This document shows positions 1-64,000 of a stretch of 64,000 nucleotides of DNA, one piece after another (the stretch's first letter is position 1; each line of letters starts with the position of its first letter). The notes beneath the pieces are model-generated. The model did no database searches. It saw only the letters and a program-made list of their open reading frames with translations, and was not told the DNA's origin. The stretch spans positions 1 through 64,000 of the forward strand of contig NZ_FOBD01000018.1 of NCBI RefSeq assembly GCF_900109515.1. The letters are read 5' to 3'. Made by a program: the position numbers and the translations under genes. This DNA is from Paenibacillus sp. OK003 (lineage in GTDB: Bacteria; Bacillota; Bacilli; Paenibacillales; Paenibacillaceae).

Positions 1-94
1 GGAGAAGCAAGCTTCTCTTCAAGTCCGCTCGACTTGCATGTATTAGGCATGCCGCCAGCGTTCGTCCTGAGCCAGGATCAAACTCTCCAATAAA
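1..94 (-). rRNA. 16S ribosomal RNA, 5' end (partial)
   Basis: The reverse strand carries the conserved 16S start (GAGTTTGATCCTGGCTCAG, then GACGAACGCTGGCGGC and ACATGCAAGTCGAGCGG). Only about the first 94 bases are inside the window; the gene continues past position 1. The mature 5' end is placed at about 94 by analogy with B. subtilis. The V1 loop (GACTTGAAGAGAAGC) is of the type found in the Paenibacillus amylolyticus/pabuli group. It is the start of an rrn operon read away from oriC, in the place of rrnO behind gyrA in B. subtilis. Confidence 0.97.
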
Positions 95-335
95 GATGAA
101 TTTCAGAAGCATCGTTAGAAGCTATGAAAATCATCGGTGGTATTGAAAAGAGCGATAAGCTCATTTTGAAACTGACGAGATTAAAAATCTCATTTGTGCT
201 CCAGTCGATTCAAGCAAGGCTTGTCTCGAACTTTCGCGTTCATTCTGCAAGCAGAATGTTTACTCACTCGTTGTTCAGTTTTCAAAGATCAAACTTGTTT
301 GATTGCCGTGTGTTGTTCACCTCAGCAACTTTTAT
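95..335 (-). other. rrn leader between promoter P2 and 16S
   Basis: On the reverse strand this stretch contains the typical Bacillales pre-rRNA leader phrase GATCTTTGAAAACTGAACAA and small inverted repeats such as ATTCTGCTTGCAGAAT. It is the transcribed spacer that would be removed during 16S processing. Open frames here have no coding character. Confidence 0.7.
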
Positions 336-364
336 ATCTTATCACATCCGAACCAACTTTGCAA
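336..364 (-). promoter_or_regulatory. rrn promoter P2
   Basis: On the reverse strand, -35 TTGCAA (364-359), a 17-base spacer and -10 TAAGAT (341-336) lie about 240 bases before the 16S 5' end. A-rich sequence just upstream (around 365-375) could act as an UP element. Confidence 0.7.
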
Positions 365-445
365 GCTCTTTTTTCAAGTTTCTTTCGAAGCTTATTTCAT
401 TCGCTTGCCGCACCGTGTTTCTTGTGTTTTCTTGGCCGGAATTAG

Positions 446-474
446 AATATACCATGTAGAGATTTAGAATGCAA
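446..474 (-). promoter_or_regulatory. rrn promoter P1
   Basis: On the reverse strand, -35 TTGCAT (474-469), 17 bases, -10 TATATT (451-446). It is tandem to the P2 promoter about 110 bases downstream, the arrangement usual for Bacillales rrn operons. From 475 to 637 no gene or further clear signal was found. Confidence 0.65.
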
Positions 475-637
475 GCTTTATTTTCAACTAATTTATCTAT
501 TTGTATACTCTCTATATATAGTTGCCATATCTGGCTAAGCCTCTAAATAGTATTCTGGTTTCTTAACATCGCGAGCGAATTACTTCCTCCGCCTTTACTT
601 GTAATGGTCATGCTTCTCTAGCTCATAGTAATTTCAA

Positions 638-663
638 TAAAAAGCCTCCCCATATGGAAAGGC
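638..663 (-). terminator. Terminator behind the HD-GYP gene
   Basis: Arms 644-651 and 656-663 pair (two G-U pairs allowed) around an ATAT loop; on the reverse strand the hairpin is followed by TTTTTA. It ends the leftward gene that stops at 694 and insulates the rrn promoters. Confidence 0.75.
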
Positions 664-693
664 CTATTTTTATTATATAAACTGAAGATTAAG

Positions 694-1812
694 CTATCCA
701 ATGACTTCCTGGATATGTAGCTGCCTTTGCTGCATCAGATTGATGATTGTTCCCTCTACCGATACCATCGGCCGTGTAGGATGATCCCGATCAGAGAATA
801 CGATTTCACCAATTTGATTATTGCTGAGCTTCACTCGGATACCGTTGTGGATCTGTGTGGAGCGCTGAACGAATACATTCACGATGGCAGGATCCAATTT
901 GCCAAAAGCCTCGCTCTGAATTTGTTCAAGTACCAGATACGGTGACTGTGCCTTGCGATAGATCTTCTCCAGAGTCATGGCGTGGAAGATATCAGCGATA
1001 GCTACAATTTTGGCATAGATATGAATCTGCGTACCGCTGAGCTGCAGCGGGTAACCCGATCCATCCACTTTTTCATGATGCTGCAACGCTGCAAGTCTAG
1101 CTCCCTCATTGATGGCCTTCGCCTGTTTCAGCACCTGATAGCCATACTTCGTATGCTGTCGGATCTCTGCCTGCTCTGACGCAGTTAACGTAGAGGGTTT
1201 ATGGAGGATCTGTGGATCCACTTTGTTATTACCAATATCATGGAACAATCCTGCAAAAGCTACCTGCATCCAGTCTTTGGACGGAAGATCCATCCACTGG
1301 GCCAACTGATACGATGTAATGGCACTTAAGACGGCATGGTGATAAACATAATCATGTTCTTGCATCACTCGTGGACTGAAGGTAAGCACATTATATTGTT
1401 TGAGATGAACAAACAATGCCTCCAGCTGTGTACGCAACTCATATACGGGTAATTCAGCCGCCAGGGAGGATAGAAAAGCATTTTTGGTCAGTCCAACCAT
1501 CTTTTCATACTCTTCATGCAGAGAAGGTAATACGGGTGCTGAGACTGCACTGCTGACTTTCCCTGCCCGTTCTCCGTTCTTCTCAATAGTTGCATGGACA
1601 GAAGATGCGGTTGAAGCCTTAGAACCTGCACTGCTTGTCCCTGTTCTCTCTTGCTCGATATCCACTTGATGAATCATAAAGGCTCTGAGTACTTCCACAT
1701 CTTTGGGCAAAATGACTTTGCCCTTCTGAAACAGCACATTGCCACGAAGCGTTTGCACGTCATTTCCCAGTTTAAGTCCTGGTTTGACTTCAGACAGGGT
1801 GATTAATCCCAT
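694..1812 (-). CDS. HD-GYP domain phosphodiesterase-like protein
   Basis: Predicted 372 aa cytoplasmic protein. A central HD-GYP domain (about residues 160-310) shows HDIGNN, the HHEKVDGSGYP signature and ADIFHAMT. HD-GYP enzymes hydrolyse cyclic di-GMP or related cyclic dinucleotides, so a signalling role is likely. The residue after HDIG is N where K is usual. A beta-rich N-terminal region (about 1-60), a Ser/Ala-rich linker and a small C-terminal beta domain flank it; there is no receiver domain or membrane segment. The ATG at 1812 is chosen because GAGGGG lies 6 bases upstream; an in-frame GTG at 1827 overlaps that site. It has its own promoter and terminator. Substrate unknown. Confidence 0.88.
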   Translation of the reverse strand: MGLITLSEVKPGLKLGNDVQTLRGNVLFQKGKVILPKDVEVLRAFMIHQVDIEQERTGTSSAGSKASTASSVHATIEKNGERAGKVSSAVSAPVLPSLHEEYEKMVGLTKNAFLSSLAAELPVYELRTQLEALFVHLKQYNVLTFSPRVMQEHDYVYHHAVLSAITSYQLAQWMDLPSKDWMQVAFAGLFHDIGNNKVDPQILHKPSTLTASEQAEIRQHTKYGYQVLKQAKAINEGARLAALQHHEKVDGSGYPLQLSGTQIHIYAKIVAIADIFHAMTLEKIYRKAQSPYLVLEQIQSEAFGKLDPAIVNVFVQRSTQIHNGIRVKLSNNQIGEIVFSDRDHPTRPMVSVEGTIINLMQQRQLHIQEVIG

Positions 1813-1885
1813 GTTTATTCCCCTCACTCATCATTCTTCTATAATGATAACAAGACCATAGTCCCGGTTTTTCACGTTAATTCCC

Positions 1886-1914
1886 ATTATATTACTCAAA
1901 AATCAGGCTGTACA
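1886..1914 (-). promoter_or_regulatory. Promoter of the HD-GYP gene
   Basis: Reverse strand: TGTACA (1914-1909), 17-base spacer, TATAAT (1891-1886), about 75 bases before the start codon. The perfect -10 makes a sigma-A promoter likely. Confidence 0.55.
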
Positions 1915-1949
1915 TCCTAGATTTCGAGGAGAATGGTCCTGGAGCTGTA

Positions 1950-1981
1950 AAATAACAAAGGGCCCCCATATGGGAGCCCTT
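1950..1981 (-). terminator. gyrA terminator
   Basis: Arms 1958-1967 and 1972-1981 form a 10-bp G+C-rich stem with an ATAT loop; the reverse strand continues with TGTTATTTT. It lies 48 bases after the gyrA stop codon. Confidence 0.75.
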
Positions 1982-2028
1982 CAACTTTATTACAATCATG
2001 AAATGATTTTCGTTATAGAAAATTGATC

Positions 2029-4584
2029 CTATGCTTCGGAACCTGAATCATCGCCCTCAACTTCAGCATCGGAAACCGCGTCCTCATCCAGAGTTGACTC
2101 TGGACCTTCAGAATCAGCGGCTTCTGCACCTTCAAGCCATTCTTCGTCGTCAGGTTCTTCCTCATTCTTGTCAATTCGGCTGACTGTAGCTACGGCATCT
2201 TCATCGCGAATATGAATCAGCTTCACGCCTTGCGTGTATCGACCCATGGTGGATATGCCTTCCATACTCATCCGAATTAACGTACCGCTGGAAGTGATGA
2301 TCATCAGATCCTCTTCCGTCTTAACCATTTTCAGGCTGACTACCGCACCGTTCTTATCTGTGACGTTAATGGTTTTTATCCCTTTACCGCCACGAGTCTG
2401 CATCCGATAATCGCTGACAGGGGTACGTTTACCGTAACCTTTGGCTGTAACAATCAGAACATCCAGTTCCTGATCTACAACGTCCATGCCGATTACGACA
2501 TCCTGCTCATCCAGTGTGATCCCTTTAACCCCGGTTGCACTCCGTCCCATGGAACGAACATTTCCTTCCGAGAAGCGGATGGACATCCCGTGAGCTGTAC
2601 CCATAATGATCTCTTGTTGCCCATCTGTCAGCTTAACATCAATAAGAGCATCATCATCACGCAGGGAAATTCCGATCAGACCGCCTTTGCGAATATTGGT
2701 GTAATCCTCCAGTGGTGTCTTCTTCACAACCCCTTGACGGGTAGCAAAGAACAGATACTTATCACTTTCGAATTCCTGAACCGGAATTACGGCATTGACC
2801 GATTCACCCTGCTCAATCTGAATCAGGTTGATAATCGGCGTTCCCCGTGCTGTACGTCCAAGCTCTGGAATCTCATAAGCTTTGAGACGGTACACTTTAC
2901 CTTTGTCGGTAAAGAACATGAGGTAATTATGGGAGTTGGTCACAAACAGATGCTCAACAAAGTCGGTATCTTTGGTGTCCATTCCCACAACCCCACGTCC
3001 GCCACGCTTCTGACTGCGGTATGTGGATACCGGCAGACGTTTCACATAGCCTGTGTGGGTAATAGTGATGATAACCTCTTCACGCGGAATCAGATCCTCG
3101 TCCAGAATGCTCTCTTCACCTACAGTGATTTCGGTACGACGATCATCGCTGAAGCGATCACGGATTTCTTGCAGCTCCGTGCTGATAATTTCGAGCACCA
3201 GGTGCTCGTTGGCCAAAATTTCACGATATTCCTTAATTTTGACCATCAGTTCGTTATACTCATTTTCGATGCGCTCACGTTCCAGACCTGTCAGACGTTG
3301 CAGACGCATATCGAGGATAGCTTGAGCCTGATCATGACTGAGTGAGAAACGCTCAATCAGACCTTCTCTGGCTGCATCTGTATTGCTGGATGAACGAATC
3401 AACGCAATAATCTCGTCGATATGATCCAATGCGATACGCAAACCTTCCAGAATGTGTGCGCGTGCTTCCGCTTTTTTCAGCTCGAACTGTGTACGTCTGC
3501 GTATAACCTCAATCTGATGCTGCAAGTAGTGATACAACACTTCACGCAGATTCAGAATCTTAGGTTCTTTATTTACAATCGCGAGCATGTTAATCCCAAA
3601 GGTGGACTGCATCGCTGTATGCTTGTACAGGTTGTTCAGCACTACACCCGGGTTCACGTCTCTGCGAAGCTCAATCACAATCCGCATACCGTTACGGTCA
3701 GACTCATCACGGAGATCCGTAATACCATCAATCTTTTTATCACGTACTAACTCAGCAATTTTCTCAACGAGTCTTGCCTTGTTCACCTGATAAGGAAGCT
3801 CCGTAACGATAATCCGTGCTTTATTGTTGTTTTCTTCGATGTTGGTTTTGGCCCGCATCGTTACTGAACCACGTCCGGTTTGATACGCCTGGCGAATACC
3901 GGAGCGTCCCAAAATATAACCGGAAGTTGGGAAGTCTGGTCCGTGAATATAATCCATCAGTTCCATGGAAGTGATATCCGGATTTTTGATCATAGCCTGT
4001 ACGCCGTCAATGACCTCCCCCAGGTTATGAGGAGGAATGTTGGTCGCCATACCTACCGCAATCCCGCCGACACCATTGACAAGCAAGTTAGGAAAACGAG
4101 CTGGCAGAACGATAGGTTCACTTTCTTCACCGTCATAGTTCGGCTGGAAGTCAATCGTATCCTTGTTGATGTCTCTGAGCATTTCCATCGCAATCTTGGA
4201 CAACCGGGCTTCCGTATAACGCATGGCTGCTGCCATATCGCCATCCACCGATCCAAAGTTACCATGTCCATCTACGTGCATGTAGCGCAGGGAGAAATCC
4301 TGTGCCATCCGTACCATCGTTTCATATACGGCAGAGTCACCGTGTGGGTGATACTTACCGATAACTTCGCCGACGATTCTGGCTGATTTTTTATGTGGTT
4401 TATCGGGTGTCATGCCTAGCTCGGACATTGCGTACAGAATACGCCGGTGAACCGGCTTCAATCCGTCACGCACGTCAGGTAAGGCACGGCTCACAATAAT
4501 GCTCATCGCATAATCCATAAACGATTCACGCATCTCGACGCCAATATCCCGATCTTTAATCTGCGAGTTCATTTCTTCCGCCAT
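2029..4584 (-). CDS. gyrA: DNA gyrase subunit A
   Basis: 851 aa. GyrA is the DNA cleavage and reunion subunit; with GyrB it introduces negative supercoils using ATP. Tyr123 in [10 protein letters not shown] is the DNA-linking residue. The quinolone-determining region reads GDSAVYE, with Ser84 and Glu88 as in susceptible enzymes. A GyrA-box-like QKRGGRG starts the C-terminal beta-pinwheel. The last ~45 residues are very acidic (EEEPDDEEW...), an extension of the regulatory tail. ATG at 4584 follows AAGGAGGT. Unlike B. subtilis it is not directly behind gyrB: a gene on the other strand lies between them, so gyrA has its own promoter. Confidence 0.98.
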
Positions 4585-4692
4585 GCTGGACCTCCTTCTT
4601 GTCCTTCAACAAACATTCCATTCAATCATTCAAAAATTAATTATATGTGAAGAGCCTAACAAGGCTAAAACCGCACAAGGACGCTACTCTTT

Positions 4693-4721
4693 ATTATATT
4701 ACTTTCACAAAAGGTAAACAA
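4693..4721 (-). promoter_or_regulatory. gyrA promoter
   Basis: Reverse strand: TTGTTT (4721-4716), 17 bases, TATAAT (4698-4693), about 110 bases before the gyrA ATG. A second candidate further upstream is an extended -10, TGGTATAAT, with TATAAT at 4925-4920, which would give a leader of about 330 bases. An open frame of 68 codons on the forward strand at 4647-4853 overlaps both and looks non-coding. Confidence 0.55.
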
Positions 4722-4948
4722 TTAAACGTCCGCTGGGCAATAGCCTTTCTTCCGGGAACTTTAGAGAGTCTGGGGGTTCGCCCTGCCTTCCTCCCCATTT
4801 GCACATACAATGCTAGAAAAAGCGGCAAATATACTGTGTATATTCAGGCTTAGACCGTTCCCGTTCTACGATCAAACTACATCTGTGCAACAAAACCGCA
4901 CAAAACGCCATATTTCTCTATTATACCACTGAAATCATCTCTTGTCCT

Positions 4949-4978
4949 TTGATTTCTCCGCGTCTATCACTCTTATAA
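4949..4978 (+). promoter_or_regulatory. Possible promoter of the YheC/D-like gene
   Basis: TTGATT (4949-4954), 18 bases, TTATAA (4973-4978), 33 bases before the TTG start. It faces away from the upstream gyrA -10 at 4920-4925, so the two would be divergent and nearly back to back. A sporulation sigma factor is equally possible for this family; no clear match was found. Confidence 0.35.
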
Positions 4979-5010
4979 AACCCATCAAAACACGAAAGGA
5001 CTGATGGCAC

Positions 5011-5955
5011 TTGGGCATCCAGCGTGTCTCCAGCAAGTGGACCAAGACAGCTGTGTTACAACGCAGCCGTAATGTGAATGAATATATACCAGTAACACGA
5101 CAATATAATCGCCAGACCCTGGAACGAATGACTGAATTATTCGAGACAAACTATATCAAACCGGATCGGGGAACCTACGGCAATGGCGTCATGCGTGTAA
5201 AAACCACCCGTATGAACCCCAGTCCAATTCTTCCGGAGGATTCGATTACCGATGCAAAAACATCGGAGAACGCTGTTGATCGACTCTCCCCTCCCACAGC
5301 TGATGTCGGTGCCGAGATCTCTGCTGTGGTCCCACTGACAACGTATGAGCTTCGATATGGGACAGAGGAGAGACACTTCCATTCCCTCGATGAACTGGAT
5401 TTGGCGCTTACAAAACGTATCCAGAAGCGGGACTACATTATTCAGCAAGGCATTCCGCTGATGAAACATGATGATTTGCCTTTTGACCTACGGGTATTGA
5501 CCCAGAAAAATCTACAACGAAACTGGGAAACGACAGGTATCCTAGGAAGGGTTGCTGCGCCGGGCAAGATCATTACCAACATTCATGGCGGCGGACGACT
5601 GGCCACCTTTGACGAGGTGGTACGCCCTCATTTTGACCAAAATCGGTTCCATCAACTGCGCAGTGAGCTATATCGTTTAGGCATTCATACCGCAGTACAG
5701 CTGCAGAGGTCATTTCCCAGACTCAAAGAGATTGGTATCGATATCGCACTGGATGAAGAAGGACGGCCATGGATACTTGAAGTCAACACATTGCCGGGTA
5801 TCTATGCTTTTGGCCTGCTGCCTGATAAGGAAACGTATCGGAAAATCAAGCGTTATGCGAGAGCGTACGGCCGATTACCCTCCAAAAAAGGGAAAACATC
5901 CCGTACCTCTCCAAAGGCCCAGGCATCCTCTGCCAAAAGCCGTACACACCGATAA
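5011..5955 (+). CDS. YheC/YheD-family ATP-grasp protein
   Basis: 314 aa. It matches the YheC/D family, spore-coat-associated ATP-grasp proteins of Bacillales. The family phrase TNYIKPDRGTYGNGV is seen near residue 48, and the C-terminal half has the ATP-grasp metal-binding pattern EVNTLPGIYAFGLL near 255-270. ATP-grasp enzymes ligate a carboxylate to an amine or similar nucleophile; the substrate here is unknown. The last ~30 residues are basic (K/R/S-rich). The start is TTG at 5011, 10 bases after GAAAGGA; the upstream ATG at 5004 is in another frame. The gene runs rightward between two leftward gyrase genes, against replication. Confidence 0.85.
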   Translation: MGIQRVSSKWTKTAVLQRSRNVNEYIPVTRQYNRQTLERMTELFETNYIKPDRGTYGNGVMRVKTTRMNPSPILPEDSITDAKTSENAVDRLSPPTADVGAEISAVVPLTTYELRYGTEERHFHSLDELDLALTKRIQKRDYIIQQGIPLMKHDDLPFDLRVLTQKNLQRNWETTGILGRVAAPGKIITNIHGGGRLATFDEVVRPHFDQNRFHQLRSELYRLGIHTAVQLQRSFPRLKEIGIDIALDEEGRPWILEVNTLPGIYAFGLLPDKETYRKIKRYARAYGRLPSKKGKTSRTSPKAQASSAKSRTHR

Positions 5956-6002
5956 CCGGCACTCCAGAGACCGCCCTAAAATTTCTATGTTATAACCCCA
6001 TA

Positions 6003-6030
6003 ATGTAAAAGAGGCGCCTTCGCAGGCGCC
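6003..6030 (-). terminator. gyrB terminator
   Basis: A 7-bp perfect G+C stem GGCGCCT/AGGCGCC (6013-6019 and 6024-6030) with a tetraloop is followed on the reverse strand by TCTTTTA. It is 13 bases past the gyrB stop. It may also slow rightward transcription from the YheC/D gene, whose 3' side has no other hairpin. Confidence 0.7.
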
Positions 6031-6043
6031 CCTTCGAATATCG

Positions 6044-7963
<1,920 letters not shown>

Positions 7964-8100
7964 CTACTTCTATAGATTCAATATCGTAAATATGCGTTAA
8001 CTAAGAATGCATGCTGAAATGAACATATTCCCTTAATTCCAGTAAGCAATCTAAATAAAAACAAGCAGCAAAATGTACAATAACTCATACCGCCAATAGG

Positions 8101-8349
8101 CTAGAGATCAGGAAAAATATGAGCTCGCTTCTTGAGCGTAGCTGAGGAAATAGGCGAGTAGTACACAATGTTTTTGGTCACGACAATGGACTTGGCTTCC
8201 TCTTCACCAATATGCTCCACTGTTTTTTCCTGCTCGGCATGCGTGACATACTGCTTGGAAATTTTTGAGGATTTTTCAATCGATATATCAAAAATAGCGA
8301 CCAATTCGGAAGATCGGATAATCTTCTCACCGCCCAGATGAATGTACAT
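8101..8349 (-). CDS. remB: RemB-like extracellular matrix regulator (YaaB)
   Basis: 82 aa. It matches B. subtilis RemB/YaaB by its start MYIHLGGEKIIRSSELVAIFD and by the block SIVVTKNIVYYSPISSATLKKR, and by its fixed place between recF and gyrB. RemB is a DUF370-type protein that helps activate biofilm matrix genes in B. subtilis; the DNA-binding role here is inferred. ATG at 8349 follows AAGGAGTGAGGGCTT, and the gap to recF is 13 bases, so it is co-transcribed with recF. Confidence 0.92.
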   Translation of the reverse strand: MYIHLGGEKIIRSSELVAIFDISIEKSSKISKQYVTHAEQEKTVEHIGEEEAKSIVVTKNIVYYSPISSATLKKRAHIFPDL

Positions 8350-8362
8350 AAGCCCTCACTCC

Positions 8363-9475
8363 TTAGCGTTCAACCTGTCCGGCATGAACGTGATAAATAC
8401 TGGCATCTTTGAGTTTGTCAACGTTCAGACTCTCAATGCCGGTAGCCGTAATAAAGGTTTGCACCTTGCTCTGGAACGTTTCGATCAGCTGCGTCTGACG
8501 AAAAGGATCGAGTTCAGACAGTACATCGTCCAGCAGCAGGACCGGATATTCTCCGATTTCTTCATGAATCAGTTCAATTTCCGCAAGTTTAAGAGACAAC
8601 GCCGTTGTGCGCTGCTGCCCCTGGGAGCCATACGTTTGTACTTCCCGATCGTTAATGAAAAAGGACAGGTCATCCCGATGCGGCCCACTAAGCGTTGTGC
8701 CTCGGCGAATCTCCTGCTCTTTCATTTGTGATAATTTTATCATAAATTGGTCCATTAAGACAGCTTCATCTTCCTCAGCGGCTTCGCTGAAGGAAGGAAG
8801 GTAGGCCAGGCGTAGGACTTCTCCGCCTCCGGTGATGCCCTGATGAATCGTTTCGGCCCACTTTTGTAGTTTCTTTATGAATTGTTTCCTTTTTTTGACG
8901 ATTTTAACACCATGCTCCACCAGTTGTTCATTCCATACTTCAAGCATGGTCTGGGCTGAAGCATTCTGCCCCCATAATTGCTTGAGCAGATTGTTACGCT
9001 GGACGAGCACTTTTTGATATTGCTGCAGATGATACAGATAACCTGGAGCCACCTGACCAATCTCCATGTCAAGAAACCGGCGGCGTACCCCCGGTGTGCC
9101 TTTGACAATCTCAAGATCTTCCGGTGCAAACATCACCACATTAAGCGCTCCGACAAAATCACTCAGCTTGCGCTGTTCCAATCCGTTAATCTTTGCTTTT
9201 TTGCCTTGTTGCGACAAAGATAGCTCGAGCTTGACCGATCCGTACTTTTTGTCGACCTCTGCTGCAAGCCTCGCGCGTTCTTCACCGAAACGAATCAGTT
9301 CCTTGTCGCGGGATGTACGGTGGCTCTTAGTGAGTGCAAGCACAAAAATGGCTTCTGCAAGATTGGTCTTGCCTTGGGCATTTTGCCCGATCAGAAGATT
9401 AACAGGACCAAAAGAATCCAGTCTCAGATGTTCATAATTGCGGAATTGCTGCAGATCTATGCTGTTTACAAACAC
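8363..9475 (-). CDS. recF: DNA replication and repair protein RecF
   Basis: 370 aa. RecF is an SMC-like ATPase that with RecO and RecR loads RecA at gapped DNA. Walker A is GQNAQGKT at residues 30-37, the ABC-type signature LSGPHRDD is near 265 and Walker B is VLLLDDVLSELD near 320. Start is GTG at 9475, 7 bases after AAGGGAGG. The 56-base gap to yaaA has no terminator, so dnaN-yaaA-recF-remB is probably one unit. Confidence 0.97.
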   Translation of the reverse strand: MFVNSIDLQQFRNYEHLRLDSFGPVNLLIGQNAQGKTNLAEAIFVLALTKSHRTSRDKELIRFGEERARLAAEVDKKYGSVKLELSLSQQGKKAKINGLEQRKLSDFVGALNVVMFAPEDLEIVKGTPGVRRRFLDMEIGQVAPGYLYHLQQYQKVLVQRNNLLKQLWGQNASAQTMLEVWNEQLVEHGVKIVKKRKQFIKKLQKWAETIHQGITGGGEVLRLAYLPSFSEAAEEDEAVLMDQFMIKLSQMKEQEIRRGTTLSGPHRDDLSFFINDREVQTYGSQGQQRTTALSLKLAEIELIHEEIGEYPVLLLDDVLSELDPFRQTQLIETFQSKVQTFITATGIESLNVDKLKDASIYHVHAGQVER

Positions 9476-9531
9476 GCGGTAACCTCCCTTTTATCCCGTC
9501 CGTCAGGAGGCAGCAGGATCTAACTGGTCTT

Positions 9532-9747
9532 CTATTGTGCGACAACTTCGAACGAACCTTCTCCGTCCACCTCAACGATATCCCCAGGGTATAACTTGCG
9601 TCCCCGGCGTTCCTCAGGCTCTTTATTCACACGTACAAGTCCGTCCTGAAGCAGTGCTTTGGCCATACCTCCGGTTGGGATGCAATCAGCCAGTTTCAAA
9701 AATTGGTCAAGCTTAATATATTCCGTACGAATCGCTACTTGGTTCAC
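9532..9747 (-). CDS. yaaA: S4 domain protein YaaA (RlbA type)
   Basis: 71 aa, essentially one S4 RNA-binding domain (IKLDQFLKLADCIPTGGMAK, then the conserved GRKLYPGDIVEV). The B. subtilis homologue between dnaN and recF has been linked to 50S ribosome maturation. Start is GTG at 9747 with AGAGGAAG upstream; it lies 16 bases after dnaN. The position and length fully fit the family. Confidence 0.93.
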   Translation of the reverse strand: MNQVAIRTEYIKLDQFLKLADCIPTGGMAKALLQDGLVRVNKEPEERRGRKLYPGDIVEVDGEGSFEVVAQ

Positions 9748-9763
9748 TATGATCTTCCTCTCG

Positions 9764-10906
9764 TTAGTTGGTCGTCCGGTAAGGCAATATGACGTACAAG
9801 CTGTGACTGTCGTCCAGCGGTTTCAGGATGATCGGGCTCATGACACCAGTGAAAGCGATCATCAGCTGCTCACTCTCCACCACTTTCAGCACATCCAGCA
9901 TATATTTGGAGTTGAACGAGATTTTCAGCGGTTCGCCGTTAAAGTCGGCAGGTTCGATCTCTTCTCTTACTTTTCCCAGCTCGGAAGAGCTTGAAGAAAT
10001 TTCGATTGTTCCGGAATCCATCGTTTGCATCCGCACAATATTTGTTTTTTCTTCACGCGACAGCAAATAAGCCCGGTCGATAGATTCACTTAATTTTTTT
10101 GTATCCAAAACGAGTTCTGTTTTGTACGAAGTTGGAATAATTCTAGAAGTATCCGGATAAGTTCCGTCCAAAATGCGCGAATAGAACAGAACACGGTCAA
10201 TTTTGAAGAGGACTTGATTATCAGCAACAACGATATCCACAAGTGTATTTTGATCGGGCACGATTTTGCTGAGTTCGTTCAGCGTTTTACCAGAGATCAC
10301 CACATTGTTGAATCGCACACCTTCTGCATTATCCAGCATTGCTGAACGAGTAGCAAGACGGTGACGGTCCGTTGCCACAAATTTCAGTTCATTGTCACCC
10401 AAACTCCAGAGTACACCTGTCAGAATCGGCGTAGTTTCATGTGTGGAAATGGAGAATACGGTTTGTTTGATCATATTTTTGAGCAAATCTCCTGGAATGG
10501 AGACGGTTTGGTTTTCTTCGATGCTTGGCAATACTGGGAATTCTTCCGGATCAAGACCAACCAGTTGAATTTCGGTAGCTCCTGCGGATATAAAGGTGTT
10601 GAAGTTTTCTTTGACCTCCATGTGCACTTCTTGGGAAGGCAGCTTTTTGATGATCTCGACAAAAAACTTGGCTGGTAGTACAACGCTGCCTGGTTGTTCC
10701 ACCTGAACAACACTTTTATCTCCATCTTCAAGCGGGATGAAGGATTGAATTGAAATATCGGTGTCGCTTGCTGTCAACGTCACACCTTGATGATTAACGT
10801 CGAATTTGATACCGCTCAGAATTGGAATCGTCGTACGGCTCGAGATCGCTTTGGATACTTGCTGTATGGAATCGTTTAAATAGTTTTTCATTATGCTGAT
10901 TTTCAT
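9764..10906 (-). CDS. dnaN: DNA polymerase III beta subunit (sliding clamp)
   Basis: 380 aa, the usual length. DnaN forms the ring that holds polymerase and repair proteins on DNA. Recognised by MKISIMKNYLNDSIQQVSKAISSRTTIPIL at the N-terminus, the three-domain clamp pattern, and the C-terminal MSPIILKPLDDSHSLYVILPYRT that contributes to the peptide-binding pocket. ATG at 10906 follows TAGGAGTGAAACC. The 220-base gap to dnaA is the unwinding region of the origin. Confidence 0.98.
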   Translation of the reverse strand: MKISIMKNYLNDSIQQVSKAISSRTTIPILSGIKFDVNHQGVTLTASDTDISIQSFIPLEDGDKSVVQVEQPGSVVLPAKFFVEIIKKLPSQEVHMEVKENFNTFISAGATEIQLVGLDPEEFPVLPSIEENQTVSIPGDLLKNMIKQTVFSISTHETTPILTGVLWSLGDNELKFVATDRHRLATRSAMLDNAEGVRFNNVVISGKTLNELSKIVPDQNTLVDIVVADNQVLFKIDRVLFYSRILDGTYPDTSRIIPTSYKTELVLDTKKLSESIDRAYLLSREEKTNIVRMQTMDSGTIEISSSSSELGKVREEIEPADFNGEPLKISFNSKYMLDVLKVVESEQLMIAFTGVMSPIILKPLDDSHSLYVILPYRTTN

Positions 10907-10984
10907 GGTTTCACTCCTAGCTGATTTTTTGGTTGTTTGGTTGTTGAAAGGTGTTTTTCAAAGGCCGAAGGCTAAGCTTCAAAA

Positions 10985-11093
10985 TCGCGTATTTGGAGAT
11001 GATATCTTTTAGATCTTTATAGTAATAATAGTAATAGGGGCACTGAATATGTGGATAAGTGGGTATAAACCCATAAGCCCAAGCCTATCCACA
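10985..11093. other. oriC: oriC unwinding region with DnaA-trios (dnaA-dnaN gap)
   Basis: Read on the forward strand: an A+T-rich stretch (about 10988-11019), then six consecutive TAG/TAA triplets at 11020-11037, a GGGGC cluster, a perfect DnaA box TGTGGATAA at 11050-11058 and a one-mismatch box CTATCCACA at 11085-11093. This is the order known for the B. subtilis basal unwinding system (DnaA boxes, GC cluster, DnaA-trios, AT-rich DUE). Opening would start in the AT-rich part toward dnaN. A 9-bp inverted repeat (11078-11086 with 11112-11120) encloses the second box and may instead be part of the dnaA 3' end. Confidence 0.85.
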
Positions 11094-11126
11094 TGTGTAT
11101 ACGTTGTGCACAGGCTTGGGACTTAT

Positions 11127-12473
11127 TCAGGTTGGATTCTTAATTTTTTCGGTTAAGTTGTTGATAACTTTATAGAGATCCTGATCGACTTTAATCGCCT
11201 GGGAGATCTTTTCGTGCGCATGGATGACGGTGGTATGATCTCGCCCTCCAAATGCTTCACCGATTTTGGGCAGAGAAAAGTCTGTAAGTTCACGAGAGAG
11301 ATACATAGCAATCTGTCTTGGGAACGCAACGGCCTTGGTCCGTTTCCGTGCTTTGAAATCTTCAAGCTTAAGGCTGTAATACTCGCCGACCTTTTGTTGG
11401 ATGTCGTGAATAGTGATCATTTTCGGACGACTGGAAGGAATAATATCCTTCAGAGCTTCAGCTGCTAGATGAGTGGTTACATCTTGATTAGTCAGCGAAG
11501 AATAGGCAACAACCCGAATCAGGGCACCTTCCAGCTCACGAATATTGGTATCAATCTGGTTGGCGATATACATCATCGCCTCATTCGGAATATCCAGATT
11601 TTCCGCACGAGCTTTTTTACGCAAAATAGCAATCCGTGTCTCCAGATCTGGAGGCTGGATATCCGTAATTAACCCCCATTCAAAACGGGAACGAAGCCGT
11701 TCTTCCAGGGTCGGAATTTCCTTCGGCGGTCTGTCGCTGGAGATGATGATCTGTTTCCGTTCCTCATGCAGCGCATTAAACGTATGGAAAAATTCCTCTT
11801 GCGTCGATTCTTTTCCAGCCAAGAACTGAATATCATCAATGAGCAGAATATCGACACTACGGTATTTGTTACGGAAGCTCTCCCCGCGGTTGTCACGGAT
11901 CGAGTTAATGAATTCGTTCGTGAATTTCTCAGATGACAAATAAACAACTTTGCTGCCCGGATCATGCTCCAGGACGTAATGTCCGATCGCATGCATCAAG
12001 TGAGTTTTGCCGAGACCTACCCCTCCATAGAGAAACAGAGGATTGTATGCTTTGGCGGGCGCTTCAGCGACCGCCAGCGATGCGGCGTGGGCAAAACGGT
12101 TGCCCGGCCCAATGACAAAAGTATCGAATGTATATTTTGGATTCAGCATGCTGAGTACCGCTTCTTCCTGAACAACTGTAGGCGTTGGCGCTGGCAGTTG
12201 AGGGTCCGGTTCAGCAGGCTTGTTCTCCTCGATGACAAATTTCACATCGACCTGTTTGCCAAGCAGCTCATATACCGTCGATCCAACCAGTTTGGTGTAA
12301 CGGCTCTCCAGCCATTCGACGGCAAACGTGGTTGGTGCGGATATGACGATCGAACGATCATTCAGCTTGGTCGCTTTGGTTGCTTTGAACCAAGTGTCAA
12401 AGCTGGGTTTGCTGAGCTTGTTTTGTATAATTGATAAAATTTGCTGCCATAAATCAGAAGTATGGCTGTCCAC
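11127..12473 (-). CDS. dnaA: Chromosomal replication initiator DnaA
   Basis: 448 aa. DnaA binds DnaA boxes and, as an ATP filament, opens the origin and recruits the helicase. Domain I is residues ~1-80, a proline-rich linker ~85-105, the AAA+ core has Walker [11 protein letters not shown] (~149) and Walker B LLIDDIQF, and the C-terminal HTH carries [13 protein letters not shown]. Start is GTG at 12473, 9 bases after AAAGGAG. It is transcribed from 12681-12709 and flanked by DnaA boxes on both sides, as expected for autoregulation. Confidence 0.98.
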
Positions 12474-12552
12474 AGACTGTCACTCCTTTTACATGTTCCA
12501 AGTGTGGCTTAAGCCATGATGCAGTGTCGAAATACGAGATATATTGTTGAAT

Positions 12553-12909
12553 TTATCCCCAAACCCCCGCAGGTCGAAAACAAAAAAAGAATGAACAACT
12601 TAAAATTGTTCACAACTTTATCCACAGGCTGTTGATAATATTATGGGTCAGATCACATATTCACATCCAAAAGTAATACAATCATAGCAAAAGAAGCCCG
12701 GCATTTCAATGTATCGCGTGATTTTATCCACAAATTCAACAACTTGTGTATAATTTTTAATCACAACACAATATATTGTTTATAAATTGTTTAACTTTCG
12801 ACAAGATGACCCAAAAACCCAAATTATTTTATACACAGGTTATTCGTCAAATGATGCTGAATTGTGTGTAAAAGTATTCTCTGTTTGTGAATAACCTCTC
12901 TGTGGATAA
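12553..12909. other. oriC: oriC DnaA-box cluster upstream of dnaA
   Basis: Perfect boxes (TTATCCACA or its complement) are at 12618-12626, 12724-12732 and 12901-12909. One-mismatch boxes are at 12553 (TTATCCCCA), 12630 (TGTTGATAA), 12745 (TGTGTATAA), 12829 (TTATACACA) and 12886 (TGTGAATAA). This matches the rpmH-proximal half of a bipartite Bacillales origin. The dnaA promoter lies inside the cluster. From 12910 to 13164 there is no gene beyond a possible very short ORF at 13111. Confidence 0.9.
12681..12709 (-). promoter_or_regulatory. dnaA promoter
   Basis: Reverse strand: TTGAAA (12709-12704), 17 bases, TATGAT (12686-12681), about 200 bases before the dnaA start. Perfect DnaA boxes at 12618 and 12724 flank it, so repression by DnaA is likely. 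Confidence 0.7.
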
Positions 12910-13110
12910 CCGTAAAGTGAAAATGGCCGTTTTGGGGATTTACAGGGGAGTGACTCTTCATGCCCGTTTTCCGTTTTCGAAGAGTTGAATTGAGGAAACG
13001 ACAAAATGAAAAACATCCGAGCTCAAGGAGAGCCCTGTTGAACGGAAGGAGCGTTTACTGATTTATATGAACTGAACGTAGAATTTATTCCTAAAAGAGG
13101 TAGGCTGGAT

Positions 13111-13194
13111 ATGCGCGCAAACAGTGGAGATGGATGTGACTCCATTGCAGCAGATTTGTTTATGCCAAAAAGAGGTTGTTCTTTAAGACCGTAA
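13111..13194 (+). CDS. Possible 27-residue ORF overlapping the gnt terminator
   Basis: ATG at 13111 is 6 bases after an AGAGGTAGG site and opens 27 codons (MRANSGDGCDSIAADLF..., two cysteines), stopping inside the hairpin at 13165-13224. No family recognised. The good ribosome site is the only argument for it; it could equally be chance sequence in the origin region. Confidence 0.2.
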   Translation: MRANSGDGCDSIAADLFMPKRGCSLRP

Positions 13195-13224
13195 TGGTGG
13201 TCTAAGAGAACAACCTCTTTTTGG
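13165..13224 (-). terminator. Long hairpin terminator of the gluconate operon
   Basis: Two 18-base arms (13165-13182 and 13207-13224) pair perfectly, with a further inner stem AGACC/GGTCT. The arm ends in A5/T5, so it can terminate in both directions. It lies 20 bases after the gntK stop and separates the operon from the DnaA-box cluster. Confidence 0.85.
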
Positions 13225-13243
13225 TGGTTATAAAAGGGATAAT

Positions 13244-14791
13244 TTACTCGATATGAGCGGAAAATTTACGTTGGAATTCCGCGATGTCTGCATATTCTTC
13301 TTCCAATTTTCGCGAAATACGAATAAAGATGGGGAGCAGCTCCCGGTAGATCGATGCATGTTCTTTGATAGGGGTATGCTTATGCGTTGTACCTACCATG
13401 GATGAAACGGCATGAAGCGACTCAATTCTCCCTGTAGCATAAAGACCGAGCACGACGGCCCCCAGACAGGAACTTTCGAAGCTCTCAGGCACAATGACTT
13501 CCTGGTTGAATATATCGGACATCATCTGACGCCAGAGTGGGGAACGAGCGAAACCACCTGTTGCCTGAATGGAGGTAGGTTGTCCGATCTGCTCCTCCAT
13601 GGCCAGCAGTACCGTATACAGGTTGAAAATAACCCCTTCCAAAACGGAACGGATCATATGCTCTTTCTGGTGGTGAAGGGTCAAACCAAAGAAGGAACCT
13701 CGGGCGTCCGGATTCCATAAAGGGGCACGTTCCCCTGAAAGGTATGGGTGAAATAGAAGCCCTTCCGAACCCGGGCTGACGCGTTCAGCAATCTTGGTGA
13801 GTACATCATAGGAATTGATGCCGAGCCGTTTGGCTGTTTCCACTTCCGAGGCAGCGAATTCATCCCGTACCCAGCGGAAAAGCATGCCACCGTTATTCAC
13901 AGGTCCACCGATCACCCAAAGATTCTCGGTGAGGGCATAACAGAACGTTCTACCTTTTGGATCGGTAACAGGACGGTCAACGACGGTGCGAATCGCGCCG
14001 CTGGTGCCGATCGTTGCTGCAACAACGCCAGGCTCAATGGCGTTCACACCGAGATTGGACAATACCCCGTCACTTGCACCGATGACGAAGGGAGTAGAGG
14101 GGGAGAGAGCCATTTTTTCAGCCCATGTACGATCCATTCCCTCTATAGTATGTGTGGTCGGTACGAGCTGCGATAGATGGTCAGGTGTAATGCCTGCAAC
14201 CTCAAGTGCTTCGGCATCCCAATCCAGTTGTTCCAGATTGAGCAGGCCTGTACAAGAGGCGATGGAGTGATCCACGACATATTGACCGAACAGACGGAAG
14301 AACAAATATTCTTTGATAGAGATAAATTTGGCGGTGCGTCGAAAAAGTTCAGGTTCATCATGGCGCAGCCACATTAATTTGGTCAATGGCGACATGGGGT
14401 GGATCGGTGTACCTGTTCGCAGATAGATACGATGGCCCCGTCCATTTTCTTGCAGCTGGGCAGCCCAGGCAGCACTCCGGTTGTCAGCCCAAGTGATGCA
14501 GCGAGTGAGGGGCATACCATCTTGTCCCATCGCAATAACACTGTGCATGGCAGAGCTGCAGGACACGAACATAATGTGTTCCGCAGCTACGCCGCTTTGA
14601 TCCATCACGCCGCGTACGGAGCGAAGGGCAGCCTGCACAATTTGTTCTGGATCCTGCTCAGCGACATCTGGAGCTGGGGTGTATAAAGGATATTCCTGAG
14701 TCGACGTGCTTACAACTTCACCCTGTTCCGTAAAGAGTACGGATTTGGTACTGGTCGTACCGATATCCATACCAATCATATAGTTATTCAT
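13244..14791 (-). CDS. gntK: Gluconokinase (FGGY family)
   Basis: 515 aa. Phosphorylates gluconate to 6-phosphogluconate, feeding the pentose phosphate pathway. The FGGY fold is shown by GMDIGTTSTKSVLF at the N-terminus (phosphate loop), the conserved mid-region GASDGVLSNLGVNAIEPG and the late signature ATGGFARSPLWRQMM. Gluconate rather than xylulose or glycerol is inferred from the adjacent GntP permease and GntR regulator. ATG at 14791 with AAGAAGG upstream. Last gene of gntR-gntP-gntK; gene order differs from gntRKPZ of B. subtilis, and no gntZ is present. Confidence 0.93.
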   Translation of the reverse strand: MNNYMIGMDIGTTSTKSVLFTEQGEVVSTSTQEYPLYTPAPDVAEQDPEQIVQAALRSVRGVMDQSGVAAEHIMFVSCSSAMHSVIAMGQDGMPLTRCITWADNRSAAWAAQLQENGRGHRIYLRTGTPIHPMSPLTKLMWLRHDEPELFRRTAKFISIKEYLFFRLFGQYVVDHSIASCTGLLNLEQLDWDAEALEVAGITPDHLSQLVPTTHTIEGMDRTWAEKMALSPSTPFVIGASDGVLSNLGVNAIEPGVVAATIGTSGAIRTVVDRPVTDPKGRTFCYALTENLWVIGGPVNNGGMLFRWVRDEFAASEVETAKRLGINSYDVLTKIAERVSPGSEGLLFHPYLSGERAPLWNPDARGSFFGLTLHHQKEHMIRSVLEGVIFNLYTVLLAMEEQIGQPTSIQATGGFARSPLWRQMMSDIFNQEVIVPESFESSCLGAVVLGLYATGRIESLHAVSSMVGTTHKHTPIKEHASIYRELLPIFIRISRKLEEEYADIAEFQRKFSAHIE

Positions 14792-14877
14792 TTACATAAA
14801 CCTTCTTTCTTTTGTACCCGTAGAATTAAAGCTCTAATGTTGTGAATTTATTTTCTTCTTCTATATAGGTGTTCAAT

Positions 14878-16239
14878 TTATACGACTGTACTCAGCAGCA
14901 AAATAAAGATCAGTCCAACAACCGATAATAGTGTTTCCATAACGGTCCACGTCTTGAGAGTCTGTGAGACGCTCATATTGAAGAATTCTTTGATCATCCA
15001 GAAGCCTGCATCGTTCACGTGGGAGAGGACAAGTGAACCTGCACCGGTAGCGAGTACGACAAGCTCAATATTGGCACCAGGCGTTAGGGCAAGGACCGGA
15101 GCTACAATACCAGCTGCTGTCGTCATGGCCACAGTTGCTGAACCGGTAGCAACCCGAATGAGTGCGGCTACAAGCCAGGCGAACAGGATCACGTTAATGT
15201 TGGCATGTGTGGCGACCTCGGCAATGGCATTACCTACGCCACTATTGATCAACACCTGTTTGAACGCACCGCCACCGCCAATAATGAGAATGATGGTCGC
15301 CGTAGGCGCCAGACATTCACTGGTGAAGCGGGAGATATCATGTTTGTTGAACCCGCGTGAGAATCCGAGTGAAAAGAGGGCGAACACGACGGAGATCAGC
15401 AGGGCTATAATTTCATGGCCAATAAATTCACAGAAAACGGTAAATCCGCTTGTGGCGTCAGGATCTACGATATTGGCGATAGAGCCAATGAGCATCAAAA
15501 TGACCGGCAGCAAAATGGTAAACAGGGTTATTCCGAAACCGGGCAAGTTGTCACTTTTTTTCGTAGCAAATTGCTCAGCCAGCTCTGCAGGTGGTTCGGT
15601 ATGTATTCTTTTACCGATAAATTTACCAAACAGAGGTCCAGCGATAATAGCAGTCGGGATACCTACAATAAGGGAGTACAAGATCGTTTTACCCAAATCG
15701 GCGCTGAACGCTTCGATGGCAATCATGGGAGCCGGGTGAGGTGGAACTAGACCATGTACAGTAGAGAGACCTGCCAAAATCGGAATACCGATCTGCAGCA
15801 GAGACATATTGGTTTTACGTGCAACGGTGAAAATGATCGGAATCAGCAAAATAACGCCGACTTCGAAGAAAACTGGAATACCGACAATAAATCCAACAAT
15901 CATCATCGCCCAGTGCACACGTTTCACACCAAAACGATCTACCAGTGTGGTAGCAATACGCTCGGCTCCGCCGGATTCAGCCATCATCTTACCAAGCATG
16001 GTGCCCAGACCAATAACGATGGCGATGGTTCCAAGTGTTCCACCAAGTCCTCCCGTAATGGAGGAAATGACATCCGCGGGTTTCATGCCTGTAAGTAAAC
16101 CAAGCATTAATGCAGATATTAAAAGGGTAATGAAAGGATTCCATTTATATTTGGAGATCAACACGATTAGGAAGACAATCGCAATCAATGTCCAGACCAA
16201 TAATGTTGCATTATGGGATAACCCAAAAAGAGTGCTCAT
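14878..16239 (-). CDS. gntP: Gluconate:H+ symporter, GntP family
   Basis: 453 aa, an integral membrane protein with about 12-14 hydrophobic segments. Family marks are LISALMLGLLTGMKP near the start, GGLGGTLGTIAIVIGLGTMLGKMMAESGGAERIA and LVPPHPAPMIAIEAF. It imports gluconate with protons. ATG at 16239 after AAAGGAG with an 8-base spacer; 86 bases separate it from gntK. Upstream are a GntR operator at 16394-16411 and, 25-38 bases before the start, a sequence close to a CcpA cre site (reverse strand TGTAAGCGTTATAT at 16277-16264), which would give glucose repression; the cre call is weak. Confidence 0.93.
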   Translation of the reverse strand: MSTLFGLSHNATLLVWTLIAIVFLIVLISKYKWNPFITLLISALMLGLLTGMKPADVISSITGGLGGTLGTIAIVIGLGTMLGKMMAESGGAERIATTLVDRFGVKRVHWAMMIVGFIVGIPVFFEVGVILLIPIIFTVARKTNMSLLQIGIPILAGLSTVHGLVPPHPAPMIAIEAFSADLGKTILYSLIVGIPTAIIAGPLFGKFIGKRIHTEPPAELAEQFATKKSDNLPGFGITLFTILLPVILMLIGSIANIVDPDATSGFTVFCEFIGHEIIALLISVVFALFSLGFSRGFNKHDISRFTSECLAPTATIILIIGGGGAFKQVLINSGVGNAIAEVATHANINVILFAWLVAALIRVATGSATVAMTTAAGIVAPVLALTPGANIELVVLATGAGSLVLSHVNDAGFWMIKEFFNMSVSQTLKTWTVMETLLSVVGLIFILLLSTVV

Positions 16240-16393
16240 GAGGTATGCTCCTTTTTTTATGATATATAACGCTTACAACCGATCCTTGATCAGGCGGAGG
16301 GAAGGCACTTTACGATTCATCTAGCCGGGGAAGCTTAAATCCATTTAAGTCCTCTTAATATGCCCCAAAAAATTGAAAGAAATCGCATTTTGT

Positions 16394-16411
16394 ATACTTG
16401 TCGACAAGTTA
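16394..16411. promoter_or_regulatory. GntR operator, gntR-gntP gap
   Basis: ATACTTGTCGACAAGTTA contains the perfect 14-base palindrome ACTTGTCGACAAGT (16396-16409) and differs little from the B. subtilis gnt operator ATACTTGTATACAAGTAT. It lies 155 bases before gntP, so gntPK can be controlled separately from gntR. Confidence 0.8.
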
Positions 16412-16494
16412 GGGGGCAATCATTCACAACGGATATGATTGCGAACCCCTGCACAGATATGCCATAAGGTGGATGTAATTTTATCAGCATGGCA

Positions 16495-17169
16495 TTAGGA
16501 ATCAAAGCTTTCGTGCAGCGTCTTGCCTGAATCCTGAAAATACGTGCGGACTCCAGCTTGGATGCGTGCCTTATCACCTGATTCAAGTGCTTCAATCAGC
16601 AAACGATGTTTACCAATTACAGCGCTTATTTTATGCTCGCCCTGAATAAAGACCCTGCGGGTGGTGAGCAGCATAACCGTCATGACAACATAACGAATGC
16701 TTTTCCATAGATGTAAAATACGCGAATGCTGGGCGGCTTCGATAATAGTCTCGTGAAAGGTGAGATCCTGATATGCGAATTCAACCGCATCCTGATGGCG
16801 TCCAGCCAAGTCCATTTTGTCTATCACATTGCTTAATTGGGTAATCAATTGTTCTGGGACATCCCCCGCGAGCCGCTGCTGCACAAAACTTTCAATCAGG
16901 AAACGCACATCGTACAATTCCTCAACATCTTTAATTTTCAATCCAATGACAACAACACCCATACGCTCCAGCCGGATGAGCCCTTCATTCGACAATGTTC
17001 TTAACGCTTCACGTACAGGTGATCGACTGCTGTCAAAATCAGCGGCAATCCGATTTTCTGACAAAACTTCGCCAGGACGAAGGGTTCCGCTAATGATCCG
17101 CAGTCTTAATTCGCAGGCAATGGCTTCCCCGCGGGAAGCTCCCTGAAGCCAGGATGAAGGAAACAGCAT
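16495..17169 (-). CDS. gntR: GntR-family gluconate operon repressor (FCD subfamily)
   Basis: 224 aa. The N-terminal winged helix (about 15-75) shows LRPGEVLSENRIAADFDSSRSPVREALRTLSNEGLIRLE, and the rest is the all-helical FCD effector domain that in this family binds a metal plus a small acid. By the neighbouring gntPK genes and two GntR-type operators it should be the gluconate-responsive repressor. ATG at 17169 has AGGAG 11 bases upstream. It is separated from gntP by 255 bases. Confidence 0.9.
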   Translation of the reverse strand: MLFPSSWLQGASRGEAIACELRLRIISGTLRPGEVLSENRIAADFDSSRSPVREALRTLSNEGLIRLERMGVVVIGLKIKDVEELYDVRFLIESFVQQRLAGDVPEQLITQLSNVIDKMDLAGRHQDAVEFAYQDLTFHETIIEAAQHSRILHLWKSIRYVVMTVMLLTTRRVFIQGEHKISAVIGKHRLLIEALESGDKARIQAGVRTYFQDSGKTLHESFDS

Positions 17170-17402
17170 AATGGCTAACGCTCCTATTATAAGTAATCAG
17201 TTCAATACTGATCATAGCACAACTATTTTGCCAATTGATCGTTTTAGACTAATCCTTATAGCGAGAATAAATGGCAGTATGCCATGTGTACGCGCTGACT
17301 TTAGGAACGTCATACGGATTCAAATGGATTTATCAAAGAGCTAGAGGAATTAATTGTCTTCCTTTAAATGAGTCTAGATATGAACTGCCATTTCGCATAA
17401 GT

Positions 17403-17420
17403 ATACTTGTATACAAGATG
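17403..17420. promoter_or_regulatory. GntR operator upstream of gntR
   Basis: ATACTTGTATACAAGATG is identical to the B. subtilis gnt operator over its first 15 bases and holds the palindrome CTTGTATACAAG. It is 234 bases before the gntR start, implying a long leader or a regulatory site far upstream. The stretch 17170-17402 has no gene and no convincing promoter. Confidence 0.8.
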
Positions 17421-17620
17421 TGATTTTTATCCTACACCTTTCTCGAAAACTTGTAAACCATAAGAATAAAGCGGATACATTAAATTTAAAGTATGTCATT
17501 TCGAAAGCTAAAACATGTTGTTCATCTAATGGATAGCTGCAACACTATAGTTCTTCAGAAACGTAGGAATATTAACCGAAAGCAGGGTCAATGAAACCGT
17601 ATATCAACGTTAAATAATCT

Positions 17621-17734
17621 TTATCCACATGTGAATAACTTGAAATGATAACGAAAGATAGAATTAAGGGGGCTAAGGGGTGTGGATAACCGTACAAGAT
17701 GATTTTTGATGAATAAAACGGAACTTGGGGATAA
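17621..17734. other. oriC: Third DnaA-box cluster, upstream of rpmH
   Basis: A perfect box TTATCCACA (17621-17629) abuts an inverted one-mismatch box TGTGAATAA (17630-17638); a perfect TGTGGATAA follows at 17681-17689 and TGGGGATAA at 17726-17734. In B. subtilis the boxes between rpmH and dnaA form one region; here 4.7 kb containing the gluconate operon lies between this group and the dnaA-proximal group. Confidence 0.75.
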
Positions 17735-17849
17735 CTTTTGGAGCTTCTAAATGCTGCTTTATGAAGGTTATAAACAGGGGTAAGCATCCACGGCCGTTCA
17801 GGCAGGGGGAATAGGCATTAAAAGGAGAAAGGAGGCAGAAGGCTCGCAG

Positions 17850-17878
17850 TTGACTTTTCCAGGTGTTCATGGTTAAAT
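17850..17878 (+). promoter_or_regulatory. rpmH promoter
   Basis: TTGACT (17850-17855), 17 bases, TTAAAT (17873-17878), giving a leader of about 65 bases before the rpmH start. Confidence 0.55.
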
Positions 17879-17951
17879 GTATAAAGGTGTTTTCTGTGAA
17901 GATGAAAGTGATTCATCACATAAGTATTTCCTTGTGAGGAGGTGCAATACA

Positions 17952-18086
17952 TTGAGACCTACATTCAAACCGAACGTTAGCAAACGTAAAAAAGTTCATG
18001 GTTTCCGGAAAAGAATGAGCACGAGCAACGGACGTAAAGTTCTGGCTGCACGTCGCCTTAAAGGCCGTAAAGTCCTGAGTGCTTAA
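17952..18086 (+). CDS. rpmH: 50S ribosomal protein L34
   Basis: 44 aa, the standard L34 length, reading [20 protein letters not shown] at the start and ending [12 protein letters not shown]34 is a small basic protein of the large subunit. The start is TTG at 17952, 7 bases after GAGGAGGT; an in-frame ATG at 17877 would add 25 residues foreign to the family and is rejected. It begins the rightward series rpmH-rnpA-yidC-khpB-mnmE-mnmG. Confidence 0.96.
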
Positions 18087-18094
18087 TGCATGTG

Positions 18095-18122
18095 AAGACC
18101 ACCGAGGTGGTCTTTTTTTTCT
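18095..18122 (+). terminator. rpmH terminator
   Basis: AAGACCACC pairs with GGTGGTCTT (18095-18114) and is followed by T8. It lies 9 bases after the rpmH stop. The remaining gap to rnpA (18123-18402) holds no gene; a promoter for rnpA must lie there but none stands out. Confidence 0.85.
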
Positions 18123-18402
18123 TAAATAGGTCTTTTCAGACTGGATGCTGGTACAGGTCAGGTCTGAATTGGCTGCGCAAAAGCATAAGTACACATTTAT
18201 GTTCAATGAATTGAGATGTCCGTTTTTTCGAAAACGTTCCTTATATAAGGATGAATGTTTGCTCAGTTGAAATGACTGATCAACAATCATCCCAAATGAA
18301 GTTGCCGCCAAGACGGTTTATCGTTATTCAAGAAAGCCTATACTAAATCAGTAATGAGGCCTTCGTCAATAATGTTGGTGGAAAACAGCAAGGAGAAGCG
18401 CC

Positions 18403-18753
18403 GTGTATAAAAGACTGCGTTTACGAAACCGGGCGGACTTTAGCCGCGTATACCGGTATGGGAAATCGTTTGCCAATCATCAGTTTGTGGTGTATGGCTG
18501 TCGTCGTAAAGATACAGAACAATTCCGAGTGGGTGTATCCTGCAGCAAGAAAATCGGAAACGCTGTCGTACGCAACCGGATGAGACGCATGATTAAGGAA
18601 ATTGTACGCCATCATGAGGAAGAGATTGTCACGCAGATGGATCTGATCTTTATCGTCAGAAAAGGTGCATTGGACATGTCTTATAAGGACATGGAAAAAA
18701 GCCTGCTGCATGCGATGCGCAAGGGCTCTCTTTTGAAGTCGGGCAAGCGGTAA
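18403..18753 (+). CDS. rnpA: Ribonuclease P protein component
   Basis: 116 aa. The protein cofactor of RNase P, which trims tRNA 5' ends. The family signature GNAVVRNRMRRMIKE is at residues ~52-66, and the N-terminus KRLRLRNRADFSRVYRYGKS is typical. GTG at 18403 follows AAGGAG with a 7-base spacer. Confidence 0.96.
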   Translation: MYKRLRLRNRADFSRVYRYGKSFANHQFVVYGCRRKDTEQFRVGVSCSKKIGNAVVRNRMRRMIKEIVRHHEEEIVTQMDLIFIVRKGALDMSYKDMEKSLLHAMRKGSLLKSGKR

Positions 18754-18827
18754 GCTTCGGTTTATTTGTCCTCCTAATTATGGTATGATTTACGGTGGAA
18801 TGGAATGGTTAAGAGAGGGGTTATGAA

Positions 18828-19712
18828 GTGTCGCGATTGAAGACATCAAAGGGGAAGTGGATTCTCCTCATTGCAGTCATTGCAATGGTCACTGTACTCG
18901 CCGGATGTACTCCACAAGGAGCCGGGGTTACTACGGAAGATCTGAAGAATAGTGATTCTTTTTGGCAAGCCAATGTTATTTATTGGTTCTCACTGGCGCT
19001 CGACACATTTGCCAATTGGTTTAACGGTGAATATGGACTGGCCGTCCTTGTGATGGTGTTAATTGTACGGACGTTAATCTTGCCGCTGACAATGAAGCAG
19101 GTTCGCAGCTCCAAGGCGATGCAAGCTATTCAGCCGCAGTTGAAAGAAATTCAAGCCAAGTATAAAGATACACCTGAGAAAGTTCAGCAAGAAACAATGA
19201 AGTTGTTTCAGGAGAACAAAGTTAATCCGATGGCGGGTTGTCTACCACTTCTGATTCAGATGCCGATTTATATCGCACTTTATAACTCCATTTACGGAAA
19301 CTCGAGTCTGAGAACACATGATTTCTTGTGGCTTCAACTCGGAGCGCCGGATCACCTGTTTATTTTGCCAGTGCTCGCTGCCATCACTACATTCGTTCAA
19401 ACGTGGATGATGATGCGCATGAACCCTGCACAGCAGGTTGGACCGATGCAGTTCATGCTGTGGGTGTACCCGATATTGATCTTCGTTATGTCGTATCAGT
19501 TCCCGGCTGCATTGCCACTGTATTGGTTCTACAGTAACATCTACACGATCGTGCAAAACTATTTCCTTTACCGGAATAATGATAAAGTCGTGGCTGAGGT
19601 CAACGTGAAGCAGAATAGCTCTTCCAAAAATGGAAATGGAGCTAAACGCAAAAACGGTGGCAAGGCAACTGTCTCTGGAAAAGGTTCGAAAGGGGCCAAA
19701 AAATCGAAATGA
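18828..19712 (+). CDS. yidC: Membrane protein insertase YidC/SpoIIIJ
   Basis: 294 aa. Inserts proteins into the cytoplasmic membrane; the SpoIIIJ version is needed in the forespore during sporulation. A lipoprotein signal ends in LAGC with Cys27. The Oxa1 core has five membrane segments, with WFSLALDTFANWFNGEYGLAVLVMVLIVRTLILP near the start and the hallmark NPMAGCLPLLIQMPIYIALYNSI. The tail is basic (Lys/Asn/Gly-rich), as in ribosome-binding YidC. GTG at 18828 after GAGAGGGG; it overlaps khpB by 4 bases. A TGGTATGAT extended -10 upstream (about 18780-18788) may give a second promoter. Confidence 0.96.
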   Translation: MSRLKTSKGKWILLIAVIAMVTVLAGCTPQGAGVTTEDLKNSDSFWQANVIYWFSLALDTFANWFNGEYGLAVLVMVLIVRTLILPLTMKQVRSSKAMQAIQPQLKEIQAKYKDTPEKVQQETMKLFQENKVNPMAGCLPLLIQMPIYIALYNSIYGNSSLRTHDFLWLQLGAPDHLFILPVLAAITTFVQTWMMMRMNPAQQVGPMQFMLWVYPILIFVMSYQFPAALPLYWFYSNIYTIVQNYFLYRNNDKVVAEVNVKQNSSSKNGNGAKRKNGGKATVSGKGSKGAKKSK

Positions 19713-20410
19713 CCAAAGTCATTGCGTCAGGAAAAACCGTTGAAGATGCTGTAAACCAAGGATTGGCTGAGCTTGGCGTGAGCCGGGACAAGGTCGAGAT
19801 ACAAGTGTTAGAGCAGCCGTCAAAAGGATTCCTGGGTTTGATCGGGGTTAAGGCCGCTAAAGTGGAAGTGAAACTTCTGCCTGTGCCCGAACCTGTTTCA
19901 CAGCCGATCAAGCCGGCCGCACATATACCTCAGGTTGAAGCAACACTTGAGGGTGTGGCTGCTAAAAATCCCTATGAGGAAGCGGCTGCTTTCTTAAAAG
20001 AAGTGGCAGCAGGTATGGGACTGGATGTTGAAGTGCATATCAAAAAACAGCGTGACGGACATATCTTCAATATTGCCGGTGAAGACCTGGGCATGATTAT
20101 TGGCAGACGTGGACAGACGCTGGATGCCCTTCAATATTTAACGAACATTGTAGCAAATCGTTATTCGGAAAGCTTCGTTCGCATCGTACTCGATGCAGAG
20201 AATTTCCGTCAACGTCGACGCAAGACGCTGGAGGATCTGGCTGAACGTTTGGCTGGACAGGCCATTCGCACTGGCAAGGAAGTTGTGCTGGAGCCCATGC
20301 CGCCACTCGAACGCAAAGTCATTCACGCGAAATTGCAAAATCACCCGCAGATTAAGACTTACAGCAAGGGCGAGGAGCCCAATCGGCGCGTAGTCATTAC
20401 GACGAAATAA
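19709..20410 (+). CDS. khpB: RNA-binding protein KhpB (Jag/SpoIIIJ-associated)
   Basis: 233 aa with three parts: an N-terminal Jag domain (KTVEDAVNQGLAELGVSRDKVEIQVLEQPSKGFLGLIG, residues ~9-50), a KH domain (~100-175, GMIIGRRGQTLDALQYL) and an R3H domain (~175-233, ending YSKGEEPNRRVVITTK). It pairs with KhpA as an RNA chaperone linked to cell division in Gram-positives. It overlaps yidC (ATGA) and is followed by a strong terminator. Confidence 0.96.
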   Translation: MTKVIASGKTVEDAVNQGLAELGVSRDKVEIQVLEQPSKGFLGLIGVKAAKVEVKLLPVPEPVSQPIKPAAHIPQVEATLEGVAAKNPYEEAAAFLKEVAAGMGLDVEVHIKKQRDGHIFNIAGEDLGMIIGRRGQTLDALQYLTNIVANRYSESFVRIVLDAENFRQRRRKTLEDLAERLAGQAIRTGKEVVLEPMPPLERKVIHAKLQNHPQIKTYSKGEEPNRRVVITTK

Positions 20411-20425
20411 CACGAAATTGAAGAC

Positions 20426-20466
20426 GCAATGGCTTCCTGCCCGGTGCAGAAGCCATTGCTTTTTTC
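20426..20466 (+). terminator. khpB terminator
   Basis: GCAATGGCTTC (20426-20436) pairs perfectly with GAAGCCATTGC (20449-20459), then T6. It ends the rnpA-yidC-khpB unit. Confidence 0.92.
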
Positions 20467-20632
20467 GTACAGAAGTATTTTTCAAAACTATAGAGCGACT
20501 TCATTAAGAGCCATATCCAGATATGAATGATGCGAAAAGAAGCGTTGTGCAGCTGAACAACTGAACTATATATTGAAATTAATATAGCGTCCCGAGGGGC
20601 GCAATTTTAAAATAGAGCAAGGAGAGATAACG

Positions 20633-22009
20633 ATGATTAGTGATACGATTACAGCGATATCAACAGCGGTCGGAGAAGCGGGTATCGCTGTAATCCGGGT
20701 GAGCGGCCCGGATGCGGTGTCGGAGACGGAGAAAATTTTTCGCAGCAAAACCCCACTAACACAGGCAGCATCCCACACGGTTCATTACGGTCATATTGTT
20801 GATCCGGGGACTGGCGAGAAGATCGAGGAAGTATTGGTTACGGTGATGCGAGCGCCACGTTCTTTCACAACAGAGGATGTTGTGGAGATCAGTGCCCATG
20901 GCGGAGTGGTTTCGGTTAAGCGTGTAATGGATCTGTTGTTGCAGCTCGATATTCGTCTTGCTGAACCTGGCGAGTTCACAAAGCGTGCTTTTCTCAATGG
21001 GCGGATTGATCTGTCACAGGCGGAAGGGGTCATGGATCTCATTCGTTCCAAATCGGATCGGGCGTTCTCCGTTGCACTCAAGCAAGTGGAGGGCAAATTG
21101 TCGTCCAAGCTGCGCGAACTAAGATACACGCTGGTGGAGACACTTGCTCACATCGAAGTCAATATCGATTATCCTGAGCATGATGTAGAGTCACTAACCT
21201 CTGAATTTATTAAAGAAAAATCCAGTCAGGTGATGACTGAAATCGATAAATTGCTGGTAACCGCAGAGCAAGGAAAGATACTGCGTGAAGGAATCACAAC
21301 AGCAATCGTGGGCCGGCCAAACGTAGGGAAATCTTCATTGCTCAATACGTTGGCCCAGGACAACCGCGCAATTGTAACGGACATTCCAGGTACAACGCGT
21401 GACGTCATTGAGGAGTTTGTTACGATTAACAATATACCGCTCAAGCTGCTCGATACGGCAGGTATTCGGGAAACGATGGATGTCGTGGAAAGAATCGGGG
21501 TGGAGCGTTCTCGCTCTGCTGTGAATGAGGCGGATCTGTTATTGATGGTTATCAATGCTGCCGAGCCACTACATCAGGACGAGATTGAATTATTGGAACA
21601 AATCCGCGGTAGACAATCAATTATTATTATGAATAAAATGGACTTAGCGCCGCAGGCGGACCGCGAAGTGCTGCTTCGTTATATCCCTGAGGAACGGCTT
21701 GTTCCGATGTCGGTGAAAGATGATCTGGGCGTGGATCGATTGGAAGATGCCATCTCGACGTTGTTCTTCAGTGGCAAGCTGGAGTCGGCCGATCTGACCT
21801 ATGTCAGCAATGTGCGTCATATTGCTTTGCTCAAAAAAGCGAAGCAGTCGCTCATTGATGCCTATGAAGCAGCAGAGCAGCTGATTCCTATTGATATGAT
21901 CCAGATTGATGTTCGTCTGGCATGGGAGCAACTGGGTGAGATCGTGGGCGATACAGCGCATGATGCGTTGATTGATCAAATTTTCTCTCAATTCTGCCTC
22001 GGAAAATAA
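20633..22009 (+). CDS. mnmE: tRNA modification GTPase MnmE
   Basis: 458 aa. With MnmG it forms cmnm5U at position 34 of some tRNAs. N-terminal tetrahydrofolate-binding domain (~1-118), then a G domain with [27 protein letters not shown] and NKMD, and the C-terminal catalytic CLGK motif, complete here. ATG at 20633 after AAGGAGAG. mnmG follows in the standard order but 224 bases away; that gap has a stem-loop (about 22128-22160) but no gene. Confidence 0.97.
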
Positions 22010-22233
22010 CACCTGACAAACATACCGGCTCTGAAAAGTAGTATGATAATAAAGTCCATCTGTGGGTGGTCAAAGAATCCGCGAATATGTCTGAAGTACC
22101 TATAGACTTGATGGCTTAATATAGATCGAAATGCATTCCGTAGAGTGCGGAGCGTATTTCATCATGATTTTTACAGAAAATAGATCGTTTGCATGAATTT
22201 AGGCGTGCGGCGGCAAAAAGGAGGTAAGCTGGA

Positions 22234-24123
22234 ATGGCTTTTGATGGCGGCAGTTATGATGTAATCGTCGTAGGGGCAGGACATGCTGGTGTGGAATCGG
22301 CACTGGCTGCAGCCCGTATGGGTTCGAAAACGTTGATGATTACCATCAATCTGGATATGGTGGCCTTCATGCCTTGTAACCCATCTATTGGGGGACCGGC
22401 AAAAGGACATGTGGTACGTGAGATTGATGCACTTGGTGGAGAGATGGGACGGAACATCGATAAGACCTTTATTCAGATGCGAATGCTCAACACGGGTAAA
22501 GGACCTGCTGTTCATGCGCTTCGGGCTCAGGCGGATAAGTTCTCTTATCAGCATACGATGAAAGAAACGATGGAAAATGAACGCAACCTGACGATGCGTC
22601 AAGGCATGGTTGATCGCCTGCTCGTTGAAGACGGACAGTGTGTAGGTGTGGTTACTCAAACGGGTACAGAGTATCGGGCCAAAGCGGTTGTTTTGACAAC
22701 AGGTACGTATCTGCGCGGTAAAGTAATTATGGGTGAGTTGATGTACGAGAGTGGTCCAAATAATCAGCAGCCTTCCCTTAAGTTATCCGAACATCTGCGT
22801 GAGCTTGGATTTGACCTGGTTCGTTTTAAAACAGGTACACCGCCACGTGTGCATAAGGATACGATTGATTTTAGCAAAACGGAAATTCAGCCAGGTGATG
22901 ACAAGCCGAAGTTCTTTTCTTATGAAACGGAATCTTCCGATAATGAGCAGCTGCCTTGCTGGTTGACGTATACATCTGTAGAAACACACCAGATTATTAA
23001 CGATAATCTCCACCGTGCGCCTATGTTCTCAGGTGTTATTGAAGGCACCGGACCACGTTATTGCCCATCGATCGAGGATAAAATTGTGCGTTTCAGCGAC
23101 AAGCCGAAGCATCAGATTTTCCTGGAGCCAGAAGGCAAAAACACATCGGAATACTATGTGCAAGGTCTGTCTACCAGTCTGCCAGAAGATGTTCAATTGG
23201 CGGTCCTTCGCTCAATTCCGGGTATGGAAAAAGTAGAAATGATGCGTAACGGCTATGCTATTGAATATGATGCGATGGTGCCTACACAGCTGTGGCCTTC
23301 ACTTGAAACGAAACGTCTGCCAGGTCTGTTCACAGCAGGGCAGATTAATGGTACCTCCGGGTATGAAGAAGCGGCAGGACAAGGCGTAATGGCAGGCATC
23401 AATGCTGCACGTAAAGTACAGGGTAAAGAGCCTGTCGTACTTGATCGCTCCCAAGGGTACATTGGTGTACTGATTGATGATCTCGTAACCAAAGGTACGA
23501 ATGAACCTTATCGTCTGCTGACTTCCCGTGCAGAATACCGTTTGTTGCTTCGTCATGATAATGCCGATATGCGTTTGACGGAAATTGGCCACGATATTGG
23601 GTTGATTCCTGATGAGCGTTACGCTAAATTCCTGGACAAAAAGGCAAAAGTAGAACAGGAAGTGGCTCGTCTGAAGGCAGCTAAAGTTCGCCCTGTCGAA
23701 GTGAATTCGAAGCTGGAAGAGATCGGTTCTACAACGATTCAGGATGGCAGCACACTTCTGACATTGATGCGTCGCCCAGAGATCGGGTATGACTGGATTG
23801 AGCAGATCTCACCTTCCGAGGTGGAACTGACTGCTGATATGAAAGAGCAAGTTGAAATTCAAATTAAATATGCGGGTTATATTGAGAAACAATTGATCCA
23901 CGTGGAACGTTTGCAAAAAATGGAGAAGAAAAAAATTCCGGACACGATTATATATGACGAAATTCATGGCCTTGCTATGGAAGCAAAGCAGAAGCTCGCT
24001 ACAATTCGTCCAATCTCGATAGGACAGGCGTCCCGTATTGCCGGGGTTACTCCTGCGGATATCTCCATTCTGCTGGTTTACCTGGAGCATTATAACCGTG
24101 TAACCGCAGCAAGGGGACAATAA
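22234..24123 (+). CDS. mnmG: tRNA uridine-34 modification enzyme MnmG (GidA)
   Basis: 629 aa FAD enzyme, partner of MnmE. The dinucleotide-binding loop [17 protein letters not shown] is at the N-terminus, with [22 protein letters not shown] and the GidA signatures [14 protein letters not shown] and [13 protein letters not shown]. Full length. ATG at 22234 follows AAAAAGGAGG. Its stop overlaps the rsmG start by one base, so the two are translationally coupled. Confidence 0.97.
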
Positions 24124-24845
24124 TGGACGATATTCAACAGCAGCTACAACGGCGCCTGAAGAAACATGGACTGGAGCTGGATGAACGCCAGCTTGAGCAA
24201 TTCGAATTGTATTTTCAGGAGCTGGTAGCCTGGAACGAAAAGATGAATTTAACCGGGATTACCGAACGTGAACAAGTCTATACAAAGCATTTCTATGATT
24301 CGGTATCGTTGGCATTTTATACAGATATGTCGAAGATAAACAAACTTGCAGACATTGGTTCAGGGGCAGGGTTCCCAGGACTACCGCTTAAAATTTGTTT
24401 CCCGCATATCAAGCTGACCATCATTGATTCCTTAAATAAACGTATCGGCTTTCTACAGCATGTTGTGGATACGCTCGGCTTAACTGATGTAGAATTGATT
24501 CATGGTCGTGCGGAGGAGCTTGGACGCAAAGAAGGATATCGTGACAGCTATGACCTCGTTACTGCGCGTGCAGTTGCGAAGCTAGCGGTGCTTAACGAAT
24601 TCTGTCTGCCATTTGTTCGCAAAAGTGGATTGTTCGCTGCCATGAAGGGCGGAGACCCGCGCGAGGAAATGAAGGAAGCTGAATTCAGCTTTAACCAGCT
24701 GAAAGGACGGGTAAAAGCAGTTCATCCGTTCCAGCTTCCTGTTGAAGAATCGGCACGTCATATCATTCTGATCCAAAAGTTTGATAAGACACCTTTTAAA
24801 TATCCACGTAAATCAGGAACACCGCTAAAAACACCTTTGGTATAG
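24123..24845 (+). CDS. rsmG: 16S rRNA m7G527 methyltransferase RsmG (GidB)
   Basis: 240 aa SAM-dependent enzyme that methylates G527 in 16S rRNA. The SAM loop ADIGSGAGFPGLPLK is near residue 75, and the phrase WNEKMNLTGI near 38 is diagnostic. Loss of this gene gives low-level streptomycin resistance in other bacteria. It is the last gene before the parS/terminator element. Confidence 0.96.
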   Translation: MDDIQQQLQRRLKKHGLELDERQLEQFELYFQELVAWNEKMNLTGITEREQVYTKHFYDSVSLAFYTDMSKINKLADIGSGAGFPGLPLKICFPHIKLTIIDSLNKRIGFLQHVVDTLGLTDVELIHGRAEELGRKEGYRDSYDLVTARAVAKLAVLNEFCLPFVRKSGLFAAMKGGDPREEMKEAEFSFNQLKGRVKAVHPFQLPVEESARHIILIQKFDKTPFKYPRKSGTPLKTPLV

Positions 24846-24928
24846 TACTTGGCTCTCAACGTGTGTATGTATTAAAAAGGTAAGATGATCATTCTTCGTA
24901 TATTTAATGAAGAACCTTGAATAAGAGT

Positions 24929-24970
24929 AAAGAGGATGTTTCACGTGAAACATCCTCTTTTTGTTTTTTT
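24929..24970 (+). terminator. rsmG terminator built around a parS site
   Basis: A perfect 32-base palindrome (arms 24929-24944 and 24945-24960) is followed by TTGTTTTTTTT. The central 16 bases are the consensus parS. The palindrome has no separate loop, so as RNA the central bases must open into one. The strong stem and T run point to intrinsic termination after rsmG. Confidence 0.8.
24937..24952. other. parS: parS centromere site 1
   Basis: TGTTTCACGTGAAACA is the exact consensus parS of Bacillales and the binding site for Spo0J/ParB, which is encoded 2.3 kb downstream. A second site lies inside parB. Confidence 0.95.
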
Positions 24971-25533
24971 TGATTTATTATCTAGTGTTAGATAGAATCT
25001 ACATTCCTATTACATAAAGCAGAGAACAACGAAATCGATAATTTAATTTATTTAGCGTAAAAGTTTTTCTTGTTACAGCTATACTCGAATGAAGAAGACA
25101 CGAAGGAAGCGGGTTTTTCTGCGACCGAGGTTGTCTTATGAAAATCCATTTTTACGTGGTATCAAATGAGTGCACAACGCAGCTACTATGAGCAGGTCCT
25201 GTCTAGAGGATTCTCCATATCTTATTGTGTACAAGCAGTCATATGGCTAATATTCATGAAGAAAAAGCAGGAAAATTAGAAGAGTTTAAAGAATAGGTAA
25301 ACATAGGATTATGGAAGAAAAGATGATAGAATAGAAGTATCCGGTCCTGGATTACAGAGATCATAGATTATATGTATAGATAGATTTTTGAGCATGTTTG
25401 TACAGGTTACAGAAAGCGTCATGGAAGGCAAAACTTATTCGAAGAACGACAGCGTTTGAAAGGGTCGCATATTGAATAAGAAGCACCTGCAACTCTGCGG
25501 GAGCTATTACGAAACTAGGTGGTAATATACGGA
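24971..25533. other. Gap between parS and noc
   Basis: About 560 bases of A+T-rich sequence without a recognised gene. A possible noc promoter is TTACAG (25352-25357), 17 bases, TATAGA (25375-25380). A 37-codon open frame at 25166-25279 (MSAQRSYYEQVLSRGFS..., hydrophobic middle) has a poor ribosome site and could be a remnant; it matches nothing I know. Confidence 0.4.
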
Positions 25534-26352
25534 ATGAAAGAACAATTTTCGAAGTTGTTTGGTTTGGCGGAGCGCAATAACGGAGATGAGATTAAACAAA
25601 TTCCGGTCAATGAAATTGTGAGCAGCCCATATCAACCCCGTACTATTTTTGATGATGATAAAATTGATGAGTTGTTGCAGACGATCAAGACACATGGCGT
25701 AATACAGCCGATTGTCGTCCGCGTACGAAATGGATCATATGAAATTATTGCCGGGGAACGTCGCTGGCGTGCAGTTCGAAAACTGGGTTTGGATCATATT
25801 CCGGCCATTGTACGTGAATTCAACGACTCTCAGGCAGCGTCCATTGCATTGATCGAGAACCTGCAGCGTGAAGGACTCACTTCCATTGAAGAGGCTGTTG
25901 CTTATCAGAAATTGATTGACCTGCACCAACTTACACAGGAAAGTCTTGCGCAGCGATTAGGCAAAAGCCAGTCGACGATCGCCAACAAAATCCGGTTGTT
26001 ACAGCTTCCAGATGGCATTAAGACAGCGCTGATGGAACGTAAGATTTCGGAGCGTCATGCCAGAGCTTTGCTTTCATTGGATACGGAAGAGTTGCAAATG
26101 AAATTGCTTGGCGAAATTATTGATAAAGAGTTGAATGTAAAACAAACGGAAGCGCGGGTTGCCTTTTACAAGGAATCCTCGAAGATCAAAAAATCCAAAC
26201 GTGTCTCATTCACCAAGGACGTTAGACTTGCACTTAATACGATTCGTCAATCCATTGATATGGTATCGGGCTCCGGTCTAGACATCAAAACCAAGGAAGC
26301 GGACCATGAGGACCATTACGAGATCGTTATCCATATCCCGAAACGCAAATAA
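25534..26352 (+). CDS. noc: Nucleoid occlusion protein Noc
   Basis: 272 aa ParB paralogue. Noc binds its own DNA sites, clamps with CTP and attaches to the membrane, blocking FtsZ ring formation over the nucleoid. The N-terminus MKEQFSKLFGLAERN resembles the membrane-targeting amphipathic helix of B. subtilis Noc. CTP-binding motifs GERRWRAV and ENLQREG are present, and the HTH reads LGKSQSTIANKIRLLQLP. That the upstream ParB copy is Noc rather than Spo0J follows from these features and from its place after rsmG. ATG at 25534 is taken; a GTG 15 bases upstream overlaps the ribosome site. Confidence 0.93.
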   Translation: MKEQFSKLFGLAERNNGDEIKQIPVNEIVSSPYQPRTIFDDDKIDELLQTIKTHGVIQPIVVRVRNGSYEIIAGERRWRAVRKLGLDHIPAIVREFNDSQAASIALIENLQREGLTSIEEAVAYQKLIDLHQLTQESLAQRLGKSQSTIANKIRLLQLPDGIKTALMERKISERHARALLSLDTEELQMKLLGEIIDKELNVKQTEARVAFYKESSKIKKSKRVSFTKDVRLALNTIRQSIDMVSGSGLDIKTKEADHEDHYEIVIHIPKRK

Positions 26353-26537
26353 TTGAAGCTTAAGGCGGCAATGGGCCGCTTTTTCTGTCTATAAAGTTGA
26401 GAGTGGCATGAACAGCGTAGAATAGCACCATGAAGAAACGGTAGTTGATGTTTGTGAGGATGATAGCCGCCTGCTTTTTGTTAACTGTAGCTCACAACCT
26501 ACAAGAAAAGACTCCTATTTTATTTGAGGTGAAGGTA

Positions 26538-27299
26538 TTGTCTAAGATTATGGCCGTAGCAAATCAAAAGGGCGGTGTGGGGAAAACGACGACATCTGTT
26601 AACTTGGGTGCAGGACTGGCTTCGCTCGGGAAAAGGGTACTGCTAGTCGATATTGACCCCCAGGGGAATACAACCAGCGGAGTCGGAATCAACAAAGCAG
26701 ATGTGGCCAATTGTATATATGATGTCATCATTAATGAAGTTCCCCCTCAGGAAGCGATTGTGGAAACTCAGATTGAAGGCCTGCATATCATACCTGCAAC
26801 GATTCAGCTTGCCGGAGCCGAGATTGAACTGGTATCCACGATATCACGGGAAGTACGCCTGAAAAAATCACTCGCCATGGTGAAAAAAAACTATGATTAC
26901 ATACTGATCGATTGTCCACCTTCCTTAGGCATGTTAACGATCAACTCGTTGACAGCTTCCGATTCGGTGATCATTCCGATTCAGTGTGAGTATTATGCGC
27001 TCGAAGGGTTGAGCCAATTGCTCAACACGGTTCGTTTGGTGCAGAAGCATCTGAATACATCCCTGCAGATTGAAGGGGTTTTGCTGACGATGTTTGACGC
27101 TCGTACGAATCTGGGCATTCAAGTGATTGAGGAAGTGAAGAAGTATTTTCAACAAAAGGTGTATCAGACCATTATTCCGCGCAATGTGCGGCTTAGTGAG
27201 GCACCTTCTCATGGTCAGTCTATTATTACGTATGATCCTCGATCGCGAGGGGCTGAAGTTTATTTAGAGCTCGCAAAGGAAGTGATTTCTTATGAGTAA
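26538..27299 (+). CDS. parA: Chromosome partitioning ATPase Soj/ParA
   Basis: 253 aa. ParA-type ATPase that works with ParB in origin segregation and, in B. subtilis, regulates DnaA. The deviant Walker A KGGVGKTT is at residues 11-18, with LLVDIDPQGN and DYILIDCPPSLG further on. An in-frame ATG lies 93 bases upstream, but TTG at 26538 fits the family length exactly, with GAGGTGAAGG just before it. It overlaps parB by 8 bases. Confidence 0.95.
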   Translation: MSKIMAVANQKGGVGKTTTSVNLGAGLASLGKRVLLVDIDPQGNTTSGVGINKADVANCIYDVIINEVPPQEAIVETQIEGLHIIPATIQLAGAEIELVSTISREVRLKKSLAMVKKNYDYILIDCPPSLGMLTINSLTASDSVIIPIQCEYYALEGLSQLLNTVRLVQKHLNTSLQIEGVLLTMFDARTNLGIQVIEEVKKYFQQKVYQTIIPRNVRLSEAPSHGQSIITYDPRSRGAEVYLELAKEVISYE

Positions 27300-28137
27300 G
27301 CGGCTTGGAAAAGGTCTTGATGCCCTCATTCCTTCGCTTTCAATTAATGACGATGATAAAGTCGTAGAAATCCCGATTAGTCAACTGCGGGCAAACCCTT
27401 ACCAACCTCGTAAAGTATTTGATGAGGATGCGATACATGAACTCGCTGAATCCATCCGTCAACATGGTGTTATACAACCTATTATTGTACGACCTGTTTT
27501 GAGAGGTTATGAGATCATTGCTGGTGAACGTCGTTTCAGAGCTTCCCAATATTGCGGTAATGCCACTGTACCTGCCGTAGTTCGTAATTTTAGTGATCAG
27601 CAGGTTATGGAGATTGCTTTAATCGAGAACCTGCAGCGGGAAAATCTGAATGCAATGGAGGTTGCAGTTGCTTATCAGGGGTTGATGGACCAGTTTGGAT
27701 TAACCCAAGAAGAGCTCTCCGTAAAAGTGGGTAAGTCACGTTCTCACATCGCTAACTTCCTACGTTTGTTATCATTGCCGGAAGAAGTGAAGGATCATGT
27801 TTCACGTGGAACATTGTCAATGGGGCATGCACGTGCTATCGTCGGTGTTAAAGATGAGAGCCTTGTAAAGCAGCTGGCCAAACAAACTATTGATCAGCAG
27901 TGGAGTGTACGTGAACTGGAAGAGGCTGTTCAACAATTGGATCGTTCCAAAACGGGTGAAGCGAAAGCCAAATCCAAGTTAAAGAAAAAAGATCCATTTA
28001 TTGATACATTGGAAGAGTCTTTACGTGAACGGTTCAAAACAACGGTGAAAATTAAGCATAACAAAGATAAAGGCAAAATTGAGCTCAACTACTACAGCAA
28101 ACAAGATCTGGAGCGACTGTTGGAACTGTTGCAATAA
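27292..28137 (+). CDS. parB: Chromosome partitioning protein Spo0J/ParB
   Basis: 281 aa. Binds parS, uses CTP to slide along DNA and loads SMC condensin at the origin. Motifs: PYQPRKVFDEDAI, CTP-binding GERRFRAS and ENLQREN, HTH VGKSRSHIANFLRLLSLP, and a C-terminal dimer region. A parS site lies inside its own reading frame. ATG at 27292 with AAGGAAGTG upstream, inside the end of soj. No clear terminator follows. Confidence 0.96.
   Translation: MSKRLGKGLDALIPSLSINDDDKVVEIPISQLRANPYQPRKVFDEDAIHELAESIRQHGVIQPIIVRPVLRGYEIIAGERRFRASQYCGNATVPAVVRNFSDQQVMEIALIENLQRENLNAMEVAVAYQGLMDQFGLTQEELSVKVGKSRSHIANFLRLLSLPEEVKDHVSRGTLSMGHARAIVGVKDESLVKQLAKQTIDQQWSVRELEEAVQQLDRSKTGEAKAKSKLKKKDPFIDTLEESLRERFKTTVKIKHNKDKGKIELNYYSKQDLERLLELLQ
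27798..27813. other. parS: parS centromere site 2, inside parB
   Basis: TGTTTCACGTGGAACA; its complement TGTTCCACGTGAAACA is the parS variant known inside B. subtilis spo0J. One base differs from site 1. It falls on codons for residues about 169-174, just after the HTH. Confidence 0.93.
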
Positions 28138-28289
28138 TAGTCGTGATTCTATGATCGATGAACAACATGCGGGGCTTTTTCATGTGATGACATATCGCCT
28201 CTGTACCATGGAGAAACGATATGTCATTGTTTGTTTATAGGGAATTCATCCAAACAGAACGATCAATTAGGGACAGAGGTGGTCATGAG

Positions 28290-29450
28290 GTGGAGGGAGT
28301 TATCTATCTGGATCATGCAGCGACATCTTGGCCTAAGCCACCTGCTGTCGGGGAAGCCATGATGCAGGCTCTGGATGTGGCAGGGGCCAACCCAGGCAGA
28401 GGAAGTCATCGGATGGCTGTACAGGCGAGCCGAGTTGTATTTGGTGCCAGAAAAGCGTTATCCACTCTTTTGGGTGTTCGTAATGCCAATGATATTGCAC
28501 TAGGTTCTAATACCACAGAAGCTTTGAATCTAGCTATTCAAGGGTGGTTAAGAGAAGGCGATCATGTCATTGCTACGATGGCTGAACATAATTCAGTAAG
28601 ACGGCCCTTGGAGTACATGCGCAGATCTCGTAATGTAGAGGTTGATTATGTGCCTGTTAATGCAGCCGGGGAGATGGATCTGGTCCAATTCGCACGGTTG
28701 TTTCGTTCCAATACAAGATTGGTTGTCTGCACGCATAGTTCGAACCTGCTGGGGAGTATTCTGCCCATTGGTGAAATTGCACTGATGTGTCAAAAACACC
28801 AGGTGACTTTGCTTGTTGACGCTGCTCAAAGTGCTGGAATTATCCCTGTGGATGTGAAGCAGCTTGGCATCGATATGCTTGCCTTTCCCGGGCATAAAGG
28901 ACTGTTGGGACCGCAGGGAACGGGTGGGCTGTATATCGCTCCTGAGCTGGATGTGCAACCATTGCTTCACGGAGGGACAGGAAGCCAATCCGAGGCGATT
29001 GAGCAGCCACTTGTTCGTCCTGATCGCTATGAGGCGGGTACGCCGAATACCGTGGGTATAGCAGGTCTGGCAGCCGGAGTGCAGCATGTGCTTGAACTGA
29101 CGCCTGAATTCATATATAAACAGGAGTGGGATTTGACTCAGCATATGATGGATGGGTTATCATCAGTAAATGGGATTCGAATGCTCGGTCCTGAAATTGG
29201 ACAGCCGCGTACCGGATTGTTATCCTTTACTGTTGAAGGATATGATTCGGCCCAACTCGCTTTTCAATTAGACCGAAATTATGGCATCGCTGTGCGTTCA
29301 GGTTTTCATTGCACACCACTTGCCCATGAGTCGGCTGGCACCACGGCAAGTGGGGCTGTCAGAGCGAGCGTGGGATATAGTACATCAAGAGAAGATGTCG
29401 ATGCGTTGATCGAAGCAGTTATCGAATTAACAGCATCCAAATCTGTATGA
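28290..29450 (+). CDS. Class V aminotransferase, cysteine-desulfurase-like
   Basis: 386 aa PLP enzyme. The PLP lysine is in AFPGHKGLLGPQGTGGLYI; SNTTEALNLAIQGWL and VDAAQSAGIIPVDVKQLGIDMLAFPG are fold signatures. RSGFHCTPLAHE places a cysteine where type II desulfurases have their catalytic one, so sulfur transfer from cysteine is likely, though selenocysteine lyase or another beta-lyase is possible. The in-frame ATG at 28221 would add 23 residues; GTG at 28290, 7 bases after AGAGGTGG and directly before GVIYLDHAATSWPKP, is preferred. No suf or isc partners are adjacent. Confidence 0.85.
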   Translation: MEGVIYLDHAATSWPKPPAVGEAMMQALDVAGANPGRGSHRMAVQASRVVFGARKALSTLLGVRNANDIALGSNTTEALNLAIQGWLREGDHVIATMAEHNSVRRPLEYMRRSRNVEVDYVPVNAAGEMDLVQFARLFRSNTRLVVCTHSSNLLGSILPIGEIALMCQKHQVTLLVDAAQSAGIIPVDVKQLGIDMLAFPGHKGLLGPQGTGGLYIAPELDVQPLLHGGTGSQSEAIEQPLVRPDRYEAGTPNTVGIAGLAAGVQHVLELTPEFIYKQEWDLTQHMMDGLSSVNGIRMLGPEIGQPRTGLLSFTVEGYDSAQLAFQLDRNYGIAVRSGFHCTPLAHESAGTTASGAVRASVGYSTSREDVDALIEAVIELTASKSV

Positions 29451-29686
29451 AGCAACCCTAATGAAATGTGAATTTCAATCGCTTGAATAAGCAAAAAGCA
29501 AAAGAGGCAAGAAGCCAAAACGAGTGATTAACCGTAGGGGTTATCTGGTGAATAAATAAGGGTAAGCTTGAGGGTTATATTAGTGTGTTGGATGGCTTTA
29601 CTTGGCTGAATGGATCAATGATGTGGAGTACGTTTGAAGCTACAAACGTTAACCTGAACAAACCAACAGAGGGGTAGTTGCACTAC

Positions 29687-30187
29687 ATGGCTGAATTAAA
29701 TGAGCTGATTCTGGAACAGCTGATATGGATTATTGGCGGCATGGCATTACTTTTGGTGATCGTGCTTATCATAAGTATTGCTCAAGGCGCAAAGCTACGG
29801 AAGTTTAAACAGAAATATGAGGCCATGATGGCTGGCAGTGGAGTGGAAGATCTGGAGTCGCTGTTAATCAATCTGAAAATTCAGATGGACAGCATTGAGG
29901 ATGAGCATACACTGCAAACGGATCAGTTAAAAACTGTCATGCAGAAGCTGACCCGAATCCAGGGTAAAGTGGGCGTGAAACGCTACAATGCTTATGGAGA
30001 GCTTGGCAGTGATCTGAGTTTCTCCATGGCGATGGTTAACGATAGCCAGGACGGTATGGTACTCACTGGTATCTATAATCGAGACGGTTCCTATGTATAT
30101 GCTAAACCTCTTAAAGGGGGAGAGTCCACGTATACTCTTTCCCCTGAGGAAAAGGAAGCCATTACTCTGGCACAGCAAGCAGAGTAG
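29687..30187 (+). CDS. DUF4446 family membrane protein
   Basis: 166 aa. One membrane segment (about residues 10-32, LIWIIGGMALLLVIVLIISIA), a coiled-coil-like stretch (~33-85), then the conserved DUF4446 domain: RIQGKVGVKRYNAYGELGSDLSFSMAMVNDSQDGMVLTGIYNR. Function unknown; the family is often beside parB in Firmicutes. ATG 29687 is 12 bases after GAGGGG, and an upstream TTG at 29678 only 3, so the start is uncertain by three codons. Its 3' end overlaps yyaC on the other strand by 26 bases. Confidence 0.85.
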   Translation: MAELNELILEQLIWIIGGMALLLVIVLIISIAQGAKLRKFKQKYEAMMAGSGVEDLESLLINLKIQMDSIEDEHTLQTDQLKTVMQKLTRIQGKVGVKRYNAYGELGSDLSFSMAMVNDSQDGMVLTGIYNRDGSYVYAKPLKGGESTYTLSPEEKEAITLAQQAE

Positions 30188-30767
30188 AACGGGTATGCCA
30201 TTCGCGAATGGCGGAGTAGAGACTGCTCGATATAATCTCGGACATGCGCATGACGAGACTGAGACGTGTGTTCTGCAAAACAAAGTATTCCATAAAGCCG
30301 CCGACGTTAACGATACCTGTAAGATGGATATCGCCGACCGGCGGTAATTCTTTATTTACACCCGCTCCTGGTTTGAGCGGTCCATTCACGACCTGGATAC
30401 ATCCAACACTCGAGGACTGTCCGAGACAGGCATCAATGCCGATCACATAAGGGTTGTGATGTGTGGTGTGTATTTTGTGAAGGGTGTCTTGCAGGTTCAT
30501 CGCATGTACGGGTTCATCCAATGTGCCATATAGATGAAATAGAGGGCTGTCCCACTTGGCAAGCGACGAGCCGACGAGCGGGCCAAGACAGTCCCCAGTA
30601 GAGCGATCTGTACCGATACAGACGACAACTACATTTTGCAAAGAATGGGCTTTATAGAGATGAAACATTAAACGATGAATGATGGCTGAGTGAATGCCTG
30701 GATCTGTATGTGGGATTTTCAGGCTGGCCATGTCTTGAGATGAGAAGGAATGTGAAATGGGATTCAT
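30162..30767 (-). CDS. yyaC: Spore protease-like protein YyaC
   Basis: 201 aa. Matches YyaC of spore formers, related in fold to the GPR spore protease: VVVCIGTDRSTGDCLGPLVGSSL, GTLDEPVHAMNL and GIDACLGQSSSVGCIQVVNGPLKPGAGVNKELPPVGDIHLTGIVN. The function is not established; B. subtilis yyaC is expressed in the forespore. ATG at 30767 after AAAGGAT. It faces left inside a rightward region and converges on DUF4446. Confidence 0.92.
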   Translation of the reverse strand: MNPISHSFSSQDMASLKIPHTDPGIHSAIIHRLMFHLYKAHSLQNVVVVCIGTDRSTGDCLGPLVGSSLAKWDSPLFHLYGTLDEPVHAMNLQDTLHKIHTTHHNPYVIGIDACLGQSSSVGCIQVVNGPLKPGAGVNKELPPVGDIHLTGIVNVGGFMEYFVLQNTRLSLVMRMSEIISSSLYSAIREWHTRSTLLAVPE

Positions 30768-30802
30768 AGGATCTATCCTTTCCCTTGGAGATAGTAGTAA
30801 CA

Positions 30803-30830
30803 GTATATGGAAGGATAGAACGTTTTATAC
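30803..30830 (-). promoter_or_regulatory. Possible forespore (sigma-F/G) promoter of yyaC
   Basis: Reverse strand: GTATA (30830-30826), 16 bases, CATATAC (30809-30803), about 36 bases before the yyaC start. It fits the sigma-F/G pattern better than sigma-A, in line with yyaC expression in B. subtilis. Confidence 0.4.
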
Positions 30831-30884
30831 TTCGTGGGGACAAGCTTTTTCAAAGGGATGAATGTATCGTGAAAGGAGCCGGAC

Positions 30885-31148
30885 ATGGACGAGTGGATAG
30901 ATGATTGGATGCTGATTGCTTTTGATTCCACCCAGCAGGCGCTGCGGGCAGAAATGCTGCTGGAGTTTGCCGAGATTGAGATCGACTTATTTCCTACCCC
31001 GAAAGAGATCACAGCGGGCTGTGCTCTATGTATTCAGTTTCCAAAAGAAGATCTGGAGAGAGTGAAACAAATCATTCGTAACGAATTTGTGGAGATCCGA
31101 GGCCTCTATTTCAAAACCGGTGACAGCTATGATAACATACCCATGTAG
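30885..31148 (+). CDS. DUF3343 family protein
   Basis: 87 aa, a small alpha/beta protein: DWMLIAFDSTQQALRAEMLLEFAEIEIDLFPTPKEITAGCALCIQFP. DUF3343 proteins put a putative substrate near a conserved Cys and are often found with sulfur-transfer or aminotransferase-V genes; here such an enzyme is 1.4 kb upstream, a suggestive but unproven link. ATG at 30885 after AAAGGAGCCGGAC. Confidence 0.85.
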   Translation: MDEWIDDWMLIAFDSTQQALRAEMLLEFAEIEIDLFPTPKEITAGCALCIQFPKEDLERVKQIIRNEFVEIRGLYFKTGDSYDNIPM

Positions 31149-31162
31149 AGGAGGTCTGATCT

Positions 31163-32101
31163 ATGTTGCCATTTAAGTTTGCTACAGGAGGAGATGGGCC
31201 AGCGGAGACTGCTGTAAAAAGTGCTATAAGCTGGACAGATAAATTATGGGATAAAGTCGCTGATGCAGATATGTGGTTTAATATTCTGTTCAGTTCGATC
31301 CGCATCGTTATTATTTTCATTATTACACGTATTGTAATCAGGATTGTATCACGTATTATAGATCGCACGATGGCACGTAAGCAGGAAGGCAAGATTCGCG
31401 TCAATCCGCGGAGATTTATAACGGTGGGAGAGTTGATGAAAAATGCGACCTCCATAACATGTAATTTTATTATGATTCTGTTACTGTTATCTGAGATCAA
31501 CGTGAAAGTTGGACCATTGTTAGCGAGTGCGGGAGTACTTGGACTGGCTATCGGTTTTGGTGCCCAGGGATTGGTGAAGGATGTTATTACCGGTTTCTTC
31601 ATTATATTGGAGGATCAATTCGCAGTAGGTGATGTTATTCAAACAGGTACCTATAAAGGAACGGTTGAGGTCATTGGCTTGAGAACAACCAAGCTGGTTA
31701 GCTGGCAGGGTGAGGTGCACATCATTCCAAATGGTACGATTGCAAGTGTAACCAATTTCTCGATGTCGAACTCCCTTGCAGTTGTGGACATTCCGATGAA
31801 GGGTGAACAGACCCTGGATGAGTCAGTGCACTTGGTGAAACGAGCGTTGACTGGGATTGAGGATCGTGATCTGAACATCGTTAAAGTGCCTGACGTGCTT
31901 GGGATTCAGTCGATGTCTACCTCGGAATATGTGGTTCGCATTGTTGCTGAGTGCTTGCCGAACTCCAGGGCATCTGTAGAGCGTCAAATTCAGAGTGATG
32001 TGAAGAAAACACTGGAGTATCATGAGATGAGCAATCAGGCAGCATTAGAGCAAGCAGCAGCGCAGGAGAAGGATGAGGGGGATGGCATAGGTGGAGCGTA
32101 A
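31163..32101 (+). CDS. MscS-family mechanosensitive channel
   Basis: 312 aa. Small-conductance mechanosensitive channel that releases solutes on osmotic downshock. Hydrophobic segments at about 48-70, 95-120 and 125-145; the pore helix and following motif GLAIGFGAQGLVKDVITGFFIILEDQFAVGDVIQ are characteristic. ATG at 31163 after GGAGGTCTGATCT. It is 14 bases after the DUF3343 gene and overlaps the next gene by 11 bases, so the three form an operon. Confidence 0.92.
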   Translation: MLPFKFATGGDGPAETAVKSAISWTDKLWDKVADADMWFNILFSSIRIVIIFIITRIVIRIVSRIIDRTMARKQEGKIRVNPRRFITVGELMKNATSITCNFIMILLLLSEINVKVGPLLASAGVLGLAIGFGAQGLVKDVITGFFIILEDQFAVGDVIQTGTYKGTVEVIGLRTTKLVSWQGEVHIIPNGTIASVTNFSMSNSLAVVDIPMKGEQTLDESVHLVKRALTGIEDRDLNIVKVPDVLGIQSMSTSEYVVRIVAECLPNSRASVERQIQSDVKKTLEYHEMSNQAALEQAAAQEKDEGDGIGGA

Positions 32102-32300
32102 AAGTTTCCAGCTTGGGGACATTGTGCAGATGAAGAAGCAGCATCCATGTGGCAGCAATGAGATGGAGATTATCCGGATGGGCATGGATATTCGCATCAA
32201 ATGTGTAGGATGTAAACACAGCGTATTAATTCCCAGAGCGAAATTCGAGAAAAACATGAAAAAGGTACTTCGTTCGACAGAGGATTCGGCTGAATCCTAA
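32091..32300 (+). CDS. DUF951 protein (YyzM type)
   Basis: 69 aa. DUF951 proteins are small basic proteins with an SH3-like fold and cysteines; here FQLGDIVQMKKQHPCGSNEMEIIRMGMDIRIKCVGCKHSVLIPR, matching B. subtilis YyzM. Start GTG at 32091 lies inside the mscS end, with GAGGGGG upstream. In B. subtilis this gene precedes ychF and rpsF; here a tRNA and a YjzC-type gene lie in that space instead. Confidence 0.88.
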   Translation: MERKSFQLGDIVQMKKQHPCGSNEMEIIRMGMDIRIKCVGCKHSVLIPRAKFEKNMKKVLRSTEDSAES

Positions 32301-32371
32301 TGAAAAAATCGGTTAATGTTTACTCTTTTCGCACTCCATAATAACGTTTACATTTAGGCATAGCTTAAGTA

Positions 32372-32400
32372 TTGCGTTCTGTAAATGATCATGCTATAAT
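32372..32400 (+). promoter_or_regulatory. tRNA-Ser promoter
   Basis: TTGCGT (32372-32377), 17 bases, TATAAT (32395-32400) with TGC before it (extended -10), 12 bases before the tRNA. Confidence 0.75.
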
Positions 32401-32412
32401 CATTATTGCTGC

Positions 32413-32503
32413 GGAAAGGTACCCAAGAGGCCCAAGGGGGCTGACTCGAAATCAGTTAGGCGTGTCACAGCGTGCGTGGGTTCGAATCCCACCCTTTCCG
32501 CCA
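32413..32503 (+). tRNA. tRNA-Ser(CGA)
   Basis: 91 bases including encoded CCA. Acceptor arm GGAAAGG/CCTTTCC, discriminator G, T arm GTGGG TTCGAAT CCCAC, long variable arm as in type II tRNAs. The anticodon loop CTCGAAA gives anticodon CGA, reading UCG. Confidence 0.97.
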
Positions 32504-32570
32504 CTAATAGATATTGCTTTGTAATTGTAATTGAACAACTTACTCAACGTGTGTTGAGTTCTATACATGC

Positions 32571-32608
32571 AAGAAGACCTTCCAGCTGGAAGGTCTTCTT
32601 ATTTTTAA
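32571..32608 (+). terminator. tRNA-Ser terminator
   Basis: A perfect 30-base palindrome (32571-32600, arms AAGAAGACCTTCCAG and complement) then ATTTTTAATTTT. Confidence 0.88.
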
Positions 32609-32637
32609 TTTTGTTGTGCCATATTTCTTTGTAATCG

Positions 32638-32665
32638 AAAAAACAAAGAGCCCCTAAGGGCTCTT
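32638..32665 (-). terminator. Leftward terminator, probably of the YjzC-type gene
   Basis: AAGAGCCCC/GGGGCTCTT (32645-32653 and 32657-32665) with a TAA loop; on the reverse strand TTTGTTTTT follows. The only leftward gene upstream ends at 32924, so the transcript would have a 3' part of about 260 bases. In 32666-32923 no convincing gene was seen. Confidence 0.7.
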
Positions 32666-32923
32666 CATTCGGCGATGCATTCGGTTGTTAGGAAACAATC
32701 GGTCGTAACGATCAGAAACTTGGTGTACTGCGAGTAGCAATACTCGTGCTTCAGACAAAGGCCTTACACACAACCATCTTGCTTCTTAAATTACGTGATG
32801 AATCTCCAACAGTGAATGTTCGGCTTCGTTGTCCAACGGAACCACACCTCTCTCGTGCATCGCCTGATTGTATTATGTGCATTAGTACGTTTTATATACA
32901 GCAGTCTGAAAAAATCTTTACGT

Positions 32924-33118
32924 TTAGTGGACGCGGGCTTTGGTGAGCTTTTTCCACTTGCGGTTTTGATTACTTGTTTCGGGGAAAGCTTCACCCTTTT
33001 GAAGGGTTACCCGTTTCGGATTGTTAATCTCCGTATGAAAGCTCTTCTCACCAACCTCGGTGTACTCACCATCGTTTGGAGCTTTGTCTCCTTGTTCAAA
33101 CTCGGTTCTTTCACCCAT
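32924..33118 (-). CDS. YjzC-family small protein
   Basis: 64 aa, hydrophilic. Resembles B. subtilis YjzC in the pattern EFEQGDKAPNDGEYTEVGE and in GEAFPETSNQNRKWKK near the end. Function unknown. ATG at 33118 is 7 bases after a perfect AAGGAGG, which argues strongly that it is translated. It faces left, against the surrounding operons. Confidence 0.82.
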   Translation of the reverse strand: MGERTEFEQGDKAPNDGEYTEVGEKSFHTEINNPKRVTLQKGEAFPETSNQNRKWKKLTKARVH

Positions 33119-33214
33119 GATAAAACCTCCTTGGCGTAATGGATTCCAATGTTGCTTCTGTAGTGTGCTCCATTGGAGTTATGATCATGTGTAATAAGAA
33201 GAGGGAACGTTTGC

Positions 33215-33243
33215 TTGCATTGAGACATCATTTTTGTTATATT
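33215..33243 (+). promoter_or_regulatory. rpsF operon promoter
   Basis: TTGCAT (33215-33220), 17 bases, TATATT (33238-33243). The leader to 33319 is about 70 bases and can form the small hairpin CTCAA/TTGAG (about 33278-33293). In many bacteria this leader binds S6:S18 for feedback control; I cannot confirm the consensus by eye. Confidence 0.65.
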
Positions 33244-33319
33244 AATATAGTTCGAGTTTGTGCTCGTTCCTTGCTCTCAACCTAGATTGAGGGCCAGAGT
33301 CCATAAGGAGGTGAAAATT

Positions 33320-33613
33320 ATGCGCAAATATGAAGTGATGTACATTATTCGTCCTGATGTTGAGCAAGAAGTTGTTCAAGCTACAGTCGATAAATTCCAA
33401 GGCATCATCTCCAACGGCGGTGGTGAAGTTACAGCTCACGACGTTATGGGTAAACGCCGTCTTGCGTATGAGATCAAGAAATTCCGTGATGGTGTTTATG
33501 TTTTGGTACACTTCACTGCTGAACCAGCAGTAGTTACTGAACTTGAGCGTCTCATGAAGATTTCTGACGAAGTAATTCGTTATCTCATTACAAACGACGT
33601 TAAGTCTGCTTAA
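33320..33613 (+). CDS. rpsF: 30S ribosomal protein S6
   Basis: 97 aa, normal length: MRKYEVMYIIRPDVEQEVV, then GKRRLAYEIKKFRDGVYVLVHF and the C-terminal DEVIRYLI. S6 pairs with S18 on the platform of the 30S subunit. ATG at 33320 follows a perfect AAGGAGGTGA; an in-frame upstream start at 33260 is rejected. First gene of rpsF-ssb-rpsR. Confidence 0.97.
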   Translation: MRKYEVMYIIRPDVEQEVVQATVDKFQGIISNGGGEVTAHDVMGKRRLAYEIKKFRDGVYVLVHFTAEPAVVTELERLMKISDEVIRYLITNDVKSA

Positions 33614-33664
33614 GACGACAACTCGTGATCAACGCACCAATACGCTCTGAAGGAGGGGATTACA

Positions 33665-34153
33665 TTGTTGAACCGTGTCATTCTGATCGGCCGGTTAACC
33701 CGGGATCCTGAGTTGCGTTATACTCCAGCTGGAGTAGCAGTTACGCAATTTACTTTGGCAGTGGACAGACCGTTTACAAGCCAAGGGGGAGAACGGGAAG
33801 CGGATTTTATTCCGGTCGTAACCTGGAGACAGCTTGCTGAGACTTGTGCAAACTATTTGCGCAAAGGACGCCTAGCTGCAGTCGAAGGACGCATTCAAGT
33901 ACGGAATTACGAGAATAACGAAGGAAAACGTGTATACGTGACCGAAGTCATTGCCGATAACGTCCGTTTCTTGGAGTCAGCTAACCGTGATAATAATGGT
34001 GGCGGCGGTGGTGGTCAACCGATGCGTGAAGAGCCTTCTTATGGAGGCGGCGGGCGCGCGAACAATAACAATAATTCGCGTAGCAACAATCAGGATCCTT
34101 TTTCCGATGACGGAAAACCGATTGATATATCGGATGATGATTTGCCATTTTAA
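33665..34153 (+). CDS. ssb: Single-stranded DNA-binding protein
   Basis: 162 aa. OB fold in residues ~1-105 ([35 protein letters not shown]), a Gly/Asn-rich linker (~110-145), and the acidic tip DDDLPF that recruits repair proteins. Start TTG 33665 after GGAGGGG; a second TTG at 33668 is adjacent. Confidence 0.97.
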
Positions 34154-34209
34154 CGTGAGCCGATACTCTAATGAGATATGGGTTACATGATAGGAAAGGA
34201 CTGAAAAGC

Positions 34210-34482
34210 ATGGGCTTCAAGCAAAGAGAAGGCGGAGACAACGATAAAAGACCGGCACGTCGTGGCGGCCGTAATAAACGTCGTAAAGTGTGCTTCTTCA
34301 CAGCTAACAAAATTACTCACATCGATTATAAAGATACGGACTTGCTTCGTAAATTTATCAGCGAGCGCGGAAAAATTTTGCCACGCCGTGTAACAGGTAC
34401 TAGCGCTAAATATCAACGCATGCTGACGATTGCCATCAAACGCTCCCGTCAAATCGCATTGCTGCCATACACAACTGAGTAG
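34210..34482 (+). CDS. rpsR: 30S ribosomal protein S18
   Basis: 90 aa: [49 protein letters not shown] is the S18 core; the N-terminus is basic. ATG at 34210 with AAAGGACTG upstream. It ends the operon, with a strong terminator 22 bases later. Confidence 0.97.
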
Positions 34483-34504
34483 TCTTACTCAGTATGGATA
34501 CAAA

Positions 34505-34533
34505 GCAGTCGGCTTATAGCCGGCTGCTTTTTT
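34505..34533 (+). terminator. rpsR terminator
   Basis: GCAGTCGGCT/AGCCGGCTGC (34505-34514 and 34518-34527, one G-U pair) and T6. Confidence 0.92.
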
Positions 34534-34699
34534 GCATTTGAAATAATTAAGGTTGCTTCTCTCCTGGTAATTGGATTTCGCAAAGAGCTGCGGGATAGAA
34601 GCAATTAAGACGTAAATGATTTATAATGGAGTCTATTATATTGCCGATATCAGGAAGCGTGAGTATGAACGAATATAGATTCCACCATCAGGAGAGAGC

Positions 34700-35293
34700 A
34701 TGAATACATTTAAACGTAAAGTAAAACCGAGACGCAAGAGTAGTCTGCGATTTTGGATCGTAGCTACGTTGTTGCTTTCCATTATATATGTATGGTTACA
34801 GCAAAAAGGAGATACCTATGATATTTGGCCACGGACCAATGTACAAGAAGCAGTGCCGATCACTGGACTTCACCCGGTAGTCGCGGAAAGTGAGAAGTTG
34901 TTGGTTCGAAAGGCAGCTAGACGAGGAATTGAAATCGTGATTACACATGATTTTCGCAGCATAGACGAACAAGATGCCCTCTATAATCAAGGACGTTCCA
35001 ATGCCGGAAATATTGTTACCAACGCCAAAGGGGGAGAGTCCTATCACAACTATGGTTTAGCCATTGATTTTGCGTTGCGGACTCCTGAAGGAGATGTAGT
35101 GTGGGATATGGAACGTGATGATAACGGCAATGGAAAGCCAGATTGGCTGGAAGTTGTGGAACTTGCCAAAGAACTAGGGTTTACGTGGGGAGGAGATTGG
35201 GCTAACTTTCCGGATTATCCTCACTTGCAGATGGACTTTGGATTAAGCATCAACGATTTGAAGCGTGGGAAAAGACCTCCGGATACGCAGTAA
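34700..35293 (+). CDS. M15 family D,D/L,D-carboxypeptidase or endopeptidase
   Basis: 197 aa. A membrane anchor at residues ~17-35 (RFWIVATLLLSIIYVWL) and an extracytoplasmic M15 domain. Zinc-binding pattern SYHNYGLAIDFAL (His and Asp) and PHLQMDF (second His) are intact, as is FRSIDEQDALYNQGR. Relatives such as CwlK and VanY cut the peptide side chains of peptidoglycan; which bond is cut here is not clear. ATG at 34700 after TCAGGAGAGAGC. Single-gene unit with its own terminator. Confidence 0.88.
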   Translation: MNTFKRKVKPRRKSSLRFWIVATLLLSIIYVWLQQKGDTYDIWPRTNVQEAVPITGLHPVVAESEKLLVRKAARRGIEIVITHDFRSIDEQDALYNQGRSNAGNIVTNAKGGESYHNYGLAIDFALRTPEGDVVWDMERDDNGNGKPDWLEVVELAKELGFTWGGDWANFPDYPHLQMDFGLSINDLKRGKRPPDTQ

Positions 35294-35332
35294 TTACGAT
35301 ATTATATATACATCTATATGTATAAATATTAG

Positions 35333-35361
35333 AAAAGCCTTGCATTTTGCAGGGCTTTTTG
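35333..35361 (+). terminator. M15 peptidase terminator
   Basis: AAAAGCC-TTGC pairs with GCAGGGCTTTT around ATTTT; the T5 run is part of the 3' arm. Confidence 0.75.
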
Positions 35362-36025
35362 CTTGCTTTTGTAAAATAAATGATAAAAGATGACAATTTG
35401 TTCTTTACATAAGCGATTAAATGAAACTATACTATAATAACTAGAAATTTAACTCCAATCCTTTAGTAGTATCTAAATCACACCTCTAAAAGCACAAAAT
35501 TTGGCTAGAAACCAATTTCACTTCCAAACAAAGTATTTCCTCTACAATTCCCTCATACCTAACATAATAGTTTGTTATATCTATATTTATAACATTTAAC
35601 TACACATACTGTGTAATGCTAATGTCATGTATTTAGATAATCGGTATATTTAAGATTCAAACTCTACCATTGAAAGTATCTGACTGGCTCTGAAATTCCT
35701 TGATCTATTCCCTTTAAAGTATAACTAATACCCAGAACTGTGCTATAAAAAACATTTATACCAAAAATCTCAAAATAAGCATTGACGTCACCTAAATTTA
35801 CACGTATGATTACATTAATTATTTTGCTTTATTATTCCGCTAGGAATTATCAGCATTAATTGACCATCGGTCTAAATAGCAGTAGTCAAAAATGGATTCT
35901 CCTAATGATTTGATATTTTGTATACACTTTCGTTCGATATCTTCAAGAACATGGAAATATACAGTGGATGCATTCTTCTACACATGAATACAGTCTGCAG
36001 AAATTATGGGGTTAGGGTGATTGAT
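35362..36025. other. A+T-rich gap upstream of the opp operon
   Basis: About 660 bases, clearly richer in A+T than its surroundings, without a recognised gene. One promoter candidate is TTTACA (35404-35409), 18 bases, TATACT (35428-35433), which would give a leader near 590 bases. No riboswitch or repeat was recognised. Confidence 0.45.
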
Positions 36026-37024
36026 TTGAATACAGAGCTATTGGAAGTCAGAAATCTAACTACATCATTCAGAATTGAAGATGACTATTATGCAGCAGTT
36101 GATCACGTTAACCTTACGGTTAAAAAGAATGAAGTATTGGCTATTGTGGGAGAATCAGGATCAGGCAAAAGTGCTTTTGCTTTTTCCATTATGGGCCTGC
36201 ATAACAAAGCCAAAATTGATGGTGAGATTTTGTACAAAGGGCAGAATATAGCGAATATATCTCCCAACAAGTTAAACAAACTCCGCGGTAAAGAGATGGG
36301 GATGATCTTTCAGGACCCACTTTCCGCATTAAATCCTCTGATGGTGATCGGTGAACAGATCGAAGAGATTCTGACACTGCATCAACCCAAGCTATCTTCG
36401 AAAGAAAAGAAAGACAAAGTCATTGATTTACTCAATCAAGTAGGGATTCCGCGTCCCGAACAATTATACAAGCAGTATCCTCACGAACTATCGGGTGGTA
36501 TGAGACAGAGAGTTGTTATCGCGATTGCGATTGCCAATAAACCTGAATTGCTGATTGCCGATGAACCAACGACAGCGCTTGACGTTACAATCCAACTACA
36601 AATTCTGGAGCTTATCCGTGAATTGAAGAACGAGATTAACGCAGGAATCATCCTGATCACACATGATCTGGGAGTTGTTGCCGAGATGGCTGATCGCGTG
36701 GCAGTTATGTATGCAGGAGAAATTGTGGAGATTGCAGATATTTATACTCTAATGACGGATGCCAAGCATCCATATACACGGTCTCTACTAAACTCTATTC
36801 CTACTATTTCTGAAGAAAAATCGAAGCTTCATGTCATTCAAGGCATTGTTCCATCACTGAAAAATCTTCCTCGCCAAGGGTGCCGATTCAAGGCTCGAAT
36901 TCCATGGATAAATGATTCGGCTCATGAAGAAAACCCACAGATGCATGAAATTGCGCCAGGTCACTTTGTACGGTGCACCTGTTATCAGCACTTTCATTTC
37001 CCTGATCAAGCTGAGGAGGAATAA
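36026..37024 (+). CDS. oppD: Oligopeptide ABC transporter ATPase OppD
   Basis: 332 aa. Walker A GESGSGKSAF, signature LSGGMRQR and Walker B LLIADEPTTALD are all present; the C-terminal extension typical of OppD/DppD follows (HPYTRSLLNSIPTISEEKSKL). First gene of oppD-oppF-oppB-oppC-oppA. An open frame begins at 35918, but residues before MNTELLEVRNL are not family-like; TTG at 36026, 5 bases after AGGGTGA, is preferred (GTG 36017 is an alternative). Oligopeptide versus dipeptide or nickel specificity cannot be told from the ATPase. Confidence 0.9.
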   Translation: MNTELLEVRNLTTSFRIEDDYYAAVDHVNLTVKKNEVLAIVGESGSGKSAFAFSIMGLHNKAKIDGEILYKGQNIANISPNKLNKLRGKEMGMIFQDPLSALNPLMVIGEQIEEILTLHQPKLSSKEKKDKVIDLLNQVGIPRPEQLYKQYPHELSGGMRQRVVIAIAIANKPELLIADEPTTALDVTIQLQILELIRELKNEINAGIILITHDLGVVAEMADRVAVMYAGEIVEIADIYTLMTDAKHPYTRSLLNSIPTISEEKSKLHVIQGIVPSLKNLPRQGCRFKARIPWINDSAHEENPQMHEIAPGHFVRCTCYQHFHFPDQAEEE

Positions 37025-37028
37025 CATA

Positions 37029-37961
37029 ATGGCATTACTCGAAGTAGAAGGACTAAAAATACACTTTCCGATTCGCGGAGGGTTGCTCAAGCGTGAGATT
37101 GGCAACATCAAAGCGGTTGATGATGTGAGCTTCTCCATTGAGCAGGGGCAAACGTACGGTCTTGTAGGTGAGTCAGGCTCAGGCAAAACGACTACAGGTA
37201 GAGCCGTTATTGGTTTGAACCACGTGACGGATGGAAAAATTCTTTTTAACGGAAAAGATTTGGCTACCGAGCGGCGTAAAGACCGACAACTGCAGCGGGA
37301 TGTACAAATGATCTTCCAAGATCCGTACTCTTCGTTAAATCCCAAGAAACGGGTTATCGACATTATTGCTGAACCATTCCGTAATTATGAACGTCTGACA
37401 GCTACGGAAGAGAAACGTCAGGTCCGAGACCTTCTGGAGAAGGTCGGTTTGAGTCCAGAGTCGATCTATAAGTACCCTCATGAGTTTTCCGGAGGACAGC
37501 GGCAGCGGATTGGCATCGCTCGTGCGATTGCATTGAAGCCCAAACTGATCATCGCAGATGAGCCAGTATCCGCACTGGATGTATCCGTGCAAGCTCAGGT
37601 GCTCAACTTCATGCAGGATATTCAAAAAGAGTTAAATCTGACTTATCTGTTCATCAGTCACGATCTCGGCATTATCCGCCATATGTGTGATCAGATCGGA
37701 ATTATGTATAAAGGCCGATATGTGGAGCAGGGCACGACGGATGATATTTTTGAGAATCCACAACATATTTATACCAAGCGTTTACTTGCAGCCATTCCGG
37801 ATATGGACCCAACCAAACGTGAAGAAATGGTAGCCTTCCGTCAGCAGGTCAAATCCGACTATGAAAATTCATACCGAAATTTCTTTGATGAGGAAGGGCT
37901 GGCATACTCGCTCCAATCCATTTCCGATACTCACCGAGTAGCTCTACCTCAGAAAGGTTGA
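37029..37961 (+). CDS. oppF: Oligopeptide ABC transporter ATPase OppF
   Basis: 310 aa. Walker A GESGSGKTTTGRAVIGL, signature FSGGQRQRIGIARAIALKP and Walker B LIIADEPVSALDVSVQ. The tail after HIYTKRLLAAIPDMDP lacks the cysteine-containing CPF-type motif of many OppF proteins and ends VALPQKG. ATG at 37029 is 9 bases after AGGAGG, 5 bases past the oppD stop. Confidence 0.92.
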   Translation: MALLEVEGLKIHFPIRGGLLKREIGNIKAVDDVSFSIEQGQTYGLVGESGSGKTTTGRAVIGLNHVTDGKILFNGKDLATERRKDRQLQRDVQMIFQDPYSSLNPKKRVIDIIAEPFRNYERLTATEEKRQVRDLLEKVGLSPESIYKYPHEFSGGQRQRIGIARAIALKPKLIIADEPVSALDVSVQAQVLNFMQDIQKELNLTYLFISHDLGIIRHMCDQIGIMYKGRYVEQGTTDDIFENPQHIYTKRLLAAIPDMDPTKREEMVAFRQQVKSDYENSYRNFFDEEGLAYSLQSISDTHRVALPQKG

Positions 37962-37968
37962 AGACCAT

Positions 37969-38931
37969 ATGTGGAAAACGATAGTACGCAGAATTATCAT
38001 TATGATTCCTCAGATCTTTTTGCTTAGCCTGCTGGTCTTTCTACTGGCAAAGGCGATGCCTGGAGACGCACTTACCGGATTACTCGATCCGAGTATAGAT
38101 CCAAAAGCGCTGGAGGAACAGCGGGAACGACTGGGATTAAACAATCCATGGTATGTGCAATATTGGGATTGGATCAAAAATGCTGCACAAGGCGATTTCG
38201 GACAATCTTTTCGATTCAAAATGCCAGTATCTGATTTGATTGGTCAGCGTGTTGCCAATACGTTCTGGCTTGCACTGGCGACACTCGTGTTTACTTATCT
38301 GATTGCCATTCCACTTGGCATTATCAGTGGTCGTTACAACGATACTTGGTCTGATCGGTTGATCACTGGTTACACCTACTTGGGCTTTGCAGCCCCGTTG
38401 TTTATCTTTGCACTGGTGATGTTATGGATATTTGGATTCCATTTTGGCTGGTTCCCAACCGGAGGAAGCGTGGAACCTGGACTTACGCCAGGGACATTCA
38501 GCTATATAACAAGCAAATTCTATCATTTGTTATTACCAGCATTATCAATGGCATTAATTGCAACAGTATCTACCGTCCAATACTTGCGTAGTGAAATTAT
38601 TGATATCAAGTACAAGGAATTCGTTCTTACTGCGAGAGCCAAGGGCGCCTCGGAATCTCGAATCTACAACAGGCATATATTAAGAAACTCCCTGTTGCCG
38701 ATCGCCGCATTTTTCGGTTATGAGATTACGGGACTTATCGGAGGTACCATCTTCATTGAGAGCATATTCAGTTATCCAGGTATGGGACAGTTGTTCCTGA
38801 ATTCCATTTCTCTTCGGGATTTCAGTGTAGTAACTGCGCTCGTCTTGTTATATGGCATAGCTACAATCCTGGGATCGTTGCTGTCTGACATTATTCTGGG
38901 TATTGTTGATCCGCGTATACGGATCAAGTAA
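37969..38931 (+). CDS. oppB: Oligopeptide ABC transporter permease OppB
   Basis: 320 aa with about six membrane segments. N-terminal IIMIPQIFLLSLLVFLLAKAMPGD and the EAA-type loop EFVLTARAKGASESRIYNRHILRNSLLPI identify a DppB/OppB permease. ATG at 37969, 7 bases after oppF. Confidence 0.93.
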   Translation: MWKTIVRRIIIMIPQIFLLSLLVFLLAKAMPGDALTGLLDPSIDPKALEEQRERLGLNNPWYVQYWDWIKNAAQGDFGQSFRFKMPVSDLIGQRVANTFWLALATLVFTYLIAIPLGIISGRYNDTWSDRLITGYTYLGFAAPLFIFALVMLWIFGFHFGWFPTGGSVEPGLTPGTFSYITSKFYHLLLPALSMALIATVSTVQYLRSEIIDIKYKEFVLTARAKGASESRIYNRHILRNSLLPIAAFFGYEITGLIGGTIFIESIFSYPGMGQLFLNSISLRDFSVVTALVLLYGIATILGSLLSDIILGIVDPRIRIK

Positions 38932-38960
38932 GAACTTGAAGATTTCGGGGTGAAAATAAG

Positions 38961-39866
38961 ATGAGCAAGGCCAATGATGTCGTTATAACTTCACAGAAGA
39001 TTGATAAGAGCCCCTCCAGCTTGAGTATCTTGTGGCGGGAGCTTGTCAGAGATAAGGTGGCACTAATCTCGCTCATATTTTTGGGACTGGTCATACTGCT
39101 GGTCTATGGTACTTCTTTGATCCTGGATCAAGCTGAAATTGTTAAAGTAGATTTGTTCGCATTGTATGAACCTCCTTCCGCGCAATATTGGCTGGGGACT
39201 GATTACGGCGGTCGCGATGTGTTTGGACAACTGATCATCGGTACGCGTAACTCTCTAACCATAGGTATTATCGTCACGCTAATGACTGGTTGTATAGGTA
39301 TCCTGGTTGGCCTGCTATCCGGTTACTTCGGTGGAATGATTGATAACTTGTTTATGCGGGTTGTTGACTTCTTCATGATTCTTCCAACGCTGATGATCGT
39401 TATCGCGTTTGTTACTGCAGTACCCAAATATAATATTGTATCTTTCTCATTAATTATGACAGCCTTTCTCTGGATGGGGATTGCCAGGTTGATCCGCTCC
39501 AAAGCATTACAGGAACGGGAACTGGACTATGTAAAAGCTTCAAAAACATTAGGTTCGTCCCATCTGAAAATTATGCTCTCACAGGTTCTTCCTAATCTTA
39601 GCTCCATTATCATCGTAACGATGACGTTGAATCTCGCTGCCAACATTGGCCTCGAATCGGGACTTTCCTTCTTGGGATTTGGATTCCCAGAAAGTACACC
39701 CAGTCTTGGAACACTCGTAAGCTATGCTCGTAATCCGCAAACACTGGAATTCAGATGGTGGATATGGCTACCTGCGTCAATACTAATTCTGTTATTGATG
39801 TTGAGTATAAATAATGTCGGACAAGCCCTGAAGCGTGCGACTGATGCAAGACAAAGAAGAGGTTAA
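38961..39866 (+). CDS. oppC: Oligopeptide ABC transporter permease OppC
   Basis: 301 aa, six membrane segments; LGTDYGGRDVFGQLIIGTRNSLTIG and the loop LDYVKASKTLGSSHLKIMLSQVLPNLSS are hallmarks of OppC. ATG at 38961 after GGGGTGAAA. The oppA ribosome site begins just after its stop. Confidence 0.93.
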   Translation: MSKANDVVITSQKIDKSPSSLSILWRELVRDKVALISLIFLGLVILLVYGTSLILDQAEIVKVDLFALYEPPSAQYWLGTDYGGRDVFGQLIIGTRNSLTIGIIVTLMTGCIGILVGLLSGYFGGMIDNLFMRVVDFFMILPTLMIVIAFVTAVPKYNIVSFSLIMTAFLWMGIARLIRSKALQERELDYVKASKTLGSSHLKIMLSQVLPNLSSIIIVTMTLNLAANIGLESGLSFLGFGFPESTPSLGTLVSYARNPQTLEFRWWIWLPASILILLLMLSINNVGQALKRATDARQRRG

Positions 39867-39885
39867 AAAAAGGGAGGAAAGGTTC

Positions 39886-41712
39886 ATGAAAAAGGGATTA
39901 TTTTCACGGGGACTATTTTTCACGATGATGTTGGTCTTCGTACTTGCGCTTGCGGCGTGCTCGGAGAAAGAGGCGGCAACACCAACGCCTTCTACGAACA
40001 CAGGGGAAAAGAAAACAGAGGAGAAGCCTACTAAAGAAGAGGGCGTTTACTCTATCGAAGATTTCAACAATGTCAAAACGAATGAAGGCACTGCAATCGA
40101 GGGTGGGTCCATCACATATGGACTGGTATCCGATACTGCGTTTGAAGGAACATTGAATTTTAACTTCTACTCGGGCAACCCGGATGCAAATGTTCTGCAA
40201 TGGTTTGATGAAGGTTTGCTGACTTGGGACAAAGACTATGTATATACCAACGATGGTGCAGCAACGTATGAAACATCGGAAGATGGTAAAACGTTCACAC
40301 TGACCATTCGTGATAATGTAAACTGGCATGACGGCAAGCCTGTAACAGCTGAAGATTTGCAGTTTGCTTATGAAGTGATCGGTAACAAGGCTTATGATGG
40401 TCCACGTTACGATTCCAACTTTACAAGTGTAGTAGGTATGGATGATTATCACGCTGGAAAAGCAAAAACGATCTCTGGAATCAAGGTTCTTAGCGAAAAA
40501 CAAATCAGCATTACGTATAAGGAATCTACACCTTCACTGCTGACAGGTGGCGTATGGACATATCCACTGGCTAAACATATCTTCGGTGATATGGATGTAG
40601 CGAAAATGTCTTCTTCCAAAGAAGTACGTGAAAAGCCAATCGGTTTTGGTCCATTCAAAGTGGAAACAATCACTCCAGGTGAGTCTGTAACTTTCGTTAA
40701 AAACGATGACTACTGGCGTGGAGCTCCAAAACTGGACAAAGTGACTTTGAAAGTAATCAACCCAACAACGGTTGTTCAAGAATTGAAATCTGGCGGGGTA
40801 GACCTCGTGGATTCATTCCCCACAGATCAATATAAAGACAATGCTAATATGTCCAACGTTGAATTCCTAGGTGCAATCGATCGTGCTTACACCTACATTG
40901 GTTTCAAATTGGGCACATGGGATGCTGACAACGGCAAAGTTGTAACAAACCCAGATGCAAAAATGGCTGACAAAAATCTGCGTAAAGCAATGTGGCTTGC
41001 TGTAGATAACGACCAAGTTGGTAAACGTTTCTATAACGGTCTGCGTTGGAATGCAACAACATTGATTCCGCCGTCTCACCCAGAATTCCATGATTCTAAC
41101 AATCCGGGTGTTGCATATGACCCAGAAGCAGCGAAAAAATTGCTGGATGAAGCAGGTTACAAACTGGATGGTGAATTCCGTACGAAACCGGACGGTTCCC
41201 CACTTGAAATTAACTTTGTATCGATGACAGGTGGCGACACAGCTGAACCACTGGCACGTTACTACGTTCAATCGTGGGCAGCAATCGGTCTGAAAGTAAA
41301 CCTGGAAATGGTTGAGTTCAACAATTTCTATGACCGTGTAGGTAACACAGGTAAAGATGATCCAAATATTGATGTATATCAAGCTGCTTGGGGCGTGGGT
41401 ATTGACGTAGATCCAGCAGGTCTGTATGGCCGTGATGCACTGTATAACTTCTCCAGATTCTCTAGCGAAGAAAATGACAAATTGCTCGCACAAGGTGTAT
41501 CTGCTGAAGCGTTTGATGTAGACAAGCGTAAAGAGATCTACAATCAATGGCAGCAGTACATGGTTGATGAAGTTCCTGTATTCCCGACATTGTACCGTGC
41601 TGTTGTAGCACCGGTTAACAAACGTGTAATGAACTATGCGATTGGTGACGGAACAGGTTTATATCTGAATGACATTCAAGTTAATGCAGATAAAGCGGTT
41701 GTAGCAGAGTAA
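39886..41712 (+). CDS. oppA: Oligopeptide-binding lipoprotein OppA
   Basis: 608 aa. Lipoprotein signal with lipobox LAAC (Cys25), a Thr/Glu/Lys-rich linker, then the extracellular family-5 solute-binding fold: ETSEDGKTFTLTIRDNVNWHDGKPVTAEDLQFAYEVI and KPIGFGPFKVE. It captures peptides for OppBCDF; in Bacillus such systems also bring in signalling peptides. ATG at 39886 after GGGAGGAAAGG; an open frame from 39835 inside oppC is not used. Codon use favours GTA, CGT and AAA, suggesting high expression. Confidence 0.92.
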   Translation: MKKGLFSRGLFFTMMLVFVLALAACSEKEAATPTPSTNTGEKKTEEKPTKEEGVYSIEDFNNVKTNEGTAIEGGSITYGLVSDTAFEGTLNFNFYSGNPDANVLQWFDEGLLTWDKDYVYTNDGAATYETSEDGKTFTLTIRDNVNWHDGKPVTAEDLQFAYEVIGNKAYDGPRYDSNFTSVVGMDDYHAGKAKTISGIKVLSEKQISITYKESTPSLLTGGVWTYPLAKHIFGDMDVAKMSSSKEVREKPIGFGPFKVETITPGESVTFVKNDDYWRGAPKLDKVTLKVINPTTVVQELKSGGVDLVDSFPTDQYKDNANMSNVEFLGAIDRAYTYIGFKLGTWDADNGKVVTNPDAKMADKNLRKAMWLAVDNDQVGKRFYNGLRWNATTLIPPSHPEFHDSNNPGVAYDPEAAKKLLDEAGYKLDGEFRTKPDGSPLEINFVSMTGGDTAEPLARYYVQSWAAIGLKVNLEMVEFNNFYDRVGNTGKDDPNIDVYQAAWGVGIDVDPAGLYGRDALYNFSRFSSEENDKLLAQGVSAEAFDVDKRKEIYNQWQQYMVDEVPVFPTLYRAVVAPVNKRVMNYAIGDGTGLYLNDIQVNADKAVVAE

Positions 41713-41816
41713 TAAAAAAGCATTAGCAACAATAAGGATTGGGGTCCTTTTAAGAATTCGGTTGCTAGATCTAATTGAAAAGATTCTTCTAGGTATGAAT
41801 AGAAAAAGTCTTGTAA

Positions 41817-41869
41817 AACATGGATTCCGTACACTCTGGCATGGGGGGTATGGGATCCATGTTTTTTTT
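41817..41869 (+). terminator. opp operon terminator
   Basis: AACATGGATTCC (41817-41828) pairs with GGGATCCATGTT (41852-41863) across a 23-base loop, then T7. Confidence 0.85.
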
Positions 41870-41965
41870 GGTAACAAAAAAATAAAAAAAATTTAACTTT
41901 TTTTATAAAAATTGCAGACAAAATGCCTCTTCACTTCGTCTATATCTGTAAGAGGTGATTTTCCG

Positions 41966-42856
41966 ATGAAAAAATGGTGGATACGGGCAGGAATGCTGCT
42001 GGCTCTACTCGTTATTATATATTTGGGTGTAAAACCGGACATGCTGGTAGGCAAACCGGCAATTAAAGCTGAATCGGCTGTACTAATGGATATGAGCTCC
42101 GAGCAGATTCTAATGAACTTTAACGGTTCTGAACAGATTGCGCCTGCAGGAATCAGTAAACTGATGACAGAACTGCTTGTAATGGAAGCTGTGATTAACG
42201 GAGAGTTGCGTTGGGACGACTCTGTGAATATCAGCCTGTATGCAAGTTCAGTAGGTGGCAGCCACCTGGGTTTGAAACAAGGGGAGCAATTCACTGTACA
42301 GGAGCTATTCCAGATTGTAGCCGTCTATTCCGCGAATGACGCCGCTATTGCTCTGGCTGAACATATCAGTGGCACAGAGCAGACTTTTGCACAAAAGATG
42401 AATCAGAAGGCTACAGAGATTGGACTGTCCGACAAAACAGTGTTTACCAATGCAACAGGTTTAAGCGAAAAACGACTTGGTCCGAACCGTCCGAAGGAAT
42501 TACAAGGGCAGACCGTAATGACCGCCGTAGATGCATGCAAGCTTGCACGTTATTTGCTGAATAACTATCCCGAAATATTGAGAGTCTCCAGCCAAATGCA
42601 GGTGTCGATGCACCAAAAGGGAATGTACATGAGCAACACCAACTGGATGCTGTCCTCAATTGGCGGACCCTATGCTTACGATGGAAACGATGGATTGAAG
42701 ACCGGATATGATGAGGATTCCGGCTATCACTTCGTTGGAACGGCGGAGCGTAATGGCAAGCGATTGATCTCCGTTGTACTGGGTTCGGATAGTCGTGAGG
42801 GACGTTTTATCGAGACACGAAAGCTATTCAATTATGGATTTTCCGGTTCAAAGTAA
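41966..42856 (+). CDS. PBP5/DacF-type D-Ala-D-Ala carboxypeptidase homologue lacking its serine
   Basis: 296 aa. A signal/anchor at residues ~7-24, then an S11 (penicillin-binding) domain: SAVLMDMSSEQIL, the SxN motif in VYSANDAAIALAEHISG and KTG in DGLKTGYDEDSGYHFVG. The first motif, normally PAS-x-x-K with the acylating serine, reads PAGISK (codons CCT GCA GGA ATC AGT AAA), so the nucleophile position is glycine. It may be an inactive homologue, or the next serine might substitute. The C-terminal stalk domain is missing. ATG at 41966 after AGAGGTGAT. Confidence 0.85.
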   Translation: MKKWWIRAGMLLALLVIIYLGVKPDMLVGKPAIKAESAVLMDMSSEQILMNFNGSEQIAPAGISKLMTELLVMEAVINGELRWDDSVNISLYASSVGGSHLGLKQGEQFTVQELFQIVAVYSANDAAIALAEHISGTEQTFAQKMNQKATEIGLSDKTVFTNATGLSEKRLGPNRPKELQGQTVMTAVDACKLARYLLNNYPEILRVSSQMQVSMHQKGMYMSNTNWMLSSIGGPYAYDGNDGLKTGYDEDSGYHFVGTAERNGKRLISVVLGSDSREGRFIETRKLFNYGFSGSK

Positions 42857-42970
42857 GGGGGAGAATGGAACTTGAGGGTTCTACCGCTGTTATCCTATGG
42901 TGAATCATGGTAAAATAATTTACGTATAATCCCAAATTATAATGTAATTCACTTTAAAGGGGGAAATAGA

Positions 42971-45400
42971 TTGAACGCAATGAGTAAAAAGGTATATGCT
43001 CTCACACTTAGCATGGCGATGTCCATCGCTCTGATTCAACCAGCGGTCCAGGCAGCAGAAGCTGTGAAGCCAACGGCGACAGTCGCTGAATCCATTGCTT
43101 CGAAGGCATCACAGACACTACAGCAACTGGGATACATAGATGGCACAACAGATGGAATGAAAGACTCACAATCGCCAATTACTCGTGCTCAGGCCGCGAT
43201 CATCCTGCAGCGTGTACTTAAACTGGATGCTCCAGCGTCTCTTACAGGTTTTGCAGATGTATTGGCTAAGGATGAAGCTGCTCCTGCCATTTACGCGCTG
43301 AAGCAAAGTGGTCTTATTCAAGGACAAGTCAAAGGATATGCACCAGATGCACCTCTCACAAGAGCACAGATGGCATCGTTGTTTACTCGGGCATTTGAAC
43401 TAAAGGATAATGGCATTCAGGTTGTATACAGTGATATGGCGCAAATTCCGAAGGTACATACGGAGGATGCGATTCGTCTGAAGCAGCATTTTATTATTGA
43501 AGGCAGTGCGTTTAACGCCAAAAATTCAGTGACCCATGGTGAGTTTGCTGATGCGCTGTACCTCGCTCTTGGACTTGATGTGCAGTCAGAAGGTGTCACA
43601 CCTCTGGAAGACTTCTTCAAACAGCCGGCTCAAGCAGGCTTCCAGATGTCTCCGGATGGTAAACATCTGGCTTACATGGAGCCTTGGAACAACCGAATGA
43701 ATATTGTGGTGAAAGAGAATGGTCAGGACAAGTCAGTACGTATCACGAGTGAGACAGAGCGCAGTATAGCAGGATTTGTATGGGCGACAAAGGATAAGCT
43801 GTTGTATGTAAAGGATGAAGCAGGGGACGAGAACTATCATATTTATGTAACGGATATCGATGGGAAGAACAGCAAGGATCTGACACCATATCCGAATACA
43901 AGAGCGATTCTGGTAGACTCCCTGGAGAATATTCCGGATGAGATTCTAGTGGGCATGAACAAACGTGATCCGCGGATTTTTGATGTGTACCGGATTAATA
44001 TCAAGACAGGTGAGGCTGTGCTTGCCGCAGAGAACCCAGGCAATATTACGGGCTGGCTAACAGACCATGAGGGTAAAATCCGTGTGGCCATATCGAGTGA
44101 TGGTAATGTCTCTTCGTTGATGTATCGTGAATCGGAAGATAAACCATTCGAAAATTTGATGACCACCAAGCTTGGAGAAACATTTGCTCCAGTGATGTTC
44201 ACGTATGATAACAAAAACATCTATGCTGTATCCAATTTAGAGCGGGATAAAACAGCGATTGTCGAATATAGCCCAAGCAGCAAAAAAGTAACGAAAACCA
44301 TCTATGAAAACAAGGATGTGGATGTATCCAGTTTCGTTCCTTCTAAAGAAAAAGGCACAATCCTTGCTGCTGTCTATGAGACGGACAAGGTTAACTATGA
44401 ATACTTCGACAATGATTACAAAAAATTGATGCAGGATATTCAGGCAAAAGTTCCGGGTAAAGAAGTAAGCATTTCAAACATAAGTGAAGAAGGTCAGGTT
44501 CTGTTCATTGCGTATAGCGATAAATCCATGGGTACGTACTACTTCTACGACTCCAAGACGGGTAAGCTGGATAAATTAGCTGACGCGGCACCTTGGATTG
44601 ATGAGAGTAAAATGTCGGATGTAAAACCCATTACGTACAAATCGCGTGACGGTTTAACCCTCCATGGTTATCTGACACTCCCACAAGGAGCCGAGGCTTC
44701 CCAATTGCCACTGGTAGTTGTTCCGCATGGCGGACCTTGGGCCCGGGACTCGTGGGGCTTCAATCCGGAAATTCAATTTCTCGCAAGCCGTGGCTATGCT
44801 GTACTACAGGTGAATTTCCGTGGTTCTACTGGATACGGTAAGGAATTCCTGGATGCAGGCAACAAAGAGTGGGGTAAAGCGATGCAGGACGATCTCACAG
44901 ACGGCGTAAATTGGCTGGTTGAAGAGGGAACGGTTGATGCGAAGCGTGTAGCCATCTACGGTGGATCTTATGGTGGATATGCTGCTCTGGCAGGACTGGC
45001 ATTCACACCAGAAGTGTATGCCGCAGGAATTAGCTATGTTGGACCATCCAATCTGTTCACGCTGCTGGATTCACTGCCACCTTACTGGGAGTCCGAGCGC
45101 AACATGTTCTATGAACGTATGGGTGATCCGGAGAAAGACAAGGAGCTGCTGACAGCTGTCTCACCACTGTTCCATATCGATCAGATGAAAGCTCCATTGT
45201 TCGTGGTTCAGGGCGCAAATGATCCGCGTGTCAAACAGGCTGAGTCTGATCAAATTGTGGAGGCTCTGCGCAAGCGTGGAGTTGATGTGCCTTATATGTT
45301 AAAAGCGAATGAAGGACATGGCTTCGGCAATGTTGAAAATCAATTGGATTTGTATCGTGCCATTGAGAAATTCCTGAATCGTCACCTGATGCAGCAGTAG
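42971..45400 (+). CDS. SLH-domain S9 (prolyl oligopeptidase-type) peptidase
   Basis: 809 aa. Signal peptide (~1-32, cleavage near VQAAEA), SLH-type segments (~40-195, SPITRAQAAIILQRVLKL and APLTRAQMASLFTRAFEL) for binding to the cell wall, a beta-propeller-like middle (~200-540) and a C-terminal alpha/beta hydrolase. The catalytic triad is visible: Ser in YGGSYGGYAAL, Asp in VQGANDPRVKQ, His in NEGHGFGN. It should be a wall-attached peptidase acting on short or N-blocked peptides. TTG 42971 is 7 bases after AAGGGGG; ATG 42980 is the alternative. The peptides it makes could feed the opp system upstream (inference). Confidence 0.88.
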   Translation: MNAMSKKVYALTLSMAMSIALIQPAVQAAEAVKPTATVAESIASKASQTLQQLGYIDGTTDGMKDSQSPITRAQAAIILQRVLKLDAPASLTGFADVLAKDEAAPAIYALKQSGLIQGQVKGYAPDAPLTRAQMASLFTRAFELKDNGIQVVYSDMAQIPKVHTEDAIRLKQHFIIEGSAFNAKNSVTHGEFADALYLALGLDVQSEGVTPLEDFFKQPAQAGFQMSPDGKHLAYMEPWNNRMNIVVKENGQDKSVRITSETERSIAGFVWATKDKLLYVKDEAGDENYHIYVTDIDGKNSKDLTPYPNTRAILVDSLENIPDEILVGMNKRDPRIFDVYRINIKTGEAVLAAENPGNITGWLTDHEGKIRVAISSDGNVSSLMYRESEDKPFENLMTTKLGETFAPVMFTYDNKNIYAVSNLERDKTAIVEYSPSSKKVTKTIYENKDVDVSSFVPSKEKGTILAAVYETDKVNYEYFDNDYKKLMQDIQAKVPGKEVSISNISEEGQVLFIAYSDKSMGTYYFYDSKTGKLDKLADAAPWIDESKMSDVKPITYKSRDGLTLHGYLTLPQGAEASQLPLVVVPHGGPWARDSWGFNPEIQFLASRGYAVLQVNFRGSTGYGKEFLDAGNKEWGKAMQDDLTDGVNWLVEEGTVDAKRVAIYGGSYGGYAALAGLAFTPEVYAAGISYVGPSNLFTLLDSLPPYWESERNMFYERMGDPEKDKELLTAVSPLFHIDQMKAPLFVVQGANDPRVKQAESDQIVEALRKRGVDVPYMLKANEGHGFGNVENQLDLYRAIEKFLNRHLMQQ

Positions 45401-45418
45401 GTTAGTCCATCAAGAAGG

Positions 45419-45461
45419 CCGTCCCACGGGTTCCATCCAACCTGAGGGACGGTTTTATTTT
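45419..45461 (+). terminator. S9 peptidase terminator
   Basis: CCGTCCC (45419-45425) pairs with GGGACGG (45446-45452), then TTTTATTTT. Confidence 0.8.
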
Positions 45462-45516
45462 GTGAGTCCGATGTTGAATGGACATGGTGTACAATGGCAT
45501 AAATCATATTAACAAA

Positions 45517-45560
45517 TTGACATATGCATTCATTTTGTTTTAAAATGACCAGTGAGTCAT
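45517..45560 (+). promoter_or_regulatory. Efflux gene promoter with a possible operator
   Basis: TTGACA (45517-45522), 17 bases, TTAAAA (45540-45545). Overlapping the -10 and start site is ATGACCAGTGAGTCAT (45545-45560), an inverted repeat of ATGAC with a 6-base centre. Such sites are typical for TetR or MarR repressors, but no such gene is in the window. Confidence 0.5.
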
Positions 45561-45643
45561 TAATGTTCGGTTCGGTTTAATATATATGTATCATTACAGC
45601 CTTACGCTAATGGATTGCAATCTGATGGAGGAGGAAACATGTA

Positions 45644-47233
45644 ATGCAAAAACAAATGAAATGGCCGCTTATCCTATTTGCTATCGGGGTGTTTATGGCT
45701 GCGCTGGATAACGGAATTATTACGTCGTCCCTGACGACTTTAAATGCGTCGTTTGGCGTGTCGCCGACATGGGGAGCATGGACAATCACGCTCTATACGC
45801 TCGGACTTGCGGTGAGTGTGCCCATTGCGGGTAAGCTCTCCGACCGTTATGGACGCAAGAAGCTGTTTCTAATTGAAGTGGCTTTGTTCGGAATCGGGTC
45901 TTTACTCGTTGCGCTAAGCACATCGTTTACCTTCTTCCTGATTGCTCGTGTCATCCAGGCGCTGGGTGGTGGCGGGATTTTTATCATTGCGAGTTCTTAC
46001 GTATTAAGCAAGTTCCCAGCGGAGCGTCAGGGCACAGCCTTGGGTCTTCTGGGAGGTATGAACGGGGTTGCCGCAATTCTTGGGCCGAATATCGGTGCTT
46101 TTATCCTCGACATTACGGGGAATTGGCACTGGTTATTCTTGATCAACGTACCAATCGCCATTTTGCTGTTTATTGCGGGTATCCGTTATATTCATGAAGA
46201 ACAGGAGCTGAGCCGTAAGGCGGTGGACTGGAGTGGTATCGCGGTCCTGACGCTGGGTGTGCTTAGTCTGATGTACAGCTTCAGCAATCTGGATGGCGTA
46301 AATATGCTGCAAAGTCTTGGCTCACCGAATTTCTATGGTTTCTTCCTGGCAGGTGTGGTCATTCTGGTCCTCTTCTACTTTCTTGAAAAAAGGCTGGAAG
46401 GATCACAGCGTGAACCTGTTGTATCTACACAGCTTCTGGGCATAGCGTCCTTTCGCTGGACGCTGCTGATTGCCTTTTTCTCAGGAGCCATTCTGGCATC
46501 TGTGATCTTCATTCCAGGCTTTGTTGAGCAATACCTCGGGGTGTCCAACACAGCCTCCGGCTACTGGTTTACACCGCTTGCCCTGGCTTCAGGCATTGGT
46601 GCGGGTGGTGGCGGTTATCTGGTTGACCGTAAAGGGCCAATCTGGACGTTATCTGTAGCCGGATTGCTGTCGGCTATCGGCTTCCTGCTCTTCCCGCTGT
46701 GGGTAGAACATATCTGGCAATTCGTGATTGCGAGTGTACTCGTGGGGATTGGCTTCGGTATGATGCTGGGAGCTCCCGTGAACGTGCTCGTTACTGAGCA
46801 AGCGGGTGAGAACAACAAGGGCATTGCGGTAGCGACCAGTTCCTTGTTCCGTCAGATGGCTATGGCGATCGCGCCAACCATTTTTGCCGGTTTCCTGGCT
46901 CGCTCTTTCTCCAACCTGGGTTCCAATATTCAACAGGGTCTCACAGATCAGGGCATTCAGGTGCCGCCCGAAGCGCTTCAACAATATGCATCTGGCGGTG
47001 CAGCTTCAGGAAGCGATATTTCCAGCTTAACCGAAGGACTATCCCAAATCCCAGATCCGGGCATTCGAGATGTGCTGCTACAGGCTCTTCATCAGACAAT
47101 CGGCGAGGGTTATAGTGGACTGTTCTGGTCTGCGGTTATTTTCAGTGTACTCACACTGGTGGCCGCGTTTATTACAGGGCGTCAGCGTCATAAGGAGAAG
47201 AGGAATCGGGTGGAGACAGCATCAACAAACTGA
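45644..47233 (+). CDS. DHA2/EmrB-type MFS drug efflux transporter
   Basis: 529 aa with about 14 membrane segments. MAALDNGIITSSLTTLNASFGVSPTWGAWTITLYTLGLAVSVP (segments 1-2), motif A GKLSDRYGRKKLFL and motif C GLLGGMNGVAAILGPNIGAFI mark the 14-segment DHA2 drug:H+ antiporters. A hydrophilic loop at ~435-475 precedes the last segment, and the tail is basic. Substrate unknown. ATG at 45644 after GGAGGAGG. Single-gene unit. Confidence 0.9.
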   Translation: MQKQMKWPLILFAIGVFMAALDNGIITSSLTTLNASFGVSPTWGAWTITLYTLGLAVSVPIAGKLSDRYGRKKLFLIEVALFGIGSLLVALSTSFTFFLIARVIQALGGGGIFIIASSYVLSKFPAERQGTALGLLGGMNGVAAILGPNIGAFILDITGNWHWLFLINVPIAILLFIAGIRYIHEEQELSRKAVDWSGIAVLTLGVLSLMYSFSNLDGVNMLQSLGSPNFYGFFLAGVVILVLFYFLEKRLEGSQREPVVSTQLLGIASFRWTLLIAFFSGAILASVIFIPGFVEQYLGVSNTASGYWFTPLALASGIGAGGGGYLVDRKGPIWTLSVAGLLSAIGFLLFPLWVEHIWQFVIASVLVGIGFGMMLGAPVNVLVTEQAGENNKGIAVATSSLFRQMAMAIAPTIFAGFLARSFSNLGSNIQQGLTDQGIQVPPEALQQYASGGAASGSDISSLTEGLSQIPDPGIRDVLLQALHQTIGEGYSGLFWSAVIFSVLTLVAAFITGRQRHKEKRNRVETASTN

Positions 47234-47257
47234 ATGGATGGACATTCCACATCAAGA

Positions 47258-47301
47258 GAACAGTGCACCTTTTGCCAGTAAAAAAGGAGCGCTGTTCTTT
47301 T
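47258..47301 (+). terminator. Efflux gene terminator
   Basis: GAACAGTGC (47258-47266) pairs with GCGCTGTTC (47289-47297, one G-U pair), followed by TTTTC. The gap 47302-47554 shows no gene. Confidence 0.7.
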
Positions 47302-47554
47302 CAATTTAACCGGATTGTAACTTTTCATCACCCAGCAATGATTACAATAGAACGAGCGTGAGCGGCGTTTTCTTTTGAGATAGAGAAAACATCAGAGAAC
47401 ACCGTGTCACAAGCCATTGCGCACGTTTAATGGTAAATATATAAGTTGTACGATTTAATTAGCACTGTACCGTTGCGGGGTCAGGACAAGTTAAAATCAA
47501 CTTATATACCAGTAGTATCGAATTTCATTTTGACAGTGAAGAAGGAATCGATGG

Positions 47555-48586
47555 ATGACAAGCAGAACTAAAGATAAGAAGAAAAGAAGAAAAGGTCTAT
47601 ATATAACGCTCGTATCGCTCGTTGTTTTGTTAATCGGGGGCTATTTGTTTCGTCAGCAGCTTGCTGTAGCGGCCTTCGATCTGTTTCTCGCTGGTTCAGT
47701 TGAAGATCAATTGTCCCGTTCCTATGTGCCGCAGGAGGGCAACAATACGCCTGACCCGACAGTCTATCGCAAAGAACCGTTCTCGGTGTTGCTGCTAGGC
47801 TCAGACAAACGTGCTTATGAGAAAACGCGTGGGCGCTCAGACACGGTCATCTATGCCGTTGTTCGTCCGAAAGAATCCCGCGTACTCCTGGTCTCCATTC
47901 CTCGTGACACCTATGTGCAGATTGTTGGACGTGATGCCAACAAGGATGGCGAGGATGATTATGACAAGCTCGCGCATGCCTACGCCTTCGGTGGGGAGAA
48001 TATGTCTATCAATACGGTGGAGAAATTTCTCGATGCGGATGTGGGTTACTATGCAACGATTAACTTTGACGGGATCAAAAAAGTCGTTGATGCGCTTGGT
48101 GGCGTGAAGCTGCCGATTGATGAGGACATTGTGAACAAGAACCCTGAACATGTGCAATTCACAATAGAAGGCGGTAAGCCGATCTATGATGGTCAGGAAG
48201 CACTTTACTATGTAAGATACCGTGAGGATAGCGATTTTAATCGTACTAAGCGGCAGCAGATCTTCCTGAATGCGATGGCGAATGAGATGCTTAATCTGAA
48301 CGCCATCAGCAAAATTCCGGAATTGATTCAGATTATGGGAGACAGCTTCCAGACGGATATGCAGCCTTCCTTCATTATTGATCTGGCCAAGCAGGTACTG
48401 ACTCAGGAAAAACCGCAAATCTCAAGCTTCACTATTTTGGGCGAAGGGATGCGGAAAGACGGAATTTATTATGGCAAGGCAGATGAGAAAGACGTCCAAT
48501 ATGCCAAAGAGCTGATTAACAACTGGATGGATCAGTCGACCCCAGCCGGTGAAGTGATGATTCCTGACCGGCAGAAGATCGAGTAA
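47555..48586 (+). CDS. LytR-CpsA-Psr (LCP) family protein
   Basis: 343 aa. N-terminal membrane helix (~13-35) after a very basic start, then the LCP domain: VLLLGSDKRAYEKTRGRSDTVIYAVV, LVSIPRDTYVQIVG and YYVRYREDSDFNRTKRQQ with the Asp and Arg residues that bind polyprenyl phosphate. LCP enzymes attach teichoic acids or other glycopolymers to peptidoglycan. ATG at 47555 after AAGGA; an overlapping ATG at 47551 opens only 6 codons. Confidence 0.92.
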   Translation: MTSRTKDKKKRRKGLYITLVSLVVLLIGGYLFRQQLAVAAFDLFLAGSVEDQLSRSYVPQEGNNTPDPTVYRKEPFSVLLLGSDKRAYEKTRGRSDTVIYAVVRPKESRVLLVSIPRDTYVQIVGRDANKDGEDDYDKLAHAYAFGGENMSINTVEKFLDADVGYYATINFDGIKKVVDALGGVKLPIDEDIVNKNPEHVQFTIEGGKPIYDGQEALYYVRYREDSDFNRTKRQQIFLNAMANEMLNLNAISKIPELIQIMGDSFQTDMQPSFIIDLAKQVLTQEKPQISSFTILGEGMRKDGIYYGKADEKDVQYAKELINNWMDQSTPAGEVMIPDRQKIE

Positions 48587-48622
48587 CCAATTCCATACAG
48601 ACGTTATGTTTTAGACAAGGAT

Positions 48623-48658
48623 CAGCAGTGCGTTTATTGGCGGGCTGCTGTTTTTTTT
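48623..48658 (+). terminator. LCP gene terminator
   Basis: CAGCAG (48623-48628) pairs with CTGCTG (48645-48650), then T8. Confidence 0.75.
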
Positions 48659-48770
48659 ACTTTGTAGAAGGAATCCTTCCCTTTTGGAACATCTTGCGTT
48701 CTAATGCGTACTATGTAAGTTGAATGTAATAAGCTGAATGATGAAATTCACAAGGAGGATACGTAAGGGT

Positions 48771-49196
48771 ATGAACATCGCATTTTTTTTGCTGCCCAAA
48801 CAAGAAGTTACGTGCGTAACGTCGGATTCTACTCTGCGGCAAACGCTGGAACGGATGGAGTATCATCGGTTCACGGCGGTGCCCATTTTGAATAAGGAAG
48901 GCAAGTATATTGGCACGGTTACCGAAGGTGATCTGTTGTGGTATATGAAGAACGCCGAGGGAAAGATTACATTTGAAAACGCTTCAAAATTTCTGCTCAA
49001 AGACGTTCCACTTCGGCTGGATATCAAGCCGGTATCCATTGAAGCCAACATGGAGGATTTGATTAATCTGGCCAAAGTGCAGAACTTTGTGCCGGTTGTA
49101 GATGATATGGAGCGCTTCATTGGGATCGTAAGACGGAGTCAGATTATTGAGTATTGCGAAGGTATTGTAGCCAAGGAATCGATGAAAGTGAAGTAA
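48771..49196 (+). CDS. Two-CBS-domain protein
   Basis: 141 aa made only of a CBS pair: VTCVTSDSTLRQTLERMEYHRFTAVPILNKEGKYIGTVTEGDLLWYM (first) and PVSIEANMEDLINLAKVQNFVPVVDDMERFIGIVRRSQIIEYC (second). Stand-alone CBS proteins sense adenine nucleotides, including c-di-AMP in some Firmicutes; gdpP, which degrades c-di-AMP, is 1.5 kb downstream, so this is a reasonable but untested candidate receptor. ATG at 48771; AAGGAGG lies 12 bases upstream and TAAGGGT directly before it. Confidence 0.85.
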   Translation: MNIAFFLLPKQEVTCVTSDSTLRQTLERMEYHRFTAVPILNKEGKYIGTVTEGDLLWYMKNAEGKITFENASKFLLKDVPLRLDIKPVSIEANMEDLINLAKVQNFVPVVDDMERFIGIVRRSQIIEYCEGIVAKESMKVK

Positions 49197-49331
49197 GTAG
49201 AAATAAATTTCGATATTGTTGCAACAGCGTGGATAATCAAAGCCGTCCGGTATCATGTTAAACTTAAGAAGAGCTGAACAAGCGCGAACTTAAATGAATT
49301 TCTGACAAGATCAAATATGAATTCGTTGTAC

Positions 49332-49407
49332 GGGGTCCCCGCAAAGTACCTGAGATAAGTTTCGGAGGACTTCTCCGCTTTTTGGGGTAATTTTGCGGCC
49401 CCCCTTT
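49332..49407 (+). repeat. Hairpin-rich intergenic element, possible terminator
   Basis: CCGCAAA (49339-49345) pairs with TTTTGCGG across the element, extended by GGGG/CCCC outside and with an inner hairpin GGAG/CTCC; T5 follows at 49405-49409. It looks like a long terminator hairpin, and the pattern GGGTCCCCGCAAAG reminds me of sequences seen between genes in Paenibacillus, which I cannot verify here. The preceding 49197-49331 shows no gene. Confidence 0.55.
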
Positions 49408-49409
49408 TT

Positions 49410-49427
49410 ATGCTATAATGGAGAATA
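49410..49427 (+). promoter_or_regulatory. Promoter of the mazG-like/yybS/gdpP unit
   Basis: TGCTATAATGG is an extended -10 (TATAAT at 49413-49418) directly after the T run of the hairpin element; -35 elements at 15-17 bases would fall inside the hairpin arm (TTGCGG or TTTTGC), so it relies on the extended -10. Confidence 0.5.
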
Positions 49428-49460
49428 AAGCTTTTTCGGGGGAGAGTGACTTTCGCCAAT

Positions 49461-49763
49461 ATGCCTAAAGAACTGGATGTAGCCAAACGCGCTAAAGTGA
49501 TTGAATGGCTTAAAACTGAAGTACTTGATCAGGTATCCCGATTATTCAAAGCGTTATGGGAAGGCAGTACAACCCGAATCGGGGACAGTCTCGCCAGTTT
49601 GATGATGAGTAGTTACATATTGGGCCGCAGGCTCGGTATTCCTTTCAAGGATCTGGATGCACTGCTTGTTGAGAAATTGAAAAAGCATAAACAGGAAGGT
49701 CACCAATTGGAAGATTGGTACCAGGATATTTCCGCGCTAGAAGATCACATGCGTAAGAGGTGA
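49461..49763 (+). CDS. MazG-like family protein
   Basis: 100 aa: AKRAKVIEWLKTEVLDQVSRLFKALWEGSTTRIGDSLASLMMSSYILGRRLGIPF resembles the MazG-like family, all-helical proteins related to nucleotide pyrophosphohydrolases. The full EExxE metal-binding set of active MazG is not evident, so activity is doubtful. Start uncertain: GTG 49446 sits only one base after GGAGA, ATG 49461 is 16 bases away and is used here. It is followed by yybS with a 5-base gap. Confidence 0.75.
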   Translation: MPKELDVAKRAKVIEWLKTEVLDQVSRLFKALWEGSTTRIGDSLASLMMSSYILGRRLGIPFKDLDALLVEKLKKHKQEGHQLEDWYQDISALEDHMRKR

Positions 49764-49768
49764 ATTTG

Positions 49769-50680
49769 TTGAAATTTAGCTTTAAATCAGCTGTCTGGAG
49801 CGTAGTTTATCTGCTCTTGCTACTTTCGCTGTTAACTCCTTTATCGGTATTGGCCATATTTTTCATGATGATACCAGGAGTTATTTTGTTTGCTTCATTA
49901 CCGGTAAAATCATTTATATGGCATCTCGTCCCAGTGGCGATTATTTTGGTCATATTTAGTCCGATTTATTTGTTATTACTGCTTTTGTTCACCCTGCCCG
50001 CCATCGTCATGGGCAATGCGTACAAGAAAAAGAAATCGGCCCTGTTCGCCTTAATGGCCGGAAGTGGAGCCATGCTGGCCGAATATCTGTTGCTCCTGTT
50101 GATTGGAAGTGTAATCTTCCAGTTTGATCTGTCGAGTTATATTGATGATGTGGTCAGATTGACGATAGAACCGCTGACGAATACATCCAGTCAGATGGTA
50201 AATGGGTTTGTATGGACACCTGAAATGACTCAGGATGTTGCAAGACAGACGCAGCTCATGATTCCATTCGCCTTAGTGGTCACGTCTCTGGTCATGGCTC
50301 TAATCACACATCTCATTGCACGTCCGATTCTGAACGTTATGGGCGTGGTTGTTCCGAAATTTCCACCTGTGCGTGAATGGCGTATGCCGCGTGCCCTGAT
50401 CTGGTATTATTTCCTGGCATTGTTGTTCGAAGTGATATCCAGGCAGAGTGACGGAACGTACTGGACCATGATTGCCATGAACTTGTCGCCTCTAATCAAT
50501 TTGGGCTTCATGATTCAAGCCATCGGCTTCTTCTTCTTTCTCTCACATGCAAAGAAATGGAATCCGGTTGTACCGTATTTGCTGGCGGCGGCAGTCTTCT
50601 TCATTGGACCGCTGCGGATTATCGGGATTATCGATCTGGCGTTCCCGCTTCGCGAGGCAATATCGAAACCAAAACGATAG
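49769..50680 (+). CDS. YybS-family (DUF2232) membrane protein
   Basis: 303 aa, about eight hydrophobic segments across its length. Identified by topology and by its fixed place before gdpP and rplI, as yybS in B. subtilis. Function unknown; a small-molecule transport role has been suggested for DUF2232. Start TTG 49769 has AGAGGTGA at good distance; GTG 49760 overlaps that site. Confidence 0.85.
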   Translation: MKFSFKSAVWSVVYLLLLLSLLTPLSVLAIFFMMIPGVILFASLPVKSFIWHLVPVAIILVIFSPIYLLLLLLFTLPAIVMGNAYKKKKSALFALMAGSGAMLAEYLLLLLIGSVIFQFDLSSYIDDVVRLTIEPLTNTSSQMVNGFVWTPEMTQDVARQTQLMIPFALVVTSLVMALITHLIARPILNVMGVVVPKFPPVREWRMPRALIWYYFLALLFEVISRQSDGTYWTMIAMNLSPLINLGFMIQAIGFFFFLSHAKKWNPVVPYLLAAAVFFIGPLRIIGIIDLAFPLREAISKPKR

Positions 50681-50691
50681 GGTGATGAGTC

Positions 50692-52680
50692 ATGCCTAAA
50701 TTTCTGAAGAAACGCTGGCACGGCTACTATACCGTATGGGCGTTCATACTGCTGCTTCTGCTTGTTATGTTCGTGACCATCTACAACTGGACGCTTGGTT
50801 TGATTAGTCTGATACTGGCTTCGGCGCTGGGAATCGTCATGATTAAGGCGGAGCTCGCGTTCCGTCGTGAGCTTAACGACTACATTAATGGCCTTTCCAT
50901 TCGGATCAAGCGGATGGAGGGGGAAGCGGTCAGCATGCTCCCATTCGGTATTGTGCTGTACAGCGAAGATCGTACCGTAGAGTGGCATAATCGCTTCGTC
51001 GCGGACATGTTCCAAGAGAAGACGATGGTAGGCAATCCGCTGCAAAATTTATTTCCCAAACTTCCTCAACCGAAGGAGAGAAAAGATGGGACCAAGGAGC
51101 CGTCCAAGGAACTTCATGACGAATTCCAACTGGATGATCGATATTACGGAGTCATCCATAACCCGCAGGAGCGGTATGTATATGTTTACGAGATTACGGA
51201 ACTCGCCATTCTTCGTGATAAATATGAGAATGAACGCATGGCACTGGGCATTCTGGTTCTCGATAACCTGGACGAAGCAGCCCAGGGTATGGACGACCAG
51301 CAACGGACTGCACTGATCGCCCGCGTAACAAGTGAGATCACGTCCTGGGCGAAGCGGTATGAGGTATACCTGCGCCGCCTGTCCTCTGATCGTTATCTCA
51401 TGATGCTGAATTATAAGTCTTTGCAGGAACTGGAGCAGAGCCGATTTGTCATTCTGGATGAAGTCCGGGAGATGACGGCTGATCTTAAGGTGCCGATGAC
51501 ACTAAGTGTGGGACTGGCATTTGGTTCGGATACCATCAGTGAGATGGGAGAACTGGCTCAGTCCAGTCTGGATATGGCACTTGGCCGCGGTGGTGACCAA
51601 GCTGCCGTCAAATCTGGACAGCGGTTGTCCTTTTACGGTGGGAAATCCAACGCAGTGGAGAAACGTACTCGGGTAAGAGCTCGGGTTATCGCCCATGCAT
51701 TGCGTGATCTGATGCAGGAGAGCGACCGAGTGATTATCATGGGTCACAAAATGCCTGATATGGATGCGATTGGCGCGTCTATTGGGGTATGGAAAGCGGC
51801 GAGTCTATACAATGTGGAGGCACGAATTGTGCTAGATGGGCCCAACCCTTCCATTGAACGCATGATGGAACAGGTGAATAAGGATGAGAAGCTGTCCAAA
51901 GCTTTTGTGTCGCCGGAACAGGCTACCCAGATGATGACGGAGCATACGCTGCTTGTTGTTGTCGATACACATAAGGCATCCATGACAATGGAGCCGAAGC
52001 TGGTTCAATCCGCTACGCGTGTCGTGGTTGTGGATCATCACCGTCGGGGTGAAGAATTCATTAACGATGCAGTGCTGATCTATCTCGAACCCTATGCATC
52101 ATCGGCAGCAGAGCTGGTAACTGAGCTTCTTCAGTATATTCATGACAAGGTACAATTCACTCCGCTGGAAGCGACGGCGTTATTAGCCGGAATTACGGTG
52201 GATACGAAGCATTTTGCACTTCACACGGGATCGAGAACGTTTGAAGCGGCAGGCTTCCTTCGTCGCAGTGGCGCAGACACCATTATGATCCAGCGGCTGA
52301 TGAAAGAAGATCTTTCAGAATATATTGCTAAGGCAGAAATCATAAAGCATGCTAAAATGGTATACGGGAACATTGCGCTGGCGGTCACGGACCCTGGCAA
52401 CAAGATTCCACAGATGATGATCGCCCAAGTGGCGGACACATTGCTTAATATGACCGACGTGATCGCTTCATTTGTCATTAGTGAACGACCGGATGGACTG
52501 ATTGGAATCAGCGCGAGATCGCTGGGGCGCATGAATGTTCAGGTGGTCATGGAACGACTGGGCGGTGGCGGACATTTGACGAATGCTGCCGTGCAGCTTG
52601 AAGGAACGCTTGGAGAGGCGGAAAAACGGCTGACGAACGTACTGGCTGAAATCGAAAAGGAAGAGGGTTTGTTCGAATGA
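50692..52680 (+). CDS. gdpP: Cyclic-di-AMP phosphodiesterase GdpP
   Basis: 662 aa. Two membrane helices (~15-55), a PAS domain (~85-150), a degenerate GGDEF domain (~170-300, no GGDEF motif) and a DHH-DHHA1 phosphodiesterase (~340-660) with HKMPDMDAIG, VVVDTHK, VVDHHRRGEEF and the GGGGH motif. It breaks down c-di-AMP and thereby affects osmotic balance and beta-lactam tolerance. ATG at 50692; it overlaps rplI by 4 bases (ATGA). Confidence 0.95.
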   Translation: MPKFLKKRWHGYYTVWAFILLLLLVMFVTIYNWTLGLISLILASALGIVMIKAELAFRRELNDYINGLSIRIKRMEGEAVSMLPFGIVLYSEDRTVEWHNRFVADMFQEKTMVGNPLQNLFPKLPQPKERKDGTKEPSKELHDEFQLDDRYYGVIHNPQERYVYVYEITELAILRDKYENERMALGILVLDNLDEAAQGMDDQQRTALIARVTSEITSWAKRYEVYLRRLSSDRYLMMLNYKSLQELEQSRFVILDEVREMTADLKVPMTLSVGLAFGSDTISEMGELAQSSLDMALGRGGDQAAVKSGQRLSFYGGKSNAVEKRTRVRARVIAHALRDLMQESDRVIIMGHKMPDMDAIGASIGVWKAASLYNVEARIVLDGPNPSIERMMEQVNKDEKLSKAFVSPEQATQMMTEHTLLVVVDTHKASMTMEPKLVQSATRVVVVDHHRRGEEFINDAVLIYLEPYASSAAELVTELLQYIHDKVQFTPLEATALLAGITVDTKHFALHTGSRTFEAAGFLRRSGADTIMIQRLMKEDLSEYIAKAEIIKHAKMVYGNIALAVTDPGNKIPQMMIAQVADTLLNMTDVIASFVISERPDGLIGISARSLGRMNVQVVMERLGGGGHLTNAAVQLEGTLGEAEKRLTNVLAEIEKEEGLFE

Positions 52681-53120
52681 AAGTCATTTTTATAAAAGAT
52701 ATGAAGGGTCAAGGCAAAAAAGGACAAGTGAAGGAAGTGTCCGAGGGATACGCACAGAACTTCCTTCTGCCACGGGGAATTGCACGTCCAGCAACAGACG
52801 GAAACATGAAAACACTGGACAACCAGAAGGCAGCGGAAGACAGACGTAAGCAGGAAGAGAAAGCAGAAGCGGAAGCTCTGGCTAAGAAGCTGGAAGCTGA
52901 AGTGACTGAACTGAAAGCAAAATCCGGCGAAGGTGGCCGTTTGTTTGGTGCAATTACGAGCAAACAAATCGCAGAAGCTCTGGCAACGAAAGGTCTGAAA
53001 GTCGACAAACGCAAAATTGAACTGGACGAGCCTATTCGCACACTCGGCGTAACGCAAGTCACCGTCAAGGTTCACCCTGAAGTGAAGGCTACCTTGAAGG
53101 TACAGGTAACGGAGGAGTAA
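52677..53120 (+). CDS. rplI: 50S ribosomal protein L9
   Basis: 147 aa: MKVIFIKDMKGQGKKGQVKEVSEGYAQNFLLPRGIA is the conserved N-domain, followed by the long central helix and a C-domain (GGRLFGAITSKQIAEAL). Starts inside the gdpP stop; the helicase gene begins one base after its stop codon. Confidence 0.97.
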   Translation: MKVIFIKDMKGQGKKGQVKEVSEGYAQNFLLPRGIARPATDGNMKTLDNQKAAEDRRKQEEKAEAEALAKKLEAEVTELKAKSGEGGRLFGAITSKQIAEALATKGLKVDKRKIELDEPIRTLGVTQVTVKVHPEVKATLKVQVTEE

Positions 53121-53121
53121 G

Positions 53122-54483
53122 ATGGGCGGCGAAATGTTATTCGACCGGATTCCCCCACAGAACCTGGAAGCCGAACAGGCCGTGCTGGGTGCAATCCTGT
53201 TGCAGGGCGAAGCCCTGATTACAGCGATGGAACGGGTGCAAACCGAGGATTTCTATGATAAACCCCATCAATTAATTTTTGAAGCGATGATCCAGCTTGG
53301 CGAGGGAAATCAACCGATTGACCTCGTAACACTGACTTCGCTGCTGAAGGACAAAGGCGAGCTCGAGGACATCGGCGGCGTCAGTTATCTGGCGAAGCTG
53401 GCTCATGGTGTTCCGACTGCCGCAAACGTGGATTATTACGCTCAGATTATTGAAGAAAAATCCATGCTGCGTCGCCTGATTCGTACGGCTACGCAAATTG
53501 TGAGTGAAGGATACACGGGCGGTGAGGATGTCGCGGCTATGCTTGGAGAAGCAGAGCGGCGCATTCTGGAGATTTCCAACCGACGTTCCAGTAGTGGCTT
53601 TATAGCCATTCAGGACGTACTGATGGAAGTGTTCGACCGTGTGGAGACGCTGCATCAGAACCGGGGAACGACGACCGGCATTCCGTCAGGGTTCATCGAT
53701 CTGGACAAGATGACCGCCGGATTCCAGCGGAGTGACTTGATTATTGTAGCGGCACGTCCATCTGTAGGTAAGACCGCCTTCGCCCTGAATATCGCTCAGA
53801 ATGTAGCCATTCGTGCGCAGGAGACGGTTGCGATATTCAGTCTCGAGATGTCAGCCGCACAGCTCGTACAGCGTATGATCTGTGCAGAGGCCAATCTGGA
53901 TGCGGGTGTCATGCGTATGGGTGACTTCAAAGGTGATGAAGATTGGCAGAAGCTGACGATGGGCATTGCAGCCTTGAATGAAGCTAATATCTACATTGAC
54001 GATACGCCAGGGATCACCGTAGCTGACATTCGTGCGAAATGCCGTCGTCTCAAGAAAGAGAAAGGCCTTGGCATGATTCTGATCGACTACCTTCAACTGA
54101 TTAGTGGACGTGGTAAAGCCGGCGAGAACCGTCAACAAGAGGTATCCGAGATTTCGCGTACATTGAAACAGATTGGTCGGGAATTGGAAGTTCCGGTTAT
54201 TGCCTTGTCTCAGCTGAGCCGGGGTGTAGAGCAGCGTCAGGATAAACGTCCGATGATGAGTGACTTGCGGGAATCGGGTTCGATCGAGCAAGATGCCGAC
54301 ATCGTAGCGTTCCTGTACCGGGATGACTACTATAACCAGGAGACCGAGAAGAAAAACATTATCGAGATTATTATCGCCAAACAGCGTAATGGTCCGGTAG
54401 GCACGGTGGAACTGGTCTTCCTGAAAAACTTTAATAAATTCGTTAACTACGAGCGGGCACATAATGATGCCTTTGCCATGTAG
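53122..54483 (+). CDS. dnaB: Replicative DNA helicase (DnaB; DnaC in Bacillus naming)
   Basis: 453 aa hexameric helicase of the fork. N-domain with PPQNLEAEQAVLGAILL; RecA-like C-domain with Walker A ARPSVGKTAFALN, MILIDYLQLI and LSQLSRGVEQRQDKRPMMSDLRESGSIEQDAD. No intein. ATG at 53122 is 6 bases after GGAGG. A hairpin GGGACAG/CTGTCCC (54485-54530) directly follows but lacks a T run. Confidence 0.97.
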   Translation: MGGEMLFDRIPPQNLEAEQAVLGAILLQGEALITAMERVQTEDFYDKPHQLIFEAMIQLGEGNQPIDLVTLTSLLKDKGELEDIGGVSYLAKLAHGVPTAANVDYYAQIIEEKSMLRRLIRTATQIVSEGYTGGEDVAAMLGEAERRILEISNRRSSSGFIAIQDVLMEVFDRVETLHQNRGTTTGIPSGFIDLDKMTAGFQRSDLIIVAARPSVGKTAFALNIAQNVAIRAQETVAIFSLEMSAAQLVQRMICAEANLDAGVMRMGDFKGDEDWQKLTMGIAALNEANIYIDDTPGITVADIRAKCRRLKKEKGLGMILIDYLQLISGRGKAGENRQQEVSEISRTLKQIGRELEVPVIALSQLSRGVEQRQDKRPMMSDLRESGSIEQDADIVAFLYRDDYYNQETEKKNIIEIIIAKQRNGPVGTVELVFLKNFNKFVNYERAHNDAFAM

Positions 54484-54612
54484 GGGACAGGCACAGACTG
54501 CTTCGATCAGGAAGTGAAATCGTCTGTCCCGGCATCAACCATTAGATCATAAGCACTCATCAAATACGTTGTGAATACGACATATAGCGTTGGATCTGAA
54601 CGCGTAGCGTAT

Positions 54613-54661
54613 AACCGGGGTTAGCCGTCAAGCAAGATTTGACTGGCTTCGCCGGTTTTTT
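54613..54661 (+). terminator. Terminator between the helicase gene and purA
   Basis: Nested pairing AACCGG/CCGGTT (54613-54618, 54652-54657), AGCC/GGCT and GTCAA/TTGAC, followed by T6. Confidence 0.85.
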
Positions 54662-54679
54662 GCGTCGCAATATGGAGTC

Positions 54680-54724
54680 AATTCCGAACATTAGAGTTGG
54701 AGGATATATAATTGTTCGCCATTT
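54680..54724. promoter_or_regulatory. PurR box pair upstream of purA
   Basis: AATTCCGAACATTA (54680-54693) fits the PurBox consensus AWWWCCGAACWWT; an inverted second box (complement AAATGGCGAACAAT) is at 54711-54724, 17 bases on. The pair ends 3 bases before the -35, as in PurR-repressed genes of B. subtilis. Confidence 0.85.
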
Positions 54725-54727
54725 GAT

Positions 54728-54756
54728 TTGACTTTGAAAAAAGGGACTGTTACACT
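54728..54756 (+). promoter_or_regulatory. purA promoter
   Basis: TTGACT (54728-54733), 17 bases, TACACT (54751-54756). Confidence 0.75.
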
Positions 54757-54762
54757 AGTACT

Positions 54763-56214
<1,452 letters not shown>

Positions 56215-56289
56215 GCAGCTAAGTTAACTCAACTCGGCAATACGAAGTAAACGTTCATCCAAATAATATGCCTATATGGCATCATAGAG

Positions 56290-56328
56290 CCCCAGTTATC
56301 GCTTAAATAGCGATGTCTGGGGTTTTTC
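56290..56328 (+). terminator. purA terminator
   Basis: CCCCAG/CTGGGG (56290-56295, 56317-56322) with inner ATCGCT/AGCGAT, then T5. Confidence 0.9.
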
Positions 56329-56442
56329 GCACGCCTCCCTGATATAATCCCCAAATTTCCGTCAATACTGGTTAACAGTAGACTCATAGATCCTGAACAT
56401 CGAATGTGATATGGGGTCGGAAAACGGAGGGAGAGAACGGGA

Positions 56443-57228
56443 ATGAAGTTGCTTCAAGGGTTCATTAAAATATTGCTTACCGTGATGCTGGTCAGTTCAC
56501 TGACCCTGCTGACAACCGGATTAATCGTTCAGTCATATGTAAAATCGCTGCTGGCGAGTTTCAATATTCAGTGGGAAGGCCAGCCTATGGGGTTAACGGC
56601 CATGTTTCAGGGTGCATTAGGTGGTAAGTCCAGTGAAGAGAAGAAACCGGGAACGGGCACGACAGATCAGCCAGCAGGAGCGGAGGAGGAGCACGTTCCA
56701 GAAGATGCGATATCTGTCATGGGCAATGGAACAGAAAGCGGAGAAACAGGGGCGAATACAGGCAACAGCTCAGGACAGGATACGGGATCAGACAAAGGTC
56801 AAGGAGCAGGCTCAGGAACGGGCTCTTCTGCTACGGGATCTAGCCCAGGGGGCAGCTCAGGCACGGGAACAGACGCAGATGCTGGCACAAATGCGGGTAC
56901 CGATTCTGGGACAACGCCTGGCAACAGTACAGCATCCGGCAACGGATCAGGTACGAACTCCACGGGTACGGGTTCTTCAGGGAATGATGAGATTGTAGTA
57001 TCTCCAGATGACATTACAGGTAAGAAGGACAAGCTGCCGTTGGAGGAAAAAGAAAAGATTTTCAGTCTGCTGATGAACAAGCTGCCCCAGAAAGAGATGC
57101 AGCAAATCTCAGGCGCTATGGAAGGTGGCCTGACTGAGCAGGAGCTGCACGATATTGAGCAGGTGATCTCCAAGTATCTGACGAGCGAAGAATACGATAA
57201 TCTGATGGAAGTCCTTCAGGCGGAATAA
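56443..57228 (+). CDS. Unrecognised membrane-anchored protein with Gly/Ser/Thr-rich linker
   Basis: 261 aa. A hydrophobic segment near residues 8-30 (signal anchor), a short region with Met and Gln, a low-complexity linker of Gly, Ser, Thr, Asn and Asp (~65-185), and a helical C-terminal domain (~190-261: DKLPLEEKEKIFSLLMNKLPQKEMQQISGAMEGGLTEQELHDIEQVISKYLTSEEYDNLMEVLQ). The C-part is the only conserved-looking piece. I recognise no family. It lies between purA and the WalR-linked M23 peptidase, so a cell-envelope role is a guess. ATG at 56443 has GGAGGGAGAG upstream. Confidence 0.75.
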   Translation: MKLLQGFIKILLTVMLVSSLTLLTTGLIVQSYVKSLLASFNIQWEGQPMGLTAMFQGALGGKSSEEKKPGTGTTDQPAGAEEEHVPEDAISVMGNGTESGETGANTGNSSGQDTGSDKGQGAGSGTGSSATGSSPGGSSGTGTDADAGTNAGTDSGTTPGNSTASGNGSGTNSTGTGSSGNDEIVVSPDDITGKKDKLPLEEKEKIFSLLMNKLPQKEMQQISGAMEGGLTEQELHDIEQVISKYLTSEEYDNLMEVLQAE

Positions 57229-57277
57229 ACATACAATCCAAACTATATGAGGCACTCTATAGCAAGAGTTTAACGAA

Positions 57278-57324
57278 ATCCCTCCCAAGAGATGATCTGG
57301 CGAGGGATATTCGATTTGTATTTT
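57278..57324 (+). terminator. Probable terminator after the unrecognised gene
   Basis: ATCCCTC (57278-57284) pairs with GAGGGAT (57302-57308); the T-rich part (GTATTTTTATG) comes 10 bases later, so it is weaker than others here. Confidence 0.5.
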
Positions 57325-57496
57325 TATGAAAAAGAAAACACATTTCGGTGGGTCTTAGAACCTAGTCTTAAAAAATGATGAAAAGTACATAGTATACCTG
57401 AAGTAGAGGCGATATGGGGAAGAATATTGATCTGCCATCTTATGGATAATACAGGGAAACCAAGCGTGGCGCGGCTTTGCGCTATGACGTGTACAG

Positions 57497-57526
57497 TTGA
57501 AATGAGTGTAAAACCTGTGTTAAAGT
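57497..57526 (+). promoter_or_regulatory. WalR box in the M23 peptidase promoter
   Basis: TGTAAA (57507-57512), 5 bases, TGTTAA (57518-57523) is a full match to the WalR/YycF direct repeat. It overlaps a candidate promoter TTGAAA (57497-57502), 18 bases, TAAAGT (57521-57526). walR itself is 2 kb downstream. The gene starts 165 bases later. Confidence 0.75.
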
Positions 57527-57688
57527 ATACGGGTGTGATAAAAGGTTAAAATTTTGACACTTTTATGTGCGCAGCTAAAGTCCTGATTTGCGGACACCCG
57601 AATACAAATATCGACAAGCATGGGACAGACACAATGGGTGATGTCTTGACAGAAATGCGAACTGAGAAGTGCTGAAAAGGAGAGAATC

Positions 57689-59221
57689 ATGAAAGGTTTC
57701 AGAGGCATACGCCAACCGGGCAAGAACCGGGAACACGAACAATCCGGGGAACACCGGACGGCCGAAGACAAAAACAACATGAGCATGTCCAACTTCAGTG
57801 GTAACAAAAAGCGCGTTCTGGCCTCGCGCAAATGGATCATTACAGCAGCATGCGGTTTATTCATCGCTGCATCGATCGGATTCGCAGGCAAACAATACGT
57901 TGCTGCAAACACCGTCCCATATTATAAAGTGATGGTCAAAGGAACTGAGATTGGTACCATCATGGATGAGGCGCAATTACAGAAATTATTTGCAGACAAA
58001 ACCGAGGAATTCCAAAATAAATATCCAGACGCGGAAATGGTGCTGAACACAGACGGCATCACGACCGAAACGATTAAAGCATACAAACCCGTAGTGAACA
58101 GCGATGAGACGCTGGACAAGCTGGGCGACATGCTTACCGCCTATGCCAAGGGTGTAGAGCTCAAGGTAGACGGTGAAGTGATCGGCATTGTGAAGGATCA
58201 GGCAACAGCAGATGCGATTCTGGAACAAGTGCAGAACAAGTACATATCGGCATCGGCTGTGCGCAGTTCGCTCAAGACGAAGTCGGTATCGGCAAACTCA
58301 TCGAAGAAAGCCGAGGGACCAAGTACTACGCTGAAGTCGGTGGGCATCAAGGAAGATGTAGCGACAGATGTGGTGAAGGCTGATCCAAATAAAATATGGG
58401 ATGTGTCCGAGGCGGTTGAAGCTTTAACCGTTGGTAAAGACGCGCCTGTAACTTATGTGGTGCGTGAAGGAGATACGATCTCTTCCATTGCTGCCAAATA
58501 CGAAATTACGCAAAGCGAGATTCGCAAACATAATCCGGGCATCAAAGAAACGTCGCTGCAAATTGGGGACGAGCTTACACTGACGGTGCCAAAACCAGCC
58601 GTTACGGTTAAATCGGTAGAGCAGGTGGTTGAACAGATTGAGATTAAACCACAGGTGGAAGTACGCAAAAGTGCTGAGCTCAAAGCAGGCACAACCAAAG
58701 TGGTGCGTCCAGGGCAAACCGGTCTGAAAAGCATGCAATATCGGATAACGAAGGAAAATGGTGAAGTCGTTCAGGAAGAATGGCTTGGCCAGGAAGTCAT
58801 CAAGTCAGCGGTTACTGAAGTAGTTCTGAGTGGAACTAAAGTGGTCGGTGAAGGTACAGGTGAATTTGCTTGGCCGGTATCGAACGCTACGATGAGCAGC
58901 AGCTTTGGACAACGCTGGGGTCGCCAGCACAAAGGTGTCGATCTTGTAGGTAACCGGGACGTGAAAGCGTCTGATGAGGGCGTGATTACTTTTGCAGGAC
59001 AGAAGAGTGGTTATGGCAATGTGATTATTATTAACCATCGTAATGGATACGAAACACTGTATGGGCACTTGAACAGCATCGGTGTTAAGGTTGGACAAGT
59101 CGTTGAAAAAGGTGAGAGCATCGGCGTCATGGGCAACACGGGCCGTTCGACCGGAACACATCTGCATTTCGAGATTATCAAGAACGGAACGGTGGAAAAT
59201 CCGTTGACATACTTGAACTAG
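57689..59221 (+). CDS. M23 peptidoglycan endopeptidase with LysM and G5 domains
   Basis: 510 aa. A basic N-terminus, a membrane helix at ~48-70, an N-terminal region of unknown fold, a LysM domain (~250-298, VTYVVREGDTISSIAAKYEITQSEIRKHNPGI), a G5 domain (~300-385) and a C-terminal M23 peptidase with zinc ligands in HKGVDL and GTHLHFE. It should cut peptidoglycan cross-bridges while held to the wall. A WalR box in its promoter and its position before walRK make it a likely WalR regulon member. ATG at 57689 after AAAGGAGAG. Confidence 0.93.
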   Translation: MKGFRGIRQPGKNREHEQSGEHRTAEDKNNMSMSNFSGNKKRVLASRKWIITAACGLFIAASIGFAGKQYVAANTVPYYKVMVKGTEIGTIMDEAQLQKLFADKTEEFQNKYPDAEMVLNTDGITTETIKAYKPVVNSDETLDKLGDMLTAYAKGVELKVDGEVIGIVKDQATADAILEQVQNKYISASAVRSSLKTKSVSANSSKKAEGPSTTLKSVGIKEDVATDVVKADPNKIWDVSEAVEALTVGKDAPVTYVVREGDTISSIAAKYEITQSEIRKHNPGIKETSLQIGDELTLTVPKPAVTVKSVEQVVEQIEIKPQVEVRKSAELKAGTTKVVRPGQTGLKSMQYRITKENGEVVQEEWLGQEVIKSAVTEVVLSGTKVVGEGTGEFAWPVSNATMSSSFGQRWGRQHKGVDLVGNRDVKASDEGVITFAGQKSGYGNVIIINHRNGYETLYGHLNSIGVKVGQVVEKGESIGVMGNTGRSTGTHLHFEIIKNGTVENPLTYLN

Positions 59222-59237
59222 TTATATCGCAATCCAG

Positions 59238-59276
59238 GGCAAGGTTGGCAGTTAATGCTGGCCTTGTTTTTTGCTG
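59238..59276 (+). terminator. M23 peptidase terminator
   Basis: CAAGG/CCTTG with inner TGGCA/TGCTGG forms an imperfect stem (about 59241-59269) followed by T6. The gap to walR (59277-59485) has no gene and no clear promoter. Confidence 0.75.
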
Positions 59277-59485
59277 CTGTAAAATTTTTTCAGTTTGAGG
59301 TGCACATTGGCCCTGATCGGGATGTGACGGTGCTTCAGGTATGTTAAACTATAGACTATAGGCAACAAGCCATATGAGCTAGAATATAGTCCATGAAAAC
59401 GTAGGAAACACAATTTTATATAAGATGAATAAGAGAGATAGACCGCTAAGGCGGATCAAGCAGGATATAGGGGTGAAGACAGCCG

Positions 59486-60208
59486 ATGCAGGGGAAGATT
59501 TTGGTGGTGGACGATGAACAGCCCATTGCGGACATTCTGAAGTTTAATTTGGAAAAAGAGGGGTACGAGGTCATCTGCGCATTTGATGGCATTCGTGCGG
59601 TTGAATTGGCGTTATCCGAGAAGCCGGATCTGATGCTGCTGGACCTGATGCTGCCAGGTAAGGATGGTATGGATGTGTGCCGCGAGGTGCGTGCCCATCT
59701 GGAGATGCCGATCATTATGCTGACCGCAAAGGATGGCGAGATCGACAAGGTGCTCGGTCTGGAGCTGGGCGCGGATGATTACGTGACGAAGCCTTTCAGT
59801 ACGCGCGAGCTGCTCGCTCGGGTGAAAGCACAGATGCGCAGACGGCAGAAGCCTGCCATTACGGCTGAAGCGCCGGAAGACGAAGAGAAGCAGGTCATGC
59901 GTTTATTTGATCTGGCGTTTGATATGGACATGTATACAGCTTACAAAGGCGGCGAACCGCTGGATCTGACCCACCGTGAGTACGAACTTCTCTATTATAT
60001 GGCGAAGCATTCCGGCAAGGTCATGACACGTGAACATCTACTGCAGGCGGTATGGGGATATGAATATTTCGGGGATGTTCGTACCGTGGATGTTACGATT
60101 CGTCGTCTGCGTGAGAAGATTGAGGAGAACCCGAGCAAACCGGAAACGATTCTGACTCGCCGCGGGCTGGGTTATCTCGTGCGCAGTCCCAAAAGCGTGG
60201 GGATATAA
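59486..60208 (+). CDS. walR: Response regulator WalR (YycF)
   Basis: 240 aa. Essential regulator of cell-wall hydrolase genes. Receiver domain (1-120) with acidic D9/D10, phosphorylation site D53 in LLLDLMLPG and K in VTKPFS; OmpR-type winged helix (~135-235) with [16 protein letters not shown] and [11 protein letters not shown] at 59486, 10 bases after AGGGGTG. Overlaps walK by one base. Confidence 0.96.
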
Positions 60209-62058
60209 TGGGGCGTTTCTCGCGATTTTCGTTCTTTCGAACGATTCAGGCGAAACTGATTATTATCTATGTACTGCTGATTCTGATTGCGATGCAACTG
60301 ATCGGCGTTTATTTTGTGAGTGCGATGAAGAACTCGCTGACCAGCAACTTCACTGAGGATTTGCAGGCACGTGCAGAGATGCTGTCGGTGCTTGTGGGAG
60401 AGACGATGGCTGGTGGGGAAGCTGAGGCTGGCGAGGACAAAACGGAAAACCTGCGTGTGTTGGTAAACAGCCTGTTCAACATTAACGGCGCCGAGATTCA
60501 GGTGCTGGATGCCAGCGGCAAAGTGCTGACCACCTCGCTCAGTTCCCACTCAGACTATGTTGGGCGCAAAAACACCCAAACCGTTGTCAGCCGTGCGCTG
60601 CAAGGCATTCGGGACAATGAGGAATATATCGTGGACGAGGATAATGTTCGCAAAAAGGTCGTTGCCAAGCCGGTGCTGTCCGGCGGCAAGATTGTCGGCG
60701 CGGTCTACATCGCCGCTTCGATGAATGAGTTATATGCCACAATGGAGGGCATTAACAAGATTTTTATCTCCGGCATTTTGATTGCCTTGGTATTAACCGC
60801 AGTGCTTGGTGTCATTCTGTCACATACGATTACGCAGCCGATCAAGGAAGTTACCCGAAGGGCGACGGCGGTCGCGGAAGGCAACTTCGATCAGCAGACG
60901 CCTGTATTCGGAACGGATGAGATTGGACAGCTCAGTCGGGCGTTCAACTATATGACTAGCAGATTGCGAGATGCACTCTCCCAGAACGAAGAGGAGAAGG
61001 AGAAGCTCACGTCCATTCTGACCAATATGAGTGATGGCGTGGTCGCCACGGACGAATATGGCAAAGTCATTCTGGTGAACCGGCGTGCCAGCAGCATTCT
61101 GGGCATGCGTCCGGCGGACATTGAAGGAAGGCACTTTGCCGTATTGCTCGGCATTGATCCGGAAGATGCGGAAGCGTTAGCCAGTGGTTTTACAGGCTCG
61201 ACGCTGCTCCAGATTGCACCTGCGGGACAGGAAGATCCTGTTGTTATCCGCATGACGTTTACACCGGTTCATCGTCGTGAACTGGGCATTACCGGCACGA
61301 TCGCTGTGCTTCAGGACGTTACGGAGCAGGAAGAACTGGAAGCTTCACGGCGTGAATTTGTGGCGAATGTCTCTCATGAGCTGCGTACACCGTTGACTAC
61401 TATTAAGAGCTACGCGGAAGCGCTGGATGATGGGGCTCTTGAAGATCCGCAGCTCGCTGGACGATTCGTTGGGGTAATCCAGAATGAGACGGAGCGAATG
61501 ATACGACTGGTTACGGATCTGCTGCATTTATCGCGGCTTGATTCCAAAGAGGCTTTGCTACGGAAACAGCCAACTGACATCCTGGAAATGTTGGAGGAAG
61601 TGACGGATCGATTCTCGTTTCAGATGCATCAGAAGGATATTCAGCCTGTGTTGTCTGTAGAGAATGATATTCCGGCTGTTCCGCTGGATCGCGATCAGAT
61701 TGACCAGGTGCTGGATAATGTCGTGTCCAATGCGCTGAAATATACATTAGAAGGCGGCACTATTACGATTGCGGCTAGACGCAGTGATGAACACACACTT
61801 GCCATCTCGGTATCGGATACCGGAATGGGTATCCCACAGCGCGATCTGGATCGCATTTTTGAGCGGTTTTATCGGGTGGACAAGGCTCGTTCCCGCAGTA
61901 TGGGAGGCACAGGGCTAGGACTGTCCATTGCCCGGGAAATTGTGAAGGCACATGATGGCAATATCTCACTGGAGTCCGAGGTGGACGTGGGGACGACGGT
62001 AACGTTCACACTGCCCATGCGTGAGGAAGGAGGTGAGCACCTTGAAAGAGCGGATTAA
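60208..62058 (+). CDS. walK: Sensor histidine kinase WalK (YycG)
   Basis: 616 aa. TM1 ~15-37, an extracytoplasmic sensor domain, TM2 ~190-212, HAMP (~213-265, TQPIKEVTRRATAVAEGNFDQQTP), PAS (~270-375), HisKA with H in NVSHELRTPLTTIKSYAE, and HATPase with DNVVSNALKYT, VSDTGMGIPQ and GGTGLGLSIARE. Phosphorylates WalR. ATG at 60208; walH starts 17 bases before its end. Confidence 0.96.
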   Translation: MGRFSRFSFFRTIQAKLIIIYVLLILIAMQLIGVYFVSAMKNSLTSNFTEDLQARAEMLSVLVGETMAGGEAEAGEDKTENLRVLVNSLFNINGAEIQVLDASGKVLTTSLSSHSDYVGRKNTQTVVSRALQGIRDNEEYIVDEDNVRKKVVAKPVLSGGKIVGAVYIAASMNELYATMEGINKIFISGILIALVLTAVLGVILSHTITQPIKEVTRRATAVAEGNFDQQTPVFGTDEIGQLSRAFNYMTSRLRDALSQNEEEKEKLTSILTNMSDGVVATDEYGKVILVNRRASSILGMRPADIEGRHFAVLLGIDPEDAEALASGFTGSTLLQIAPAGQEDPVVIRMTFTPVHRRELGITGTIAVLQDVTEQEELEASRREFVANVSHELRTPLTTIKSYAEALDDGALEDPQLAGRFVGVIQNETERMIRLVTDLLHLSRLDSKEALLRKQPTDILEMLEEVTDRFSFQMHQKDIQPVLSVENDIPAVPLDRDQIDQVLDNVVSNALKYTLEGGTITIAARRSDEHTLAISVSDTGMGIPQRDLDRIFERFYRVDKARSRSMGGTGLGLSIAREIVKAHDGNISLESEVDVGTTVTFTLPMREEGGEHLERAD

Positions 62059-63322
62059 ATCTCTGGTGCTTGCTTCCCTCGTCGTTGCCAGTTTGGTACA
62101 AAGTTACTTCTTGATCTATCGTTTGCCCGGTGGGGGCGATTCGATTGTGACGTCAGAGACGAACTATGTGAAAACCGAGAATATGGGCCAGGAGCGCAAT
62201 ATTGAAGATTTAATTTTCCCTGATCAGATGGTTATTCATCTGGGAGAGGACAAACATACGGTGTTTTATCCGGGCAATACGTTCTATCAGTTGATCTATT
62301 CACGGTTGCAGGGACGTACGTTTGATGATTTCCAGCGTCGGAGTGTGCAGTCGGTCAACTGGAATCAGATTCGTAAGGAGAATCCTGGCTTTGAGCTGTC
62401 GTTCAAGGAAGGCATCCCTGTAGCGTTGTTACAGCGCGTGATGCGACTCGGGACAGACTCTCTCTTCCAGGGTGAGACGATTAACCGGATCTCGATCTAT
62501 ACGGCCAAAAATGAAACAAAGGCTCACGCACTGTTCTTCAGCGCCAAAGGCGATGTGGTCTACGAGGCGACGCAGGCGGATCTGACAGTACAGGACGTGC
62601 AGCAGCACGTCGACTTCGGCAGCAGCTGGACACCTTATACGCTGATGGACGGCGGATATTATATCCCGGCAGAAGCACTGGAGACGATTGAGGCTGACGT
62701 GCCTACAGGCCAGTTCACTGTCGAACAAATGCAGCGCAGCCTATTCTTTGATCCAAGCATGACCCGAAATATTCGGGAAAAGGATGGATCGGAGATCTAT
62801 ACAGACAGCAAGCGCAGTCTGCAAGTAAAGCAAGAACAGCGCTGGATTAGCTACACCGATCCAGCGGCACCCCCTGCGGGACAGATTGACGCAGCGAAGG
62901 ATGCGCTGTCCGCGGTTGATTTTGTGAATCAGCATGGCGGCTGGAAAGGTCGTTCGCGCATGATGCTGGACACTACCGATACAAAGACGAAGCTTCAGTT
63001 CCAGCAATATTACAGCAGCTTCCCAATTATGGACTCGATGCAGTTCCGGTTCGGCACGATCAGCATGGAGATGCAGCAGCAGACGGTATCCAGCTATGAA
63101 CGTTCGCTTGAATATCTGAACGAAGGCGCGGAGACGAAGAAATCGGTCACTCTTCCCGGAGGGGACAAGCTGAAGGCGCTCATCCAGAAGGTGGCGGGAA
63201 CCAATCGGAAGGTTGTAGACGTGTATCCGGCGTACCGTCCATCCGGCATTGAGGATGGACTGAAGCTCATCCCGGTGTGGGTAATCCGTTTCGGAAACGG
63301 GGAGGAAACCACCGTTTCTTGA
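62042..63322 (+). CDS. walH: WalK modulator WalH (YycH)
   Basis: 426 aa. One N-terminal membrane helix (~5-27) and a large extracytoplasmic part, as in YycH, which with YycI restrains or tunes WalK at the membrane. Identified by topology, length and place directly after walK. TTG at 62042 lies 8 bases after AAGGAGG within the walK end; an open frame from GTG 62021 overlaps that site. Confidence 0.9.
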   Translation: MKERIKSLVLASLVVASLVQSYFLIYRLPGGGDSIVTSETNYVKTENMGQERNIEDLIFPDQMVIHLGEDKHTVFYPGNTFYQLIYSRLQGRTFDDFQRRSVQSVNWNQIRKENPGFELSFKEGIPVALLQRVMRLGTDSLFQGETINRISIYTAKNETKAHALFFSAKGDVVYEATQADLTVQDVQQHVDFGSSWTPYTLMDGGYYIPAEALETIEADVPTGQFTVEQMQRSLFFDPSMTRNIREKDGSEIYTDSKRSLQVKQEQRWISYTDPAAPPAGQIDAAKDALSAVDFVNQHGGWKGRSRMMLDTTDTKTKLQFQQYYSSFPIMDSMQFRFGTISMEMQQQTVSSYERSLEYLNEGAETKKSVTLPGGDKLKALIQKVAGTNRKVVDVYPAYRPSGIEDGLKLIPVWVIRFGNGEETTVS

Positions 63323-63404
63323 TGGGTTATAGGATATGAAGTCATTTGATATCCGGGCGAGGTTTAGAATCACACGTTAACGGAGGGGGCAGAAATAACC
63401 TGAA

Positions 63405-63535
63405 GAAGCGAAGCTACAAGCTTTCTGAAAGAAAGCTACTTCGGAAGCATAGGCTTCGCCTTTATCCCCGGATTTCTCCCTTGGGAAAAGGGAATCAAGA
63501 AATCTGGGGATAACAGCGATCGGAAGGTTGTTCTG
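63405..63535. repeat. Multi-hairpin element between walH and walI
   Basis: Two adjacent stem-loops. The first is closed by GCGAAGC/GCTTCGC (63409-63415, 63454-63460), with an inner AGCTTTC/GAAAGCT. The second has 16-base arms, TTATCCCC.GATTTCT and AGAAATC.GGGGATAA (about 63464-63479 and 63498-63513), differing at one position, with CCCTT/AAGGG inside. No T run follows, so it is not a classic terminator. The order and the following GCGATCGGAAGG look like a dispersed Paenibacillus intergenic repeat I have seen before, but no second copy is in this window. Confidence 0.6.
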
Positions 63536-63593
63536 ACCACGGAGTGGTAAGTGTGATGGTAGTCGTATTTATCAAATGATGGAGGTGAATGTT

Positions 63594-64000
63594 TTGGATT
63601 GGGGACGGGCGAAAAATGTGTTGATCTATGCCTTCCTGCTGCTCAATCTGGTGCTGGGATACCAGATCTGGATGGATGCGCGGGAGACGGCCGGAGCCAA
63701 TCTGGACTTCACCTCGCTGGCGGATAATACACAACAGGCGATGGAGGAGAAGGGCATTCAGGTGCTGGCTCCTATTCCGAATGAGACGCCGAAGCTACCG
63801 AAGCTGTCGTATGAGTTCATTGAAGATAACAAGACAGGCATTGATGTTGAACTGGAAAATACCGTGGACAGCAAGCTGATCTTCTCGCAAAGCGAGCTGG
63901 AGGATGCACTACAGGACGAGATTCCCCAGATTGGTACGTATCGATGGGATCAGCTGATGGCGGAGGATGGGGCATTTGTGCTTCATCCGTTGGTGGATGG
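63594..64000 (+). CDS. walI: WalK modulator WalI (YycI), 5' part
   Basis: The first 135 codons are present; the gene runs past the window end. TTG 63594 is 6 bases after GGAGGTG and reads MDWGRAKNVLIYAFLLLNLV, a short N-terminal helix typical of YycI, then QIWMDARETAGANLDF. The frame stays open to 64000. WalI is the partner of WalH. It is 271 bases after walH, much further than in B. subtilis, because of the hairpin element. Confidence 0.9.
   Translation, partial: MDWGRAKNVLIYAFLLLNLVLGYQIWMDARETAGANLDFTSLADNTQQAMEEKGIQVLAPIPNETPKLPKLSYEFIEDNKTGIDVELENTVDSKLIFSQSELEDALQDEIPQIGTYRWDQLMAEDGAFVLHPLVD

Follow-up and report, generated by a model that had tools for sequence, protein, structure and literature searches.

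The gap between walH and walI of Paenibacillus sp. OK003 contains a copy of a dispersed element whose family, in this genome, is a MITE that carries a structured RNA as cargo, has inverted repeats at its termini and duplicates TA; the family, its structure and its mobility are shown. Concerning its function, the odds appear about even that the walH-walI copy is an old member of this family whose conserved RNA acts in cis on the polycistronic mRNA as a cistron boundary, either by processing or by protection. Many intergenic gaps in Paenibacillus would be explained by a structured RNA that covaries across the order, is present in more than 100 copies in this genome and matches no Rfam family. 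The element moreover unites mobile repeats and conserved RNA structure, which are usually treated apart, and it offers a testable case for mobile DNA entering operons and turning into an expression boundary.

Anatomy of the walH-walI copy

The window, i.e., the whole stretch of 64,000 nt that was analyzed (contig NZ_FOBD01000018.1, positions 1 to 64,000), ends within walI, which on the contig extends over 63594-64334 and starts with a TTG codon at 63594, so that the walH-walI gap measures 271 nt (63323-63593). The segment 63380-63560 folds at -68.8 kcal/mol, compared to -49.55 +- 4.18 kcal/mol in 200 dinucleotide shuffles (z -4.61), none of which folded as well. The initial annotation had described two adjacent strong stem-loops without a T run at 63405-63535. 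The fold was thus found to be real and no terminator-like site was found with it, but the hairpins are not a free-standing pair: one is a module of about 39 nt (about 63415-63453), the other the long arm of a branched structure. The extent given for them was also too narrow, as the conserved core comprises 63374-63553 and is flanked by two outer arms (63341-63351 and 63570-63580). The features of the locus, all on the + strand, are listed below; P0 and H1 of this copy were assigned from family alignments, and in the minimum-energy fold of the copy by itself some of the bases concerned have other partners.

62042..63322, +: walH (YycH), upstream cistron; Pfam PF07435 YycH, E 3.8e-45
63341..63351, +: left outer arm GTCATTTGATA, a degenerate terminal inverted repeat; 11 bp with 63570-63580 in the fold, diverged from the family ends
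63374..63553, +: structured conserved core including the extra module; covariance model R1, 125 bits, E 1.7e-37
63380..63385, +: P0 5' strand ACGGAG, facing CGGAGT at 63540-63545 with an internal loop of purines; assigned by homology, with covariation at alignment columns 17-18/146-147 and 22/142
63390..63401, +: P1 5' strand CAGAAATAACCT, partner AGGTTGTTCTG at 63525-63535; by covariation (columns 26-29/135-138 and 36-39/127-130)
63408..63414, +: H1 mini-hairpin GC-GAA-GC with GNA loop; by homology, columns 46/53
63415..63453, +: extra hairpin module of about 39 nt, borders +-2 nt; missing at the same locus in G056, G020 and G066
63455..63460, +: P2 5' strand TTCGCC, facing GCGATCG at 63516-63522; columns 54-59/118-123
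63461..63476, +: P3 5' strand TTTATCCCCGGATTTC, partner at 63499-63513; columns 62-76/101-115
63499..63513, +: P3 3' strand GAAATCTGGGGATAA; by covariation and fold
63514..63526, +: strongly conserved stretch CAGCGATCGGAAG, comprising the P2 3' strand, the junction and the start of the P1 3' strand; pattern ATAACAGCGATCGGAAGG
63540..63545, +: P0 3' strand CGGAGT; by homology
63570..63580, +: right outer arm, abutting the Shine-Dalgarno-like GGAGG of walI (63581-63585)
63594..63998, +: walI (YycI), downstream cistron, extending beyond the window; Pfam PF09648 YycI, E 1.4e-14 (full protein)

An intrinsic terminator or a promoter was considered as content of the gap and rejected, since a scan of 63300-63620 yielded no site resembling either; another copy of the element (L041) contains one promoter-like and one terminator-like site, close to the number obtained in shuffles. 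A search of 63000-64000 against Rfam 15 with E up to 5 yielded no family at gathering threshold. The five matches returned belong to microRNA, snoRNA and MAT2A models, all lie far under threshold and were read as chance. Elsewhere in the window, dnaN and dnaA are located on the minus strand at 9764-12473 (dnaA at 11127-12473), which places the replication origin probably inside the window.

Copy number, structure and distribution of the family

Searching the genome of origin with 63380-63560 yielded 51 matches (40 of 142 first-look candidates scored). With a covariance model built from 62 copies, for which 150 of 2430 candidates were scored, the number rose to 135 (E 0.001 or better), including some fragments and three matches that are partial shadows, on the reverse strand, of other copies. 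The core pattern ATAACAGCGATCGGAAGG with up to three mismatches likewise occurs 135 times in this genome, against a single occurrence of the reversed pattern. Beyond it, 69 of the 75 genomes of the genus contain a match to a 192-nt consensus, and the covariance model finds the element in 121 of 148 genomes of the family (13 of 19 genera) and in 104 of 149 genomes of the order (21 of 38 genera), 43 of these 104 being outside the family. In named genomes, an exact 26-nt core pattern matches 58 stretches, each of them labeled Paenibacillus. The suspicion of a small dispersed repeat was therefore correct, and the copy count together with the covariation described below excludes a single-copy sequence without paired changes in relatives, the case that the initial annotation had set against its own proposal. 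Two structured cores no more than a few hundred bases apart were seen at three loci (L283, L268 and L335).

An alignment of 62 short copies from the same genome provides the fold plan: a closing stem P0-P1, a GRAGAA junction, the mini-hairpin H1 (GC-GNA-GC), the P2-P3 arm and the return strand CAGCGATCGGAAG, which together form a branched conserved RNA structure of about 140 nt. In these copies 97.3% of the cells are paired and double changes occur at 21 of 32 pairs, including 11 of the 19 pairs of helix 6 (P2 and P3; own-copy alignment A1). Double-change cells number 137, as compared to 32.7 +- 6.5 in shuffled alignments, and none of 500 shuffles reached 137; these cells count copies rather than events, and the copies are related. 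In H1, the pair at columns 46/53 is GC in 58 copies and AU in the other 4 of the 62, and 56 copies have a loop of the GNA or GNNA type. GNA and GNNA loops form very stable mini-hairpins in DNA, and it is worth a thought that the loop preference of H1 reflects a role of single-stranded DNA in copying.

The same structure is retained with different letters in other genera, in which 60 full matches (59 of them distinct) have 97.5% of their cells paired. Here, 403 double-change cells were counted, as compared to 84.1 +- 8.2 after shuffling and 96 in the best slid control, in an alignment (A3) that was fitted to the model and is thus biased toward the model structure. Taken with the pairing in the own-genome copies, these paired changes bear out the earlier suggestion of a structured RNA. 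A second subfamily has the same core and a different yet still pairing P1 stem, and was found at 14 sites, of which L032 and L034 are nested halves. The middle module is optional: 34 of 96 anchored copies in the genome of origin have a longer spacing, and the module of about 39 nt is variably present at the same place in relatives.

Mobility, ends and the walH-walI locus in relatives

Many copies in the genome of origin carry inverted-repeat ends near TATATAAGTTGAACTAAACATTTACAC, and at 31 of 106 sites both ends are within the score limit. Of these 31 copies, 20 have a C directly ahead of TA and 21 have a G directly following it. The joined flanks of six end-bearing copies were searched in ten relatives and 20 loci were then read. 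For all six copies a match spanning the join was obtained in at least one relative, and split matches, as for a filled site, in other relatives. At the empty sites that were read, a single TA was present for C32 (4 of 4), C40 (4 of 5), C22 (3 of 5) and C17 (3 of 6), the remainder being diverged; for C31 and C10 the empty sites are given by join-spanning rows. Terminal inverted repeats and, against the empty sites, duplication of TA at younger copies (four loci, all other than the walH-walI copy) agree with the MITE-like nature that the initial annotation had considered. Of such ends, the walH-walI copy has kept only the diverged 11-bp inverted repeat.

The core is found between more than one kind of ends. 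P. daejeonensis contains a core of the same design inside other ends, near TCAGGCTGTTGAAAAA, and both of these ends are present within 5 of 16 mismatches at 18 of 32 usable copies, compared to 8 of 2000 random places; the two end sequences around the core, TATAAGTTGAACTAAA and TCAGGCTGTTGAAAAA, are unlike each other. A third end type, near AGTCCGGTGAATAA, surrounds the same core at two loci (L332, 7464-7618, and L342, 3618-3771). Arms-only forms that kept the ends and apparently lost the core were also noticed (L156, in C34 near 56897, and L146, in G040). An autonomous parent was considered for three end matches without a core, in C25, C34 and C32, and rejected, as they seem to be a copy cut short, a copy that lost its core and a weak match, respectively; open reading frames are listed for the end matches in C25 and C34. 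The single far-apart pair of ends among the retrieved loci (L057) consists of the ends of two neighboring copies.

At the walH-walI locus, walI is present in 75 genomes and the gap was read in 46 of them (29 of 30 and 17 of 17). The element is in forward orientation in 10 and in reverse orientation in 13 (3 of them truncated or interrupted), so that the reverse type is the commoner one here, against the genome-wide trend. The other 23 gaps comprise 8 with a remnant of the reverse type, 1 with arms only (G040) and 14 without a trace by the probes used; two of the latter measure only 56 and 58 nt by stop-codon reading. Since relatives have the element forward, reverse, as a remnant or not at all, it is not required for the operon. 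The genome of the window carries it forward, whereas a genome of the same species carries it reverse between unlike flanks, which is most simply explained by independent insertions or exchanged alleles. The module of about 39 nt is equally patchy among near neighbors and therefore seems to come and go: it is present in the window, G051, G012, G021 and G028 (there in the reverse allele), and G056, G020 and G066 lack it, as do G067 and G039 despite their close similarity to G051.

Covariation support at this locus is modest because divergence there is low. The forward allele (9 distinct copies) has one double-changed pair, and shuffles matched its covariation score in 8 of 500 and its pair number in 362 of 500 cases; for the reverse allele (10 copies), with four double-changed pairs, the corresponding values are 0 of 500 and 185 of 500. 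A different repeat (around CTAACGAATCTGACA ... TCAGATTCGTTAGATT) occupies the gap in several relatives (L131, L135, L137, L138 and L153). As this repeat both fills the gap and interrupts a reverse-type element, the walH-walI gap looks like a hot spot for repeats.

Orientation, recurrence and proposed role

Wobble pairs indicate which strand is folded. G-U cells outnumber A-C cells by 74:16 in the own-genome copies (31:5 when the two most extreme pairs are left out) and by 68:10 in other genera, which identifies the + strand as the one kept folded. Gene context was evaluated with calls from a simple custom caller at 106 core sites, compared to 135 by pattern, including a few chance or partial cores such as L085 inside a called gene. 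The element was tandem and co-oriented with its neighboring genes at 66 sites, tandem and opposed at 8, between divergent genes at 17 and between convergent genes at 12; two further sites have no upstream gene in view and one is inside a gene. The ratio of 66 to 8 among the 74 tandem sites corresponds to p 1.8e-12, with neighboring sites not fully independent. Similarly, 57 loci from other genera comprise 37 tandem co-oriented, 6 tandem opposed, 2 divergent and 10 convergent sites, with one in a gene and one at an end, and 33 copies of P. daejeonensis comprise 17 tandem co-oriented and 5 tandem opposed (p 0.017), 5 divergent and 4 convergent sites, with 2 at ends. The conserved structure thus lies on the strand that is read with the genes.

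Replication direction was considered as a cause of this bias in a closed genome of the same species, with the origin position inferred from the positions of dnaA and wal. Among the 50 of 68 sites that were read, 37 are in leading-strand direction; tandem leading-strand genes have the element co-oriented in 28 and opposed in 4 cases, and tandem lagging-strand genes in 4 and 0 cases. As all four lagging-strand sites follow the genes, gene direction appears to be the better predictor, with lagging-strand numbers being small, and replication was rejected as the cause. The ends are inverted repeats of each other and should therefore not generate an orientation bias by themselves, for which reason a promoter located there was dismissed as well. 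Loss of reverse insertions, without any benefit from the element, could nevertheless be the source of the bias. The convergent sites of other genera (10 of 57) fit a role in the 3' UTR or mere tolerance equally well.

The best hint of a use by the host is the recurrence of the element at the same intercistronic places in low-copy genera, for which the best match per genome was read. In one genus, whose genomes have one to three matches each, 10 genomes were read at one locus apiece: four contain the element in the gap between citrate synthase and isocitrate dehydrogenase (L273, L281, L282 and L287) and four in the ilvC-leuA gap (L276, L277, L279 and L285), with the gene families confirmed for L273 and L276. 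Of the remaining two, L284 has the element before an apparent leuA start, the upstream gene not being read, and L288 elsewhere. In Bacillus subtilis, the ilv-leu transcript undergoes processing at intercistronic positions. In three genomes of another genus, the single match is flanked by a gene for a ROK-type kinase, scoring under the curated cut-off, and by one that matches no NCBIfam family, and two more genomes of this genus (G218 and G226) gave no match to the covariance model.

From polarity, placement and recurrence we infer that the element is transcribed and acts on mRNA, presumably through processing or stability. If the walH-walI copy serves as a cistron boundary, the structured RNA, which in this genome travels as the cargo of a MITE, would, once inserted between co-transcribed genes, be read in sense direction into the polycistronic mRNA and fold there. 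Its compact fold would then mark the boundary at which the transcript is processed or protected, and the downstream gene could thereby be expressed independently of the upstream one. A broader proposal, which can be put forward only tentatively, is that of an undescribed order-wide class of cis-acting RNAs that two or more dissimilar sets of transposon ends, at the least, have come to carry as cargo. Such an RNA would cleave, protect or insulate the transcript and so turn insertion into an operon into a harmless or useful event, which would allow a mobile element to settle between co-transcribed genes, with some copies fixed, e.g., in the ilvC-leuA and citrate synthase-isocitrate dehydrogenase gaps.

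It is conceivable, if somewhat doubtful, that the element is nothing but a selfish MITE whose hairpin is kept for transposition or copying and whose bias results from the loss of reverse insertions that harm transcription. Points in its favor are the inverted terminal repeats, the TA duplication, a preference for C before and G after TA, the absence of each of the six tested insertions from one relative or more, with some relatives sharing the insertion, the high copy number with decaying copies, and, at walH-walI, the retention of both orientations. However, what can be recognized across genera is the core, which P. daejeonensis has within other ends; where a genus has one to three copies, different species share the places of the element; and the folding strand has a preferred direction relative to the genes.

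Two further readings keep an action of the RNA in cis and differ from a cistron boundary in its nature. A regulated leader that binds a ligand or a protein and controls the downstream gene in the manner of a riboswitch or attenuator might be suspected from the branched structure with its conserved unpaired junction and internal loops, as well as from the median distance of 65.5 nt between core end and start codon at the 66 tandem co-oriented sites. It is nevertheless improbable given more than 100 copies in one genome, the negative search for an intrinsic terminator in the gap of the window and the 10 of 57 sites in other genera at which the element precedes an opposed gene. Slightly less probable still is an RNA that would open or remove itself in the transcript by self-cleavage or splicing: the conserved multi-way junction with nearly invariant purines and the sense-direction placement between genes might be taken for it, but no Rfam ribozyme or intron match was obtained for 63000-64000 with E up to 5. 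A hammerhead ribozyme, suggested by a CUGANGA-like string, was dropped, as P1 closes both sides of this string.

Among the papers found for Paenibacillus, for ilvC-leuA processing, for BOX and for bcr, none describes the element as far as titles and the beginnings of abstracts tell, and an order-wide structured core joined to different mobile ends was not met in the portions of the literature searched. The closest known repeats, likened by description, are the BOX, ERIC, Correia and bcr elements. BOX of Streptococcus pneumoniae is, in the excerpted source, a modular repeat with an RNA-like fold and a dispensable middle module, some copies of which are transcribed (PMC3049150), and the element described here resembles it in all three structural respects. 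Unlike BOX, which according to the same excerpt is significantly over-represented between convergent genes (PMC3049150), it is found predominantly at tandem co-oriented sites. For the Bacillus cereus group, the accessible part of the source describes bcr1-3 as MITE-like repeats in UTRs and operon gaps and bcr10 and bcr18 as conserved RNA structures (PMC3446304). Both properties are shared by the Paenibacillus element, but what is distributed there over separate families (PMC3446304, as excerpted) is united here in one order-wide family. ERIC and Correia elements are, by description, intergenic MITEs as well, with other bacteria as hosts; their transcripts are reported in the sections seen to be cleaved by RNase E, in an orientation-dependent manner, and by RNase III, respectively (PMC3049150, PMC10969869). 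REP and BIME sequences are likewise intergenic, structured and repeated. REPs are, however, palindromes of 20-40 bp in the excerpted source (PMC3733652), whereas six copies of the Paenibacillus element measure 192-235 nt end to end with terminal TA, and the REP-like character proposed for the walH-walI hairpins was accordingly given up.
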